Assembly: GCA_000063525.1 (NCBI GenBank) | Contig: CT978603.1 | Location: forward strand, 801,105 to 865,104 | DNA: 64,000 bases | Direction: 5' to 3' | Source: Synechococcus sp. RCC307 | GTDB taxonomy: Bacteria; Cyanobacteriota; Cyanobacteriia; PCC-6307; Cyanobiaceae | Part shown: in pieces, positions 1-64,000 of the stretch | Position numbering within the stretch: position 1 is the stretch's first letter | Layout: every line of letters starts with the position of its first letter | Translations under genes and position numbers: made by a program | The notes under the pieces: generated by a model | What the model saw: only the letters and a program-made list of their open reading frames with translations | Told to the model about the DNA's origin: nothing | The model's database searches: none

Positions 1-85
1 CGCCTCTGCTCCTGCTGCAGCTGAAGCGCCTAGCTGGAACACCGGCCCGCTGGTGGACCTCCCCGACGATGAGATTCCCTTCTAA
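1..85 (+). CDS. ssb: Single-stranded DNA-binding protein, C-terminal tail (partial)
   Basis: Only the last 27 codons are inside the window; the frame begins at base 2 and stops with TAA at 83-85. The encoded end is Ala/Pro-rich and finishes in the acidic tip DLPDDEIPF. That matches the conserved SSB tail that docks replication and repair partners such as PriA, whose gene lies 2.7 kb downstream. The OB-fold lies outside the window, so the call rests on the tail alone. Confidence 0.8.
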   Translation, partial: ASAPAAAEAPSWNTGPLVDLPDDEIPF

Positions 86-93
86 GCAGGGAA

Positions 94-273
94 TCAAGGC
101 TGAGAGATGTGCTGACTGGTTTGATCCAGGAGCTGCCCGAGTTCGCGCTCGAGAGCAGCCAGATCAAGCCGTAGTTCGGGCCACTGGCCCTGGTCCAATT
201 GGCGCAACAGCCAACGCCGGTCTTGCTGCAATTGGTTCAGCAGCTCGGCTGGCGTGGTCTCGGCGTCGCTCAT
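94..273 (-). CDS. Small hypothetical protein, helical
   Basis: A 59-residue reverse-strand frame starting at the ATG at 273 (MSDAETTPAELL). A longer frame exists upstream, but it would run into the divergent DUF2854 gene, so the short start is preferred. The sequence is dominated by Leu, Gln, Arg and Glu in heptad-like spacing, suggesting one or two amphipathic helices. It faces ssb tail to tail with 8 bp between. No family recognised. Confidence 0.5.
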   Translation of the reverse strand: MSDAETTPAELLNQLQQDRRWLLRQLDQGQWPELRLDLAALERELGQLLDQTSQHISQP

Positions 274-325
274 GGCCCTTGGCTTTTCGCCATTATTTTC
301 GCTCGCCTTACGGGAAGATGACGCG

Positions 326-868
326 ATGAAGGATTTGTTCTCTCCAGGCTCGCTGCTCACCGTGGCTGGTGCCGTGCTCACGGTGATTGGTTCGGTGGCC
401 TATGCCACCGACTCCCCCAACGTGAGTTTGCCGACGATTTTCTATGGCATCCCCATCTTTCTGGGTGGCTTGGCGCTCAAGTCTTCCGAGCTGCCGCCTC
501 CCGTTCGGCTGACCCCGGCGGCTCAGTTCAGTGAGCTGCGCGACTCCACTGGCACCAAAGAGCAGCTCAAGCTGCTGAAGGATGTGGTGCGCTGGCGCTA
601 TGGCCAAAAGGCTCACCTGGAGAGTTCCTTGGAAGCCCTCAAGCTCTGGGATGAGGAGAATCCACCCCAACTGCAGAGCATTGCCGAGTACGACCACGGC
701 GGCCGCTACGCCCTGGAGATGGTGTTTGAGTTGGGCGATGTGCCCCGTGAGCACTGGCATCAGAAGGCCGACCGGTTGGGGCGCTTTTTTGGGCCTGGCT
801 TGGAGGCGAGCCTGGAGGATGGAGAGGCTGATCTGCTCATCGTGCAACTGCGTCAGCCATGTCCCTAG
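326..868 (+). CDS. DUF2854 family membrane protein
   Basis: 180 residues from the ATG at 326. Two hydrophobic segments lie near residues 9-27 and 35-52 ([18 protein letters not shown] and [14 protein letters not shown]), followed by a soluble domain rich in charged residues. This two-TM plus cytosolic tail layout matches DUF2854, a family essentially limited to cyanobacteria and plastids; function unknown. An alternative start at 254 is possible but would add an unlikely N-terminus overlapping the divergent small gene. The 3' end overlaps the start of argB by 10 bp, so the two are probably co-transcribed. Confidence 0.75.
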
Positions 869-1749
869 AGCCAGCCATGACAACACCGGATGTCTTGCGG
901 GTTGAGGTCCTTAGCGAGGCTCTTCCTTATATCCAGCGTTTTCGTGGTCGCCGGGTTGTGATCAAGTACGGCGGAGCCGCCATGGTTCGCGAAGACCTGC
1001 GTGATGCGGTGTTTCGCGATGTGGCTCTGCTGGCCAGCGTTGGCGTCGAGCCGGTGGTGGTGCATGGCGGTGGTCCTGAAATCAACCAGTGGCTCAATCG
1101 CCTCTCGATCGAACCGGTGTTTCAAGAGGGGCTGCGGGTTACCTGCCCCGACACCATGGACGTGGTGGAGATGGTGCTGGTTGGCCGCGTCAACAAACAG
1201 ATCGTCAATGGCCTCAACCGCGTCGGTGGCCGGGCGGTGGGGTTGAGCGGCGCCGATGGTGGCCTGGTGCAGGCCCGAACGCATGGCGATGGGTCTTTGG
1301 GATTGGTGGGGGATGTGGCCCAGGTGGATCCCTCGGTGATCATTCCGCTGCTTGATCAGGGCTACATCCCGGTGATCTCGAGCGTGGCCCCGAACCATGA
1401 GGGCCAGCCCTACAACATCAATGCCGACACGGTGGCGGGTGAATTGGCCGCGGCGATGGATGCCGAAAAACTGATCCTGCTGACCGACACTCCAGGAATC
1501 CTGCGGGACCGCGATGATCCCGAGTCATTGATTGATCAGCTCAGCCTGTCGGAGGCGCGCGAGCTGATTCATGCCGGTGTGGTGGCAGGCGGCATGGTTC
1601 CCAAAACCGAGTGCTGCATTCGCGCGTTGGCCCAAGGAGTGCGGGCGGCCCACATTCTTGATGGCCGCGTTCCCCATTCCTTGCTGCTTGAGGTGTTCAC
1701 CAACTCAGGAATCGGCACGATGGTGTTGGGAAGCCGCCAGCAGGGCTGA
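859..1749 (+). CDS. argB: Acetylglutamate kinase
   Basis: Phosphorylates N-acetyl-L-glutamate with ATP, the second step of arginine synthesis in the cytosol. 296 residues, normal for the family. Visible signatures are the nucleotide-binding IKYGGAAM, the substrate loop [11 protein letters not shown] and the C-terminal GGMVPK. In cyanobacteria this enzyme is controlled by arginine and by complex formation with the nitrogen sensor PII; the N-terminal helix used for arginine sensing is present. The start at 859 overlaps the upstream gene; a second in-frame ATG at 877 would remove six residues. Confidence 0.97.
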
Positions 1750-1753
1750 GGCC

Positions 1754-2743
1754 ATGGACCAGGCGATCAAGGCCGCTGAAAGCGCGTTGGGTTGCGGCGA
1801 ATACCGGCGGGTGTTGCAGCTGCTGGAGCCTTTGGCTGCCGAGTTGCCGGTCACCATGAAGCTTGGCGCCGAGGTGCGCCTGCTGCAGGCCACAGCCCAT
1901 CAGGGGCTCGGCGATGCTGAGCGAGCCAAACAGAGTTGCCGTGCTGCCGCCCAGTGCGGTGATGGGGAGCTGCGCCGGCAAGCCCGCGCCCTGTTGGCCG
2001 TGCTGGAGGCCCCAGTGCTGCAGGTGCCCTCCGATCGCACGGTTCAGCTGCCGCAGCTGGGCTCGATGCCGGCCCTCGAAGGTGTGGCCAAAGCCGGTCG
2101 CCGCTCGCGCCGACGCCAAACTCCGCCCCCACCAGCGCCGCCGCCGGTGGGCCGCACCCGCTCACCGGCTGGTTTTGCCGCCCTGGCGATGGCGGTGCTG
2201 ATCGGGCTGACGCTGCTGATGGCCGGCTGCGTTCGCGTCGACACCGATTTTCATTTCACCTCTCCAGGCCGGGTGGTGGTGGAGCAGCAATTGCAGGGGA
2301 CCACAGCTAGCCGCCAAAAGCCTGTGCTGTTGGGTTTGCAGGAGCTGGCGCCCTGGTTGCAAGAGCAGGTCAGTGGCGCCTCTGAGCTGATGGCCGAGGA
2401 GCTGCCCCAGCCGCTGCTGCAGTGGCGCGAGCGCAATTGGCTGCTGGGCGTGCAGCAACAGATCCAGCTTGATTGGGACCTCTCAATGCTCGATCCGGTG
2501 CCTGGCCTGGAGCTGCATCTGCACTTGCATCCCTTTGGCTCGGCGGCGGTTCGCCAAGCTGAGCCTCCCGTTGAGAACGAGGCATCTCAGCAACTCGATT
2601 GGCAGCCCCAACCTGGTGAGGCCAATCACCTGTTGTTGCGCTGTTGGCGCTGGAGTGGCCTGGGCCTTGGCAGTGTTGCGGTGCTGCTGCTGTTGCTGAT
2701 CAGCCTGCTGCTGCGGCAGTTCCAAGCAGGGCAGCGGGCTTAG
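1754..2743 (+). CDS. TPR-like plus DUF3153 membrane protein
   Basis: 329 residues from the ATG at 1754, 4 bp after argB. The first ~95 residues are Ala/Leu-rich and look like a tetratricopeptide-type helical domain (GEYRRVLQLLEPLAAELP). A basic, Pro-rich linker follows (RRSRRRQTPPPP), then a hydrophobic segment ending in LLMAGC near residue 159, a soluble domain starting VRVDTDFHF, and a C-terminal TM helix of Leu/Val before RQFQAGQRA. The second half matches DUF3153, a cyanobacterial family normally starting as a lipoprotein. Here the lipobox-like LMAGC is internal because of the fused N-terminal domain. The 3' end overlaps priA by 4 bp. Confidence 0.65.
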   Translation: MDQAIKAAESALGCGEYRRVLQLLEPLAAELPVTMKLGAEVRLLQATAHQGLGDAERAKQSCRAAAQCGDGELRRQARALLAVLEAPVLQVPSDRTVQLPQLGSMPALEGVAKAGRRSRRRQTPPPPAPPPVGRTRSPAGFAALAMAVLIGLTLLMAGCVRVDTDFHFTSPGRVVVEQQLQGTTASRQKPVLLGLQELAPWLQEQVSGASELMAEELPQPLLQWRERNWLLGVQQQIQLDWDLSMLDPVPGLELHLHLHPFGSAAVRQAEPPVENEASQQLDWQPQPGEANHLLLRCWRWSGLGLGSVAVLLLLLISLLLRQFQAGQRA

Positions 2744-4983
2744 AGCTCCAAGGGGTCTGGATCGATCGCCAAGTGCACGCCGCGGGGCAGCAGCTTGCGC
2801 AGTTCTGTCTCCGGCGGCAGCGGTAAGTCGGAATTAGCTGGGCCTTGCAGCAGCAATTGCCAGCGGCTGAGGCCGGCCACCTTGGAGCGAGCTGCCGGGG
2901 CAGGGCCAATCACCAACCAGCCCGCGGCTTGCAGTTGCGGGCCGATGGCTTCAGCGATGGTGGTGGCGGTGCTGGCTGTGAGGCTGGCGGCAGGGCCGGC
3001 CAGACGCAGGATGCAGGCGCGGCTGTAGGGCACCAGTCCAGCCCCCTGACGCACGCTCGCTTCTTCTTCCAAAAAGCGCCCATAGCGCCCATCGATCAGA
3101 TGGCGGATCACGCGGTGATCAGGGCTGTAGGTCTGCACCAGCACCTCGCCCGGCCGTTCCCCGCGGCCAGCGCGGCCGGCCAGTTGCAGCATCAGCTGCA
3201 GGCTTTCCTCGGCAGCGCGCACATCGGGCCGGTGCAGCTGACCATCAGCCGCCAGCACCGCCGCCAAGGTGACGCTCGGTAGATCCATGCCTTTGGCCAG
3301 CATTTGCGTGCCTACCAGCACATCGGCTTCGCCAGCGGCAAATTGCAGCAGCAGGCGTTGATGGCCGTCGCGTCCGCGGGTGGTGTCGCGGTCAAAGCGC
3401 AACAGCCGCACTCCTTCGAGCTCTTGCTCGAGGGTGTCCATCACCCGCTGGGTCCCGGCGCCGAAGGGTTTGAAGGCCGTGGATCCGCAATGGCCGCAGC
3501 GATCACTGATCTCCTGGCGGTGATCACACCAATGGCAGCGCAGCCAGCTATCGCCCCGGCTGTTGCGGTGCACCGTCAGCGACACATCGCAGTGGGGGCA
3601 CATCACCACCTCACCGCAGCTGCGGCAGCTCAAAAAGGTGCTGTAGCCGCGGCGCGGCACCAACACCACCGCCTGCTCCTGCCGCTCCGGCAGTTGCATC
3701 AGCCGGTCCAGCAGGGGGCGGCTCAGTAGGCGCCGGTGGCCGCTGGCCAGCTCTTGGCGCATGTCCACAACATGCACTGGCGGCAGGGGGCGCGCGGCGA
3801 TGCGATCACGCAGCTCCAGCAGCCCCATGGCTGCGTTGTCCTGTTGGCTTAATAACCAGTTCTCCAGGCTCGGGGTGGCGCTACCAAACAGCAGCCGCGC
3901 CCCCTCCAGTTCCATGCGGATCCGGGCCACATCTCGGGCGTGGTAGCAGGGCATCGGCGATTCCTGCTTGTAAGAGCTGTCGTGCTCTTCATCCAGCACG
4001 ATCAAGCCCAGCTGGGGCATCGGCAAAAAGATCGCCGAGCGTGTTCCCACCACCACGTTGGCCCCGCCTTGGCGGCAGCGGCGCCACGCCTTGATGCGCT
4101 CACCATCGCTGAGGCCCGAGTGGAAGCTGATGACGCGATCCCCAAAGCGCTGGCGGCAGCGCTGCAGCAGCTGAGGCACCAGGCCGATCTCAGGGGTAAG
4201 CAGCAACACGCTTTGGCCCTGCTCGAGCACTTGCTGGCAGCAGCGCAGGTACACCTCGGTTTTGCCAGATCCAGTCACCCCCCACAGCAACCACTGGCGG
4301 ATCTCGGGTTGCTGCTGCCATTGCTGCAGGGCCTGCTGCTGCTGCGCGCTGAGCTCAGGCGGTTCTTCCTGCAGCTCAACTTGGCTGCCCACGAGGGCGG
4401 CCTCGTCTTTCAGCAGCGTTGGCGTCAGCGCAATCCATTGTTTGCTGGCCAGGGTTTTCAGCAGGGCCCGGCCAAAGCCTTGCTCCACCAATTGCGTGAC
4501 GGGCTTGGGGCCATGGGCCTCGAGGAGATCGAGCAGCGCTTGCTGGCGTTGGGTAGGTGAGTCGCCAGGGGGCGGAGGCTGCAGCCGCTCGGCCACCAAC
4601 ACGCTGCGCCCATGGCCGCCGCTCTGGCGCCGGTGCCCAAGCCAGCCATTGGGCAACGCTGTTTTCAGCACCTGAAAGCTGGAGGTGTGGCAGCGCTGCG
4701 CCACCCCCTCGAGCATCTGCTGCCACAGGGGATCAACAGCGGCGGTCTCCAGCCGCTCCAGCACAGGGCTTAAGGCAACACCCTCTGGCACATCAGCAGC
4801 CTCTGCGCTGACAATGCCTGTATGCAGCTGGCCGCGGAGTTTGACGCGCACCAAATCGCCAGCTTGAAGCGGTTCAACCCCGCTGGCGTCGTAACTGAGC
4901 AACCGGCCGCTGCGGCCGGCCTCCACCCAAACACTGACTGAAACCCGTTCCCCCACGTCTGGTTTGGGAAACGGCGCAAACAA
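2740..4983 (-). CDS. priA: Primosomal protein N' (replication restart helicase PriA)
   Basis: 747-residue 3'-5' superfamily 2 helicase that reloads the replisome at repaired or stalled forks. The order is as expected: N-terminal DNA-binding domain, Walker A GVTGSGKTEVY near residue 235, Walker B DEEHD, and the paired zinc-binding cysteines CRSCGEVVMCPHC and CHWC...CGHC, followed by the helicase C domain with QMLAKGMD and QLAGRAGRG. It is read convergently with the DUF3153 gene and divergently from rpoD. ssb, its physical partner, lies in the same neighbourhood. Confidence 0.97.
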   Translation of the reverse strand: MFAPFPKPDVGERVSVSVWVEAGRSGRLLSYDASGVEPLQAGDLVRVKLRGQLHTGIVSAEAADVPEGVALSPVLERLETAAVDPLWQQMLEGVAQRCHTSSFQVLKTALPNGWLGHRRQSGGHGRSVLVAERLQPPPPGDSPTQRQQALLDLLEAHGPKPVTQLVEQGFGRALLKTLASKQWIALTPTLLKDEAALVGSQVELQEEPPELSAQQQQALQQWQQQPEIRQWLLWGVTGSGKTEVYLRCCQQVLEQGQSVLLLTPEIGLVPQLLQRCRQRFGDRVISFHSGLSDGERIKAWRRCRQGGANVVVGTRSAIFLPMPQLGLIVLDEEHDSSYKQESPMPCYHARDVARIRMELEGARLLFGSATPSLENWLLSQQDNAAMGLLELRDRIAARPLPPVHVVDMRQELASGHRRLLSRPLLDRLMQLPERQEQAVVLVPRRGYSTFLSCRSCGEVVMCPHCDVSLTVHRNSRGDSWLRCHWCDHRQEISDRCGHCGSTAFKPFGAGTQRVMDTLEQELEGVRLLRFDRDTTRGRDGHQRLLLQFAAGEADVLVGTQMLAKGMDLPSVTLAAVLAADGQLHRPDVRAAEESLQLMLQLAGRAGRGERPGEVLVQTYSPDHRVIRHLIDGRYGRFLEEEASVRQGAGLVPYSRACILRLAGPAASLTASTATTIAEAIGPQLQAAGWLVIGPAPAARSKVAGLSRWQLLLQGPANSDLPLPPETELRKLLPRGVHLAIDPDPLEL

Positions 4984-5271
4984 TCATCCTCCAGCAGTCA
5001 AGCCAAGCTTGCGCAACCCACACCCATTTCTTAAGATGGATGAGTTGGGCTGGTAACACAGCCGTCGGAACACGACAGAGTTCCGTCCAGAGGGAAGACA
5101 CCGAGGAGCTTCTGCTCAGGGTCTGCGATCACCCCTGACAACCCTGTCACTCCGACATTTTTGTCGTCTTGTACCCCAGACCACTGCTGTTGCGCAGGCG
5201 CGTTAGTCGCATGTGCTCGGCGTAATGAGACGCTTTCCCGTCTCTCTTAGCCCTTCGTTCGGTTCGATCGC

Positions 5272-6477
5272 ATGCCCGTAGCTGCTGCCGCTAAGTCCAC
5301 AACCGCTGTCGCGGAAGCCACCGAAGCCAAGCCGGTGAAAGCCAAGGCTGCTCCCAAAGCCAAGGCAGCCCCTAAGGCCAAGGCTGCTCCCAAAGCCAAG
5401 GCAGCCCCTAAGGCCAAGGCTGCTCCGAAGGCCAAAGCCGAGCCTCAGGCTGAAGTTGCTGTCACGACCACCGTCGCGAAAGACGGCAAGGCCGCCAAGC
5501 TGCCCAGCATCAAGATCGGCCCGAAGGGCGTCTACACAGAAGACTCCATCCGGGTGTATCTGCAGGAGATCGGCCGCATCCGCCTGCTGCGCCCTGATGA
5601 AGAGATCGAGCTGGCCCGCAAGATCGCCGACCTGCTTCACCTCGAAGAGCTGGCTGATCAGTACGAGGAAGACCACGGCAAATATCCCGACAACCGCGAG
5701 TGGGCTGTCCTGGTCGACATGCCCCCCATCAAGTTCCGTCGCCGCTTGATGCTCGGCCGCCGGGCCAAAGAAAAGATGGTGCAGTCCAACCTGCGCCTGG
5801 TTGTGTCGATCGCCAAGAAGTACATGAACCGGGGCCTGAGCTTCCAGGACCTGATCCAAGAAGGCAGCCTTGGCTTGATCCGCGCGGCTGAGAAGTTCGA
5901 CCACGAGAAGGGGTACAAGTTCTCCACTTACGCCACTTGGTGGATTCGTCAGGCCATCACCCGCGCCATCGCCGACCAGTCGCGCACCATCCGCCTGCCG
6001 GTGCACCTCTACGAGACGATCTCTCGCATCAAGAAGACCACCAAGGTGCTCTCCCAGGAGTTCGGCCGCAAGCCCACCGAAGAAGAGATCGCTGAATCGA
6101 TGGAGATGACCATCGAGAAGCTGCGCTTCATCGCCAAGTCAGCTCAGTTGCCGATTTCCCTGGAAACACCGATCGGTAAGGAAGAGGACTCACGTCTCGG
6201 CGACTTCATCGAAGCCGACATCGAGAATCCCGACCAGGACGTGGCCAAGAACCTGCTGCGTGAGGACCTCGAAGGTGTGCTCGCCACCTTGAGCCCCCGT
6301 GAGCGTGATGTGCTGCGTCTGCGTTATGGCCTCGACGATGGCCGCATGAAGACCCTCGAAGAGATCGGTCAGATCTTCGATGTGACCCGCGAGCGCATCC
6401 GCCAGATCGAAGCCAAGGCCCTGCTCAAGTTGCGTCATCCCAACCGCAACGGCGTGCTCAAGGAGTACATCAAATAA
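5272..6477 (+). CDS. rpoD: Principal RNA polymerase sigma factor (RpoD/SigA)
   Basis: 401 residues. Region 1.2 ([16 protein letters not shown]), region 2 ([16 protein letters not shown] through [12 protein letters not shown], about residues 173-230), region 3 and a region 4 helix-turn-helix ([19 protein letters not shown], near 360-380) are complete, as in group 1 cyanobacterial sigma factors. Residues 18-56 are an Ala-Pro-Lys low-complexity tract replacing the acidic region 1.1. The ATG at 5272 follows a 290-bp divergent promoter region shared with priA. The last codons and the stop are part of an 18-bp sequence repeated at 9644-9661, so the 3' end of this gene looks like an integration site; the protein is unchanged. 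Confidence 0.97.
5347..5439 (+). repeat. 36-bp tandem repeat inside rpoD
   Basis: Two perfect 36-bp units (5347-5382 and 5383-5418) and a partial third (5419-5439) encode repeats of Ala-Ala-Pro-Lys-Ala-Lys. The exact repetition at DNA level means copy number could change by slippage without breaking the frame. Confidence 0.85.
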
Positions 6478-6480
6478 TCA
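6463..6480 (+). repeat. Left copy of 18-bp direct repeat (putative attachment site)
   Basis: GAGTACATCAAATAATCA, covering the last four sense codons and the stop of rpoD plus three bases. The identical 18 bp recurs at 9644-9661 in the same orientation. The pair brackets a low-GC segment with a phage gene fragment. That is the pattern left when an element integrates at the 3' end of a gene and restores the reading frame. Confidence 0.7.
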
Positions 6481-6679
6481 TTTACTCGATGTGCCAATCC
6501 TTCAGATCCTCTGCCTTGTAAAGGGTCTGAAGGTGTGACGATTCTGGCTCAAACGCTGGAGATACGCCGGAGATACGGTTGAAGGCGTGTGCCAGTTGTT
6601 GTGAGCCGTTGCTCCTGCGTGCTGTTTCGGCCTGGGTTAGCGCGCTTGATTATTTGATGTATTGGCTAGCTCTCTGAGC

Positions 6680-6976
6680 TCAGTTCATGTGCCCCTGCCC
6701 AGACAGGGGCTTTTCTGTGTCTACCCAAACGGGGGATAGCAGGCTTTGCAGAACCACTCCTTTGAGGTCGGCCCAGGCAATGTCCTTGGCCTGTTTGCGG
6801 CTTGGGGCGAGATGGAAAACTTTTGCGCCGGGCTTGGTGAGGCAAAGCTCCACGCCGGCTGTGAGCATCAGCCTGGTTTTGCCGAAGCGGCGTCCGCTGA
6901 AGACGACTTTCACGTCAGCGTCAGCCCGCAGGATCTCGGCTGCTGCGGGCTTGAGCTCTAAGTGGGCTACTGGCAT
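6680..6976 (-). pseudogene. Phage terminase large subunit, N-terminal fragment
   Basis: 98 codons from the ATG at 6976. The sequence carries the terminase ATPase start: SGRRFGKTRLM (Walker A form) near residue 27 and HLAPSRKQAKDIAW with the usual adenine-side spacing. Terminase large subunits normally run 400-550 residues, so only the first fifth is present. The frame ends inside the terminator hairpin (last residues PLSGQGHMN), showing that the gene was cut and joined to unrelated DNA. It is evidence of a past prophage or phage-derived element, not a working gene. Confidence 0.7.
6691..6715 (+). terminator. Rho-independent terminator
   Basis: Stem GCCCCTG / CAGGGGC with a 6-base loop followed by TTTTCT, 214 bp after rpoD. 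It may now end rpoD transcription. It resembles the terminator at 9688-9713, which is probably the original one displaced by the insertion. Confidence 0.7.
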
Positions 6977-7124
6977 GACCCAGTCAAGCGACCCTTTTGG
7001 GGGAGCGCCGGGTCAGCCAAAACCACCCTTTTGGGGGAAGTGCTGAGGGTGCTGCCGGAGTGATGGTGAAAAGGTCAAGAGGCAAAAAAACAATTTGAGT
7101 GACATCAAGTTGATGCCAATTGAC

Positions 7125-7139
7125 TGATTGAAACAATCA
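7125..7139. promoter_or_regulatory. Short inverted repeat upstream of RTX gene
   Basis: TGATTG-AAA-CAATCA, a perfect 6-bp inverted repeat in an AT-rich leader 33 bp before the ATG at 7172. Its size would suit a dimeric repressor site or a promoter-overlapping operator. A clear ribosome-binding site GGAGGG follows 7 bases before the ATG. Function inferred only. Confidence 0.3.
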
Positions 7140-7171
7140 TTTTCCTCAACAGCATTCTGGAGGGTTTTAAA

Positions 7172-9541
7172 ATGGCTTATTTTGTTGACTCTCAATACGA
7201 ACACTACGGAACAGCACGAGCAACAGGAATCAACAGAGAACTAACTGAATCAGAACGAAGCGAAAATCAACTTCGGATCAATGCTGGAGCTACTTCAGAC
7301 AATGGGGGCGGGACAGGAACCACAAATATTGCCATTGCTTCAGCAGTGCTCAATACGACACTTGATACCAGAGCGACAGACATTGACATCAGTGCAAGCG
7401 CTTGGGGCTATGAGGCTTATTCATATGGACTATCGGGATCAACACTGAACGCAACAAACAATGCTGGCGTTGATTTGGATATTCAAACCCACTCAACTGT
7501 TAGAGGGTACGATCCAGCTAATGGCCTAGACAATAGCCATATCTCAACTGGTGAAGGCAATGACAGAATTGAAATTCTAGCTTCAGCATCTGGGAGCTCA
7601 CAGGGAGCGAATCTCCAAAGCAATCAGCAGCTTTTTGCTCGCGGCATGACCGCAGGCTCAAGCATCAATAGCGGTGGCGGTGATGACAATATAATTATCA
7701 ATGCAAGTGCTGCTCAGCAATCATATTCAGCAAATGCAGTGTTGTCAGCAACTGGCGTTGAGCGATCAATGATTGACACTGGCGATGGCAATGACACTCT
7801 TCACATTCTTGCTTCTGCCTCGACTTATTACGGATCAGAATTAGGCGTTGGACTTTCCAGCTCTTCAGTTACACTTGGTTCGGGAGACGACAATTTCTAT
7901 CTGCATGGCAATTATGAGAACTCAAGCGTTGATGGTGGCACTGGCTTCGATACACTAACCCTCAGCAGAGGCACAGCTTCCTCGGTTGTTTCCAGGCAAG
8001 ATGGGTCTTTGAGTGTAAGCAATGGGAATCAATCCCTGATTCTTCAAGGTATTGAAAGGATTAACTTCGCCGACGGGACTAGCTATGAGGCGCCTCCAGC
8101 AAAGCCTGGTGTAACTGTTGAATATGGATCGACCTTGATCTCGGAAAATGGCGATTCAACTACCATTTCATACAAACTCGACTCTCCGCCGTCGGAGACT
8201 GTTGCTATTTGGCTTCGCAACTCAGATACAGCGGAGGCAAGTCTAAGCCATGAATATCTTGAGTTTGATGCAACAAACTGGAATCAAGAGCAAGTTGTAA
8301 CTGTTACGGGCCTAAGCGACAGGGAAGTCGACGGAGCGAAAGCTGCAACTATTACCCATGAAATTGTAAGCAATGACTTTGATTATGCCCCTCGTGCCGA
8401 TGGCACTGGTGGTGTCGTCATCGAAAATATTGTATTCACAAACGCAGATGCAGATGAGCATCAAACTATTTATGGAGACCGAGAGGTAGGTAGGTATAAT
8501 GATCGACTAATTGGCGAGGACGGAAATGATCGGATTTACGGCGGATGGGGTCGTGATCAAGTTAATAGTGGCTGGGGTGGCGATCGAATTTATGGTGGCT
8601 ATGACGACGACGTCCTTTACGGCGAAGAGGGTAATGATCAGCTTTATGGAGAGGCGGATGACGATCGCCTCTTTGGAGGCAGCGGCAATGACGTCCTAAA
8701 TGGTGGTACTGGCGCCGACTACATGAGTGGCGGAGCTGGCAATGACACTTATTACGTTGACAATGAAAACGATATTATTGATGATCGTGGCTTGTCTTCC
8801 GATGTAGATACGGTCGTTCTACAAGGAGCTGTTCGATTCACCCTTGGTAATGGTATTGAGAGTGCTGTGGGGAATAATGCTAATAACACTCTCAATGGAA
8901 ACTCATCAAATAACAACCTTGATGGGGGGGCGGGAAACGACAGCCTTCAAGGCGCCAGTGGGAATGATCAACTCATTGGTGGTGCCGGGAATGACACGCT
9001 TAATGGTGGCTCTGGTCGGGACACAGCTGTGTTTCATGGCCAGTCCAATCGCATCAACCTCAACATATCTGGTTGGCAAAACACGAGAGAAGGTCGTGAT
9101 CGCTTGGTCTCTATTGAGAGCGTTAATGCAGGAGGCGGCAATGATGTTGTGACTGGCAACCGTGGCAACAACACTCTTAGTGGCCAAAGTGGTAATGATT
9201 CACTGAGAGGAGCGGCTGGCAGCGATTACTTATTGGGGGGCAACGGCAGCGACAGGCTTATCGGTGGCTCCGGTAATGACAGGCTTGTTGGTGGGTCTGG
9301 TAATGACAGGCTTGTTGGTGGCTCTGGTCGTGACACCTTTGTTCTCTCTGAGGGCGCTGGCTATGATCGCATCTCGGACTTCCGTAATGGCCAAGACCGC
9401 ATTCAAGTAGGCGCTGGTGTTGACAACCTGCGAGTTCAAAATCGCAATGGCCATGCCTACGTCTATGAAGGACGGGATCTGATGGCTGTGGTCCAAGGCG
9501 GTGCAGGTGACTTGCAGGAAAGGGGAAACTTCCTGATCTGA
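7172..9541 (+). CDS. RTX (hemolysin-type calcium-binding) secreted protein
   Basis: 789 residues without an N-terminal signal peptide. The first ~300 residues are rich in Asn, Ser, Thr and Gly with scattered GxGNDxI elements. Residues ~310-420 resemble a Calx-beta-like beta-sandwich (VTVEYGSTLISENGDS). From ~430 on, nonapeptide GGxGxDxLx repeats form a calcium-binding beta-roll, interrupted by a GRDTAVF...NLN...GRDRLVSIE segment. The last ~75 residues (GRDTFVLSEGAGYDRI ... GNFLI) are shared with the three RTX proteins at 26.8-37.8 kb and probably form the C-terminal type I secretion signal. No catalytic domain recognised. GC content is below that of neighbours; likely horizontally acquired. 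Confidence 0.85.
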   Translation: MAYFVDSQYEHYGTARATGINRELTESERSENQLRINAGATSDNGGGTGTTNIAIASAVLNTTLDTRATDIDISASAWGYEAYSYGLSGSTLNATNNAGVDLDIQTHSTVRGYDPANGLDNSHISTGEGNDRIEILASASGSSQGANLQSNQQLFARGMTAGSSINSGGGDDNIIINASAAQQSYSANAVLSATGVERSMIDTGDGNDTLHILASASTYYGSELGVGLSSSSVTLGSGDDNFYLHGNYENSSVDGGTGFDTLTLSRGTASSVVSRQDGSLSVSNGNQSLILQGIERINFADGTSYEAPPAKPGVTVEYGSTLISENGDSTTISYKLDSPPSETVAIWLRNSDTAEASLSHEYLEFDATNWNQEQVVTVTGLSDREVDGAKAATITHEIVSNDFDYAPRADGTGGVVIENIVFTNADADEHQTIYGDREVGRYNDRLIGEDGNDRIYGGWGRDQVNSGWGGDRIYGGYDDDVLYGEEGNDQLYGEADDDRLFGGSGNDVLNGGTGADYMSGGAGNDTYYVDNENDIIDDRGLSSDVDTVVLQGAVRFTLGNGIESAVGNNANNTLNGNSSNNNLDGGAGNDSLQGASGNDQLIGGAGNDTLNGGSGRDTAVFHGQSNRINLNISGWQNTREGRDRLVSIESVNAGGGNDVVTGNRGNNTLSGQSGNDSLRGAAGSDYLLGGNGSDRLIGGSGNDRLVGGSGNDRLVGGSGRDTFVLSEGAGYDRISDFRNGQDRIQVGAGVDNLRVQNRNGHAYVYEGRDLMAVVQGGAGDLQERGNFLI

Positions 9542-9565
9542 TCCAACTCGGCAGAACTATCCACG

Positions 9566-9590
9566 GCCCCTGCTTCGGTAGGGGCTTTTA
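9566..9590 (+). terminator. Terminator of RTX gene
   Basis: GCCCC stem around TGCTTCGGTA with GGGGC then TTTTA, 25 bp after the stop. The preceding 16 bp (9540-9555) are identical to the region after the RTX subtilisin at 29431-29446 on the other strand, so the flank moves with the gene. Confidence 0.75.
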
Positions 9591-9643
9591 TTTGGGAGAT
9601 TGGATGGAGATCGGCTGATATCGCTCTCTGGCACACGGTTTAT

Positions 9644-9661
9644 GAGTACATCAAATAATCA
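9644..9661 (+). repeat. Right copy of 18-bp direct repeat
   Basis: Identical to 6463-6480, the rpoD 3' end. It lies just before a strong terminator, as expected if this was the original downstream flank of rpoD. Confidence 0.7.
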
Positions 9662-9687
9662 GCGCCATTCGCTGACTACATCTCTGT

Positions 9688-9713
9688 GCCCCTGCTTCGG
9701 CGGGGGCTTTTTT
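9688..9713 (+). terminator. Strong rho-independent terminator, probably the original rpoD terminator
   Basis: Perfect 8-bp stem GCCCCTGC / GCGGGGGC (one G-T pair) with a TTCG tetraloop, followed by six T. It lies 27 bp beyond the right repeat copy. Removing the insertion would place it about 27 bp after the rpoD stop. Confidence 0.8.
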
Positions 9714-9788
9714 GTGCTGTTGACCAGTTGCAAGCGAGGTCAATGCAATGTTTGTTGCCATCGTTGGTGGAGGTGATGGCAGGTTGCC

Positions 9789-11354
9789 TTGGAGCTTCGC
9801 CGCGATCTGGGGCTGAGAAGTCTCACCTTGGCCGTGGTGACCGGCACGATTGGCTCGGGTTGGTTGCTGGCCTCCTATTTCGCGGCGCGTAGCGCCGGTG
9901 CCGCCAGCTTGCCGGCTTGGTTGATCGGTGGTGCGATCGCCTTTTTGTTGGCGCTGGTGTTCGCTGAGCTGGGCTCGCGCATCACTAGCTCAGGCGCCTT
10001 GGCGCAGATTCCTTTGCTTAGCCATGGCCGCCTTTCGGGCTTCATTGGGGGTTGGAGCATCTGGATCACCTACCTCTGCGTGCCAACCATTGAGCTGTTG
10101 GCGATGATCGACTACCTCGCCAGCAGCGTGCCTTGGCTCACCAAAGATGCTGGCGACGTTCAGGTGCTCACCGGCTTGGGTTTGGCGGTGGCCATCGCCT
10201 TGATGCTGCTGTTCACCTGGATCAACCTCCGAGGTGTGGCAAGCCTGGCGCGCTGGATTGATTCGATCACAATCTGGAAATTGATCGTGCCGTTGGTGGT
10301 GGCGATGGTCTTGATGGCGCTCAGCCGCCATTGGGGCAATCTCACCATTGCTGTGGGCACGCCAACCGCAGGTGACGCCAGCACCGGTTTGCTGGCTGCC
10401 GTGGGTAGTGGTGGGATCTTGTTCTGCCTGTTGGGTTTTCGCACCGCCGTTGATTTAGCTGGTGAGGTGCGCAACCCGCAGCGCAATGTGCCGCTGGCAA
10501 TGGCACTTGGTTTGGGTATCAGCCTGCTGATCTATCTGGTTCTGCAGCTTTCCTTTCTGGTGAGCGTGCCGCCTGATCTGCTCACTTGTGGCTGGGCCAA
10601 CCTCAGCCTCACGCAGCACGGCGGGCCGTTGGCGGCGCTCGCCATCGGTCTTGGCTTGGGCTGGATGGTGGTGATCCTGTTGATCGATGCGGCCCTTTCT
10701 CCCAGCGCCACTGCCATGGCCTATGTGGGGGTCTCGGCTCGGATCAGCTGGATGATGGGCCGCTGCCGGCTGCTGCCAAAACCCTTCGGGCACACCAATC
10801 GCCGCGGTGTTCCCGATGTTTCGATCATCGCCAGCTTGTTGGTTGGCTCGGCGATGTTGCTGATTGGGGCTGGATGGCAACAGGTGGTGTCGTTTTTAAC
10901 GGCAGCGCAGATGATTGCCCTGGCCATGGGGCCTCCCAGCCTGCTGGCCTTGCGCCGGCAGCTCCCCAACGAAACGGGCCACTTCGTGGTGCCGTGGGGA
11001 ACGGCGACATCCGCATTGGCCTTCATTGCAGCCAGCTGGGCAGCGATGTGGTGCGGCCGTGTGGCGCTGCAGGGCGCCGTGCTGGCCATTGGGGCGCCGA
11101 GCTTGATCTATGCCCTCTATTGCTGGCGGCGCGGTGCAGCGATTGAGATGCGCTCTGGGGCTTGGTGGGCCCTGTATTTGGGTGTGTTGCTGCTTGATCT
11201 GGAGCTCTTCAGCACCGGGCAGCCCTTAGAGCTCGGCACCATCGCCCATCTGCTGGTGCTGGCAGGGCTATCGCTGTTGGTGCTGCCGATTGCGGTGCGC
11301 ACCGCCTTGCCTCAGGTGTCTCCGGATGCTCTGACCAATAGGCTCGATTCATGA
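9789..11354 (+). CDS. Amino acid permease (APC superfamily)
   Basis: 521 residues with about 12 hydrophobic segments. It opens with the APC signature (LTLAVVTGTIGSGWLLASY), matching the broken first helix that binds the amino acid. GGAIAFLLALVFAELGSRI and a later AVDLAGEVRNPQRNVP (family consensus) support the call. Start is TTG at 9789: an in-frame stop lies at 9774 and no ATG precedes the conserved first helix. It overlaps the DUF1824 gene by 4 bp. Substrate cannot be read from sequence. Confidence 0.85.
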   Translation: MELRRDLGLRSLTLAVVTGTIGSGWLLASYFAARSAGAASLPAWLIGGAIAFLLALVFAELGSRITSSGALAQIPLLSHGRLSGFIGGWSIWITYLCVPTIELLAMIDYLASSVPWLTKDAGDVQVLTGLGLAVAIALMLLFTWINLRGVASLARWIDSITIWKLIVPLVVAMVLMALSRHWGNLTIAVGTPTAGDASTGLLAAVGSGGILFCLLGFRTAVDLAGEVRNPQRNVPLAMALGLGISLLIYLVLQLSFLVSVPPDLLTCGWANLSLTQHGGPLAALAIGLGLGWMVVILLIDAALSPSATAMAYVGVSARISWMMGRCRLLPKPFGHTNRRGVPDVSIIASLLVGSAMLLIGAGWQQVVSFLTAAQMIALAMGPPSLLALRRQLPNETGHFVVPWGTATSALAFIAASWAAMWCGRVALQGAVLAIGAPSLIYALYCWRRGAAIEMRSGAWWALYLGVLLLDLELFSTGQPLELGTIAHLLVLAGLSLLVLPIAVRTALPQVSPDALTNRLDS

Positions 11355-11746
11355 ACCTCGACGACTTCCGCGGGCTGCGCACAGCTCCAGAACTCAATGC
11401 TGAGCAGCGCCAATCGCTGCAAGCCCAATTGCGTGATCGCCTCAGCGCCTGTGAGTGGTTCACCGTTGGCGTGATGGCTGCCAGCGCAGACGATGCCATT
11501 GCCGCTTTGCGTCAGCTCGAGGCCGCCTTGGGTTGGGATGCGCTGAGCCTCGGCGGCGAACCCTTGCCCGAAGGCGGTGTGTTCCTCAAAGGAAACCAAC
11601 GCAACGGCACGGCCATGGTGCGCGCCGAAGCCGGTTTGGGCTTGGGAATCTTGATTAGTGGTCAAGCCCCCAGCAACCCGGATGCCGAAGACACCTGGGG
11701 CCCGTTGCCGCTGGATTTCTTTGCCACTGAAGCAATCGGTGGCTAG
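11351..11746 (+). CDS. DUF1824 family protein
   Basis: 131 residues, soluble, overlapping the permease stop as ATGA, so translationally coupled. Features such as ACEWFTVGVMAASADDAI and the end DTWGPLPLDFFA fit DUF1824, a small cyanobacterial family of unknown function. It converges with the next gene, overlapping it by 4 bp. Confidence 0.75.
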   Translation: MNLDDFRGLRTAPELNAEQRQSLQAQLRDRLSACEWFTVGVMAASADDAIAALRQLEAALGWDALSLGGEPLPEGGVFLKGNQRNGTAMVRAEAGLGLGILISGQAPSNPDAEDTWGPLPLDFFATEAIGG

Positions 11747-12183
11747 CCGCCTTCAAAGCTGTCAGTGAAATCTTGGAAGGCCTGCTTCAGGCGCTCCAGC
11801 GGAGACGCTGCCTGGGGCACCTCTTGTTTGCTCTCTTCGCCGTATTGCGACAGCAACGCTGCTGCCGGCTCGAGCAATGAGGCGACGGCGCTTTTAAACA
11901 CCACCAGATCCTGCTGCGGGGTGAGCTGATCCAAGAACGGTTGCAGCGTCCAACCGCCTTCGTGTTCTTGCACCACACGCGGGCGCAGCAGTTGAAATGC
12001 CGGCTGTCCGTCGCGGTCGCTGGTGTGCCGCAGCCGCGCGATCAGCACGGTGCCACTGCTCATCAGCACCAACTTGATCGTGCCTTCCGCCAGTAAAGGG
12101 ATGGGTGCTTGCAGTGGCGCAGCCGCCTGCGCTGCAGCCCGAGCCGGGGTGGACTGAACCCCTTGAACCACCGGGCCAGGCAT
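11743..12183 (-). CDS. Conserved hypothetical protein
   Basis: 146 residues from the ATG at 12183. The first ~30 are low-complexity (Ala, Pro, Gln). The rest is soluble and alternates beta-like stretches (TIKLVLMSSGTVLIARLRH) with a helical C-terminus (PLERLKQAFQDFTDSFEGG). No known family recognised. It is transcribed away from hemC with 122 bp between the two starts, which must hold both promoters. Confidence 0.6.
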   Translation of the reverse strand: MPGPVVQGVQSTPARAAAQAAAPLQAPIPLLAEGTIKLVLMSSGTVLIARLRHTSDRDGQPAFQLLRPRVVQEHEGGWTLQPFLDQLTPQQDLVVFKSAVASLLEPAAALLSQYGEESKQEVPQAASPLERLKQAFQDFTDSFEGG

Positions 12184-12305
12184 GGCGGATGCAACAACTG
12201 TTGCAAAGCGTATCGACGCTGGAGCTGTTTTGTGCCTGGATCCAAGGGCCTGCTGCGTAGGGTGGAGAGCGCTCGAGGGCTGCTGCAGCGCCCTGTTCCC
12301 CCTGC

Positions 12306-13259
12306 ATGACGGCCTCTTCTTTGCGTATTGCCTCTCGCCGCAGCCAATTGGCGATGGTTCAGACCGAGTGGGTGCGTGATGAGCTCGCCAACGCTCACCC
12401 CGGTCTGGAGATCAGCATCGAGGCGATGGCCACCCAGGGCGACAAGATTCTCGATGTGGCCCTGGCCAAGATTGGCGACAAGGGACTGTTCACCAAAGAG
12501 CTAGAAGCTCAAATGCTGGTGAACCGGGCTGATATCGCTGTTCATAGCCTCAAAGATCTGCCCACCAACCTTCCAGAAGGGCTGATGCTCGGCTGCATCA
12601 CCGAGCGGGAAGATCCTGCCGATGCCCTGGTGATGCATGCCAAAAACAAAGACCTCACCCTGGCCACCCTGCCTGAGGGTGCCGTGGTGGGCACCAGCTC
12701 CCTGCGCCGTTTGGCCCAGCTCAGGTACCACTACCCGCACCTCACCTTCAAAGATGTGCGCGGCAATGTGATCACTCGCCTCGAGAAGCTGGATTCCGGT
12801 CAGTTCGATTGCTTGATCTTGGCGGCAGCTGGTTTGGGCCGCCTTGGCCTGGGTGATCGCATCCATGAGCTGATTGATCCTTCGATCTCCCTGCATGCCG
12901 TGGGCCAAGGCGCCTTGGGCATCGAATGCCGCGATGGTGATGCGGCTGTTCTCGAGCAAATCAAGGTGCTGGAGCACCGCCCCACCTCCCTGCGTTGTTT
13001 GGCCGAACGCGCGTTCCTGCGCACCTTGGAAGGTGGCTGTCAGGTGCCGATCGGCGTGAACACCCGTTTTGAAGGAGATGAGCTGGTGCTCACCGGCATG
13101 GTGGCCAGCCTTGATGGCAAACAACTCATCCGCGACGAGCTCCGCGCGCCTCAAGATCAGGCTGAGGACCTGGGCAATCGCTTAGCTGAGTTGCTGCGCA
13201 GCCAAGGTGCTGGCGAGATCCTCGCCAAGATCTTTGCTGAAGCCCGCCCTGAGGCCTGA
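12306..13259 (+). CDS. hemC: Hydroxymethylbilane synthase (porphobilinogen deaminase)
   Basis: Condenses four porphobilinogen molecules to hydroxymethylbilane on the way to heme and chlorophyll. 317 residues, normal length. Seen: [13 protein letters not shown] at the N-terminus, [22 protein letters not shown], and EGGCQVPIG whose Cys carries the dipyrromethane cofactor. The downstream carboxypeptidase gene begins 4 bp after the stop. hemE, a later step of the same pathway, is at 39.4 kb. Confidence 0.97.
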
Positions 13260-13263
13260 TGGC

Positions 13264-14793
13264 ATGACAAGCGGTCCTGCAGCCGAGCAGCTCAGGAGCT
13301 ACTTGCATCAAACCCGTCTGCTGAATTCGATCAGCAGCGCGCTGTATTTCGATCAAAACACTGTGATGCCAGCGGCTGCAGCCAGCTGGCGCGGTGATCA
13401 ATTGGCCCTGCTGGCAGCTCAAGCGCACCAGCGTCAGAGCTGTCAGGACTATGGCGATCTATTGGAGGCCGCTGAAGCTGAAGCCACTGGCGCCAGTCAG
13501 TCCAGTGCTGATATCGCTCATCAGCGCAACCTGGCGTTGCTGCGCCTGCAGTTGGAGCGCAACCGCTGCCAAGACAAGGAGCTTGTCGCTGCGTTGGTGC
13601 GCGCCCAATCCCATGGCAATGCCGTTTGGCAGGAAGCCAGGCGGCTGAACGACTTCAGCCTGTTTGCTCCGGCCCTCGAGCACATCATTCAATTGCGGCT
13701 CGAGCAGGCCACCCAGCTGAAGGCGGCTGAACCGGTTGAGCGCAGCCCTTGGGAAATCCTGGCGCAACCGTTTGAACCCGATATCAGCAAGCAGCGGCTT
13801 GAGGTGCTGTTTGATCCAATGCGGCAGCGCTTGCCGGCGTTGCTGGCGCGAGTTCCTGCCGCTAACGGGCCTTCTGCGGAGTTGCCGGAATCGCTGCAGG
13901 AGCAGCTCAGCGCTGATCTGCTCGAGAGCTGGGGTTACGACGACCAGCGCTGCCACCGCTCCCGCTCAGCCCATCCTTTCTCCTGCACCTTGGGCCCGCA
14001 GGACTACCGCATCACCACACGCGTGGTGGCCGGTCAACCCTTCTCCTGCTTTTTGGCTACAGCCCATGAATGGGGCCATTCGCTCTATGAGCAGGGCTTG
14101 CCCCACGACCAGCCCCATGCGTTCCCTTGGCCGTTGGGTGATGCCACCTCCATGGGGGTGCATGAATCCCAATCTCTGTTCTGGGAGTGCCGCGTGGCGC
14201 GCAGTGAAGCCTTCGCCCGCCGCTGGCATCCGCGTTTCTGCCTCGGTCTGGGCTCCGACCCTTGGGGCGCTCCTGAGCGTTTCTGGAAGGCGCTCAATCC
14301 CTTGCAGCCCGGCTTGATCCGCGTGGAAGCCGATGAACTCAGCTACGGGCTGCACATCGTTCTGCGCTACGAGCTGGAGCTGGCGTTATTGGAGCAGGGG
14401 CTGCCGGTGGCGGAGCTGCCGGAGCGTTGGAATCAGCGCTTTGCCGAGCTGCTGGGTCAACGGCCCAACAGCGATAGCAATGGCTGCCTGCAAGATATCC
14501 ATTGGGCCGAAGGCCTCTTTGGTTATTTCCCCTCCTATGCCCTGGGCCATCTGATCAGCGCCCAGCTCAGCGAAGCCATGGAGCGAGATCTGGGATCCCT
14601 GCCCGAGCTCATTGCCAGCGGCCAAGAGCAGCAGCTACGCCAGTGGCTAGCAGCACGGGTCTGGCCCCTGGGCCGCTCGGTGAATGGGGAGCAATTGGTG
14701 CAGCAGGTCAGCGGAGAGCCGCTCAGTGCTGCTCCTTTCCTGCGTTACCTGGAAGAGAAAGTCGAGCGTTTGCTCAGCGTTGAGGCTGCGTGA
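13264..14793 (+). CDS. Carboxypeptidase Taq-type metallopeptidase (family M32)
   Basis: 509 residues from the ATG at 13264. Zinc motif HEWGHSLYEQGL lies near residue 268, and GVHESQSLFWE follows with the third ligand; both are typical of M32. Other family markers are ALYFDQNTVMP near the start and YGLHIVLRYELE. It trims C-terminal residues from peptides in the cytosol. The 3' end overlaps the reverse-strand dehydrogenase gene by 20 bp. Confidence 0.92.
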   Translation: MTSGPAAEQLRSYLHQTRLLNSISSALYFDQNTVMPAAAASWRGDQLALLAAQAHQRQSCQDYGDLLEAAEAEATGASQSSADIAHQRNLALLRLQLERNRCQDKELVAALVRAQSHGNAVWQEARRLNDFSLFAPALEHIIQLRLEQATQLKAAEPVERSPWEILAQPFEPDISKQRLEVLFDPMRQRLPALLARVPAANGPSAELPESLQEQLSADLLESWGYDDQRCHRSRSAHPFSCTLGPQDYRITTRVVAGQPFSCFLATAHEWGHSLYEQGLPHDQPHAFPWPLGDATSMGVHESQSLFWECRVARSEAFARRWHPRFCLGLGSDPWGAPERFWKALNPLQPGLIRVEADELSYGLHIVLRYELELALLEQGLPVAELPERWNQRFAELLGQRPNSDSNGCLQDIHWAEGLFGYFPSYALGHLISAQLSEAMERDLGSLPELIASGQEQQLRQWLAARVWPLGRSVNGEQLVQQVSGEPLSAAPFLRYLEEKVERLLSVEAA

Positions 14794-15631
14794 GCTCATG
14801 CAGGGCGCAGTAATCCAGCCCATCAATCGCATTGCCCTGGGCTTGCTGCAGCAGATCCAGGATTCCTTGCAGTCCTGAAGCATCCAGCCCGGCCTGCTGG
14901 CTGGCTTGCAGGAACAGGCCGAGGTCTTTGCGCAGCAGTGCCGTACTGAAGTTGGGGGTGTCGTAGTGCTGATCCAACATCCGCTCCAGTTTTTTGTCGT
15001 AGGTGGGGGCATACACCGCGGATGGCCGCAGCACCTCCATAAAGTCCTCAACCGCCACCCCTTGCGCCTGCACCAAGCGCAGAGCCAGCGAAAACCCATG
15101 GGTGAGGCTGGCGATCAATTGATTGAGGGCCAACTTGCTGGCCATGCCACTGCCCACAGGACCCATCAGCCGTGGTTCGGCTGACAGCGTTTCCAAGATC
15201 GGGCGTTGGCGCTCAAACAGTTCAGCGCTCCCGCCTGCCATCACCAGCAAGCTGCCTTTCAGGGCCTCTGGCCGGCTGCCCAGAACCGGGGCCTCCAGGT
15301 AGGTGCCGTGTTGAGCCTTGATCTGCTGCTCAAGTGCCTGGCTTTCGGCAATGGCCATGGTGCCCATGCCCATCACGCAGCTGCCTTCAAGCTCGCCGAG
15401 CTGTTGCAGCACCGCCGCACTGGCCGGGCCATCGCGCAACACGCTGATCACCGTGTCGCAATCAGAGGCCCCATCAGACAGTGAGCTGATGGCTTGGCCG
15501 CCGGCCTCCAGCAGTGCTTGGCATTTCTCTGGGGTGCGATTCCACACCTTCAAGCTGTGGCCTTGCTCCAGCAGCCTGCGGCCGATGGCGCCGCCCAGCA
15601 GGCCAGTTCCAAGCAGTGCAATGCGGGCCAT
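14774..15631 (-). CDS. NAD(P)-dependent beta-hydroxyacid dehydrogenase family protein
   Basis: 285 residues. Begins with the Rossmann signature IALLGTGLLGGAIG and the NADP-friendly NRTPEK after the second strand. Catalytic-region features include GSGMASKLALNQLI, with the Lys-Asn pair of the 3-hydroxyisobutyrate/6-phosphogluconate dehydrogenase superfamily. Likely reduces small aldehydes or semialdehydes such as succinic semialdehyde (GLYR1/GHBDH-like), but the substrate is not determinable here. Confidence 0.85.
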   Translation of the reverse strand: MARIALLGTGLLGGAIGRRLLEQGHSLKVWNRTPEKCQALLEAGGQAISSLSDGASDCDTVISVLRDGPASAAVLQQLGELEGSCVMGMGTMAIAESQALEQQIKAQHGTYLEAPVLGSRPEALKGSLLVMAGGSAELFERQRPILETLSAEPRLMGPVGSGMASKLALNQLIASLTHGFSLALRLVQAQGVAVEDFMEVLRPSAVYAPTYDKKLERMLDQHYDTPNFSTALLRKDLGLFLQASQQAGLDASGLQGILDLLQQAQGNAIDGLDYCALHELTQPQR

Positions 15632-15747
15632 GGGGCGAGATGTGACAGTGATGTGACAGCAGACGCATTCCCCCGCAAATCAAGCCTCTAGGGGATGCAG
15701 CTCAGACGCACGTTTGGCGAAGAGTAGTCCTGCGTTTCATCACAGCT

Positions 15748-16170
15748 ATGCGCTTGCTTTGCTTTGCTGTCCCCTTGGCGGGAACCCTGAGCTTGCTGGC
15801 CAGCAGCTCGCTGTTTGCCGCTGCTAAGGCTCACCCCAATCACCATTGGCAGAATCGACGCGCCGCCCTGCAAGAGATGCCAGTGGTGCGTGATTACCCC
15901 GATGGCTATGGCACCGCTGCTCAATTGCCGGTGCGCCGAGCTTCATTGCGGAATGTCGCCCGCAGCGGTCAGCTGCTTGATCCTCAGGCGGCTCAACGGC
16001 GCTGCAACATCGGCCGCTTGATCGGCGGCCTGGCTGGCGGTGGCTTGGGCTATGCCGCCTCACGCCAAGACGGCCGCGCTTGGGCGATTCCGTTGGGTGC
16101 CCTATTGGGCTCCCAGGTGGGATGTCCGGTGGCCCAGGGCCAGGGACCCTTCGGTGGGCTTGGTTATTAA
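15748..16170 (+). CDS. Exported glycine-zipper protein
   Basis: 140 residues. The N-terminus is a signal peptide (hydrophobic PLAGTLSLLASSSLFA, cleavage likely after AAAKA). The mature part ends in a glycine-zipper hairpin, IGRLIGGLAGGGLGYAAS then IPLGALLGSQVGC, as in outer-membrane 17-kDa-antigen-like proteins. Probably periplasmic or envelope-associated; specific role unknown. Confidence 0.65.
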   Translation: MRLLCFAVPLAGTLSLLASSSLFAAAKAHPNHHWQNRRAALQEMPVVRDYPDGYGTAAQLPVRRASLRNVARSGQLLDPQAAQRRCNIGRLIGGLAGGGLGYAASRQDGRAWAIPLGALLGSQVGCPVAQGQGPFGGLGY

Positions 16171-16207
16171 TGGCTGGCTAGAAACGGCCTAAAGCTGCAT
16201 TGGCTTG

Positions 16208-16498
16208 ATGGCCGCCCATTTGCTCAGCACGACCGAGTGCGACGCCCTGCTGGCTCAACGGCCCCACTGGTCTGTGCAGCAGGGCAAGTTGCACCGGGAT
16301 CTGCAATTTGCTGATTTTTCTGAGGCTTTTGGCTTCATGGCGCGGGTGGCGCTGCTGGCCGAAGCCATGGGCCATCACCCGGAATGGAGCAACGTTTGGA
16401 ACCGGGTCAGCATTGATCTGGTCACCCATGACTTGGGCGGTATCTCCAGCCTTGATCAACAGATGGCTGAGCGCATTGATGCAATGGCCGCCGGCTGA
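16208..16498 (+). CDS. 4a-hydroxytetrahydrobiopterin dehydratase
   Basis: 96 residues from the ATG at 16208, preceded by an in-frame TTG. Pterin-4a-carbinolamine dehydratase signature: AEAMGHHPEWSNVWNRVSIDLVTHD, with the His-His-Pro active-site trio. Recycles oxidised pterin cofactor. It is followed by the LuxR-type regulator 11 bp later. Confidence 0.92.
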   Translation: MAAHLLSTTECDALLAQRPHWSVQQGKLHRDLQFADFSEAFGFMARVALLAEAMGHHPEWSNVWNRVSIDLVTHDLGGISSLDQQMAERIDAMAAG

Positions 16499-16509
16499 TC
16501 AGGCAAACC

Positions 16510-17214
16510 ATGCAGTTCCGCGTCGATGCTGAGATTCAAGCGTTAACACGGGATCTGCAAGCCCTGGCCATGGATCACCGCATTGTGGTGTGCACCAACA
16601 ATCGCCCTTATGCGATTGCGATGGCCACCAGCTTTGCCTGGGCCAGTGCCAGCCATCCCGGCCAACTCCTGGGTATTTGCACCAAACCGGCTGAGGCGTT
16701 GGCGTTGCTGCCTGATGAAGCACAGCCGGTGTTGGCGTTTGTCAGTGAGCATCTCGATGACGGTTCTGGATTGGAGCTGGTCAGCCAGCTCAAAGCCCAT
16801 GCCCCTGCAGCTGGTGCCATGGCCACCGTGCTCACCTTGGAATCGCTGGATGCCGCGACGGTGCGCCGGGCATGGCAAGGCCCAACCGATGCCTTGTTGA
16901 CGCAGCGCGGCCTGCAGGTGTCGGTGCTTGTCTCCGCTTTGGAGGCGTTGATGCAGGGATTGCGCTACGCGGGCCCGGTAGCCAGCCACGTCCTGCGCGA
17001 TGGCCCTGAGCGTTCTGCTCAAGATCTCAGCAGCCGGGAGCACAGCGTTTTGGAATTGGTTTGCGAAGGCTTCACCAACCGCGAGATTGGCCAGCACTTG
17101 CACATTGCTGAATCAACCGCGCGCGGCCATGTGCAGGCGATTATCGGCAAGCTGCATGTGCGTGATCGCACCGCCGCTGCAGCTGAAGGTGTTCGCCGCC
17201 ATTTGGTGGATTGA
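16510..17214 (+). CDS. LuxR-family DNA-binding response regulator
   Basis: 234 residues. The C-terminal ~65 residues are a GerE/LuxR helix-turn-helix (LSSREHSVLELVCEGFTNREIGQHLHIAESTARGHV). The N-terminal part has a receiver-like outline (VLAFVSEHLDDGSGLELVSQLK), but the acidic phosphorylation pocket is not clear, so it may act without canonical phosphorylation. Target genes unknown. Confidence 0.8.
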   Translation: MQFRVDAEIQALTRDLQALAMDHRIVVCTNNRPYAIAMATSFAWASASHPGQLLGICTKPAEALALLPDEAQPVLAFVSEHLDDGSGLELVSQLKAHAPAAGAMATVLTLESLDAATVRRAWQGPTDALLTQRGLQVSVLVSALEALMQGLRYAGPVASHVLRDGPERSAQDLSSREHSVLELVCEGFTNREIGQHLHIAESTARGHVQAIIGKLHVRDRTAAAAEGVRRHLVD

Positions 17215-17252
17215 TTCAGCCAATCTGAGGGTTAGCTGAGAGCGGTCTGTGT

Positions 17253-17303
17253 GATGGCTTGGTTATGACCAAAGCCATCTGAAAACCCTTCATTTGGAGG
17301 GTT
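17253..17303 (+). promoter_or_regulatory. Two adjacent hairpins before the chitinase gene
   Basis: First stem GATGGCTTGGT / ACC(A)AAGCCATC at 17253-17279: 11 bp, one bulged A, loop TATG. Second stem AACCCT / AGGGTT at 17284-17303, loop of 8. They lie 38 bp after the regulator stop and 59 bp before the chitinase ATG. The first may end transcription of the regulator although no T-run follows; the pair could also be a leader element of the chitinase mRNA. Confidence 0.4.
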
Positions 17304-17361
17304 CTGAGCGGTGCGCGATCGCCGCAGGCTGTGCGGGGTAAGCGCCTTGAAGGCTCCTCTT

Positions 17362-20300
17362 ATGGCCGATAGCCAATCACAAGTTTTTGACGTCAATCTC
17401 ACTGGTGGGGTTGTCACGATGTCTGATTTCGATCCCCTCCGCGGCGATCAACTCGATTTTGGCGATATCTCTGTTCATGGCCTGATCCTGGGCCAATTAG
17501 CTGATGGCACGGCGATCATCACCAGCCCCTGGAGCACCAGTAACTACATCGTTCTCGAGGGGGTTCGTTGGACTGATCTGACGGCAGCCAATTTTGTTCC
17601 TGTGGGCAATGAGCACCTGCGCCAAGACATCGGGGCGGTGCTCTCCTGGGAGCAAGATCTCGGCCCCCGCGATTCAGACACCGTCTATCTGCGTTCCCAT
17701 GAGTACGGCGTTCAGGAGCGGGTGGAGAACTTTGACCCGCAAACCCAGAAACTCAACTTCCTCTATCTGGGCACCCGCGAGCGGCTCAGCGTTGAAGACA
17801 CCAGCGAAGGCCTGCTGATTAGCACGGAGCCCAGTGGCCAGAGCCTGTTGTTGGTGGGCGTGCTGCGCACCGATTTGGTGGCGGCCAATCTCGAGTTCCA
17901 TCACGACCAGGTGATGGAAGACAACCTCGAAGAGCCCTTTGGCTTCTCGCAAGACGCGGTGAGTTTGGTCAGCCGCCAGGAGCTCTTCACACCACCAGCT
18001 CCTGAGGGGGAAAGCACCGATGGACTGCAAGTGCGCAGTGGTGAGTCTGTACAAGCTGCCCCAGAGGTGGTGATCACCGAGGTGGATCACTCCAGCCATG
18101 GTCATGACCATGTCATGGGAGATCACGGTGTGGTGGAGGCCATGGCTCAGCCCACTGAGGCGTTGACGCTCTCGGTGAGTGGGTCGTTGTATTGGGGCGG
18201 CATGGGCGGCACGCTCACCGTTGCCAATGGCGGTGACCAGGCTGTTGAAGATTGGTCGCTCAGCTTTCTGACCAGGCATCAGGATTTCCAGAGCTGGGCT
18301 GGGGATGTTGCGGTCGTTGAGCTGGAGCCAGGCCTGTATGAGGTGAGCCTTACCCCGGCTAGCTGGAACAACAGCATTGCGGCGGGGGGCAGCCTCAGCA
18401 TTGATTTCAATGCCACCAGCGTTGGGCTGCCGAATGCCGGTGCGCTCACAAGTGAGCTGTTTTTTGCGGCAGATCCCAATACGGCGATGGATGCCGCAGC
18501 CTCAGAGCCTGCCGCCGATTCACTCGAGGTGGTTGAGCCTTTGGCCTCGCCTGAGCCGGTTGAGCCTGAGCCTATTGAAGCCGTCGTGGATCAAGCCCCC
18601 CCTGAAGTCGTGGAGGAGGTCGCCAGCGCGCCTGTGGCCAGTACTCCAATGACCCCTGATCAAGATGTCTCCTTGCAGGTGAGCCTGGGCGACAGCTGGA
18701 GCGGCACCTACAGCGGAACACTTGAGCTGAGCAACACCAGCAGCGTTGCCTGGCCTGCCGGTTGGAGCGCCACTTTCATCAGCGCCGATCCGCTCAAACA
18801 AACCAGCAATCTCAGCCTCGAGCAGGAGCTCTTGGCTGATGGGCGCTATGCGGTCACGGTTTCAGCGGCGAGCTGGGCGGCTGATCAACCCTTGGCTGCT
18901 GGCGCATCGGTGAGCTCCTACTTCCAAGCCAGTGGTGATTTGGCGGGTCGCAGCACTGACGAGCTGTTTTCAAGTGGCTCTTTGCTGAGTTCTGAGTTGG
19001 TAGAAGCGCCGGCTGTTGAGGCTGTACCTGAGTCAATTAATGAGCCCATCGCAGAGTCCGCACCAGAGCCCGCACCAGAGCCAGCTGCAGAGCCCAGTGC
19101 AGAAGTCATCGAGGAGCCAGCCCAAACACCGGTGCCGGAAGCGCCCTTGGAAGCGCCGCTTGAGCAGATGCCCACGCTTGAGCCCGATCAACCGGCCACT
19201 GGCGATGGCATGCGCGTCGTCGGCTACTTCGAGGAGTGGGGCATCTATTCACGCGACTTCGCCGTTGCCGATGTGCAGGCCGCTGATCTCACCCACCTCA
19301 ACTACAGCTTCTTTGATGTCAAAGCCAATGGGGATGTGTCCCTGTTCGACTCCTATGCCGCCACCGAGAAGCGATTCAGCAGCGATGAGCAGGTGAGCCG
19401 CAGCTTCTCAGCAGCTGAGTGGGCTGGGTTGGAGGATTCACGCCGTGAGGCCTATGGCTCCAGTGGTGATTTCACGGTCACCACAGCAGCTGATGGTGCC
19501 GTCAGCGTGCAGGCGGTGCCGATGGACTGGAACACCCCTGGTGCCTTGGCCGGCAACCTGCGCCAACTGGAGTTGCTCAAAGAGCTCAACCCCGAGTTGA
19601 ACTTGGGCATCGCGCTTGGTGGTTGGACGCTCTCCGATGAATTCAGCCTGGCGCTCGACGATGCCGCTGGTCGGGAGGCCTTCACCAGCAACGTGATCGA
19701 CACGCTGGAGCAGTACAGCTTCATCACCACCGTTGATTTCGACTGGGAATACCCAGGTGGTGGTGGTGCAGCTGGCAATGCCGTCAGTCTCGATGACGGC
19801 ACCAACTTTGAGGCCACCCTGCAGCTATTGCGTCAGAAGCTCGATGGACTCGAGCAGAGCAGCGGCCAGAACTACGAGATTTCCATCGCCACCGCTGGCG
19901 GCGCCGACAAGCTGGCCAATCTCAACCTGGAGGGGATCGACCCCTACGTCGATTTCTACAACGTGATGGCCTATGACTTCCACGGCGGCTGGGAGTCGAG
20001 CACCGGACATCAGGCCGCGATGACTGGCGATGCCGGCGGCTATGACGTGCTGACGGCGATCGATCAATTTGATCAAGCCGGTATTGATCGCAGCAAGGTG
20101 GTGTTGGGCGCTCCGGCCTACACCCGCGCTTGGGGTGATGTGACCGCTGGTGACGACTACGGCTACGGCGAATCCGGGGCCGCTAGCAGTGCCAGTGGAT
20201 CCTTTGAAGCCGGCAACTACGACTACAAAGACATCCTCACGGGCGTTCAAGACGGCAGCTACACACTGCTCTGGGATGACGATGCCAAAGCGGCCTATGC

Positions 20301-20574
20301 CTACAACGCCGATGCCTTGATTTGGAGTTCGATGGAAACCACCGCCACCATCGCTGGCAAGGCCAGTTATGTGGAAGAGGCAGGGCTTGGCGGAATGATG
20401 TTCTGGGCCCTCTCCAATGACGCCAGTGGCGATCAGAGCTTGATTGGCGCGGCGAGTGATGTGCTGATGGGCCAAGCCACAGCGCAGCAGGTGGCTGATC
20501 GCGCCCCGGGATTCGATCAAGTGATCGGCGGTGATGGTGTCTTTGCACTCACCGACTTCACCGGCCTGGCCTGA
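17362..20574 (+). CDS. Secreted chitinase, GH18 with two CBM2-like domains
   Basis: 1070 residues from the ATG at 17362 (a start at 17311 is possible). Residues 1-215 are an unrecognised beta-rich domain opening with DFDPLRGDQLDFG. CBM2-like modules lie near 267-365 and 435-532, joined by Pro/Glu-rich linkers. The GH18 barrel runs from about 616 to 1015: GYFEEWGIYSRDF, LNLGIALGGWTLS and the catalytic VDFDWEYPGGG with Glu near 796; the MMFWALSND end closes the barrel. No Sec signal peptide is seen. The short hydrophobic C-terminus after the barrel (ALTDFTGLA) would fit type I secretion. The enzyme would cleave chitin outside the cell. Confidence 0.9.
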   Translation: MADSQSQVFDVNLTGGVVTMSDFDPLRGDQLDFGDISVHGLILGQLADGTAIITSPWSTSNYIVLEGVRWTDLTAANFVPVGNEHLRQDIGAVLSWEQDLGPRDSDTVYLRSHEYGVQERVENFDPQTQKLNFLYLGTRERLSVEDTSEGLLISTEPSGQSLLLVGVLRTDLVAANLEFHHDQVMEDNLEEPFGFSQDAVSLVSRQELFTPPAPEGESTDGLQVRSGESVQAAPEVVITEVDHSSHGHDHVMGDHGVVEAMAQPTEALTLSVSGSLYWGGMGGTLTVANGGDQAVEDWSLSFLTRHQDFQSWAGDVAVVELEPGLYEVSLTPASWNNSIAAGGSLSIDFNATSVGLPNAGALTSELFFAADPNTAMDAAASEPAADSLEVVEPLASPEPVEPEPIEAVVDQAPPEVVEEVASAPVASTPMTPDQDVSLQVSLGDSWSGTYSGTLELSNTSSVAWPAGWSATFISADPLKQTSNLSLEQELLADGRYAVTVSAASWAADQPLAAGASVSSYFQASGDLAGRSTDELFSSGSLLSSELVEAPAVEAVPESINEPIAESAPEPAPEPAAEPSAEVIEEPAQTPVPEAPLEAPLEQMPTLEPDQPATGDGMRVVGYFEEWGIYSRDFAVADVQAADLTHLNYSFFDVKANGDVSLFDSYAATEKRFSSDEQVSRSFSAAEWAGLEDSRREAYGSSGDFTVTTAADGAVSVQAVPMDWNTPGALAGNLRQLELLKELNPELNLGIALGGWTLSDEFSLALDDAAGREAFTSNVIDTLEQYSFITTVDFDWEYPGGGGAAGNAVSLDDGTNFEATLQLLRQKLDGLEQSSGQNYEISIATAGGADKLANLNLEGIDPYVDFYNVMAYDFHGGWESSTGHQAAMTGDAGGYDVLTAIDQFDQAGIDRSKVVLGAPAYTRAWGDVTAGDDYGYGESGAASSASGSFEAGNYDYKDILTGVQDGSYTLLWDDDAKAAYAYNADALIWSSMETTATIAGKASYVEEAGLGGMMFWALSNDASGDQSLIGAASDVLMGQATAQQVADRAPGFDQVIGGDGVFALTDFTGLA

Positions 20575-20580
20575 GTTGGC

Positions 20581-21579
20581 TCAGAAGGTGTTCACCGTCG
20601 CGTAGGCGGTGGCACCTGCCCTGAGCGGGCGCTTGTCGTTTTGCTCCAGCTGAATGCGCACCGGAAAACGCTGCGGCACCTTCACCCAGTTGCCCGTGGC
20701 GTTTTGTGGTGGCAACAGCGAGTAGTAAGCGCCACTACCGGCTGAGATGTTGATCACTTTCCCGGTGAAACGGTGGCCCGGGTACATGTCGAGCTTGATG
20801 CCGGCGTTCATGCCGGGGCGGATGCGGCGTATTTGCTCTTCTTTGAAATTGGCATCGACCCACCACTGGCCGTTATCAACCAGTTGAAACAACGCCTGGC
20901 CTGGTTTGACGTACTGGCCGACGCGAATGCTGAAGCTGTTGCTGATGTAGCTATCCATCGGCGCGTAGTAGCGCGTGTAGTTGAGGTCGGTTGTGGCTGA
21001 GCCCAGCTCACTGCGGTGAGCTTTGATGCGCGCCTGCTGTTCCTCGATGCGTTTTTCCAGGCGTGTGATCTCTGCTTGGGCCCGTGCCACTTGGGCATCG
21101 GCTTCCAGGGTTGAGGCTTGCAGTTCCTGCTCCTTTTCCAGCGCCACCACCTGCTTGCTGAGCAGGTAGGCATAACGCTTTTGGTTGAGGCTGACGATCC
21201 AGCGCGCGGCCTCGTTGTTCTTCAGTTCATCGCGAGCCTTGCTGAGCTCCTGTTCCATGCTGGCCAAACGCGCCTGGCTGGCATCAAGCTGATTCCGCTT
21301 GGTGTCAACAATGAGCTGCAAAGGCCGAGGCTCAATCTCATAGATCAGCTGGCCTTCTTTCACATACTCATTGGGCTGCACATGAATGGTTTTGATGTAA
21401 CCCGCCACGTACGGCGCCACCGTGACGGTGTAGGCATGCACGTAGGCGTCAGGGGTATTGGGGAAGTAGTGGCCGTAGACAAAAAAGATCGACAGTCCAG
21501 CCACCGCTGTGCCACCTAACAATCCAGCGACCTTGATCAGCTTCTTGTTTTTGTGGTCCAGCGAATTGGCTTCGGCCAT
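20581..21579 (-). CDS. HlyD/EmrA-family membrane fusion protein
   Basis: 332 residues. One N-terminal TM helix (VAGLLGGTAVAGLSIFFVYG), then the first half of the biotinyl-lipoyl domain (VTVAPYVAGYIKTIHVQPNEYV), a long coiled coil about 85-200 rich in Lys, Glu, Gln and Ala, and the return strand (YYAPMDSYISNSFSIRVGQYV). This is the periplasmic adaptor of a tripartite exporter. It sits 32 bp downstream of the EmrB-like gene on the same strand, so the two form an EmrAB-type pair; a TolC partner is not in the window. Confidence 0.88.
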   Translation of the reverse strand: MAEANSLDHKNKKLIKVAGLLGGTAVAGLSIFFVYGHYFPNTPDAYVHAYTVTVAPYVAGYIKTIHVQPNEYVKEGQLIYEIEPRPLQLIVDTKRNQLDASQARLASMEQELSKARDELKNNEAARWIVSLNQKRYAYLLSKQVVALEKEQELQASTLEADAQVARAQAEITRLEKRIEEQQARIKAHRSELGSATTDLNYTRYYAPMDSYISNSFSIRVGQYVKPGQALFQLVDNGQWWVDANFKEEQIRRIRPGMNAGIKLDMYPGHRFTGKVINISAGSGAYYSLLPPQNATGNWVKVPQRFPVRIQLEQNDKRPLRAGATAYATVNTF

Positions 21580-21611
21580 CGTCCAAGGCCCACTGGCCCC
21601 GATGTGGACCT

Positions 21612-23180
21612 TCAGACGCTAGGCGTCTGGCGGGGTTTGTCTTTGGCTTCTCGGTGAAGAAAAGGAAGAATGCCGAATCCAATCAAGAGGAAGCCCGTCA
21701 AGGTGGCCTGGTTGATGTAGGAGACCACCTCAGCTTGTTTGGCCAGGCTGTGGTTGATCAACTCCAAGGAGGCCTGGCTCCATTGGCTGCTGTGGATTCC
21801 CTCGATCATGTGGTTCTTGAGCGGTTCTGTGAACGCTTCAAGTCCATTGCTGTTGATCTGAATGTGGGAGCGAAACCGCTCCCAGCTGCCCTGGGTTGAG
21901 ACGGTTTGAATCGCGCCGCTCACACCGCCTGCCATCGACTTAGCGAAATTGGTGCCAAAGAAATTGACGGCGCTGGCGGTGGTGGTGAGTTCGGCGGGCA
22001 CCGTGGCGAAAGCCATCAACAGCTCATTGAAGATCAGCCCGAAGCAGCAGCCAAGGCTGATCAGTTGCAGGGTCAAGTTGTGATTGCTTTGGTTGGATGT
22101 GGTGTGCGCCATCCACAAGGCTGTCAGGCCAAAGCCAAAGGTGCCGATGCTGGAGAAGATTTTGCGGGTTTTGATGCTGCGAGCGATGTAATAGGGGTTG
22201 ATGCCTGGTGCAAATAGGTAAATAGTGGCGGTCGATGCAATCGCAAAGAACACAAAAGGAGTGGCATAGGTTCCAACCGTATTGCCAATCACCAGTTCCA
22301 TGAAATGAGGAACGATGGCAAAAATCAAGAAAACGGCAAAGAGAATCATCGTGATATTTGAGCAGCTGATTACAAAGTTGATGTCGCTAAACACTTTGGG
22401 GTTCAGCAGCGGTGGTGAACTGGCGAAGCGGATAAAAAATAGGATGACATGAATGAGTGAAAAGGTTAATAAGATGATGTAGAAGCTGCTTTGAAACCAT
22501 TCTTGTTGGTTGCCCACCACCAATGAACAGCTAAAGATTCCGAAACCAGCGCAGATCAAATAGAACGTCAGCCAATCGATGGCTTGGTTGGGATCGCCTT
22601 CATCAGATGGCATGTAGCGAATGATCAGCACCCAGGCGCTAAAGAGCAGCAGAGCCAAGCCGGCGTAAATCAGACGCCAGCTCAAATACCAGGTGGTGTA
22701 GGCCGCTAGTGAGATTCCCACGGTGGCGCCAAAGGCAAAGTTGACGACGAACAGGCCTTTGCCGATCTCGCTGTAGGGCTTACCAATGCCGCCATTGAGG
22801 TATCCCCCAGCAAGGGCAGCGCAAACCGCTGCCCCAATTCCTTGCAAGACACGGAAGCCAATAAAAACCAAACTGTCCTGTGATACGGCTGCACCGATCA
22901 AGCCCACGATGAAAATCGCTGGACCGATGACGGCCATGCGTTTTTTCCCGTAGCACTTGCAGAGATTGCCAACAAAAGTGAGCATTAACGCCAACGGAAT
23001 CAAGAAGGCGTCCATGTACCAAATGCTGTGGTACGGCGTTCCTCCTAGATAGCCCCGGGCGTAATCATGCGCGGGCACACCCACCACGCCGGTGATGATG
23101 AAACACAGCATGAGCACCATGAAGGCGGCTGTTAACACGCCTCGGTTGGTGAGCCAAAAAGAAGCGCTGTAGCTGACCAT
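21612..23180 (-). CDS. MFS transporter, DHA2 (EmrB/QacA-like) family
   Basis: 522 residues with about 14 hydrophobic helices, the count of the DHA2 drug:H+ antiporter group. The motif-A region (GNLCKCYGKKRMAVIG) sits between helices 2 and 3, and GFRVLQGIGAAVCAAL matches motif-C-like positions. Forms an export unit with the downstream HlyD/EmrA-like gene. Its middle part (22.2-22.7 kb) is noticeably AT-richer than flanking genes. Substrate unknown. Confidence 0.85.
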   Translation of the reverse strand: MVSYSASFWLTNRGVLTAAFMVLMLCFIITGVVGVPAHDYARGYLGGTPYHSIWYMDAFLIPLALMLTFVGNLCKCYGKKRMAVIGPAIFIVGLIGAAVSQDSLVFIGFRVLQGIGAAVCAALAGGYLNGGIGKPYSEIGKGLFVVNFAFGATVGISLAAYTTWYLSWRLIYAGLALLLFSAWVLIIRYMPSDEGDPNQAIDWLTFYLICAGFGIFSCSLVVGNQQEWFQSSFYIILLTFSLIHVILFFIRFASSPPLLNPKVFSDINFVISCSNITMILFAVFLIFAIVPHFMELVIGNTVGTYATPFVFFAIASTATIYLFAPGINPYYIARSIKTRKIFSSIGTFGFGLTALWMAHTTSNQSNHNLTLQLISLGCCFGLIFNELLMAFATVPAELTTTASAVNFFGTNFAKSMAGGVSGAIQTVSTQGSWERFRSHIQINSNGLEAFTEPLKNHMIEGIHSSQWSQASLELINHSLAKQAEVVSYINQATLTGFLLIGFGILPFLHREAKDKPRQTPSV

Positions 23181-23271
23181 TGTTCGGCACGTTAGGGGCC
23201 GTTTGCAGCTTTGGCTTGCTGCTGCCGCCGTTACGAATCCCTAGCTAGGGGTATGGCACTGAGTTTTTCCT

Positions 23272-23490
23272 ATGACACGTCTTTTTGTACTCGCCGTCGT
23301 TGGTCTAGCTGTAGCCCCCTTGCCCGCATTGGCAGGCTCGGCCACGTCCCAGTCGATCTGGAACATGGGCCATGCCCTGGGTCAAGCCAAAAGTCAGGTG
23401 CCCAATGGCGCCACGGTGACGGGCACCAATTGCAACGAGATTTATGTCGCCGATGATCCCCGCTGGACTTGCACCGTCACTTGGAAGTGA
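23272..23490 (+). CDS. Small exported protein with two cysteines
   Basis: 72 residues. Signal peptide MTRLFVLAVVGLAVAPLPALA with cleavage likely after ALA; the mature 51 residues contain two Cys (TNCNEIY and WTCTV) that could form a disulfide. No family recognised. Divergent from the EmrB-like gene and convergent with clpB. Confidence 0.6.
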   Translation: MTRLFVLAVVGLAVAPLPALAGSATSQSIWNMGHALGQAKSQVPNGATVTGTNCNEIYVADDPRWTCTVTWK

Positions 23491-23510
23491 GCTTGCGGGC
23501 CTGGGCTTGA

Positions 23511-26102
<2,592 letters not shown>

Positions 26103-26197
26103 CACGGTGTTGGTCGTCTCTCTCGGTTCTGCGCTCACCGTATGGAGCTTTGGGTTGGCTCCGGTGTGGAGGGCCGAACCAAGTGTCATCGGTTCTC

Positions 26198-26231
26198 ACC
26201 ACGCTGGTACGGCCAGCCGCACCAGCGTGGT
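26198..26231. other. Perfect 11-bp inverted repeat between clpB and the next gene
   Basis: ACCACGCTGGT, 12-base loop, ACCAGCGTGGT. It sits 12 bp beyond the stop of the small reverse-strand gene at 26244 and upstream of clpB. Without a T-run it is a weak terminator candidate; it might also be a protein-binding site in the clpB leader. It does not match the CIRCE operator. Confidence 0.45.
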
Positions 26232-26243
26232 TCGGTTGTGGCG

Positions 26244-26486
26244 TTAGGGCGTGGCGATTTCGCTGCGATGGCAGAAGCGCAGCGGGCAGCCATCAGGCCC
26301 ATAGATGGCATCCATTTTGGAGAGACAGCCGCGGGCGTTTTTCTCAGCCACCCGCTGCGCCTCAATCTTGGTGGGTTGATACAGGTAGTCGCCTTTGGAG
26401 ACCAGCCAAGGGCAGCCGCCTGGGGTGACTCCAGGCATGGTTTGGGCCAGCAGCAGCAAGGTGCTGGCGGGAAGAGCCAGGGGCAT
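26244..26486 (-). CDS. Small exported hypothetical protein
   Basis: 80 residues from the ATG at 26486. The N-terminus MPLALPASTLLLLAQTMPGV resembles a signal peptide. The rest contains three Cys (GGCPW, RGCLS, DGCPLRFCH has two more), suggesting disulfides, and KIEAQRVAEKNARGCL is helical. Not recognised. Its start is divergent from the small gene at 26534. Confidence 0.5.
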   Translation of the reverse strand: MPLALPASTLLLLAQTMPGVTPGGCPWLVSKGDYLYQPTKIEAQRVAEKNARGCLSKMDAIYGPDGCPLRFCHRSEIATP

Positions 26487-26533
26487 GGCGCATCGATCCC
26501 ACTGCTTGGGTTGTAGCTCAGTAGGCTCGCGCC

Positions 26534-26731
26534 ATGACTGAGCCCTCACAAGAACTGCTGAAGCAGCTGGCCTCTGAGGTGGCCAAGCTCGAGCGAAACC
26601 AAGCCGATCTTGAGCGCAACTGCTGGATGGTGGTGCACCAACACCGTCACGGGATGTTCCCTAGCGAATACGACATCCGGGAAATTGATGAAGATCTCTA
26701 TCTGGCCCTGCTGGCCTATTGCCGCGCTTAG
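26534..26731 (+). CDS. Small conserved hypothetical protein (intact copy)
   Basis: 65 residues, start ATG at 26534. Helical N-terminus (ELLKQLASEVAKLERNQADLE) then the conserved block CWMVVHQHRHGMFPSEYDIR followed by an acidic helix. The last 40 codons recur at 31834-31954 with mostly synonymous changes, showing that the protein has been under selection. It ends head-on against an RTX gene, with only the RTX terminator between. Confidence 0.7.
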   Translation: MTEPSQELLKQLASEVAKLERNQADLERNCWMVVHQHRHGMFPSEYDIREIDEDLYLALLAYCRA

Positions 26732-26735
26732 GCAT

Positions 26736-26761
26736 AAAAAAGCCCCTGTGGAAACAGGGGC
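26736..26761 (-). terminator. Terminator of the RTX metalloprotease gene
   Basis: Read on the reverse strand: GCCCCTGT stem with TTCC loop and ACAGGGGC, then six T. The same hairpin, with one base changed, ends the giant RTX gene at 31959-31984. Confidence 0.8.
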
Positions 26762-26787
26762 CGTGGATTGCTCTCCCGGGGGATGGA

Positions 26788-28863
26788 TCAGACCAGGAAG
26801 CTGTTTTTGAGCTGCAAGTCATCTGCAGCGCCATTCACCACAGCTAGTAGATCCTTATTGCCATCTACAACGCCCTCATAGATGTAGGCATGACCATTTC
26901 GATTAACGATATGGAACGTACTGATACCGGACCCGAGAAGCTGGATGCGGTCTTGTCCGTCTTTAAAATCCATGATGCGGTCATGGCCTACTCCTTTTGT
27001 GAGAACAAAGGTGTCACGACCAGCTTGTCCCCAGAGTTTGTCTTTACCTTGGCCACCAACAAGCTTGTCGTTGCCTAAGTCTCCATAAAGATGGTCATCC
27101 CCACTGCCTCCAAACAATTCGTCGCTTCCATCGCTGCCGTAAAGCCAATCATCACCTCCCTGTCCAAAGAGATTGTCATTTCCAGTACCTCGTTCTTTCA
27201 TGTAAAAACCAGTTCCACCGTATAAAAGATCGTTCCCATCCCCACCTTTGAGAATATCATTTCCAGAATAACCATAAAGCTGATCGTAACCACTGTCGCC
27301 ATATAGATAATCACGCCCTGAATTACCGTGCAGCCTGTCATCACCTCTGCCGCCTAAGAGTCGATCATTACCAGCTGCACCGTAGAGGACATCGTTGCCG
27401 TTCTGGCCGTTGAGGGTGTTGGCTGCCTTGTTGCCAGTAACAACATCATTGCCACCACCTGCATTGACATTTTCGATGGAGATCAATCGATCTCTGCCAT
27501 CACCGGTGTTTTGCCAGCGGGTGGTGTTGAGGTTGATGCGGTTCTTGAGGCCTGAGAAGACAGCCGTATCGCGACCAGAGCCACCGTTGATGGTGTCATT
27601 GCCGAGTTGGCCATAGAGCGAGTCATTGCCGTTCTGGCCGTTGAGAGTGTTGGCTGCCTTGTTGCCAGTAACAACGTCATTACCACCACCAACATTGACG
27701 TTTTCGATAGAGATCAAGCGGTCACGCCCATCACCGGTGTTCTGCCATTTGGTGGTGTTGAGATTGATGCGGTTGGAACGGCCTGAGAAGACAGCAGTGT
27801 CACGACCAGAGCCACCATTGATGATGTCATTGCCCATTCCGCCGCTCAAGGTGTCTGACTTTTTGCCTCCAAATAGCTTGTCATTCCCGTTCTCGCCAAA
27901 AAGCTTGTTGGCAATATTTATTTTGCCTTGATGAAGCTGATCTTTGTGGTCATTTTCTTTGCCCCAAATCCTTTGCAGGGCTTTGATATCCGAATGAGTA
28001 AACCATGAATTCCATGTGGCACCACCTTTGTTGTATGACATAACAGTATCTCTGTCATTCCACTTTTTGCTGTAGGGGCGTTCTTGCGGATGGCTTAGCC
28101 CAAGTACATGGCCTATCTCGTGGACTATAGTATTTTTCTCGTAGTTGGTGAACTTAGTAGAGCCAGAATCTACCAAACTATTATCCATCCAATACAAATC
28201 CCAATAGGCGCTTAAACCTTTTCCGTGATTTTCGACTGAACCTACTGTGTCTTCATCCCATCCTGAGTGACTGTAGAGGCAGTAGATATCTATGTCCGAT
28301 CCATCCCAATCAGCTTTCTCCTTAAAGTCTAGGTCTATCAAGGCGTCGAGTCTAGCCAGAATACTTCTGATAAACTTTTCTTCGTCTAGCGCATGAATGA
28401 AGCTGTAGCCAGTAGATCCATCGTCAAAAGCTATGTCACCGCCCTCACCATGAATGTAAAAAGTAAGCAGCTCATTATTTTCTCCGAGCACATCTCTGGT
28501 GTGTGACGTAAATTCTTTGCTTTTAAGATCCTTAAATGTAAGCCTCCCTCCTCCTTTTGAGCCTCTGCCAGCAGCCATGTCATCAGTTGACTGACTTGCA
28601 GTAGGAGGATTAATCCGACACCCGATACATCGGCAAGATTTCCTGTGGCTTACAGGTACAGGCTTTTCGCTCGAGTTTTTATTACCTCCAATTGCCTTGA
28701 GGCTTTGCTGGCTTAATTCAAGAAGACTGTTCCCCATCGCTCCATTGAACGCAGGTTTGTGATTTTCAGCCCCGTAGACCTCTCTCGCAATGATTCCTGT
28801 GAAACCTAAGTAACTGGTTTTGTAAAACCTGCTTTCCCTGTCTTTCTTTAAGTGGGTGGTCAA
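26788..28863 (-). CDS. RTX zinc metalloprotease (M10-like)
   Basis: 691 residues from a TTG at 28863; an in-frame stop lies nine codons upstream, and no stronger start precedes the conserved part. Residues ~130-300 form the protease: HEIGHVLGLSHPQERPY near 247 gives the HExxHxxGxxH zinc site, with the Met-turn at DTVMSYN. From ~320 RTX nonapeptides alternate with two GRDTAVF...WQNT...GRDRLISIE modules. The last ~80 residues (GRDTFVLTKGVGHDRI ... NSFLV) are the shared RTX C-terminus. Serralysin-like architecture suggests export by a type I system; no exporter nearby. Substrate unknown. Confidence 0.8.
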   Translation of the reverse strand: MTTHLKKDRESRFYKTSYLGFTGIIAREVYGAENHKPAFNGAMGNSLLELSQQSLKAIGGNKNSSEKPVPVSHRKSCRCIGCRINPPTASQSTDDMAAGRGSKGGGRLTFKDLKSKEFTSHTRDVLGENNELLTFYIHGEGGDIAFDDGSTGYSFIHALDEEKFIRSILARLDALIDLDFKEKADWDGSDIDIYCLYSHSGWDEDTVGSVENHGKGLSAYWDLYWMDNSLVDSGSTKFTNYEKNTIVHEIGHVLGLSHPQERPYSKKWNDRDTVMSYNKGGATWNSWFTHSDIKALQRIWGKENDHKDQLHQGKINIANKLFGENGNDKLFGGKKSDTLSGGMGNDIINGGSGRDTAVFSGRSNRINLNTTKWQNTGDGRDRLISIENVNVGGGNDVVTGNKAANTLNGQNGNDSLYGQLGNDTINGGSGRDTAVFSGLKNRINLNTTRWQNTGDGRDRLISIENVNAGGGNDVVTGNKAANTLNGQNGNDVLYGAAGNDRLLGGRGDDRLHGNSGRDYLYGDSGYDQLYGYSGNDILKGGDGNDLLYGGTGFYMKERGTGNDNLFGQGGDDWLYGSDGSDELFGGSGDDHLYGDLGNDKLVGGQGKDKLWGQAGRDTFVLTKGVGHDRIMDFKDGQDRIQLLGSGISTFHIVNRNGHAYIYEGVVDGNKDLLAVVNGAADDLQLKNSFLV

Positions 28864-29051
28864 CGCCGCCTGCTGAGGTCTCGCAGCTCAGGTTCTGGGC
28901 CACGGGGTAGGCGCTGGGTGATCCAGCTGGGGCAGACACTCATCACCGCACAATCAGGCTCGTGGCACACCTGCAAGTAATAGGGATCAGCGGATCTGGC
29001 GCCGCCTTCGACCTCATCACCGTCGCTGGTGACAGCGTTCCCCGTAATCAC
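28860..29051 (-). CDS. Small Cys-containing protein, copy A
   Basis: Open frame with a weak GTG start at 29051; its real start may lie further in. The conserved part is CHEPDCAVMSVCPSW with three Cys, then ITQRLPRGPEPE and a basic end DLSRRR. The same block recurs at 29280-29398 with mainly third-position changes, which argues that it is or was coding. The 3' end overlaps the TTG start of the RTX metalloprotease. Function unknown. Confidence 0.4.
   Translation of the reverse strand: MITGNAVTSDGDEVEGGARSADPYYLQVCHEPDCAVMSVCPSWITQRLPRGPEPELRDLSRRR
28861..28977. repeat. 117-bp imperfect repeat, copy A
   Basis: About 85% identical to 29279-29395 in the same orientation. The differences fall mainly at wobble positions of the reverse-strand frame. 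Confidence 0.7.
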
Positions 29052-29094
29052 CCGAAAAAGTTGTGTTCTCAGCCCTTACTGAGTGAGAGTTTCT

Positions 29095-29226
29095 CTAGTT
29101 ACCGCCAACCGGGATTGATCCTGGCCCCTCAGGCAGGTCGCCATTTCGCAATTCCATCTGCACCAGTGCCATGCCACCAAGGCCGACAACAAACGTCGCT
29201 CCGATCAACCAAAGCACCAGCTTCAT
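29095..29226 (-). CDS. Very small single-TM protein
   Basis: 43 codons, ATG at 29226 to TAG at 29095: a hydrophobic helix (KLVLWLIGATFVVGLGGMAL) followed by a short polar tail ending VGGN. No good ribosome-binding site is visible, so expression is uncertain, but the composition is typical of small cyanobacterial membrane proteins. Confidence 0.35.
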   Translation of the reverse strand: MKLVLWLIGATFVVGLGGMALVQMELRNGDLPEGPGSIPVGGN

Positions 29227-29278
29227 TGGGATTGGGAATTGAGCCTGTCCACAACTTGATAGCAATCACCCAAGCAAG

Positions 29279-29395
29279 CAACGCCGCCTGCTGAGGTCTT
29301 GTGGCTCGGGTTCTGGACCACGGGGTAGGCGCTGGGTGATCCAGCTGGGGCAGATGTTCATCACCGCGCAGTCGGGCTCCCTGCAGACCTGCAGC
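29279..29395. repeat. 117-bp imperfect repeat, copy B
   Basis: Partner of 28861-28977; the two copies are 418 bp apart, with the 43-codon ORF between them. Confidence 0.7.
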
Positions 29396-29419
29396 AAAAA
29401 GCCCCCGCCGAAGCAGGGC
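29396..29419 (-). terminator. Terminator of the RTX subtilisin gene
   Basis: Reverse-strand hairpin GCCCTGC / GCGGGGGC around TTCG, slightly imperfect, followed by five T. It lies about 26 bp after the stop, preceded by the 16-bp flank also found after the RTX gene behind rpoD. Confidence 0.7.
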
Positions 29420-29444
29420 AAGTGGATTGCTCTGCCGAGTTGGA

Positions 29445-31517
29445 TCAAACCAAGAAGTTGTCCTTCACTTGCAGGTCACCAGCAGCACCGTTGACCACAG
29501 CCATCAGATCCCGTCCTTCATAAACGTAGGCATGGCCATTGCGGTGGTTCTTGATCCTGAGGTTGTCCACGCCAGCACCAACCTGGATGCGATCAACACC
29601 ATCGCGGAAATCCCGGATGCGGTCATAGCCAGAGCCCTCAGAGAGAACGAAGGTGTCACGACCTGCGCCACCCCAAAGGTGATCATTGCCTTGGTTGCCT
29701 ACAAGCCGATCGTTACCCGAGCCACCGCGTAGTTGATCATTGCCGCCGCCACCTAGGAGAACGTCATTACCGCCACCGCCATTGAGCACGTCACGACCGT
29801 TCTGACCATTGAGCCTGTTGGAAAATTTGTTGCCAGTGACGATGTCATTGCCGCCGCCTGCATTCACATTCTCAATGGAGACCAAGCGGTCACGGCCATC
29901 ACCGGTGTTCTGCCATTTGGTGGTGTTGAGGTTGATGCGGTTTTTGCGTGATGAGAAGACAGCGGTGTCGCGACCAGAGCCACCATGGAGGTAGTCGTTG
30001 TGATTGCCTCCATACATCACATCATTTCTACGGCCGCCATAGAGCTTGTCATGGCCATTTCTGCCATACACCCTGTCATTACCACCACGACCAACGAGCC
30101 TGTCGTTTCTATGACTCCCTTTGAGAATTAAACCTTGTTGGGGGGGCTTGGGGGTTGTGGATGTCGTCCCCAATGCAAATGGGTCGGCATAGCCAGCTCT
30201 GTTGGCCTTCACCATGTCGCCGGCTTTCACATTCCCCATCAACAGAAGTCCCGCAGCATGGGGCGCGGCCATAGAGGTGCCGCTTAGATAGGCCAGGCTG
30301 CCGCCTTGGTAGTACGACAGAACGCCAACGCCGGGGGCCGCAAAATCAACATCATCACCGCCGCTGGGGTTGTCCCAGTTTGACCAACTGGCCATTTGAT
30401 AGCGATTATCAACGGCTGAAATCGTGTAGACATTTTTATGCTCACCTGCAGAAGCAGGTGAATACCAATCAGCATCATTACCACTATTCCCTGCTGCGAT
30501 TGAAAACTTGATGCCTTGATTGGCTGCTGCTTTGACTGCACGATCAAGGCCTGAGCTGAAGCCGCCAGCTAGGCTCATGTTGATCACGCATTTTGATTTA
30601 TCTAGGCCATTGCGATCAATGACACTGGTGGCGTAATTGACCGCGTCAATGATTGATCGATAGCTTGCACCGCCGCCATAGCTGTTGAAAACCTTCAGCG
30701 AAATCACTTCAGCGCCGGGTGCAACGCCGACAACACCTTTGCCATTAGCCAGAGCTGCAATCGTCCCGGCCACGTGGGTGCCATGGCCATTGCCATCGGT
30801 GAAGGCGCTTTCACCGCTCACCCAGCTCTTGGACCAGGCCTTGTTGACCAGCAGATCACCAGTGTTGGCAAGCACACCGGAATCGATCACAAAGGCATAG
30901 GTGCCTTTGCCGATATTCCCTTTGCTGCTGATGTCTGTGCCGCCCCAAACGGCCTTGACGCCATAGGGCAACAATTCACCGGTTCTTGCCCTGCCATTGC
31001 CGTACACCGGCAGGGCTGATGCGGAGATGCCTCCATTGGTGCTGAGATCCGCGTTGCTGCTTGCGAGCGCATCGCTAACGAACACCTTCTCCAGCCGCAC
31101 TTCTTGATCCAGCGCGCTGCTTTCTGAGGAAGCGGCTACGGGCGCGGATGCGCTGTTCGAGCTGCTGACTGGTTTGACCTCAACCGGCGGGTTCAGTGGC
31201 AGTGGCCGATCCAGCTCCACGCTTTGGATGCTGGGGCCCGTTCGCAGCTGCCCAGCTTCTGTTTCCTCGAGCTGGACAGAGAAACCACTGAGTTCTGAAA
31301 AGACCTGGTTTGGTTTGGCCTGAATCTTGGCTTCTTTGAGTGCCCTATCCGCTTTGCCAGGCAGCTCGATCGGGTCTATTTTTTCTTCAAAGAAAACGTA
31401 GTGCTCCCGACGTAAGCCACCGCCCCCGACCTGAGCTGCATCCACAACGGCATCAGCGATGCTTCGGCCAGTTGTCTTGCCAGTGAGTAGTTCTTCTAGT
31501 GTCGATTTCGATTCGAT
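29445..31517 (-). CDS. RTX subtilisin-like serine protease, probable AUC start
   Basis: Reading from ATC at 31517 gives 690 codons; the first conventional start, GTG, is at 31445 (666 residues). AGGAGG ends 6 bases before the ATC, and the 24 added residues align with the N-terminus of the giant paralogue at 32011-37758 (LEELLTGK versus LHELLNGK, then ADAVV). An I9-like propeptide covers ~40-110 (VFSELSGFSVQL). Peptidase S8 triad: VIDSGV, GHGTHVAG and SGTSMAAPH near residues 210, 245 and 414. RTX repeats then the shared C-terminus ending DNFLV follow. Secreted protease by inference. Confidence 0.85.
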   Translation of the reverse strand: MESKSTLEELLTGKTTGRSIADAVVDAAQVGGGGLRREHYVFFEEKIDPIELPGKADRALKEAKIQAKPNQVFSELSGFSVQLEETEAGQLRTGPSIQSVELDRPLPLNPPVEVKPVSSSNSASAPVAASSESSALDQEVRLEKVFVSDALASSNADLSTNGGISASALPVYGNGRARTGELLPYGVKAVWGGTDISSKGNIGKGTYAFVIDSGVLANTGDLLVNKAWSKSWVSGESAFTDGNGHGTHVAGTIAALANGKGVVGVAPGAEVISLKVFNSYGGGASYRSIIDAVNYATSVIDRNGLDKSKCVINMSLAGGFSSGLDRAVKAAANQGIKFSIAAGNSGNDADWYSPASAGEHKNVYTISAVDNRYQMASWSNWDNPSGGDDVDFAAPGVGVLSYYQGGSLAYLSGTSMAAPHAAGLLLMGNVKAGDMVKANRAGYADPFALGTTSTTPKPPQQGLILKGSHRNDRLVGRGGNDRVYGRNGHDKLYGGRRNDVMYGGNHNDYLHGGSGRDTAVFSSRKNRINLNTTKWQNTGDGRDRLVSIENVNAGGGNDIVTGNKFSNRLNGQNGRDVLNGGGGNDVLLGGGGNDQLRGGSGNDRLVGNQGNDHLWGGAGRDTFVLSEGSGYDRIRDFRDGVDRIQVGAGVDNLRIKNHRNGHAYVYEGRDLMAVVNGAAGDLQVKDNFLV

Positions 31518-31524
31518 GGTGAAC

Positions 31525-31530
31525 CTCCTA
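31525..31530 (-). promoter_or_regulatory. Perfect Shine-Dalgarno before an ATC codon
   Basis: The forward strand reads CCTCCT, hence AGGAGG on the gene strand, spaced TTCACC from ATC at 31517-31515. This decides the start in favour of ATC or a mutated former ATG. The 230 bp beyond it (31531-31753) are AT-rich and hold no gene I can support. Confidence 0.6.
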
Positions 31531-31753
31531 GAGAGCTGTCCACAAGTGGCACAGCAAGAGCACTGCTGATAGGCCCTCAGTCGCGAAACGGTGTCTCGCT
31601 AATTCCACTGCTAGTCAGTAATTATTTTTCTTTGTAGGAAGTTTTTATTTGCTCCTGTAATGAATGGGCTCTCTCCTGTTGGTCTCTTGCGGCCAACCTC
31701 AATAAGGTAAGCCGTAAGGACCTTTTATTTGCCCAGGATTTAAAGAATTAGTC

Positions 31754-31954
31754 TTGTTCGGTAAAGCATGCTTTTGGCGCTTTTATTCCCTTAAAAAAGC
31801 ATTGCGCCATTCGCTACACCCTGCAGTCACTCTCGAGCGCAACTGCTGGATGGTGGTCCATCAGCATCGTCACGGGATGTTCCCTAGCGAATACGACATC
31901 CGCGAGATCGATGAGGATCTCTATCTGGCCCTGCTGGCCTACTGCCGCAATTAG
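31754..31954 (+). pseudogene. Chimeric partial copy of the small gene at 26534
   Basis: Codons from about 31834 on match the last 40 codons of the 26534 gene (RNCWMVVHQHRHGMFPSEYDIR to the stop). The ~27 codons before are unrelated and would need a TTG start. Eleven or so base differences are nearly all synonymous. The copy ends, like the intact one, head-on against an RTX gene and its terminator. Either a truncated duplicate or a paralogue with a replaced N-terminus. Confidence 0.6.
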
Positions 31955-31958
31955 GCAT

Positions 31959-31984
31959 AAAAAAGCCCCTGTGGAAACAGGGGT
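31959..31984 (-). terminator. Terminator of the giant RTX gene
   Basis: ACCCCTGT stem, TTCC loop, ACAGGGGC and six T on the reverse strand; a near copy of 26736-26761. Confidence 0.8.
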
Positions 31985-32010
31985 CGTGGATTGGGTTGAT
32001 GGGTGTCTCG

Positions 32011-35000
32011 TCAGACCAGGAAGTTGTCTTTCACCTGCAGGTCACCAGCAGCGCCGTTGACCACGGCCATCAAGTCACGGCCTTCGTAGACGTAGGCATG
32101 GCCATTGCGGTGGTTCTTGATCCTGAGGCTGTCCACACCAGAACCGATTTGGATGCGGTCTTGGCCATTGCGGAAGTCCATGATCCGGTCATAACCAGCA
32201 CCTTCTGAAAGCACAAAGGTGTCACGGCCACCTTGACCCCAGAGCTTGTCGTTACCTTGTCCGCCTACGAGCTTGTCGTTACCTTGTCCGCCTACGAGCT
32301 TGTCGTTACCACTGCCACCGTTGAGGACATCGTTGCCGTTTTGGCCGTTGAGGGTGTTGGCTCCTCGATTGCCCGTGACAACATCGTTACCGCTGCCGGC
32401 ATTGACATTTTCAATCGAGATCAGGCGGTCACGCCCGTCGCGTGTGTTCTGCCAGCGGGTGGAGTTGAGGTTGATGCGGTTGGAACGGCCTGAGAACTGA
32501 GCGGTATCCGTTCCTGAACCACCATGGAGGTAGTCGTTGTGATTGCCTCCATACATCACATCGTTTCCATTGCCGCCATAGAGCTTGTCGTCGCCGTTTT
32601 GTCCGTTGAGAGTGTTGGCAGAGCGGTTGCCTTTGACGATGTCATTTCCGCTGCCGGCGTTGACGTTTTCGATGGAGATCAATCGGTCACGTCCATCGCC
32701 GGTGTTCTGCCATTTGGTGGTGTTGAGGTTGATGCAGTTGTTGCGTCCTGAGAACTGAGCGGTGTCGCGTCCTGAACCGCCGTTGATGGTGTCATCACCA
32801 AGAGCCGCATTCAATAGATCATTGCCAGCTCCACCTTCAAGAATGTCATTTTTATCTCCTGTTTCAATTGAATTATGAGAGGCATTGCCCGTGATCTTCA
32901 TGGATGAGAGCTTGACGCTAGTTGGTAATACAATTTTTTCGATGCCCTTTGTCAAGCTATAGCTCTTTGAGTAATAGCGGTAAATGACCGTGTCAATACC
33001 ACTATCAGTTCCTGAATCAACAATCGTGTCGCGCTCATCATCAACAATGTAAGTATCACTGCCATTGCCGCCATCGAGATAATCAGCACCATCACCGCCC
33101 GTTAGGCGGTCATCACCATTGCCGCCGTAGAGCTTGTCATCATCCATCTCGCCATATATCTCGTCATTGCCATCACCGCCATTGAGGGTGTCATTGCCGT
33201 AGCCGCCGTAGAGGCGATCATCTCCCTCTTTTGCCTCAACTGTGTCAAAGCCGTTGTAGGCATAAATCCACTCGCCTTCATCACTCCCTGTGATCTTCTC
33301 TGAACGATTTGTGCCCTGGATGATTGGTGGCGGAATCTCGTAGGCTGGATTGAAGTTGCTCTTGTCAAGATCGGTGCGCTTGGTGTTCTTCAGCAGGGCA
33401 ATGGTTTTGGCGCTGAAGGCCGTATCAAATGCCCCATCAGCATCAAACTGCAGCTGCATATCTGTGCCGCTCTTGACGAAGTCGAGGTAGCCATTCAGGA
33501 ACGGATTGCTGCCATCAAAACCAACGGCCACATCACGGAAGAGCTGACTGAGATCCAGCAGGTCACCGCCAACACCAGTGGTGAAATCCGTGATCGTTAG
33601 CGCTGCTGCACCGCCATAAAACAGCGACTGGTAATACCCCTTGGTGAACACCACCGTGTCTTGGCCGCTGCCGGTGGTGACGCTGCTGCTGCCTCCCTGG
33701 GCACTAGTCACCGTGATGGTGTCGTTACCGCTGCCGGCATCAACGCTGTCGCGCCCACCACCGGTTGAGATGGTGTCGTTACCGCCATCACCAATCAGGA
33801 TGTTGTTGCCCGAATCACCAGCGATGGTGTCGTTGTAATTGGTGCCGCGAACATTCTCAAAGTTCTGCACAGTGGTGTTCACCGTGCCAAGGCCAGGAAT
33901 GCCCTTGATCGACAGCTTTTGGCTGGCCAGATTGGCGTCGATGCTGGCGGTGGTGCCGCCGGAACCATCAATCCAGTCGTTGCTGCCGCTGGATGCGCGG
34001 ATGGTTTCAAAGAAATCGGTGAAGGTGTCTTTGCCGGCGCTGCCTTTGCTGACGGTGCCGCCTTTGTTCAGCGTGATTGCTTGCCCCAGGCTGGAGTAGT
34101 CGATCGTGTCGCTACCGGAACCAAAGGTGTAGGTGTCGTTGCCGGCGCTAGCGAGCATGACGTCGTTACCGCCATTGCCGCGCAAGATGTTGCTACCGCT
34201 ATCGCCTTTGAGGCGGTCGGTGGTGTCGCTGCCATCGATGTTTTCAAAGTTCTGAACGTTGACGCTGACCGTGCCAATTCCAGGAAGATTAGAAATCGTG
34301 AGTGATTGATTTGCTAAATCAGCATTCAGACTGGCAATTGCCCCACCACCAGTGATTCCATCAATCCAGTCACCGCTGTCAGTGCTGGCTTTGATGCTCT
34401 CGTAGAAGTCGGTGAAGGTGTCTTTGCCTTGGCCGCCTTTATCAACAGTGCCACCGCGTACTAAGCGGATGGACTGCCCCAGGCTGGAGTAGTCGATGGT
34501 GTCGTAGCCGGAGCCAAAGGTGTAGGTGTCGTTGCCGGCGCTGGCGGTCATGACGTCGTTGCCGCCATTGCCGATCAGGATGTTGGCCTTGCTGTCGCCT
34601 TGAATCCGGTCATTACCTTCACTGCCTTTGACGTGTTCAAAGTTTTGAACATTGAATGTGAAAGTTCCAACTTTGGGCAGTCCTGAAACCTTGAGGCTTT
34701 GGCTTGAAAGGTTGACATCAACATTGGCAGTGTTTCCTGTGCTCGCATCAATCCAGTCATTGGCCCGTGTGGTGGCTTTGATGCTCTCAACGAAGTCTTT
34801 GAAGGTGTCTGTGCCGAGGCCGCCTTTATTGACGCTGCCGCCTTTAACCAGGGTGATGTCGCGATAGAAGCTGGTGTAATCAGCGGTGTCGTAACCGGAG
34901 CCAAAGGTGCAGGTGTCGTTGCCGACACTGGCCAGCATCACATCGTTGCCACCTCCACAATCCACCGTGTCGTTGCCGGTGCCGCCATCAATCCGGTCGG

Positions 35001-37758
35001 CGCCATCACCACCGGAGAGGCTGTCGTTACCGGTGCCGCCTTTGAGCACGTCATCACCAGTTCCACCCTGGATGTCGTCGTTGCCGGCGCCGCCATCAAT
35101 AACGTCATTACCGCCATTGCCATAAAGCTTGTTGGCCAGGGCATTGCCCACCATCGTGTCGGCGGTGTCGCTGCCTTTGACATGCTCAAAATCACGGATC
35201 GTGATGGAAGCTGAGCCAATCTCTGGAATGCCTGACACCTTGAGGGAGTCAGCAGCGAGATTGACATCGAGGCTGGCGATCTTGCCGCCACCAGTGAGGC
35301 CATCCACCCAATCATTGAGTGAACTGGTGGCGATCAGTTCTTCTGGGAAATCCGCAAAGGAATCAGTGCCGTTGACGCCTTTATCCACCTTCCCGCCACG
35401 CACCAAAGTGATGGGGGCTGACATGGACGAGTAGTCCATGATGTCGTAGCCGCCACCAAAGGTGTATTTGCTTGAGCCGTTCTCGCCAAAGAAGTAATCA
35501 CCACCAGGGGTGCCGATGATCTCATTCAGCGGGATGGAAACTGCTGCCGTAGCAATGTTCTCCTTAAATCCTTCCCCATCTTGGTATTGAACTCTTAGGC
35601 GTAGTTGCTGGCCGGATTGTGCAGTTGGAATCTTGAAGCTGATCCCTTGGCCAACAGTTCTCCAGTTTTTGCCTTGGTCTGATGATGCTTCCCAGGAATA
35701 ACTAAAAGCACCATTCCCATCAGGATCGTCCTTGATTTGTTGTGCTTGAACGGTTAAGCCAACTCTGGCATTTCCAATGATTTTGAATTCTGCATTACCA
35801 TTATCAACAGGTGGTTTTCCAAAGCTTACAAACCAATCGTCTGTAGCGAAATGACTGCCACCTCCTCCTAGACCAGCACTGTAGCCGCCGGATGAATCAA
35901 TCGTTATACGATCGATACTGTTAAATGTTCCCCAGAAAGAAGCTGAATCAGCACCAACAGCGGTTTGCTTGCTGAAATCAATCTCAACTGCTTTTGGATC
36001 AAGGACAATATTTGCTGTTCCTACGACTGCCCCATCGTCGTAGGCTGTAAACTTGAGGTTTAAATCGTTGTTCCAAGCTGCTGCATATGTGCCTTTTTGG
36101 AGGTTAAAGTCTTCGCCTCTGGTGGTTGCTGAAAATTGACGCTGCCATGCGCCAAATGCCACATAATCCCCCTCGTAATCTGTAAGCTTTCCATAGCCTC
36201 CTTTTCTGTATAGGCTGTTTTTGTTTGAATCCATATAATAACAACTTGCCACCCAGTCAAGTCCCTTGTAGTTATTGCCAATTGGGTCAACACTGTTTCC
36301 CTCTCTGCTCGGAGGATTCAGGTCGTTAAATGTGATTTTTATTGTTCCCGGGTTGTCAGGATTTGGATCCGGCTTCGGTGGGGTTGGTGGTGGTGGGCTG
36401 GGATTTCCATTTACCTGCACCAGTGCGAAAGGGTCGGAGAACCCTGCCGCATTCGCTTGCACCATGTCTCCAGCCTTCACCCCTCCCATCAGCAGTGCCC
36501 CAGCTACGTGGGGTGCTGCCATCGATGTGCCACTTAGATAGGCAAGATTCCCGCCCTTGTAGTAAGAGCGAACACTGACTCCAGGTGCCGCAAAGTCAAC
36601 ATCGTCGCCGCCATTGGGGTCATCCCAGTTTGACCAGCTAGCCATTTTGTATTGGCTATCAACAGCTGAAACGGTGTAGACATTTGGGTGATCACCGGCT
36701 GCTGCGGGGGAATAACCATCGGCGTCAGAACCGCTATTGCCAGCAGCAATCGCAAACTTGATTCCTTGATTGGCAGCTGCTTTAACTGCGCTATCGAGAC
36801 CTGAGCTGAAGCCACCGCCCAGGCTCATGTTGATCACGCATTTCGATTTATCCAGGCCATTGCTGTTGATGATCTGCGTGGCGTAATTGACCGCATCGAT
36901 GATCGTGCTGTAACTCGCGCCACCGCCATTGCTGTCAAAGACCTTGAGAGAGATCACCTCTGCTCCAGGTGCTACCCCTACGACTCCGATGTTGTTGGCA
37001 AGAGCTGCAATCGTTCCGGCCACATGGGTGCCATGGCCATTGCCATCGGTGAAAGCACCTTCTCCATTCACCCAGCTCTTCGACCAGGCCTTGTTGATCA
37101 GCAGATCACCGGTGGTGTCGAGCACCCCGGAATCGATCACAAAGGCATAGGTGCCTTTCCCAACGTTTCCTTTGGCGGATACGTCTTGACCGCCCCAAAT
37201 TGCTTTCACTCCATAGGGCAGAATCTCGCCACTTTGGGCGTTGCCATCGGAGTAGATCGGCAATGCTGACTGCCCAATCTCCCACTGCTGTTGGGCTTGA
37301 TTGGCTATTACCTCACCGACGAAAACCTCTTCTAATCGCACCTCCTGATCCAATGGATTCGGATTTGCCTGAGCCTCAAGTGCGACTGGTGCACTCTGTG
37401 GGCTCGTGTTGCTGACTGGTTTGACTTCAACCGGTGGGCTCAGTGGCAGCGGCCGATCCAGCTCCACGCTTTGGATGCTGGGAACCTCGCGCAGCTGGCC
37501 TGCTTCTGTGTCATCGAGCTGAACCGAGAAGCCATTCAGCTCGGAAAACACCTTGGTGGGCTTGGCGTTGACCTTGGCTTCTTTCAGGGCCTGATTGGCT
37601 TTGGAAGGCAGCTCAGCGGGCTCGGTTTTCTCTTCAAAGAAGGCGTAGTGCTCAGAGCGGCCGCCACTGGCGCCGATTTGTGAGGACTGCACAACGGCAT
37701 CAGCAACGCCTTGCTTGCTTGCCTTGCCATTGAGCAGTTCATGAAGCGCCAAAGCCAT
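32011..37758 (-). CDS. Giant RTX subtilisin-like serine protease
   Basis: 1915 residues. I9-like propeptide (~45-110), peptidase S8 with VIDSGV, GHGTHVAG and SGTSMAAPH near 208, 243 and 411, a Pro-rich linker (~465), a beta-sandwich of ~190 residues (KITFNDLNPPSREG ...), an Ig-like segment (~665-745), then four ~130-residue repeats each opening like TFGSGYDTIDYSS and closing NVQNFEHVKGS, mixed with RTX nonapeptides. Two GRDTA...GRDRLISIE modules and the shared 75-residue C-terminus end it. No Sec signal; type I secretion is inferred. The ATG at 37758 has GGAG 7 bases upstream. Likely a secreted or surface protease; target unknown. Confidence 0.88.
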   Translation of the reverse strand: MALALHELLNGKASKQGVADAVVQSSQIGASGGRSEHYAFFEEKTEPAELPSKANQALKEAKVNAKPTKVFSELNGFSVQLDDTEAGQLREVPSIQSVELDRPLPLSPPVEVKPVSNTSPQSAPVALEAQANPNPLDQEVRLEEVFVGEVIANQAQQQWEIGQSALPIYSDGNAQSGEILPYGVKAIWGGQDVSAKGNVGKGTYAFVIDSGVLDTTGDLLINKAWSKSWVNGEGAFTDGNGHGTHVAGTIAALANNIGVVGVAPGAEVISLKVFDSNGGGASYSTIIDAVNYATQIINSNGLDKSKCVINMSLGGGFSSGLDSAVKAAANQGIKFAIAAGNSGSDADGYSPAAAGDHPNVYTVSAVDSQYKMASWSNWDDPNGGDDVDFAAPGVSVRSYYKGGNLAYLSGTSMAAPHVAGALLMGGVKAGDMVQANAAGFSDPFALVQVNGNPSPPPPTPPKPDPNPDNPGTIKITFNDLNPPSREGNSVDPIGNNYKGLDWVASCYYMDSNKNSLYRKGGYGKLTDYEGDYVAFGAWQRQFSATTRGEDFNLQKGTYAAAWNNDLNLKFTAYDDGAVVGTANIVLDPKAVEIDFSKQTAVGADSASFWGTFNSIDRITIDSSGGYSAGLGGGGSHFATDDWFVSFGKPPVDNGNAEFKIIGNARVGLTVQAQQIKDDPDGNGAFSYSWEASSDQGKNWRTVGQGISFKIPTAQSGQQLRLRVQYQDGEGFKENIATAAVSIPLNEIIGTPGGDYFFGENGSSKYTFGGGYDIMDYSSMSAPITLVRGGKVDKGVNGTDSFADFPEELIATSSLNDWVDGLTGGGKIASLDVNLAADSLKVSGIPEIGSASITIRDFEHVKGSDTADTMVGNALANKLYGNGGNDVIDGGAGNDDIQGGTGDDVLKGGTGNDSLSGGDGADRIDGGTGNDTVDCGGGNDVMLASVGNDTCTFGSGYDTADYTSFYRDITLVKGGSVNKGGLGTDTFKDFVESIKATTRANDWIDASTGNTANVDVNLSSQSLKVSGLPKVGTFTFNVQNFEHVKGSEGNDRIQGDSKANILIGNGGNDVMTASAGNDTYTFGSGYDTIDYSSLGQSIRLVRGGTVDKGGQGKDTFTDFYESIKASTDSGDWIDGITGGGAIASLNADLANQSLTISNLPGIGTVSVNVQNFENIDGSDTTDRLKGDSGSNILRGNGGNDVMLASAGNDTYTFGSGSDTIDYSSLGQAITLNKGGTVSKGSAGKDTFTDFFETIRASSGSNDWIDGSGGTTASIDANLASQKLSIKGIPGLGTVNTTVQNFENVRGTNYNDTIAGDSGNNILIGDGGNDTISTGGGRDSVDAGSGNDTITVTSAQGGSSSVTTGSGQDTVVFTKGYYQSLFYGGAAALTITDFTTGVGGDLLDLSQLFRDVAVGFDGSNPFLNGYLDFVKSGTDMQLQFDADGAFDTAFSAKTIALLKNTKRTDLDKSNFNPAYEIPPPIIQGTNRSEKITGSDEGEWIYAYNGFDTVEAKEGDDRLYGGYGNDTLNGGDGNDEIYGEMDDDKLYGGNGDDRLTGGDGADYLDGGNGSDTYIVDDERDTIVDSGTDSGIDTVIYRYYSKSYSLTKGIEKIVLPTSVKLSSMKITGNASHNSIETGDKNDILEGGAGNDLLNAALGDDTINGGSGRDTAQFSGRNNCINLNTTKWQNTGDGRDRLISIENVNAGSGNDIVKGNRSANTLNGQNGDDKLYGGNGNDVMYGGNHNDYLHGGSGTDTAQFSGRSNRINLNSTRWQNTRDGRDRLISIENVNAGSGNDVVTGNRGANTLNGQNGNDVLNGGSGNDKLVGGQGNDKLVGGQGNDKLWGQGGRDTFVLSEGAGYDRIMDFRNGQDRIQIGSGVDSLRIKNHRNGHAYVYEGRDLMAVVNGAAGDLQVKDNFLV

Positions 37759-37952
37759 CGCCCAGCTCCATTTTCTCCTGAGAAGGAGATGAGACTATCC
37801 TGAGACGAATGGGATTTTGCGCTGAGAGCCTGTGAAGCTGGCTTATTCAGCTGCTAGCTCTTTGGCCGCCATTGTTGTCTTGCGATGGCTGTGGAGTTCG
37901 CTCCCCCGACAGAGTGGTTTTGGGTTCTTGGCTTGATCGCAACTGGCCACAA

Positions 37953-37980
37953 AAAAGCCCCCTCGTTGGAGGGGGCTTTG
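37953..37980 (-). terminator. Terminator of petJ
   Basis: Reverse strand AAGCCCCCTC / GAGGGGGCTT with a short loop and a run of six T, about 30 bp after the cytochrome c6 stop. The stretch from 37759 to 37950 contains no gene I can support. Confidence 0.85.
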
Positions 37981-38009
37981 AGTGGATTGGGTTTGCCGCA
38001 AAAGCGGAA

Positions 38010-38351
38010 TCAAGCCCAGCCTTTGCTGGCCATGTCTTCGACGTAGGCAGCCACATCAGCGATGTCACCATCGGAGAGCTTGCCGCCGAAAGCGGGCATG
38101 GCGTTCTTGCCGTTGGTCACCTGGTAAGCGATAGCAGATTCGTGGCCGTCGCCATAGTTCGCCAGGTAGGCGTCAAGGGCTTCAGCTTTGAGGGTGCGCT
38201 CACCGTTGACAACGTTGCCGCCACCCATGTGGCAAGCCACGCAGTTGGCGGAGAAGATTTGACCGCCGTGGGCGACATCAGCAGCAAAGGCAGGAGCGGT
38301 GCCGAAAAGCAGGGCACAGCAGAGGGCCAGCAGGCCAAACAGACGACGCAT
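38010..38351 (-). CDS. petJ: Cytochrome c6
   Basis: 113 residues: signal peptide ([23 protein letters not shown], cleavage before ADVAHGG) and a mature ~90-residue class I cytochrome c. The heme site is CVACH, with a Met ligand in NAMPAFGG. It carries electrons from cytochrome b6f to photosystem I or the terminal oxidase in the thylakoid lumen and can replace plastocyanin. Single gene with its own terminator. Confidence 0.95.
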
Positions 38352-38432
38352 CGGGCGTAGGTAAGTTCCCGTACAACCTAGAGATCACAAGGCACAGCCA
38401 TTGGTGCCTTGCAATGCTTTGACATGTTCTAT

Positions 38433-39434
38433 TTAGGGAGCGCCGCGCCGGGGTAGTCCGGCGTCTTCAAACACGGCTTCCAGCGTGGCGGCATGGGAGG
38501 TCATGCCAAAGCGCTCCGGCGGGCTGATCGGATCGTGCACAAAGTGGCGCTGGCGAATGCTGAAGCGGTCCCACTCATTCATTTCGATCGGCAGGATTTT
38601 GATCAACAGCTGAATCAGCCAGTTCCACAGCGGAATCCCAGGCGGCCGCCAAACACCGCGCCAGCGGCAAAGCTCCGCCACGGTTTGATTCACGCTCACC
38701 GCCGGTTGCCCCAGCACCAAGCGCCGCACAGCGCCTTGGCCGGCTTCAGGGTTGGCTTGATGGGGGTTGAGTGCCAGGTGGCAGCACACCTGGGCGATGT
38801 CAGCGGCATGGATGAAGTGGAAGCTGGCATCGGCCCTGAGGCAGCGCGCGAGCCACAGGTAGCGGCAGGCGTCACGCAATCCGGCCGTGAGGTAGCTCGT
38901 TGGGAAGGGGCTGGTCCCATCAACGCGGCCGCCGAACACCAGCGTGGGGAAGATCGCCACACAGCGGCCCGCTAAGGGGTGCTGCTCAAGCTGCCCCAAA
39001 CAGATGGCCTTGGTTTGGATGTATTCGGTGCCGTAGGCCTCCGCCTCGCTCAGCAGCTGCAAATCGCGGTTGAGGATGCTGGCGGTGGAGAAGTAGATCA
39101 CCTGCTCCAGCTTGCTTGGATCGAGGCGCCCCAACAGCTCTTTCACGGCCACCACATTCACCTGCTGGGCCCGCTTGGGATCGCCCCAGGCCGTGGCGGT
39201 GTGGATCACGCGGGTCACCGTGGCGAGCTCGTCCGCATGGGCCTGCTGCTCGCGCAGGTCGCTCACCAGCAAGGTGATGCGCGGGTGGTTGGCGGGAACG
39301 GCCGTCAGCTTGGCTGGATCGCGCAGCCACAGCAGCAACTCCGCATCGGATTGCTCCAGCAGCTGTTTGGCGATGTGTTGACCAACGCAGCCGCTGGCGC
39401 CAGTGATCAGGATCCGCGCTGGGGCGCTGCTCAC
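38433..39434 (-). CDS. NAD-dependent epimerase/dehydratase (extended SDR)
   Basis: 333 residues. Rossmann start [20 protein letters not shown], then [10 protein letters not shown]. The catalytic Tyr-Lys pair would lie in [17 protein letters not shown] (YxxxK as YIQTK). Substrate unknown; sugar-nucleotide or flavonoid-like reductase relatives are possible. The start overlaps the hemE stop by 4 bp, so it is translated in an operon behind hemE. Confidence 0.8.
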
Positions 39435-40489
39435 ACGCGTGCCCCGATGCGATCCATCACGGTTTTGCCAGCTTCAAAGAAGGCGGCTCCATTTTCCTCA
39501 GGTGTGCCGGGCAGGATGCCGTGGCCCAGGTTGAGGATGTGGCGCCGACCGCGGGCTTTGCGCACCGTGTCATCGATGCGGACGCGGATGGCTTCAGGTG
39601 TGCCGAACAGCAGGCCGGGGTCCACATTGCCCTGCACGCCGAGGTGGTGAGGCAGGCGAGCACAGCCATCGGCCATGTCAACGGTCCAATCGAGCGAGAT
39701 GAAGTCCACACCGGTGCGGCCCATCCGCTCCAGCACCCCGGCGCTGCCCGAGATGTAGAGAATCATCGGGGTGTCGGGGTGGGTCTGCTTGACCAGCTCC
39801 ACCACCTTGCGCTGATAAGGAGCAGCAAACGTGTCGTAGTCCGCGGGGCTCAGCTCACCGGCCCAGGAATCAAACATCTGCACCACCTGGGCGCCGGAAT
39901 CGATCTGATAACGCAGGTAGGTGGCGATCGATTCAGCGAAGTGGTTGAGCAGCTTGTGCAGCATCTCAGGCTCGCGGAAGGCCATGGCCTTGATCACCGC
40001 ATAGTTCTTGCTGCTCTTGCCTTCCACCACATAGGCGGCCAGGGTCCAAGGAGCGCCCACAAAACCAAGCACCGTGGCGTTGTTGCCAACGCTGCTGCGC
40101 AGCCGGCCGAGCACCTCGCCAACAAATGGCATGGTTTCAGCGGGCACCAGCGGCCGCAAGGCTTCCACCTGGGCCAGGTTGCGGATCGGATCGTTGATCT
40201 GGGGGCCCTTACTTTCGATGATGTCGAAATCAATCCCCATGCCGGGCAGCGGCGTGAGGATGTCGGAGAACAGAATCACGCCGTCGGGCTGAAAGGCGTT
40301 GTAGGGCTGCATCGAGATCTCGTAGGAGAGATCTGGGTTCTCCGAGCGTTCGCGGAAGGAGGGGTATTTATCGCGCAGATCCCGGTAGATCTTCATGTAC
40401 CGGCCGGCCTGACGCATCATCCAGACCGGAGGACGCTCCACTTGCTCCCCACGGGCGGCGCGCAACAGCAGGGGCAGGGCGTCACTCAT
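39431..40489 (-). CDS. hemE: Uroporphyrinogen decarboxylase
   Basis: 352 residues. Removes the four acetate carboxyls of uroporphyrinogen III to give coproporphyrinogen III. Family signatures: [13 protein letters not shown] near the N-terminus (substrate-binding Arg), [32 protein letters not shown] and the C-terminal [13 protein letters not shown]. Precedes the SDR gene; glgB lies 31 bp upstream on the same strand. Confidence 0.97.
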
Positions 40490-40520
40490 GGGGCCAGAAC
40501 AGTTAAGTCAGCCGCTGACG

Positions 40521-42839
40521 CTACCCGAGGGATCCGCCCAATTTGGCTGCAGCTTCATCCTTTGCTGCTTCTCGTTGCCGGTTCGGGTCGTGTTTGAACA
40601 CCATCACGGTCAATGGAGGTAGGCAGAGATCGAGGGATTGCCCATAGCTGTGCATGCCCCAGTCGTCGCTGAATTTGCCGCCGAGATTGCCCTGGTTGCT
40701 GCCGCCATAACGGGCGCCATCACTGTTGAACAGCTCGGTGTAGAAGCCATCGACCGGCACACCAATGCGGTAGTTGCCATGGCCTTCGGGGGTGAAGTTG
40801 CAGACCACCACAACCCAATTGCCTTCCTTCTCGTCGCGGCGCATGAAGCTCACCACGCTGTGGTTGGTGTCGTCGCAATCAATCCACTGGAAGCCGAAAC
40901 TATCGAAGTCGTTGCGCCACAGCGCTGGCTCTGATTTGTAGAGCGCGTTGAGGTCATCCACCAGATTCACCACACCCTGGTGCTCGGGGAATTGGAGCTT
41001 GTCCCACTCCAGATCACCCCAGACATTCCATTCGCCCCGTTGGGCGAATTCCATTCCCATGAAGATGGTCTTCTTGCCCGGGTGCGTCCACATGTAGGTG
41101 AGCAGCGCCCGCACATTGGCGAATTTGAGTTCATCGCTGCCGGGCATCTTGTGCAGCAGATGGCTCTTGCCATGCACGACTTCGTCGTGGCTGAGGGCGA
41201 GCATGAAGTTCTCGGTGTGGGCGTACCAGATCGAGAAGGTGATGTTGTTCTGGTGGAACTGGCGGAACCAGTGATCCAGCTCGAAGTAATCGAGCATGTC
41301 GTGCATCCAGCCCATGTTCCACTTGAGGTTGAAACCCAAGCCACCCATCGAGGTGGGCATGGTCACCAGGGGCCAGGTGGTCGATTCCTCGGCAATGGAG
41401 AGCGCGCCAGGGAAGTAGTGGAACAGCACCGAATTGGCCTGCTGCAGGAAGCGCACGGCTTCTAGGTTTTCGCGGCCGCCATGCTCGTTGGCGATCCATT
41501 CGCCATCGGGGCGTAGGTAGTCGCGGTAGAGCATCGAAGCCACGGCATCGACGCGAATGCCGTCGATGTGGAGTTCTTCAAACCAGAAGACGAGGTTGGC
41601 AACCAGGAAGTTGCGCACCTCATTGCGGCTGTAGTTGAAGATCAGCGTGCCCCACTCCTTGTGCTCGCCGATTCGCGGATCACCGTGCTCATAGAGGTGG
41701 CTGCCATCAAAAAAGGCCAAGCCATGGGCGTCTTTGGGGAAGTGCCCGGGCACCCAATCGAGGATCACGCCAATGCCTTCGGCATGGCAGCGGTCCACAA
41801 AGGCGCGGAATTCGTCGAGGGTGCCAAAGCGGCTGGTGGGGGCATAAAAGCCCGTCACCTGATAGCCCCAGGAGCCATCAAAGGGGTGCTCCGCCATCGG
41901 CATCAGCTCGATGTGCGTGAAGCCGCGTGCTTTCACATAAGGAATCACCCGATCGGCGAGTTCCGGGTAGGTCAGCAGGCGGGCGCCTGGCTTGAGATCG
42001 GCAGCCGGTACAGGCGCTCTGGGGGTGCCATCGGCCTCGATGTAGGGCTCATCCCAGCTGCCATGCATCCAGCTGCCCATGTGCATCTCGTACACCGAGA
42101 CGGGCTGCTCGAGCGGGTTGCGGTTGTCGCGCTGCTTCAGCCAGGCGTCATCGCCCCACTGATAGCCCTTGAGGCTGGCCACCACCGAGGCTTGGGCTGG
42201 GCGCACTTCGTGCTGGAAGCCGTAGGGGTCGGCTTTCTCGTAGCAGTGTCCCTGTTGGGTGTGGATTTCGTATTTGTAGTGGGCGCCTGCACCGAGTCCA
42301 GGCACAAACAGTTCCCAGATGCCGCCGATCCGCTGCTGCATCGGCAGGTGGCGGCCATCCCAGTTGGTGCAGTCGCCAATCACCGAAACGCTGCGGGCGT
42401 TGGGAGCCCACAGGCAGAACTGCACTCCTGCAACACCGTCTTGCAGGTGGGGGTGGGCCCCCATTCGCTGCCAGATGTGGTGGTGATTGCCTTCGGCGAA
42501 CAGGTGCCGGTCCATGGCTCCCATCCACTCCTGGCGGAAGGCATAGGGGTCGTGCTGCTCGTGGGTGATCCCGGCGCGCTCGACGCGCAGGCGGTATTGG
42601 GATCCGGGATTGCTGCTCAGTTCGCCTTCAAAGATCCAAGCGTGATGCGGGTTTTCCAGAGCATGTTCATGGCCTTGGTGCAACAGCACCACGCGGGAGG
42701 CCTCGGGCATCCAAACCCTCACCACCCAGCGGCCGTCTTCGAGTTGTTGCGGGCCAAGCACCGCTTGGGGATGGTCGTGATTGCACTGGGCCAGGCGTTC
42801 CGCGTCCTTGCTCATCCAATCGAGGGTTGCCAGAGCCAT
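40521..42839 (-). CDS. glgB: 1,4-alpha-glucan branching enzyme
   Basis: 772 residues, a full-length bacterial branching enzyme with the N1 extension. N1 and CBM48-like domains are followed by the GH13 barrel: [29 protein letters not shown] (nucleophile Asp near 428), and [11 protein letters not shown]. It makes the alpha-1,6 branches of glycogen, the carbon store of these cells. Start at the ATG at 42839; 58 bp separate it from the hydrolase gene upstream on the same strand. Confidence 0.97.
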
Positions 42840-42897
42840 CCGGGCGGAGCTGATTTGTTCGGCGGAGCCTAAACCGATTTACTCAGTGCGCCGCTCA

Positions 42898-44454
42898 TCA
42901 GCGAGCCATTGCGTTGAGCTGCAGCCTGCTGGATGACAAATCGGCGATCAGGGTGGTGATGTTTGGGTTGCAGCTGATCTGCGGCCAGGCCGAACCAGCG
43001 AGTGACAGCCGCAGCCGGTCGCCCGTCTCGAGTGAGGCGAGCAGGGGTTGAAAGCTCAGCGTCCGCTCCAGGCGGTCTTGGCCGTTGTCGCTGGCAACAC
43101 GCAGAACCCCGGTACAAAGCTGCAGCACCTGGGATTGGCCAGCCCGCAGCACCGAGATCGCCCCGCAGAGATCAAAGCTGTGTTGATCCGAGCGGATGCT
43201 CAGCAGCAGCTCAAATTGACCCCAGAGCTCCAGTGGTTGCTGCAGCGCAGCCGTTGTGAAACAAGCCACATCAGCGCGCCCATCAAGATCAGCGCGATCG
43301 CATAGGCCCGCATCGAGCCCCAAATGCCCCCCGCGTCCGGGCACCGCGCGCCAGGGGTCATGCACCCACACCAGTTGGCCATGGCCGCTTTGCTGCGCTT
43401 TGAGTTCCCCTTCATCGCTGCAGCTGGCGGCGAGCCCATGGCTGCTCAGGCCCCACTGCAGATCTGGGCTGAGGCGTGGATCCCTCCGCTTCCAGTGGTG
43501 GCTGAGCAGGTCGTAGGCCCAGCAGCTGGGCTGCTCTGGCCTGCTTTGGCCGCGCAGGTGCTGATCGAAAAAGGCCAGCTGCCATTGGTCAACGCGGCCG
43601 CAGGCTTCAGGCCCCATGTCACAGCTGCCAACGCGGCGGTCCCAGCTGAGGTGGCTCCAGGGGCCAATGATCAGCTCAGGCGATCCGCCGCACTTCAGCG
43701 CTTGCTGCCAGAGATCGAGGCCGCCACGCAGGTAGGGGTCGCACCAGCCCTCCAGCAGTTGCATCGGCCTGCGTAAGCGTTCGGGGTTTGGCTGGTGGCA
43801 TGCCCACTCCGCCGCTTGGCTGGGGTCGTTTTGCAGCCACTGCAGCACGGGGTTGTTGGGATCGTGCTGCTTGAGCAGCGCCAGGCCATGGCGGCTCTGC
43901 TGGGCGCCCGCCAGGCAATCTTTGATGGCCTGCCAGGCGTGTTGATCACCGCGGCGCCGGCAGCTTTCGGCAGCCAATTGCAACCCCCAGCTCAGCGACA
44001 GCACCCACCAATGCGCTCCTCCCTCGCTGGCCCAGTGCAGGCGCTCATCGAGCCCACACATCGCTGGGGCTAGGGCATCGGGTTGCAGGGTGGTATCTGT
44101 GCCGAGCAGTTGGGTGAGTCCTTGGTAGCTAAAGCCGTAGCTGCCGACCCGGCCATTGCAGAGCGGGTGTGCTTTAAGCCAGGCCAGAGCGTCATCGCCG
44201 TCTGTGGCTTCGCTGGCAAATCCGCTGAACTCGCCGCCCGAGTCGCCGCGTCCGCGCACATCAAGCACCAACACCAAATACCCCTGCTGGGCGTACCAGC
44301 TGGGGTGGGCGTAGACCACGGTTGAAGCGATGCGCGCCCCATAGGGCTGTCGCATCAAAAGGGCTGGAAAAGGGCCAGGGCCGTTAGGCGTCCAAAGCAG
44401 GCCACTGAGTTCAACCCCGTCCCGCAGCGGCAGGGAAACGGGGGAGCCGATCAC
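42898..44454 (-). CDS. CocE/NonD-family hydrolase (X-Pro dipeptidyl-peptidase-like)
   Basis: 518 residues. Alpha/beta-hydrolase start (LRDGVELSGLLWTPNGPGPF), oxyanion region VLVLDVRGRGDSGGEF and nucleophile elbow GSYGFSYQGLTQLL with Ser in GFSYQG. The C-terminal third is the jelly-roll domain of the CocE/PepX group (WGQFELLLSIRSDQHSFDL). Acts on an acyl or peptidyl bond; the true substrate is unknown. Its start lies 5 bp after the stop of the small exported protein gene at 44460, so they may be co-transcribed. Confidence 0.85.
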   Translation of the reverse strand: MIGSPVSLPLRDGVELSGLLWTPNGPGPFPALLMRQPYGARIASTVVYAHPSWYAQQGYLVLVLDVRGRGDSGGEFSGFASEATDGDDALAWLKAHPLCNGRVGSYGFSYQGLTQLLGTDTTLQPDALAPAMCGLDERLHWASEGGAHWWVLSLSWGLQLAAESCRRRGDQHAWQAIKDCLAGAQQSRHGLALLKQHDPNNPVLQWLQNDPSQAAEWACHQPNPERLRRPMQLLEGWCDPYLRGGLDLWQQALKCGGSPELIIGPWSHLSWDRRVGSCDMGPEACGRVDQWQLAFFDQHLRGQSRPEQPSCWAYDLLSHHWKRRDPRLSPDLQWGLSSHGLAASCSDEGELKAQQSGHGQLVWVHDPWRAVPGRGGHLGLDAGLCDRADLDGRADVACFTTAALQQPLELWGQFELLLSIRSDQHSFDLCGAISVLRAGQSQVLQLCTGVLRVASDNGQDRLERTLSFQPLLASLETGDRLRLSLAGSAWPQISCNPNITTLIADLSSSRLQLNAMAR

Positions 44455-44459
44455 GGCAA

Positions 44460-44741
44460 TCAGCGCACGTCAGGGCAATACATGCCCACCACATAGGTGG
44501 TGAGAATTTCAGCATCCAATGGGCTCAAGCCTTGCTGAGCGGCGGTGGCCTGAATGGCTGCCGGATCATGGGCTTTCTGGCCGCTGGCATTGAGCTTGCG
44601 GAACTGACCGCAGAGCTGGGTGGCCAGCTGCTTGTTTTGTTTCACGGTCTCGAGCAGCTGGCTTGCTGCAGCGTTGGCGCTGCCCAAGCTGAAACAGGCA
44701 GCCAAGCCCAACACCAGTTGAAGATGGCGGCGTTGCAGCAT
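44460..44741 (-). CDS. Small exported hypothetical protein
   Basis: 93 residues. Signal peptide (LQLVLGLAACFSLGSANAAA), then a helical mature part with one Cys in TQLCGQFRKLNAS and another near the end (GMYCPDVR), able to pair. Likely a periplasmic protein; no family recognised. Confidence 0.65.
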   Translation of the reverse strand: MLQRRHLQLVLGLAACFSLGSANAAASQLLETVKQNKQLATQLCGQFRKLNASGQKAHDPAAIQATAAQQGLSPLDAEILTTYVVGMYCPDVR

Positions 44742-44805
44742 CGAGAACCCGGTTCGGCTGTTTTTATTTCAGTCGTCAGAAAACACCTTGGGGGGCTTGA
44801 CGGTG

Positions 44806-45297
44806 TCAGTTCCTGGTCCGACCCGTCGCAGGTTGGACCAGGGTCACCTCGCCGCTGCGCAGGTCTTTGGTGGCTTCTGCCAGCACGGTGGGCTTGCTGC
44901 TGCCATTGCTTTGGGCTTGCAGCTGACGCAGCCGCACATGCACCAGGCCATCGCTGCTGTTGCGGCCGCCGCCCCGCAGATTGCTGGCCACCTGCTCCGC
45001 GCTCGGGCCGGCTGCTTCCAGGGGGAAATCAGCCCCGGCGGCGGCCACCACCAAATTGCTGCCGTTGTCGAACACCACCGGCACCACCAGGGCGCCCTCA
45101 ATGCTGCTGCGGGGGCTGTAGCTGATGGCAAAGGCGCCGCAACCTGCTGCCAGCAGCAGCGTGAAGCTGCTCACCCCAACCAAGCGAAAGCGCACCCCCC
45201 AACCCATCACAAAGGCCAGCACGGTCATGACCAGCAGCACACCTCCGGCAATCGCCAGCCAGCTACCGGCCTTTAACAGCAATGGATCAGCCACCAT
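44806..45297 (-). CDS. Ycf51-like (DUF2518) membrane protein
   Basis: 163 residues from the ATG at 45297 (an upstream TTG at 45312 would add five). Two TM helices (LAIAGGVLLVMTVLAFVMG and VSSFTLLLAAGCGAFAIS) separated by WGVRFRLVGV, a hallmark of Ycf51/DUF2518 proteins of cyanobacteria and algal plastids. The soluble tail is rich in Val and Ala. Function unknown. Divergent from the TamB-like gene with 60 bp between. Confidence 0.75.
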   Translation of the reverse strand: MVADPLLLKAGSWLAIAGGVLLVMTVLAFVMGWGVRFRLVGVSSFTLLLAAGCGAFAISYSPRSSIEGALVVPVVFDNGSNLVVAAAGADFPLEAAGPSAEQVASNLRGGGRNSSDGLVHVRLRQLQAQSNGSSKPTVLAEATKDLRSGEVTLVQPATGRTRN

Positions 45298-45357
45298 GGA
45301 GCGTCTGGGCAAACGAACCTATATTGCGCCGACTCCGGACAAAAAGCGCCGTCGGGC

Positions 45358-48300
45358 ATGGGGCGATCGATCCGGCGTGTGCTTCTTCCCCTCTCGAGCG
45401 CGGCGCTGCTGACGCTTGCCGGTTGCTCAACCCAGCCGCGTTGGGATGCCGAGGGCTTTCACAACTGGCTTGAAAAGCAACTCAGCGCTGGTCTGAACCA
45501 TCCTGTTGAGCTCGGCCCCCTGCTGGGGTTTGGGCTGCAGGGCTTGGAATTTGGGCCCACGCGCGTCTTGCCCTCCGCCTCAGATGGCTCGCAGATGTCG
45601 GTTGAGCGGCTGACCCTGCTGCCAGATCTGATCAGCAGCGTGCGCCAGGGCAGTGCTGTGGCCCAAATCGGACTTGGCAATTTGCGAATGCAGCTGCAGC
45701 GCAATGCCCAAGGGCGCCTGTGGACGTTCCCCCAACTCGCCGGCCAAGCGCCGCCGCGGTTGCGCTTGAAGCTCCAGCTTCTTGATGCGGCGCAATTCAG
45801 CCTTGATGGCGCTCGGCCCTGGCGCTTCACCGGTGGCCGCCTCGATCTGAACTTGGCCAGCCAGCAATTGCGCTTTGGTGGTGCCTTTCGGCCCAAGGGC
45901 TTAGGCCCGCGCCAAACCCAGCTGGCCATGCGGGTGCAAAACAGCTGGGGCAGGCGGCCTGCTCTGGATCTGCGTCTGCAGCTGCGGCGCCTGTCCTTGC
46001 CAGCTCTGGGCAGCCTGGCGGAGGCCTGGCCTAGCCAGATCAGCTCTGGAGAGGCCTCGGGTTCCTTGCGGCTCAACCGTCAAGGCCAGCAATGGCGCTG
46101 CCAAGGGCCTGTGCAGCTCAAGCAGCTCCGTATTGGTGCGTTTAGTAGTCCGCAGCAGCGTTGGCGCTGTGGCGGAACCAGCCTGGAGCTGAAGACCAGT
46201 CCCTGGCGCTGGGCTGATCGCCGCGGTGATGCGGCCGCCAAAATCCTGTGGCGTGGGGCCCCTTGGCAGCGCCTCAGCCTGCAGCGCCTGCGGGTGCGCT
46301 CAGGCGCCTCCCGTCTGCTGGCCGAGGGCGAATTACGGCCAGATCTGGAGCTCAAACTCAACAGCTTGCGGCTGGATCCCAGCTGGTTGGGGCTGGACGG
46401 TCAGCCCCTGGTCGTTCGCGGCCAGGGCAGAGATGGTCTTTGGCAGTTGCAGCTCGAGGCTCCTGAACTCAACAGTGCTGTTGGCTCCTTTGGCTTAAAC
46501 GGAACAGTCGATGCCCGCTGGGGTAACGGCGATCCCTTGCTGGCGCTCGACAGCCAACTGGAGCTGAAACGGCTCAATAGCGCAGCTCCGCCCGTGGCCA
46601 TCAAGCCCCTGAAGCTCGCCATCCAGCGTGAAGCCAATGCTTTGGTGTTCAAGGGCGATGCCCGTTTGGATGACCTCAGCCCTGTGGAGCTGCAAGGGCG
46701 TTGGTCAGCCGCTGGCATCAAGGCCGAATTGAGCGTCCAGGATCTGCCCTTGCAGACCCTCGATCCCGACTTGGGCGGTGAATTCGCTGGCAGCTTGGCG
46801 GTGGAGGGCAAGCCCAATCAGCCCAAGGTTGCGGCCCGCTTCAGCCTGCTGCAACCCAGCGTTGCCGGCCTGCAAGCCCCTGAGTTGTGGCAGGGCAGCT
46901 GGCAACCTGGCTCCTTGCGCTTGTCATCAGCCAGCACGCAGGTGGTGGCTCGTTTGAAGGACAACCGTTTGCAGTCGCTGCAGGCGGTGAAAGGCGATGG
47001 AACCATCAGCGTTGTTCCCAGTGGCGGCGCCTATCGCTGGGCGGCGCGGCAGTGGGCTTTGGCTCCGCTGCACTTGGGTTTGCGCGGTAATCGCCCCTTG
47101 CCGCTCAATGGCGTGCTCGAAGGCAATGGCCGCCTTGGCCTCGTTCCGCTGTTCTTGCAAGGCCAGGCCAGCGTGAGCGATCCAGCTTTGGCTTGGATCA
47201 AGGGCCGTCAGCTGCAGCTCAGCGGCGTGTTGCGTTACCCGGGCTTTGACTTCAGCGCTGAGGTGCTGCCCCAAGGCAGTGGTTCGGTGCAGTTGAGCAG
47301 CCGCGGCGCCTGGAATGGCCCACTGAACTTGCAAGCCGAGGCGCGCAAGCTTCAGCCCGGTGGGGTCTTGAGGTTGCTTCAAGACTTGCGGCGTCCAGCG
47401 GCCCAACGCCCCGATGGTCGTGCCAGTGATCTCGGCAGCTTTGCCATCGACACCCTCGGTGCCAGCTTGGATGCCCAGATCAAGGCGCTGCAGCAAGCGC
47501 AGGCACGCCTGGCTCTTGAGAGGCCAGCCAAGGGCAATGACGGCCGCATTCCTTTGGCCGATGTTGAGGGTCTGATGGATGCCGACCTCAGCGTTAAGGG
47601 TGCGTCGCCATCGGCTCTTTGGATGCGCCTGGCGGCGCGCGGTCACCTCTGGTTGCGCGGCGATGATCGTGATACGGCGTTGCAGTTGGAGCCGTTTGTT
47701 GCCGAAGTCAACGGCCCGCTTGGCACCGGTGATGGCTCATTCAGTTTTGCTGGCTTGCCCCTCGGCTTTTTGGCTTTGCTCACGCCGGTGCCTGCAGGCC
47801 TTCGCGGTGCCCTGCGCGGCAGCGGCAACTGGCGGATTGGTGATGGGCTGCCAACCCTCGATTTGGATCTAGCGCTGCAGCAGGCCACGCTTGCTGGTCA
47901 GCCCTTGAACTTGAAACGCGGCCGGCTGTCCCTCGATGGACGTGTGTTGGATGTGGATCTCTCCCTGCAGGGGGGTGAGTCGAAAAACACGGTTGATTTG
48001 GCTGGCCAAGTGCCTTTGGACCCGGTGGAGGATGGCTTTGAGCTGCGCGCCTCCAGCCGCGGTGATGGCTTGGTGTTCCTCACCGCCTTGGCTGGTGGAC
48101 AGCTGCAGTGGCAGCAGGGAAGTATCGACCTGCAGTTGTTAGCCCGCGGCACGCTCGCCAACCCCATCGTCAACGGCTTTCTGCGGGTTGGTGATGGTGC
48201 TTTTGTCGTAGCTGGTCAAAGCGTCGAGGCCGTGAAGGCCACAGCGTTCTTTGATTTCCAGCAATTGCAGCTGGAGCGTTTCTCGGCTCGCTCAGGGGAA

Positions 48301-49521
48301 GGATCCATCGATGGGCAAGGCAACTTGGCCTTCCGCCAAGAGGGCGGCGAACCTGGCCTGAATTTCACGATCAAGGCTTTCCCCATCCGTAGGCCCGATG
48401 CACGTCTGCAGGTGGATGGCTCGTTGAAGCTGCAAGGCAGCTTGCGCCAGCCGGCCTTGGGCGGTGAGGTCAAGCTCAGTCAAGGTTCGATCACGGTGTC
48501 CCCCAGTGAGCTCAGCTCCGCTGGTGGACCGTCGGTGCCTGTCGATCAAGCGGTGCCGGAAGCCTCCTGGGATTTCCAGCAGCCCGTTGTGGTTAGAGGG
48601 CCCCGGGTGGAATCAGCCGATGGCGCTGCCGTGCGCCGGCGGGTGCCCACCTTTGGGCCGCTGAGCTTCCGCAACTTGCGCGTTGCCTTGGGCCCTCAGC
48701 TGCGGATTGCAGCGCCACCGGTGGCGGAATTTCTTACTGGAGGCTTGCTCACCTTCAACGGTCCAGCAGGCCCTGATGTGCGTATCTCCGGTGTGGTGAA
48801 ACTGCTCAAGGGCCGCGTCAGCTTGCTGACCAATGTGCTCAAGCTCGATGCCAGCAACGTCAACGTGGCCGTGTTTACGCCGTCGTTGGGCTTGCTCCCC
48901 TACTTGGATGTGGCGTTCACCACCCGCGTCTCCGACCGCGTGGGCGGCATCGATGGCGATCAAGTGGTGAGCAGCAATGAGCTCCAGGGCAACTTCTCCA
49001 ACCTGGATCGCCTCAACTTGATCAAGGTGATCGTGGCCTACAGCGGCCCATCGGATCGCCTCTCCCTCGACACCATGACGTTGCGCAGCCAACCGCCGCT
49101 GCCGCAGGAGCGCTTGGTGGCCCTGTTGGGTGGCAACAGCCTGGCGAGCCTGGCCACGGGAAATGCTGGAACGGCCATTGCCACGTTGCTCGGCGGGTCG
49201 TTGCTGTCGCCATTGATCAGCGGCTTCAGCAACCTCTTTGATGACCGGGTGACTGCTTCGCTGTACCCAGCGTTCCTGGAGCCCTATGCCGAGGACTCCC
49301 GCAATCAAGGCCGGGTGCCATCCCAGCTGGTGCTGGGAGCCGAGGTCGGAGTGGATCTGAGCGACCGCTTCAACTTCTCGGTGTTAACGGCACCAAATCG
49401 AAGTGATATTCCACCGGAGGCGGTGTTGCGCTATCAAGCCACCGACAAACTGGGTGTGCAGGGCGCCCTCGACCAACAGGGGCGCTGGCAGGGACAGCTG
49501 CAATTGTTCTTCCGCTTCTAG
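45358..49521 (+). CDS. TamB/AsmA-like translocation and assembly protein with lipobox
   Basis: 1387 residues. The C-terminal ~400 residues carry the TamB domain (DUF490): GFLRVGDGAFVVAG, FSNLDRLNLIKVIVAYSG and the beta-rich end QGQLQLFFRF. Most of the protein is long amphipathic beta strands, as in periplasm-spanning bridges that move lipids or assemble outer-membrane proteins. It starts with a short signal ending LTLAGCSTQ, a lipobox, whereas TamB usually has an uncleaved TM anchor. An N-terminal lipid anchor is thus predicted. Confidence 0.85.
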   Translation: MGRSIRRVLLPLSSAALLTLAGCSTQPRWDAEGFHNWLEKQLSAGLNHPVELGPLLGFGLQGLEFGPTRVLPSASDGSQMSVERLTLLPDLISSVRQGSAVAQIGLGNLRMQLQRNAQGRLWTFPQLAGQAPPRLRLKLQLLDAAQFSLDGARPWRFTGGRLDLNLASQQLRFGGAFRPKGLGPRQTQLAMRVQNSWGRRPALDLRLQLRRLSLPALGSLAEAWPSQISSGEASGSLRLNRQGQQWRCQGPVQLKQLRIGAFSSPQQRWRCGGTSLELKTSPWRWADRRGDAAAKILWRGAPWQRLSLQRLRVRSGASRLLAEGELRPDLELKLNSLRLDPSWLGLDGQPLVVRGQGRDGLWQLQLEAPELNSAVGSFGLNGTVDARWGNGDPLLALDSQLELKRLNSAAPPVAIKPLKLAIQREANALVFKGDARLDDLSPVELQGRWSAAGIKAELSVQDLPLQTLDPDLGGEFAGSLAVEGKPNQPKVAARFSLLQPSVAGLQAPELWQGSWQPGSLRLSSASTQVVARLKDNRLQSLQAVKGDGTISVVPSGGAYRWAARQWALAPLHLGLRGNRPLPLNGVLEGNGRLGLVPLFLQGQASVSDPALAWIKGRQLQLSGVLRYPGFDFSAEVLPQGSGSVQLSSRGAWNGPLNLQAEARKLQPGGVLRLLQDLRRPAAQRPDGRASDLGSFAIDTLGASLDAQIKALQQAQARLALERPAKGNDGRIPLADVEGLMDADLSVKGASPSALWMRLAARGHLWLRGDDRDTALQLEPFVAEVNGPLGTGDGSFSFAGLPLGFLALLTPVPAGLRGALRGSGNWRIGDGLPTLDLDLALQQATLAGQPLNLKRGRLSLDGRVLDVDLSLQGGESKNTVDLAGQVPLDPVEDGFELRASSRGDGLVFLTALAGGQLQWQQGSIDLQLLARGTLANPIVNGFLRVGDGAFVVAGQSVEAVKATAFFDFQQLQLERFSARSGEGSIDGQGNLAFRQEGGEPGLNFTIKAFPIRRPDARLQVDGSLKLQGSLRQPALGGEVKLSQGSITVSPSELSSAGGPSVPVDQAVPEASWDFQQPVVVRGPRVESADGAAVRRRVPTFGPLSFRNLRVALGPQLRIAAPPVAEFLTGGLLTFNGPAGPDVRISGVVKLLKGRVSLLTNVLKLDASNVNVAVFTPSLGLLPYLDVAFTTRVSDRVGGIDGDQVVSSNELQGNFSNLDRLNLIKVIVAYSGPSDRLSLDTMTLRSQPPLPQERLVALLGGNSLASLATGNAGTAIATLLGGSLLSPLISGFSNLFDDRVTASLYPAFLEPYAEDSRNQGRVPSQLVLGAEVGVDLSDRFNFSVLTAPNRSDIPPEAVLRYQATDKLGVQGALDQQGRWQGQLQLFFRF

Positions 49522-49559
49522 CCCTGCTCAGGCTTAATGGAGGCAGTGGAGTGGTGGTG

Positions 49560-50468
49560 ATGGCGAAGCCGCACCGTCAGGTGATCGGGGTGGATATCGG
49601 TGGCACTGGCCTCAAGCTGGGTCGTTTTGATAGCGACGGCCAGCTCTTGGCGGAGCAGCTCTGCCCGACACCCCAACCACCCGCCCCCGGTGCCATCACA
49701 ACGGCGCTGGTGGAAGCCATTGAGGCCCTTGATCCAGAGCGTCAAGCCGATGCGGTTGGTGTGGGGCTGCCCGGCCCGATGGACCGCAGCGCCCGGGTGG
49801 CTCAGGTCTGCATCAATCTCCCGGGTTGGCAGCACGTTCCGTTGGCCGAGTGGCTGGAGGCACGCCTGCAGCGCCCGGTCACGTTGGCCAACGATGGCAA
49901 TTGCGCTGTGCTCGGTGAGCAGTGGCTTGGCGCTGCCAAAGGAATCGATGACGTGGTGCTGTTGACCCTGGGCACCGGCGTTGGTGGCGGGGTGATCCTT
50001 GGCGGCCAGCTCTTTCTTGGTCGCCGCGGTGCTGCCGCTGAACCTGGATTGATTGGCCTGGATCCGGCAGGCCCGCCATGCAACAGCGGCAACAACGGTT
50101 CGATCGAGACGTTTTGCAGCATTGGTGCCCTCACCCGTTGGGCTGGCTGCCCCCCCGATGAGCTCTCCAGGCGCGCCACAAACGGCGATGCGGAAGCCCT
50201 TGAGGCTTGGCAGCGCTATGGCCAGCTTTTGGGCTGCGGCATCAGCTCGTTGGTCTATGCCTTCACCCCCGAGCGCGTGTTGTTGGGGGGCGGCCTCAGC
50301 GCTGCATTTCCCTTTTTTGCCGGCAGTCTTCAGCAGGAGGTGGAGAGCCGAGTGCTGGCTCCAAGCCGCCAGGATCTGGTGATTGCACCGGCCAGCTTGG
50401 GCAATGGGGCTGGCCGCTTGGGCGCGGCTCGCTTGGCGTTGGAGCGTCTGCCAGGCCGCCAGGGATGA
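49560..50468 (+). CDS. ROK-family sugar kinase (probable glucokinase)
   Basis: 302 residues from the ATG at 49560; three GTG codons in front, from 49551, give an alternative start with good GGAGG spacing. Phosphate-binding [14 protein letters not shown], catalytic [12 protein letters not shown] and [12 protein letters not shown] are present. The usual ROK zinc cysteines are reduced: the region reads [16 protein letters not shown]. Phosphorylates glucose or a related hexose. The stop overlaps the proA start (ATGA). Confidence 0.85.
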
Positions 50469-51805
50469 TGCATGGCAGTCCCCCTGCCCAGGCGTTGAAT
50501 CAGGCCGTTCCCGATCCCTCCCCTGAACTGCTGGCCCGCGCTTCGAGCCTGAGGCGCCATGCCATTGATCTGGCCCAGTGCTCCGATCAGCAGCGCCAGG
50601 AGGCCCTGCGGGCGATGGCCGATGCCCTCGAGCAGCAGCGTGAGGCGATTTTGCTGGCCAACCAGGATGACCTTCAGGCAGCCGAGCAGGAACAGCTAGC
50701 CCCAGCCCTGCTGTCGCGGCTCAAGCTCGATCGCACCAAGCTCGATGGGGCCATTGCTGGCATCCGCCAGTTGGCCCAGCTACCCGACCCATTGGCGCAA
50801 CGCCAACTGCACCGGGCGCTGGATGAGGGGCTCGTGCTCGAGCGCATCAGCGTTCCCCTTGGTGTCGTGGGGGTGATTTTTGAGGCCCGTCCTGATGCCG
50901 TGATGCAGATTGCCGCGTTGGCGATTCGCTCGGGTAATGGCGCCATCTTGAAAGGCGGGCGCGAGGCCAACCGCAGTTGCAGCGCAATCCTTGCGGCTCT
51001 GCAGCAAGGCCTTGCCCGCTCGGCGGTGCACCCCGATGTGTTGACGCTGCTCACCAGCCGCGAAGAAAGCTTGGCGCTGCTCAAGCTCGATGGGCTGGTG
51101 GATCTGATCATCCCCAGGGGGTCCAATGCCCTGGTGCAATTCATCCAGGACAACACCCGCATCCCCGTGTTGGGGCATGCCGATGGCATTTGCCATCTCT
51201 ATGTGGATCGCCAGGTGGATCTGGATCAGGCCGTCGCGGTGGCGGTCGATAGCAAGGCGCAATACCCAGCGGCCTGCAATGCCATCGAAACGCTGTTGCT
51301 GCACAAGGAGATCGCCCCAGCGTTTCTGGCCGCGGCCCTGCCCGCTTTTGCCCAGGCAGGGGTGGAATTGCGAGGCGATGGGGCTGCGATGGCGCTTGGG
51401 GTGAGTCAATCCGCTAGCGATGACGATTGGGCCACGGAGTATCTCGATCTGGTACTCAGCATTCGCGTGGTGGACTCAATGGATGAGGCGTTGGAGCACA
51501 TCGCCCGCTACAGCTCGCGCCACACCGAGGTGATCTGCACCACTAATACCGAGACGGCCGAGCGCTTTTTGGCTCGGGTCGATAGCGCTGGGGTGTATCA
51601 AAACTGCTCATCGCGCTTTGCCGATGGTTTCCGTTATGGCTTTGGCGCTGAGGTGGGCATCAGCACCCAGACGCTGCCGCCCCGGGGGCCCGTGGGTTTG
51701 GAAGGCTTGGTCACCTACCGCTACCGCCTGCGCGGTGATGGCCACATCGCCGCTGATTACGCCAGTGGGGCGCGCCAGTTCACCCACCAAAATTTGCCGT
51801 TGTGA
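50465..51805 (+). CDS. proA: Gamma-glutamyl phosphate reductase
   Basis: 446 residues from the ATG at 50465 (next ATG adjacent). Reduces gamma-glutamyl phosphate to the semialdehyde in proline synthesis. Family features: [30 protein letters not shown], the catalytic Cys in [12 protein letters not shown], and [20 protein letters not shown] near the end. Coupled to the ROK gene upstream and to folB downstream by 4-bp overlaps. Confidence 0.96.
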
Positions 51806-52206
51806 GCGATCGCATCGTTGTTCGGGACCTGCGCCTTTGGGCCCATGTGGGCGTGCTGGAGCAAGAACGCCGATTGGGCCAATGGTTTGCCCTTGATTTT
51901 TGGCTCGCCCATGACCTGCAACCGGCTGGCTGCAGCGATGAATTAGCCGACACCCTCGATTACGCCGAAGCCGTTGCCTTGATTCGCGAGCTCACCGCGT
52001 CGTTGCGGTGCCAAACGCTGGAGCATTTCTCTGAGCGCGTTCTCGATTTGCTGCAACAGCGCTATGGAGCGATCCCCATGGGCCTGGAGTTGCGGAAGTT
52101 AGCGGCGCCAATTCCTGGATTTGATGGCACGGTGGCAGTACAGCGCCAGCGTCATGGGGATGCATCAGCAGCGATGGGATATCGCCAAGATTCGCCGGCG
52201 TCATAA
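51802..52206 (+). CDS. folB: Dihydroneopterin aldolase
   Basis: 134 residues; GTG start overlaps the proA stop (GTGA). Matches folate-pathway Fol[20 protein letters not shown] at the start, [14 protein letters not shown] and the C-terminal [14 protein letters not shown] with the conserved Lys. Splits dihydroneopterin to 6-hydroxymethyl-dihydropterin and glycolaldehyde. Its 3' end overlaps the next gene by ~50 bp. Confidence 0.92.
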
Positions 52207-52861
52207 GGCTTACCGGAATCTGCTCCTGTTGGAGCTTGTGCTGATTTGGTTGATTCCCTTCTCCCAGCGCTTCCCGCTGATCATTGATCTGGGTGCCGTC
52301 GCGCTGGAGGTGTTCTTTCTCAACCTGGTGGTTCATCTCTCTGTGCTGCGCTCTGGTCGGCGCTTGGTCTACGCCCTTGGTGGCTGCTCGTTGTTGGTTG
52401 AGTTGCTGTGGATCATGTCCCGTCATGGGAGCGCTGCCGGGGCCATGCCAGTTCCCTGGATCGGGAGCCTGGCGCTGCTGCGCTTTGTGTTGTTTGTGCT
52501 CTTTTTCGGGCTGGTCCAGGTGCGGCTGGTGCGGTCGTTGATCCGTGAGCCTTTTGTCACAACGTCGGTGTTGATGGGTGCCGCGGCTGGCTATGTGCTG
52601 ATTGGTTTGTTGGGTGGGGTGCTGCTCAACACCTTGTTTCTGCTCCATCCGGTGGCCTTTGGAGGGCTGCCCTCTCCCCCCGATGCCACGCTCACCATGG
52701 CGTCCCTTGAGTTGCTCACCACTGTGGGCTCAGGTGCCCTGGTGAGCTCCAATTTGGCGGCGCAGGCGGCCGCCTTCACGATCACGCTGACGGGGCAGAT
52801 GTATGTGGCGATTTTGATTGCTCTGGTGCTGGGCCGGTTTCATCGCCGTGTTCCCCATTGA
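52154..52861 (+). CDS. Ion-channel-like membrane protein with unusual filter
   Basis: 235 residues from the ATG at 52154. About six hydrophobic segments. The last two enclose a pore-like loop SLELLTTVGSGALV followed by LTGQMYVAILIALVLGRF, the layout of a two-TM potassium channel module after an N-terminal four-helix part. The filter reads TVGSG where potassium channels have TVGYG. Could be a low-selectivity or inactive relative. The end overlaps the cupin gene by 80 bp. Confidence 0.65.
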   Translation: MGMHQQRWDIAKIRRRHKAYRNLLLLELVLIWLIPFSQRFPLIIDLGAVALEVFFLNLVVHLSVLRSGRRLVYALGGCSLLVELLWIMSRHGSAAGAMPVPWIGSLALLRFVLFVLFFGLVQVRLVRSLIREPFVTTSVLMGAAAGYVLIGLLGGVLLNTLFLLHPVAFGGLPSPPDATLTMASLELLTTVGSGALVSSNLAAQAAAFTITLTGQMYVAILIALVLGRFHRRVPH

Positions 52862-53342
52862 AGAGAGAACGCCAGAGCCGTTCCTGCTCTATGGCCTCTA
52901 GCGTTCCCTCCAGCGGGAAAGCCGCCAGGAAATCTTTGTCGGCTAGGGGCTCATAGGGCCCCTGCTTGATCTCAAACATCACCGAGTCAGCGTCCAGCGC
53001 CACCAGCGTGTGGAACAGCCCTTCGGCCAGTTGCACGCCGCGCACCTCACCGCTGGCTTCGAGCCGTTCGCGCTGCAAGACCTCGCCTGCGCTGTTCAAC
53101 ACCAACAGGCCAACACTGCCTTGCAGCACCACAAAACACTCAAAACCGGCCCCGGCCTGTTCGCGCCGATGACGATGGGGGCGCACATAGGTGCCCGGTT
53201 GCAGCACGTTGAGGAAGCGCTGCACCAGATCACTTTCTTGGTGCAGGTTGTGGTTTTTGCGCCGCCTTGGGCTGGCTGCAGCGCGTTGAGCCACCTGCGC
53301 GAACAGGCTCTCCGTGATTCGAGCTACGGCCTCAGGGGCCAT
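52782..53342 (-). CDS. WbuC-family cupin protein
   Basis: 186 residues. Characteristic RRRKNHNLHQESDLVQRFLN, then TYVRPHRHRREQAGAGFECF with His and Glu ligands and the cupin glycine turn VVLQGSVGLLVL. WbuC relatives occur in polysaccharide loci as metal-binding sugar isomerase-like proteins; the substrate here is unknown. The reverse-strand C-terminal codons overlap the channel-like gene. Confidence 0.8.
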   Translation of the reverse strand: MAPEAVARITESLFAQVAQRAAASPRRRKNHNLHQESDLVQRFLNVLQPGTYVRPHRHRREQAGAGFECFVVLQGSVGLLVLNSAGEVLQRERLEASGEVRGVQLAEGLFHTLVALDADSVMFEIKQGPYEPLADKDFLAAFPLEGTLEAIEQERLWRSLFNGEHGDETGPAPEQSKSPHTSAPSA

Positions 53343-53452
53343 GGCATGGCGGGCAAAGTAGCTCCATTGTCTAAGAGCCTGAAACCTTCTGGAGCAGCCC
53401 TTGGAGGGGCGAGATCCGCTGATTACGTTTTCAACGCATCGCCATCAATCCA

Positions 53453-53686
53453 ATGAAGGGTGCTTTGGCCAGCCTCTGGGGAAAAGCCAACTCTGCTGAG
53501 CGGTTCTCCTCCATCGTCTTGATCACCCTTTGGGTGGTGGGAACGGCGTGGTTCCTGGCTGAGATTTTCAAGGTGTGTGAGGCGGCAGCCAGTGCCGTGT
53601 TCATCCCTTATGTCGTCGTCACCGTTGTGGTGATGTTGGCTTTGCTGTGGATGTTGGTTCGCGCTGGGGTGCGCCATCCCCACTAA
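53453..53686 (+). CDS. Small two-TM membrane protein
   Basis: 77 residues with hydrophobic segments FSSIVLITLWVVGTAWFLAEIF and FIPYVVVTVVVMLALLWMLV, and a charged start. No family recognised. Its last 68 bp overlap the 3' end of the reverse-strand epimerase gene. Confidence 0.65.
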   Translation: MKGALASLWGKANSAERFSSIVLITLWVVGTAWFLAEIFKVCEAAASAVFIPYVVVTVVVMLALLWMLVRAGVRHPH

Positions 53687-54527
53687 GCAGTGCAATGCGG
53701 GGGTGGTTCAGCTCAAAGCTCTTCGATTTCAACAAGCGATTGCTGATGCGGCGGTTCAGCCCCGGGTTGCCCGGCTCGCTGGCCGGCTGCCATGTGATCG
53801 GTGCGAGTCCGGCCTGGGCCAGGCTCGCGTTCAGCAACTCGGCTAGAGGCACCGGAGCATCGTCCACCACGTTGACGATGCCCTGCCAGTGGCCATCGAG
53901 TGCAGCGATGGCTGCGGCGGCGGCATCGTCGCGGTGGACCCAATTGGTGAAACGCTCGCCTCGGCCGGGTTGGGTGCTGCCGGCCAGGCGGGCAAAACGC
54001 TGCTCGAACTCCCGTTGCGGGCCATAGAGCGCCCCAAGACGCAGGATGCACACCCGCCGCTGTGGGCTGCCCATGGCCAGCAACTGGCGTTCGGCTTCCA
54101 GCAACACAGCCCCGTGTTCATCACGCGGTTGAGCGGTGGTGGATTCATCGACCCAGCCACCACCGGCATCGCCGTAAATCGAGCAACTGCCGGTGTAGAT
54201 GATCTGCTGCAGCACCGGTAGCTTCGGGAGCAGCTGCTCCAAGCAGCGAAAGCTGTCGTTGAAGGTGCGGCGGTAGCCGGCGGCATCCACTTGGCGGTTG
54301 CCCTTGGGGCCCAGGCAGAAGATGGCGGCATCACGGCCTTTGAGGGCGGCCAGAAGGCCATCGGGATCATCAGCTGAGATCACCAACACCTGATCGGCCA
54401 TGGCGCTGAGCTCGCCGCGGCGCTCTTCGCTAGTGGTGGTCACCGTGAGCTCGAGACCAGCTCGGCCCTGCAGTTGTTGGGCGATGGCTTCGCCCACATA
54501 GCCGCAACCCACCAGGCTCAAGCGCAT
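53619..54527 (-). CDS. NAD-dependent epimerase/dehydratase-like protein (atypical SDR)
   Basis: 302 residues. GxxGxxG nucleotide site in LSLVGCGYVGEAIAQQLQG; IYTGSCSIYGDAGGGWVDE carries the Ser and Tyr of the SDR active region. Later landmarks are RLGALYGP and FTNWVHRDDAA. Resembles the YeeZ-type branch; the substrate is unknown. Divergent from the DUF3598 gene. Confidence 0.8.
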   Translation of the reverse strand: MRLSLVGCGYVGEAIAQQLQGRAGLELTVTTTSEERRGELSAMADQVLVISADDPDGLLAALKGRDAAIFCLGPKGNRQVDAAGYRRTFNDSFRCLEQLLPKLPVLQQIIYTGSCSIYGDAGGGWVDESTTAQPRDEHGAVLLEAERQLLAMGSPQRRVCILRLGALYGPQREFEQRFARLAGSTQPGRGERFTNWVHRDDAAAAAIAALDGHWQGIVNVVDDAPVPLAELLNASLAQAGLAPITWQPASEPGNPGLNRRISNRLLKSKSFELNHPRIALLSGDGAPQREPTSTAKPTSPQR

Positions 54528-54586
54528 TGTCGTTTTGAGCTGCCGCTGAGACCCTAATCAGGTCGTTCAGATCTGGAGCGCCGGTG

Positions 54587-55384
54587 ATGACGGATCAGTG
54601 GGAACGCAATCGCCTCAACTTTGAGGGGGTCTGGCAAGGCAAGAGCCAGTGGTATGTCCGTCAAGACGACGGCGAGCTGAGCCTGGATCAGCCCACCACG
54701 GTGGTGGATGACACCCGCTACGCCATCAGCTTTGAGGATGCCGATACCGGGCTATGGGATGGCACGGGGTTGTTCTTAGCTCCTGGCGGCGCAGCGCAAT
54801 ACCCCTTGAGCCGATCCACCTACAACGGCTCAGGGGCCTGCTGGCAATTTGAAGCGGCTGGAGGGCAGTCGAGCCTTGAGGTTCCCGCTGACCTGCCCCG
54901 CTTTGGCCATGAAATCAATCTCTTCTATGGCCGCTCCCGCTCGATGCTGGTGCTGCTTTGGAAGCCGGATGGCAGCGATTGGCGCCTCAATGCCATTGGT
55001 GCGGTGGCGTTTCGCTGCCAGCTGAGTGATGAGAGGGAACCGGCAAGGCCCCAGGCCAGTTCGATCGAGCGGTTATTGGCGCCGTTGCAGGGTTGCTCTG
55101 GTGTGATCGAACGCTTCCACCCCCAACCCGGGCTGTCTGGCCAGCCATCAGCGCCAGAGCCGATCACGTGGGATCCCCAACCTTTTCTTCAATCGGAGGT
55201 GTGTGGTGTGTTCGCCGATGGCTTGGTGTGTGGTGTTCCTGAGCGGTTGCCGAGCGGTGGATTTCGCTTGGAGGTGGGTTGCCTGCAGCCGTCGCGCTTT
55301 CAACAACTCAGCATCGTGTTTGACCAACATCACAAGCTGCAGTGCTGGGAGCGGCGCTTATTTTCCGCAACGTTTGAGGCCTAA
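54587..55384 (+). CDS. DUF3598 family protein
   Basis: 265 residues from the ATG at 54587, with a GTG one codon before. Beta-rich, lipocalin-like composition with WERNRLNFEGVWQGKSQWY at the start and INLFYGRSRSMLVLLW in the middle, typical of DUF3598 proteins of cyanobacteria, plants and algae. Function unknown; the barrel fold hints at binding a small hydrophobic molecule. Converges with the next gene, 1 bp apart. Confidence 0.75.
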   Translation: MTDQWERNRLNFEGVWQGKSQWYVRQDDGELSLDQPTTVVDDTRYAISFEDADTGLWDGTGLFLAPGGAAQYPLSRSTYNGSGACWQFEAAGGQSSLEVPADLPRFGHEINLFYGRSRSMLVLLWKPDGSDWRLNAIGAVAFRCQLSDEREPARPQASSIERLLAPLQGCSGVIERFHPQPGLSGQPSAPEPITWDPQPFLQSEVCGVFADGLVCGVPERLPSGGFRLEVGCLQPSRFQQLSIVFDQHHKLQCWERRLFSATFEA

Positions 55385-55385
55385 A

Positions 55386-57956
55386 TCAACCGCTGGCTTG
55401 GCCTGAGAGTTGGCGCAACAGAGCGCAGGTGAATTGATTGGAGCGCTGCATCAACGCCTCGAACGCCTCTTTGGGAAACACCAACAACTCGGCTCCCTGG
55501 CTCCCGGCGACGACGGAATCATTGCTGGCGTCTTGGCGCATCAGGGCTTGGGCATCAATGGTTTGATCTGGCCCAAGCTGCTGCTGGTCGCTGTTGGATT
55601 GCACCACGGCGCCTCCTTGCAAAATCAGCAGTAGGGCAGAACTGGGCTCCCCAGAACGTCTCAGCAGTTCTCCCGCTGTGGCATGGCGCAGGCTGCTGTT
55701 GTTCAGCACCCAGATCAGTCCTGCTGGTGGCAGGTCGGCAAAGCTGGTTGAAGCCGCCAGATGCACCAAGGCGGGGTGAGCCGCTTCCGGTTCAGCTGCC
55801 AATTGCGCTTGCAGAAAAGGTGAGCTGCCAAGCCCTGGGCGTGGGGGGAGGTTGTTGATGGCCACTTGAGCTGGTTGCAAGGTCCGTTGCAGCATCAACG
55901 TCCAGCCGGCGGTGTCGGGGTCGGGATCGAGCCAGAGCATGGCGAAGGCCTCCTCGAGCGAGCCAGCGGCGCCCACGTTGCGCAGCATCTCGGCGAGTTC
56001 GCCTTTTGGGCGATGCTGTTCAACCAGCTCCAAGGTGGCGGCCACCTTGAGGCCCATGGCCACGGCTAAGGGGTTGAACAACGCGTTGCGCTGGCCTTCT
56101 TGCTCCAGCAGCTGCTGCAAACCAAGCTCCTGTTTCAAGCGCTGGCAGCGCTGCTGCAGCCGTTGCTGGGCAATGTCTCCTTCCGGCGCAAAGCGGCTCA
56201 ACACAGCCTGGCAACTTTCGGCCTCTAGGCCTGAGTTCGCCTGCAAGCGCTCCAGTTGCTGGCGCAATTCAGGCCGCAGTTGCCCAGGGTTGAGCACCTC
56301 AACATTGGCGGCGCCCAACAGTTGCTCAAGGGCATCAGCCAAGGCTTCTCTTCGCAGTTCCTCCAATTGCCGTTCGCGCTGATCAAGGCCTTGCAACGCC
56401 GGTTCCTCTTCAGCGAGAACGCGCATCACCTCGAGGTGGTCGTCGGTGCTGAGGTCCAGGGCATCCCTGAGTTCGGCCAGTTGCACCAGGGCTGAAGCTT
56501 GATCAAGCCGGCCGGTGTCGAGCATGTCGCGCACCACACCCCGGTAGATGGTTGTCATCTGGCTGCGCAGGGCGAGCGGCAGAGCCTTGGCCAGCGTGAA
56601 CACCTCTTGGGCGGGCAGTTGATCCAGTTGGCGTCCGTCGAGTGCAGCCTCAAGGCCCGGCAGGTCCTTGAGCTGGCGGCGCAAGCTGTCGCTGGCGCTC
56701 TCCCGGCGGTAGGTGGCTTGATCACGCCCCCAGCCGCGAAACAGCACGATGGCTGACACGGTCAGCACCAGCGAGCGAATCCATTGGCCGCCGTGGGGTC
56801 CCATCGCACCTTGGGTGGGATCCACGAACCAGAAAAACGAGTTCACAGCCAGGAAGGTGGCCAGTAGCCGTGTCCGGCTGATGGCGAGCTCGCTGGGATC
56901 TGGATATCCGATTCGCGTCAGTCCCCGTTGAAGCCGGCCTTCAATGGCTGAAAACATCCGCACCGAAAGCCAAGCTCCAAGGCTCAGCAGCAACGGAACA
57001 GCCAGCAACTTGGGCAGCGGCAGCAGGCTGTTGAGTGGATCGAGGGCGCGGCTGCTGAGGCTGGCATCAAAGGCCCACTTGCCATAGCGCAGGTAGCTGA
57101 GTTGGGCGTTGGGTGGGGCGAGATGGGCCTCCACCTGCATCATCAACTCAAAGAACATCAACACCAGGCCGGGGTAGGAATACCAAGCCCAGCGCAGGCC
57201 GCGTTTGCCCTTGAGCTGTTGCCAGAAGGCCCGCTCCGCATCGATGTCGATGCACGGCGCCTGACAGGCCACGCAGGCGCTTTGCTCACTGCCATCGGGC
57301 CGCAAGGTTCGGCAGGTCGACTGACTGGTTTTGCTGCGCGGGCCCAGATGGGCGGTGCTGCCAAGGGCACCGCGCTGGCCGGTGATCACGGTTTGCACAG
57401 GGCCCATGGGGCAGAAGTATTGGCACCAGGCTTTGCCTCCGTAGGCCCAGCCCACCAGCAGGGCCGCGGCGATGGTGACCAACAGCAACGCAGCCAGCCC
57501 GCTTGGGGAGGCATTCACCACCAGCAACCGCAGGCAAAGCCCGGCGATCAGCAGGCTCCATTGCAGTTGGATGTGATGGCGACCGAGCCAGGAATTGGCA
57601 TCGATTTTGACCACAACCGGCTTGCCCTGTTTGTTGAGCACCTGGCGCTGCCAACCGAGATAGCGGAAGAGCTGTGAGAGGAACGCCAGTGGGCAGATGC
57701 GGCGCCAGAGCTCGTGGCTCAATACCACCAGCATCAACACCGATGAGGGAACAACGACTCCCCAAAAGAGACGATTGCCTGGCTCTCGGTGCAGAACGCA
57801 GGCGGCAGCCTCTGGATCACATTGCGGCGCTAAGGCCTCGGGCAATTGAAGGGCCGGTATGAGCAGCGAGAGAATCAGCAGCCCCCAGCCGATCAGGAGG
57901 CACCAGCGCACCACGCGAGCTTGTCGCTCCGGCCAAAGACTGAGGCCTTGCATCAA
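55386..57956 (-). CDS. Fe-S membrane protein fused to a cyclic-nucleotide-binding domain
   Basis: 856 residues. N-terminal ~430: about seven TM helices with ferredoxin-type clusters in the NapH/NosR/CcoG style, WCQYFCPMGPVQ and CVACQAPCID. Middle (~440-700): soluble and helical, rich in Gln, Leu, Glu (LEELRREALADALEQLL). C-terminal (~735-850): a CAP/cNMP-binding-like beta-roll (TAGELLRRSGEPSSALLLILQGG ... LVFPKEAFEALMQ). This suggests membrane electron transfer gated by a small ligand or by partner binding. The ligand pocket lacks an obvious cAMP-type RSALVELALM stretch. Physiological partner unknown. Confidence 0.75.
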   Translation of the reverse strand: MMQGLSLWPERQARVVRWCLLIGWGLLILSLLIPALQLPEALAPQCDPEAAACVLHREPGNRLFWGVVVPSSVLMLVVLSHELWRRICPLAFLSQLFRYLGWQRQVLNKQGKPVVVKIDANSWLGRHHIQLQWSLLIAGLCLRLLVVNASPSGLAALLLVTIAAALLVGWAYGGKAWCQYFCPMGPVQTVITGQRGALGSTAHLGPRSKTSQSTCRTLRPDGSEQSACVACQAPCIDIDAERAFWQQLKGKRGLRWAWYSYPGLVLMFFELMMQVEAHLAPPNAQLSYLRYGKWAFDASLSSRALDPLNSLLPLPKLLAVPLLLSLGAWLSVRMFSAIEGRLQRGLTRIGYPDPSELAISRTRLLATFLAVNSFFWFVDPTQGAMGPHGGQWIRSLVLTVSAIVLFRGWGRDQATYRRESASDSLRRQLKDLPGLEAALDGRQLDQLPAQEVFTLAKALPLALRSQMTTIYRGVVRDMLDTGRLDQASALVQLAELRDALDLSTDDHLEVMRVLAEEEPALQGLDQRERQLEELRREALADALEQLLGAANVEVLNPGQLRPELRQQLERLQANSGLEAESCQAVLSRFAPEGDIAQQRLQQRCQRLKQELGLQQLLEQEGQRNALFNPLAVAMGLKVAATLELVEQHRPKGELAEMLRNVGAAGSLEEAFAMLWLDPDPDTAGWTLMLQRTLQPAQVAINNLPPRPGLGSSPFLQAQLAAEPEAAHPALVHLAASTSFADLPPAGLIWVLNNSSLRHATAGELLRRSGEPSSALLLILQGGAVVQSNSDQQQLGPDQTIDAQALMRQDASNDSVVAGSQGAELLVFPKEAFEALMQRSNQFTCALLRQLSGQASG

Positions 57957-57995
57957 CCGAGCTCTTGCATGTTCTGTTGGTAGCTCGCCCTGGCC

Positions 57996-58175
57996 TCAAC
58001 GTCGGATGGTGTAGAGCACCGCGAACAACACAACGCCGCTGACAAACGCCACCAGCAACGATTTTTTGGTGATCACCAAAGGCCGGCCGGTGTGCACCGT
58101 GGCGGCAAAGGCATACAGCACCCCATAGCCAATGCAGAAGGCTTTGGCGAAGACCAGGAGCAGGAGCCAATCCAT
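57996..58175 (-). CDS. Small two-TM membrane protein
   Basis: 59 residues, ATG at 58175 to TGA at 57996. Helices DWLLLLVFAKAFCIGYGVLY and SLLVAFVSGVVLFAVLYTI are separated by the polar turn TVHTGRPLVITKK, with a basic end RR. It lies 39 bp upstream of the Fe-S/cNMP fusion on the same strand, so the two may be co-transcribed and the small protein could be an accessory subunit; that link is inference. Confidence 0.6.
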   Translation of the reverse strand: MDWLLLLVFAKAFCIGYGVLYAFAATVHTGRPLVITKKSLLVAFVSGVVLFAVLYTIRR

Positions 58176-58267
58176 GCCTTATCCCTAGCAAGCAGAGCCT
58201 GATAAGCAGGCTTTTGCACCAGTGGCGCTCCGATCGGCATAAGGTTTCCAGCTCTCGCCAGTCTCAG

Positions 58268-58528
58268 ATGGGTCTCGATGCACTCTTGAATGCGGCTCTG
58301 GGTGTTGCGCTCTCCAATGTCGCTGGATCGCAGCCTGCAGCTCCATGGGCAGGTGGTGCATCCCCGCTGGGTTCAGTGGCGCCTGTATTGGGGGAGTTGG
58401 TGCGGCAACTGCCCAGGCAGTCCCCAGTTCCTCAGCAGGTTTCGGCGCTGCAGGAGGTGGTGATGGATTCCCGCGGGAATCGCTATCTCTGCGATGTGGG
58501 CTACGGGCTGTGCGAACGCATCAATTAA
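58268..58528 (+). CDS. Hypothetical protein
   Basis: 86 residues from the ATG at 58268. Ala/Val/Pro-rich with a hydrophobic start (LDALLNAALGVALSNVAG), then a C-terminal part VVMDSRGNRYLCDVGYGLCE with two Cys. Not recognised. Confidence 0.5.
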   Translation: MGLDALLNAALGVALSNVAGSQPAAPWAGGASPLGSVAPVLGELVRQLPRQSPVPQQVSALQEVVMDSRGNRYLCDVGYGLCERIN

Positions 58529-58643
58529 CGGCTGCGCAGTATTGGTTCATCACGTTTCGTGAGCTCTCGCAACGCTGCGTTTTGGTTTTCCCCTTAGCGC
58601 GAAGAACTCCTTAGACCGGAGGCACGACGTTGGAGGAGAGGTG

Positions 58644-58886
58644 ATGACCTGGATTTCAGTGCGTAGTCCGGTGGCGTTTTCAGAGGCCCTGTTTGTTGAT
58701 CCTCAGCAAGGCATGGTGGCGGTCTGCTTTCAGGGGCAATCCTGTTACCGCTACGAAGGCGTCGATAAGCAGGCGATTAACCGGCTGTTGAAAGACCGCG
58801 ATGAGCCCCTGAGTGATTGGGTGAACCACTACGTGATGTCGGCGCCGCGGGAGTGCCCCACTCCATGGCAACTCGACGCGGGCTAG
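58644..58886 (+). CDS. KTSC-domain-like small protein
   Basis: 80 residues from the ATG at 58644, preceded by GGAGGAGAGG. The pattern VDPQQGMVAVCFQGQSCYRYEGVDKQAINRL, a strand-turn-strand followed by Y-Y and V-, resembles KTSC domains. A tentative call; function unknown. Confidence 0.5.
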   Translation: MTWISVRSPVAFSEALFVDPQQGMVAVCFQGQSCYRYEGVDKQAINRLLKDRDEPLSDWVNHYVMSAPRECPTPWQLDAG

Positions 58887-58896
58887 TTGCCGCGAG

Positions 58897-59085
58897 TTGT
58901 CATTGACTTCTCAGGCTGCTCTCAAGGGCAGCGGGATTCGAATCGCCACACTTTTCTCGTGCTTCACGGAGGAGAGGCGAGTGGTCACACAGCCTTGGCG
59001 TCTCAATGGCCGGCGGGTGTATGTGTTTCGGCGCCCAACCCTGGCTGAACGCTGTTGGGGCTTGTTGCGTTGGTTCGCTGGTTAA
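58897..59085 (+). CDS. Doubtful small ORF
   Basis: 62 codons from a TTG at 58897, or 34 from GTG at 58981. Basic, with PWRLNGRRVYVFRRPTLAER then WGLLRWFAG. No ribosome-binding site and no recognised family; included because nothing else explains the interval. Confidence 0.25.
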   Translation: MSLTSQAALKGSGIRIATLFSCFTEERRVVTQPWRLNGRRVYVFRRPTLAERCWGLLRWFAG

Positions 59086-59091
59086 TGCGAC

Positions 59092-59256
59092 CTAGCCCAA
59101 AGGGGGCACGGTGGCCGGCGAGAACATGCTCACCACCTTGTGCAGCGATGCGTTGTGCAGCGTTGCCGCTTGCTGCAAGGCGGCTTGGTGCTCAAACCAG
59201 TTCTGCGATGCCAGCACCGTGAAACCAACCAGCAGCAGGATGCAGAACAAGCGCAT
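59092..59256 (-). CDS. Small exported or membrane-anchored protein
   Basis: 54 residues from the ATG at 59256: a hydrophobic start (RLFCILLLVGFTVLASQNW) and a helical tail of Ala, His and Gln. Could be a signal-anchored periplasmic peptide. The forward region 59257-59498 holds no supported gene. Confidence 0.45.
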   Translation of the reverse strand: MRLFCILLLVGFTVLASQNWFEHQAALQQAATLHNASLHKVVSMFSPATVPPLG

Positions 59257-59498
59257 GGCCGGGTGGGGGCGGCAATTGGTTGGTGATTTTAGTTCGATGA
59301 GAGCTTGAAAGCGGCAACTTGTAATGGGTAGAAGTGCTTGTCTTTGGCGTCGGGTAGCCAATGAGGCAGTGAGATCGGTCTCATCGCCTCATTCTGGTCT
59401 CAACCTAAATGGCAGGACAGGCCGTTGATCGTTGTGGTGGGAGCTTGCCTTGGGGTGACCTATCTGATGTTGATCGCCCTGGATGTGCGCCTCTGAGT

Positions 59499-59723
59499 TC
59501 ACAGCAACGGCTGCCTGTTTTGTTTGTCCAGCAGCTCATTAAGCAGGTTGACGATCCCCTCTTGGTAGCTGGTGCCGTAACCCCCGTCGGCGAGGGCAGC
59601 GCGGATGGCGGCTTTGGCTTCTGGCTTCACAAAAATGGTGATCGCTGCTTTGCCGTGGCGGCTGCTTTGTTGGTTCGGATAAAAGCTGGCTGTCATGGAT
59701 TGGCCTGAAAAGCTGGCTTCCAT
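59499..59723 (-). CDS. Small hypothetical, ribbon-helix-helix-like
   Basis: 74 residues (alternative ATG at 59696). One predicted strand (AAITIFVKPEAKAAI) followed by two helices (AIRAALADGG and YQEGIVNLLNELLD) resembles an RHH DNA-binding fold, as found in some antitoxins. No toxin gene adjoins. Tentative. Confidence 0.45.
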   Translation of the reverse strand: MEASFSGQSMTASFYPNQQSSRHGKAAITIFVKPEAKAAIRAALADGGYGTSYQEGIVNLLNELLDKQNRQPLL

Positions 59724-59777
59724 CAGGCTCCCTGCTGTGGCCCGCTGAGCGCCTCCCCCATTGGAGGGATTCTCCGC

Positions 59778-60566
59778 TCAGCCCGGCAGCACTTGCCGGT
59801 AACCATTGGCGCTCAGCAGCTGCAGCGGCGTTTCAAATAAGGCGCTCAGATTGGGGCTGGTGAGCACCTGATCGCAGGGGCCATCGGCCATCAACTGCCC
59901 TGCTTTGAGCATCACGCAACGCTGAATCTCAGGAATCACGGCTTCGATTTGGTGGGTCACCAGCAGCAAGGTGGTGCCGCCGCAGCTCAGCTGGCGCATC
60001 AGCTCCAGCAACTGATGCCGGGCCTTGAGATCCAGCGCATTGGTGGGCTCATCCAGCACCAGCACATCGGGCTTGTGCACCAAGGCGCGGGCAATCAGCA
60101 GCCGCCGGCGCTGGCCTTCCGAGAGGTGGCCAAATCGCTCTTGCGCCAGCTCCAGCAAACCCAGCTGGTCCATCAGCTCAGCCACCCGTTGCTGCATGGC
60201 TGGCGTTGGGGTTTGGCTGCGGCCGATGCCCACCGAGCCAAAGCAACCGGAGAGCACCACATCGTTGGCGCACACCCTGGGGTTGTAGAGCCGCTCGAGG
60301 TCGCTGGAGACCAGGCCGATCCGCTGACGCAATTGCCAGAGATTCACCGTGCGATCTCCGAACAGCCGCAGGCTCGAATCCTGTTGAACAACCGGATAGA
60401 TCTCTCGGCTGATGAGTTTCACCAGGGCACTTTTGCCGGCCCCGTTGGGACCCAGCACCACAGTGTGCTCACCAAGATTGAGCCGCAGGCTGAGGTTGTC
60501 AAAGACGCGCCGCTCACCCAAGTGGGCGGCAACGCCCACCAGTTCCAGGTAGGGCGTTGGGCTCAT
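59778..60566 (-). CDS. ABC transporter ATP-binding protein
   Basis: 262 residues from the ATG at 60566; the longer frame to 60809 lies antisense to the next gene and is not believed. Walker A GPNGAGKSALVKLI, Q-loop region, signature LSEGQRRRLLIARAL, Walker B VLVLDEPTNALD, and switch His in LLVTHQIEAV. Close in style to the YlmA/ModF-like single-gene ATPases. No permease lies alongside, so the substrate is unknown. Confidence 0.85.
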   Translation of the reverse strand: MSPTPYLELVGVAAHLGERRVFDNLSLRLNLGEHTVVLGPNGAGKSALVKLISREIYPVVQQDSSLRLFGDRTVNLWQLRQRIGLVSSDLERLYNPRVCANDVVLSGCFGSVGIGRSQTPTPAMQQRVAELMDQLGLLELAQERFGHLSEGQRRRLLIARALVHKPDVLVLDEPTNALDLKARHQLLELMRQLSCGGTTLLLVTHQIEAVIPEIQRCVMLKAGQLMADGPCDQVLTSPNLSALFETPLQLLSANGYRQVLPG

Positions 60567-60604
60567 GGCTTCATGATGCAGCGGCGGCTGATTGAGCGCA
60601 GGCC

Positions 60605-60904
60605 ATGAAGGTGATCGTTGATCTCTGCGTGGTTCCCATTGGCGTGGGAATCGATTTGGCTCCCTATGTGGCGGCGTGCCAGCAGGTGCTGCTGCAGCGG
60701 GGGCTGAAGCACCAATTGGGGCCCAACTCCACCGCCATCGAAGGCGACTGGGGCCCGGTGATGGATGCCGTGAAGGCCTGTCATGAAGTGGTGCATGAGC
60801 TGGGTGCACCGCGCATCTTCACCAGCCTCAAGATCAACAGCCGCACCGACCGCGATCAAGCGTTGGAAGAGAAGACAGCCGCGGTGCAGAAGCTGCTGAC
60901 CTAG
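60605..60904 (+). CDS. MTH1187-family thiamine-binding-like protein
   Basis: 99 residues, MKVIVDLCVVPIGVGIDLAPYV at the start, followed by QLGPNSTAIEGDWGPVMDAVKACHE. This matches the YqgV/MTH1187 (DUF77) ferredoxin-like fold known to bind thiamine. The stop overlaps the oligopeptidase stop by 4 bp. Confidence 0.85.
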   Translation: MKVIVDLCVVPIGVGIDLAPYVAACQQVLLQRGLKHQLGPNSTAIEGDWGPVMDAVKACHEVVHELGAPRIFTSLKINSRTDRDQALEEKTAAVQKLLT

Positions 60905-62979
60905 GCCGCCACGAGGCCGGAATGGCGCAGCAGAGCCTGAGCCGATGGCGGCCGGCCGCGGAAGGCTGAAAACACATCCGCTGGAGCCTCGCTGCCGCCG
61001 CGGCTCAGCACCGTGTCGCGGAAGCGGCGGCCGGTGGCTTGCACCGCCTGCTCGTCGTCCAGTCCGGCATCTTCAAAGGCGCTGAAGGCATCGGCGCTGA
61101 GCACCTCGGCCCACTTGTAGCTGTAGTAGCCGGCGCTGTAGCCCCCCGAAAAGATGTGGCCAAAACTGCTCAGCAGGGCGTCTTCCTCAAGCAGCGGCAG
61201 CACGGTGGTGCTTTCAGCCACCTGACGGCGTAACTGCTCTGGGCTCTGGCCATCCTCGGCGCGCCATTGCTCATGAAGACGCAAGTCAGTCAGCGCTAGG
61301 TGCACCTGACGCAGGGTGGCGGCCCCGGCCATGAACGTTTTGGCTTGCAGCAGCTTTTGGCGCTCGGTTTCGGGAAGGGGCTCCCCGGTTTGCCAGTGGC
61401 GCGCCATGCCATCGAGGGTGGGGCGGTCGTAGCACCAGTTCTCCATGAACTGGCTCGGCAGTTCCACGGCATCCCACTCAACGCCATTGATGCCGGCAGC
61501 TTCCGGTTCTTCCACGGTGGTGAGCATGTGCTGCAGGCCGTGGCCGAACTCGTGGAACAGCGTTTCCACCTCCCCAAAGCTCATCAGGCTGGGGGTCTCC
61601 CCCACAGGCGGGGTTTGGTTGCAAATCAAATAGGCCACCGGCAGCACCTTGCTGCCATCGGGGCTGGTGTGGCGGCCTAAGCAGTCGTCCATCCAGGCGC
61701 CGCCGCGCTTGCTGCCCGGACGGCTAAACGGATCGAGGTAGAAGGCGGCCAGCGGTTCACCGCTGCTGGCATCGCTGATGCGGAAAAAGCGCACGTCTTC
61801 ATGCCAGATCGGCGCTTCCCCATCGGCGGCGTTGATGCGGATATCGAACAGCCGTCCGCAGAGGTTGAAGAGGCCATCGAGCACCTGGGGCAGGGGGAAC
61901 CAGGGGCGCAGCGCTTCGCTGTCGAGATCAAAGCGCTGCCTGCGCAGCTGCTCCGACCAGTAGCTCACATCCCAAGGCTGCAGTGGAGCGCCCGCTAGGG
62001 CTTCCAGGTCCTTGAGCTCCTGTTGCGCTGCGCTATGGCTGGGGGCCCGCAGGTCTTCCAGCAGCGTTTCCACCGCCTGCACTGAAGGGGCCATTTTGCT
62101 GGCCAGGCTCACTTCAGCCCAGTTGCCATAGCCAAGCAAGGCAGCTTTTTGCTGACGCAGGGCCAGGATTTGCCCCACCAAATCGCTGTTGTTGTGCTCG
62201 CCGCTGGCGGCGCGGCTGATGAAGCCGCGATACACCGTTTCGCGCAGATCGCGCCGGCTGCTGTGTTGCAGAAAGGGGCCGTAGCGCGGGTAGTCCAAGC
62301 CCATCAGCCAGGGACCATCCGCCGCTGTGGCCTGCTCATGGCCCTTGCGCCGGGCTGAATCAGCCAGCAATTCCCGCAGGCTGTCGGGGCAGCCATCCAT
62401 TTCCTCGGGGCTGCTGAGCAGCAGCTCCCAGGAGGCGGTGGCATCCAGCACGTTGTTGGAAAAGCGGGTGCTCAACGCTGTGAGCTGTTCAGTCAGTGCG
62501 TTGAAGCGCTCTTGCTCAGGGCCTTCGAGTCCCACCCCGCGCAGCTCCATGCCCAGCAATTCCTGCTGCAGGATGCGCCGGCGGCAGGGGGTGAGTTGAT
62601 TGTCGGCGCTCAGTTGCTTGAGGGCCCGGTAGATCGCTTTGGATTGGCCCAGCCGGCTGGAGAAACGCACCACAGCGGCCTGTTGCTGCTCGTGGGCCTG
62701 GCGCAGCTCAGGGGTGTTGCAGACCATCAGCAGGTGGTTCACCACACCCCAGCTCCAGCGAAGCCGCTCCCCCAGCTGCTGCATCGGCGGCATCAGATCG
62801 TCCCAGCGCAGCGCGTCGCCTTGGCTGCCCAGGTTGGATTCAATGCGGGCCAGTTCAGCCTCCAGCTGCTCCAGCAGCCAGGGCATCCCCTGGGTCACCG
62901 CCTCTGGGGTGATGGCTTGATAGTCGGGTAAACCTTCCCCTTTCAGCAGGGTGTCCGCAGCAGCTGGGGCCTGGCCCAT
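60901..62979 (-). CDS. Oligopeptidase A-like M3 metallopeptidase
   Basis: 692 residues. Zinc site VETLFHEFGHGLQHML near residue 476 (HEFGH) and a downstream Glu in NGVEWDAVELPSQFMENW. The long helical N-terminal half and the C-terminal YSYKWAEVLSADAF are typical of M3A/PrlC. Degrades signal peptides and other short peptides in the cytosol. It starts 6 bp after the ndhD stop and is transcribed in the same direction. Confidence 0.94.
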   Translation of the reverse strand: MGQAPAAADTLLKGEGLPDYQAITPEAVTQGMPWLLEQLEAELARIESNLGSQGDALRWDDLMPPMQQLGERLRWSWGVVNHLLMVCNTPELRQAHEQQQAAVVRFSSRLGQSKAIYRALKQLSADNQLTPCRRRILQQELLGMELRGVGLEGPEQERFNALTEQLTALSTRFSNNVLDATASWELLLSSPEEMDGCPDSLRELLADSARRKGHEQATAADGPWLMGLDYPRYGPFLQHSSRRDLRETVYRGFISRAASGEHNNSDLVGQILALRQQKAALLGYGNWAEVSLASKMAPSVQAVETLLEDLRAPSHSAAQQELKDLEALAGAPLQPWDVSYWSEQLRRQRFDLDSEALRPWFPLPQVLDGLFNLCGRLFDIRINAADGEAPIWHEDVRFFRISDASSGEPLAAFYLDPFSRPGSKRGGAWMDDCLGRHTSPDGSKVLPVAYLICNQTPPVGETPSLMSFGEVETLFHEFGHGLQHMLTTVEEPEAAGINGVEWDAVELPSQFMENWCYDRPTLDGMARHWQTGEPLPETERQKLLQAKTFMAGAATLRQVHLALTDLRLHEQWRAEDGQSPEQLRRQVAESTTVLPLLEEDALLSSFGHIFSGGYSAGYYSYKWAEVLSADAFSAFEDAGLDDEQAVQATGRRFRDTVLSRGGSEAPADVFSAFRGRPPSAQALLRHSGLVAA

Positions 62980-62985
62980 GGGCGA

Positions 62986-64000
62986 TCAGCCAAAAACAGA
63001 AGGCAGTTCTAGGGCGGTCTGCACGGTGTTGTGAAGCTGGGCAGCGATGCTGTCAGTGGTGGCGTCGTAGAGGCCGGTGGCCAGCTGCGGCCAGAAGCCG
63101 ATCATTAAGGTGGGGACCACCAGCACCAGAGCAATCGTGAGCTCCCTGGGGCTCATGTCGCCCAATTTGGCCAGCGCCGGAATCCGAGGTCCAAAGAACA
63201 CCCGCCGGCACATGCTCAGCAGATACATCGGTGTGAGCACCAGGCCGATGGCCGCCAGCACGATGGTGATCACCCTGAAGCCCGTCGTGAAGGCGTCGTT
63301 GCTGGTAATCCCAAGGAACACCGTGATCTCGCTGACAAAGCCACTCATGCCGGGCAGGGCAAGGGAGGCCAAGCAGGTGATCACAAACAAGGCAAAGGTG
63401 ATCGGCAGCACCTTGGCCAAGCCGCCCATGTTTGGAATCGAGAGGGTTTTGGTGCGCTCGTAAAAGACGCCGGTGACAAAGAACAGGCCAGCGGCAATCA
63501 GCCCGTGGCTGATCATTTGAAGCATGGCGCCGCTGAGGCCGAGGTCATTGACGGCGGCAACGCCCAGGAGCACAAAGCCCATATGGCTCACCGAGCTGCA
63601 GGCGATGCGGCGTTTGACGTTGTCTTGGGCGAAGGCGTTGAGGGCGCCCCAGATGATGTTGACGATCCCCAGCACCATCAGCGCCGGAGCCAGCTGCAGG
63701 TGCGCATCCGGCAGCATCTGCACGTTGAAGCGGATCAGCGCGTAGCCGCCCATCTTCAGCAGCACACCCGCCAGCAGCATCGAGATCGGTGCATTGGCTT
63801 CGCCGTGGGCATCCGGCAGCCAGGTGTGAAGCAGGAACATCGGCAGCTTCACGCCAAAACCGATCAGGAAGCCCAAGTAACAGAGCAAGCCAAAGCTGCC
63901 GCCATAGCTGCGGCTAGCCAGCTCAGCCAAGTTGAGGGTGAAGCCGTCGCCATGGAAGGCCAGGGCTAGGCCGCTGATCAAGATCAGCAGTGAGGCGGTG
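62986..64000 (-). CDS. ndhD: NAD(P)H-quinone oxidoreductase subunit 4 (partial)
   Basis: The C-terminal 338 codons; the start lies beyond the window edge. Antiporter-like core: [35 protein letters not shown] and [20 protein letters not shown] with the conserved Lys residues. Proton-pumping subunit of NDH-1, used in respiration and cyclic electron flow in cyanobacteria. Ends with [12 protein letters not shown] and an exit peptide. Whether it is ndhD1 or a CO2-uptake paralogue cannot be decided from this piece. Confidence 0.92.

What the first reader, a model, noticed from the sequence alone, without database searches (positions are those of the whole stretch)
55386..58175. Fe-S membrane module fused to a cNMP-binding-like domain, with a tiny membrane neighbour
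NapH/NosR-like TM clusters, ~260 residues of helical linker and a CAP-like domain lie in one chain. A 59-residue two-TM gene (57996-58175) sits just upstream on the same strand. Redox transfer controlled directly by a ligand-sensing domain would be a new regulatory arrangement.
Basis: partly seen in the sequence, partly recalled or inferred. Interest (0 to 1): 0.55.

Follow-up and report, generated by a model that had tools for sequence, protein, structure and literature searches.

The report
Membrane iron-sulphur protein with retired sensor
A cyanobacterial family of membrane proteins with iron-sulphur-type cysteines carries a built-in domain of the kind that senses cyclic AMP, which could couple electron transfer to a signal; the copy in this genome keeps the cysteines but has lost the residues that normally hold the signal molecule.

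Summary
The fusion is real: 55386-57956(-) encodes a membrane Fe-S module (Fer4_5), a helical linker and a C-terminal cNMP-binding (CNB) domain. Matches occur in 165 of 388 cyanobacterial genomes searched. Nine cysteines are each kept in at least 98 of 99 members called. Members come without CNB, with CNB, or with FHA+CNB. Short forms precede a flavin/2Fe-2S reductase in 18 of 23 loci. A class III cyclase was called in the fetched stretch for 11 of 23 members with the canonical GE...R pocket, 0 of 44 with the DEL pocket, 0 of 28 without scored CNB. So redox transfer under a ligand-sensing domain is plausible for the GE...R branch. It is unlikely here: the window's pocket reads IDAQ...ASN instead of GE...R, a loss shared with two sisters, and its genome has no PF00211 cyclase match. 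However, pocket-lost relatives also lie near cyclases (4 of 7), so cyclase proximity does not track pocket integrity. The 59-residue gene was not found beside 19 relatives inspected. Function and direction of electron flow are inferred. Ten paper searches found no description.

The parts
55386..57956 (-). whole gene: membrane Fe-S module + helical linker + degenerate CNB domain (856 codons from TTG; likelier ATG start at 57953)
   Evidence: family
56727..57929 (-). membrane Fe-S module (residues ~10-410); family-averaged hydrophobic segments near 21-31, 66-84, 136-169 (taken as two helices), 265-271, 310-331, 366-380, 390-400
   Evidence: hydropathy; helices of the low-confidence model; Fer4_5
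57798..57821 (-). C46/C53 pair in the first, predicted extracytoplasmic loop; each kept in 98 of 99 members
57693..57695 (-). C88 of the WRR-I-CP motif, 99 of 99
57234..57440 (-). C178-x3-C182-P, C215, C228-x2-C231-x3-C235: predicted Fe-S ligands on the cytoplasmic side; 99 of 99 each
55758..56726 (-). helical linker (residues 411-733)
55407..55757 (-). CNB beta-roll domain (residues 734-850)
55506..55562 (-). degenerate phosphate-binding cassette TIDAQALMRQDASNDSVVA (residues 799-817); orthologue L002 reads TIGEMGVITGNPRNNTVKA
57996..58175 (-). 59-residue two-TM ORF; no conserved link to the big gene found; weak paralogue at L186:4057-4233(-)

Best explanation
The gene encodes a member of a cyanobacterial family of membrane Fe-S electron-transfer proteins. 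The membrane part carries seven invariant cysteines on the predicted cytoplasmic side (one or two [4Fe-4S] sites) and a cysteine pair on the predicted outer or lumenal side. Electrons probably enter from a cytosolic flavin/2Fe-2S reductase (or ferredoxin) and pass into or across the membrane. The linker and C-terminal domains are regulatory. In the GE...R branch the CNB domain probably binds cAMP; in other forms an FHA domain or a kinase/FHA partner may do a similar job. In the window's own protein the CNB fold persists but the ligand residues are gone, so the domain most likely acts as a fixed structural or docking element and the electron-transfer part works without cAMP. Shown: fusion, conservation, neighbours, loss of the pocket residues. 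Inferred: cluster content, direction of electron flow, cAMP as ligand in relatives, loss of binding here.
For: Domains. Seven Cys 99/99, C46 and C53 98/99, H81 98/99, H203 97/99; charge pattern fits Fe-S loops inside, if 136-169 is two helices. Short form followed by a reductase in 18 of 23 loci; all 19 reductases scanned (18 plus L097's) match FHA, FAD, NAD and 2Fe-2S domains. 13 of 23 short forms have a same-strand upstream gene of 380-700 aa, of which 11 match Pkinase and 11 WD40. FHA+CNB form in 8 loci: a divergent cyclase gene 206-636 bp away in 6, 3.7 kb away in 1, none in 1; 7 of 7 of these cyclases have CxxCH. Cyclase in the fetched stretch: GE...R 11/23, DEL 0/44, no scored CNB 0/28. 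In the window's family 18 of 32 main copies lie within 20 kb of a PF00211 match, 1.24 expected. Window pocket loss. No PF00211 match in the own genome; by eye none of the other five PF00027 matches there shows the full GE...R.
Against: No biochemistry. Within the window's family, cyclase proximity is hardly better for intact pockets (13 of 20) than for pocket-lost CNB copies (4 of 7), so it tracks the locus rather than the pocket. DEL paralogues there show 0 of 11, but only 0.57 were expected, so that zero is uninformative alone. G266 keeps GE...R with no PF00211 match in its genome, while G276 and G382 lost it with two matches each. The commonest pocket type (DEL, 44 of 99) lacks the Arg, so cAMP control cannot be the rule for the family. 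No acceptor is known and no reductase gene sits beside the window's gene. Only one Fe-S signature passes a Pfam cut-off. An unrelated sugar-transferase model matched some short forms about as well as CcoG (best E 7.7e-4 versus 4.7e-4), so the CcoG/NapH likeness is thin. Related genomes are not independent.
Confidence: 0.45

Rival explanations
1. The window's CNB domain still senses a ligand, but a different one (another nucleotide or metabolite) in a remodelled pocket, so the protein is ligand-controlled.
For: The domain is retained in the window and both sister proteins, which still lie near cyclases; the beta-roll model is fair. Non-cAMP CNB relatives exist: NtcA and a cAMP-independent Trypanosoma PKA regulatory subunit bound to guanosine are among the fold matches. 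The DEL branch keeps a strongly conserved non-canonical pocket.
Against: The window and its sisters share little in the cassette (TIDAQALMRQDASN versus VIGAMDVISGEPSM), unlike the tightly conserved DEL type.
Confidence: 0.27
2. The protein is an assembly or maturation factor (CcoG/RdxA-like) for a metal centre rather than an electron-transfer conduit, and the CNB/FHA domains control assembly.
For: Weak matches at E <= 1 to CcoG in 13 of 17 short forms (best E 4.7e-4) and to NapH in 7 of 17 (best E 5.7e-5). A DUF362 gene, from recall a family met in Fe-S contexts, lies directly downstream in 4 loci of one genus (cluster; L113's copy scanned).
Against: The partner of the short form is a complete reductase, which points to NAD(P)H-driven electron flow. 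CcoG scores shown are 8.6 and 10.2 bits against a cut-off of 316.7.
Confidence: 0.2
3. The window copy is decaying and has little function.
For: The gene is not found in the 5 other same-genus genomes searched (these are 74-92% complete) and the pocket residues are lost.
Against: An intact 856-codon frame; all nine conserved cysteines and H81/H203 are retained; 69% identity to the nearest relative over 503 columns of the membrane-linker region.
Confidence: 0.06

Closest known systems
NapH/MauN and CcoG/RdxA/FixG membrane ferredoxin-type proteins (TIGR02163, TIGR02745; Pfam Fer4_5)
   Same: Membrane protein with a C-x3-CP motif after a helix and further cysteines; weak profile matches
   Different: Scores far below family cut-offs; an outer-side Cys pair kept in 98 of 99; a long linker and CNB/FHA domains; different gene partners
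cNMP-gated bacterial membrane proteins with C-terminal CNB, e.g. the MloK1 channel
   Same: C-terminal CNB domain on a membrane protein; MloK1 entries are the best sequence matches of the window's CNB
   Different: The membrane part is a predicted redox module, not a channel; pocket residues are missing in the window's protein
cAMP islands of picocyanobacteria (Syn_GI122 in PMC7522525; passages read)
   Same: Cyclases near a cAMP-regulated MscS-type channel; L077 has a CHASE2-cyclase and a cNMP-MscS gene near the Fe-S gene, and L081/L082 have clustered homologues
   Different: The Fe-S/CNB protein is not mentioned in the passages read
Haem-Cache (DUF3365/Tll0287) sensors (PMC12889525, preprint; abstract and passages read)
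   Same: Partner cyclases of the FHA+CNB form carry this domain (4 scanned: L099, L102, L117, L118) and CxxCH (7 of 7)
   Different: The paper concerns the sensor domain; its main text holds no '4Fe-4S'

Membership tests
Pfam cNMP_binding (CNB) domain | profile score over curated cut-off and beta-roll fold | tested here: met
   32.5 bits vs 27.5; fold matches up to Z 11.6 to CNB structures on a model of mean pLDDT 68
cAMP/cGMP receptor (functional CNB) | phosphate-binding cassette with Gly-Glu and Arg | tested here: not met
   window G/E/R replaced by D801/A802/S811; met in 23 of 99 members called
cAMP/cGMP receptor (functional CNB) | measured ligand binding | not testable with these tools
   needs protein
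cAMP/cGMP receptor (functional CNB) | a nucleotide cyclase in the genome | tested here: inconclusive
   0 PF00211 (class III) matches in the own genome, 99.97% complete; other cyclase classes were not searched
Fer4_5 membrane Fe-S proteins | profile score over curated cut-off | tested here: met
   26.1 bits vs 22; E<=0.001 in 29 of 32 aligned members
CcoG (TIGR02745) | score over equivalog cut-off 316.7 | tested here: not met
   10.2 bits
NapH/MauN (TIGR02163) | score over subfamily cut-off 213.05 | tested here: not met
   6.9 bits
NosR | extracytoplasmic FMN-binding domain plus membrane clusters (recalled) | tested here: inconclusive
   no such domain listed by Pfam or NCBIfam; no direct profile comparison made
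Fe-S electron-transfer protein | bound [4Fe-4S] clusters and redox activity | not testable with these tools
   7 invariant Cys only

The most novel reading that the evidence does not exclude
Cyanobacteria possess a family of transmembrane electron conduits (NAD(P)H reductase to membrane Fe-S clusters to an outer-side dithiol or other acceptor) whose conductance is gated inside the same polypeptide by second messengers and phosphothreonine: cAMP through a CNB domain, and phosphothreonine through an internal FHA domain or through a phosphorylatable tail bound by an FHA-bearing reductase. The window's lineage has hard-wired the switch by losing the cAMP pocket.
Probability: 0.28. Interest if true: 0.8.

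Novelty: new variant of a known kind. Interest (0 to 1): 0.53.

Why it matters
Control of membrane electron transfer is usually thought of as transcriptional or through redox poise (recall). A family in which cAMP-type or phosphothreonine sensors are welded to a membrane Fe-S module would give cyanobacteria a fast, signal-gated redox valve, and it suggests a direct target for cyanobacterial cyclases. The natural series of pocket-intact, pocket-altered and pocket-lost members makes the idea directly testable.

Tried and rejected
Full-length structure: AlphaFold2 with the four eligible sequences gave mean pLDDT 46.9, pTM 0.29; no fold search was made on it. PDB sequence profiles: with the short forms only two chance-level matches (E 0.49 and 0.6); with the A4 profile the 60 rows shown of 265 cover CNB positions only. 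Small gene as partner: rejected. tblastn in the loci then held found nothing better than E 0.045 outside the own genome; no match at E 0.001 in 200 other family genomes or 290 other class genomes; in 19 relatives no similar ORF in the 600 bases upstream, although five (L079, L080, L084, L086, L087) show longer ORFs with a hydrophobic stretch, L080's 108-residue one the most TM-like. Pocket loss explained by cyclase loss alone: rejected as sufficient. Function of the DEL branch from neighbours: only hints.

Papers: ten searches gave no description of this fusion in the listings seen; only open-licence PMC text is held. Three papers were opened: passages of PMC7522525; outline, abstract and passages of PMC12889525; passages of PMC10117731.

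Dropped rows and biases: the genome counts include the own genome and matches to the CNB part alone (at least G454, G475 and G498). L002 and L004 duplicate L081 and L082 and were left out of counts. L091, L092 and L130 gave no family gene with my simple gene caller and are not among the 99; it also missed some cyclases in GC-rich loci. The 99 leave out L006-L074 places not fetched again, among them L070-L073, which lack GE...R too. The pocket label rule was mine; L121 (LLNELEILGNLEAM) was counted as DEL. 'No scored CNB' (28) is 23 short forms and 5 longer frames. Of the 4 lost-pocket members, L077 has a cyclase in its stretch. In one search the 32 genes are one main copy per genome, of mixed pocket state (20 GE...R, 7 CNB without it, 5 without CNB or fragments, where L094 was printed under 'other' but has no CNB); the 11 are DEL paralogues of the same set of genomes plus G490. 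Second copies and fragments (e.g. G465:C41, G516:C9, G466:C1:646907, G423:C18, G010:C45) were left out, and some gene-bearing genomes (e.g. G445, G414, G438) were not searched for cyclases. The expected value assumes random placement and independent genomes; contig breaks lower the observed count. The cyclase profile was built from cyclases seen in these loci. The tail-motif shuffle test used patterns written after seeing the tails. Neighbours scanned were chosen by eye. The tree is a quick one, midpoint-rooted, without bootstrap.

Full report
What is there. The gene on the minus strand at 55386-57956 is an intact frame of 856 codons (TTG; an ATG at codon 2 is likelier, in line with relatives L002 and L004). 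Pfam finds Fer4_5 and cNMP_binding, both above curated cut-offs. The window lies in a single 2,224,914-base contig, 99.97% complete; the size recalls Synechococcus sp. RCC307, but that name is from memory. The 59-codon two-TM ORF lies about 40 bp upstream.

The family. Protein searches matched 165 of 388 cyanobacterial class genomes and 57 of 201 family genomes at E 0.001, the own genome included; a few of these matches (at least G454, G475, G498) cover only the CNB part. None of the five other same-genus genomes matched. From 103 fetched stretches plus the window I called 99 distinct members. Seven cysteines (C88, C178, C182, C215, C228, C231, C235) are identical in 99 of 99, C46 and C53 in 98, H81 in 98, H203 in 97. 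Averaged hydropathy and charge fit the seven-cysteine loops inside and the C46/C53 loop outside, provided residues 136-169 form two helices (inference). Similarity to CcoG and NapH is weak, far below cut-offs, and little better than an unrelated sugar-transferase model. A PDB profile search with the short forms found no relative.

Three builds. (i) Membrane module with a short tail, 541-628 aa, no CNB: 23 loci. In 18 of 23 the next gene on the strand (in L156 the next but one) is a reductase; all 19 such reductases scanned, including the one next to L097, match FHA, FAD, NAD and 2Fe-2S domains. Thirteen of the 23 have a same-strand upstream gene of 380-700 aa; of these, 11 match Pkinase and 11 match WD40. 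(ii) Module plus linker plus CNB, like the window. (iii) Module plus linker plus FHA plus CNB, 1058-1264 aa: 8 loci (L097, L099, L102, L103, L116, L117, L118, L152). Of 32 aligned members of builds ii and iii, 31 pass E 0.001 for CNB and 29 for Fer4_5.

Link with cyclases. In the FHA+CNB form a divergently oriented class III cyclase lies 206-636 bp away in 6 of 8 loci (in L117 and L118 with a short called ORF between), 3.7 kb away in L097, and none was called in L152's stretch. The genomes of the first seven hold 7 to 27 PF00211 matches each, so chance adjacency is small, though the loci are related. All seven cyclases carry CxxCH; the four scanned (L099, L102, L117, L118) match Tll0287 and Guanylate_cyc. 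A preprint reports haem-Cache (Tll0287) domains fused to signalling modules as having properties of NO sensors (PMC12889525, abstract). Over all members, a cyclase was called in the fetched stretch for 11 of 23 with the GE...R pocket, 0 of 44 DEL and 0 of 28 without scored CNB; of the 4 with a lost pocket, 1 (L077). Using PF00211 positions in the window's family, 18 of 32 main copies lie within 20 kb of a cyclase (1.24 expected under random placement); 0 of 11 DEL paralogues do, with 0.57 expected. Split by pocket, those 18 are 13 of 20 GE...R, 4 of 7 CNB without GE...R and 1 of 5 without CNB or fragmentary. So cyclases go with this branch of the family, but within the window's family they do not go with an intact pocket. 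cAMP as the ligand of GE...R members is a fair inference, not a demonstration.

The window's own sensor. A model of its CNB domain has the expected fold at moderate confidence. Against MloK1 (4muv, a mutant entry; 1u12, 3clp, 1vp6 and others also match), FFGEMALISGEPRSATV stands opposite TIDAQALMRQDASNDSV; the orthologue L002 reads TIGEMGVITGNPRNNTV and aligns with PKA regulatory subunits. In the tree of the membrane-linker part the window groups with L076 and L077 (SH-aLRT 99), all three without the pocket residues, inside a set of 11 with 8 GE...R (96). L095 and, in the wider alignment, L070-L073 also lack GE...R with a different sequence. The genome has no PF00211 match, while 39 of 47 related genomes searched do. 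G276 and G382 (L077, L076) have cyclases but lost the pocket; G266 (L078) has the pocket but no PF00211 match. So the pocket was probably lost before, or independently of, the cyclases.

The small gene. It has no match at E 0.001 in 200 other family genomes or 290 other class genomes, where seven genomes with hits at E 0.011-0.1 are unconvincing. No similar ORF was seen in the 600 bases upstream of 19 relatives. A weak paralogue elsewhere in the genome makes it a possible lineage-specific small membrane protein, not a conserved partner.

How it most likely works. The reductase next to the short form suggests the direction: NAD(P)H to FAD to 2Fe-2S to the membrane Fe-S sites, and then to an unknown acceptor, possibly a quinone or the outer cysteine pair. 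Signalling parts may set the flow: CNB/cAMP, FHA/phosphothreonine, or a tail with threonine motifs (post hoc). The window's protein keeps the redox part and seems to have retired the cAMP switch. All functional steps are inference.

Known or new. Each part is known; the combination was not found in ten full-text searches of an open-licence library. PMC7522525 reports cyclases near CRP and a cAMP-regulated channel in picocyanobacterial islands (passage); the passages read do not mention this gene. I rate it a new variant of a known kind.

Noticed in passing
L106, L156, L158, L161, L162, L166, L168, L170-L173 and neighbours: Recurrent gene set: Ser/Thr kinase-WD40, short membrane Fe-S protein, FHA-FAD-NAD-2Fe-2S reductase; a possible phosphothreonine-controlled redox operon in cyanobacteria.
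   Followed up: partly
C-terminal tails of short forms, e.g. L114:5753-7606, L167:5390-7240, L169:5639-7474: Tails rich in (D/E)xTVxRP or TLA(K/R)TIAK motifs, candidate phosphothreonine docking sites for the reductase's FHA domain (patterns written after seeing the tails).
   Followed up: partly
L110, L113, L119, L125, L139, L142, L146, L147 and one more: DEL-pocket members lie within five genes of a nitrate/bicarbonate-type ABC permease cluster in 9 of 44 loci; NtrB/NtrCD models pass their cut-offs where scanned (L110, L119, L125).
   Followed up: partly
L113, L139, L147, L155: A gene cluster directly downstream of the DEL-type gene in four loci of one genus; L113's copy is DUF362.
   Followed up: no
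DEL-type CNB domains (44 of 99 members): A strongly conserved non-canonical cassette, xLDELEVLxHSxSENTIxA, without the phosphate-binding Arg; possibly another ligand.
   Followed up: partly
L070-L073, L095: A second group of pocket-less CNB members reading (I/L)GLxDYxG... in the cassette, some still near cyclases.
   Followed up: partly
L186:4057-4233(-): A 58-residue two-TM ORF similar (38%, E 0.0026) to the window's small ORF 57996-58175.
   Followed up: partly
residues 46 and 53 of the window protein (57798-57821): Near-invariant cysteine pair in a predicted outer-side loop, a possible redox-active disulphide.
   Followed up: partly
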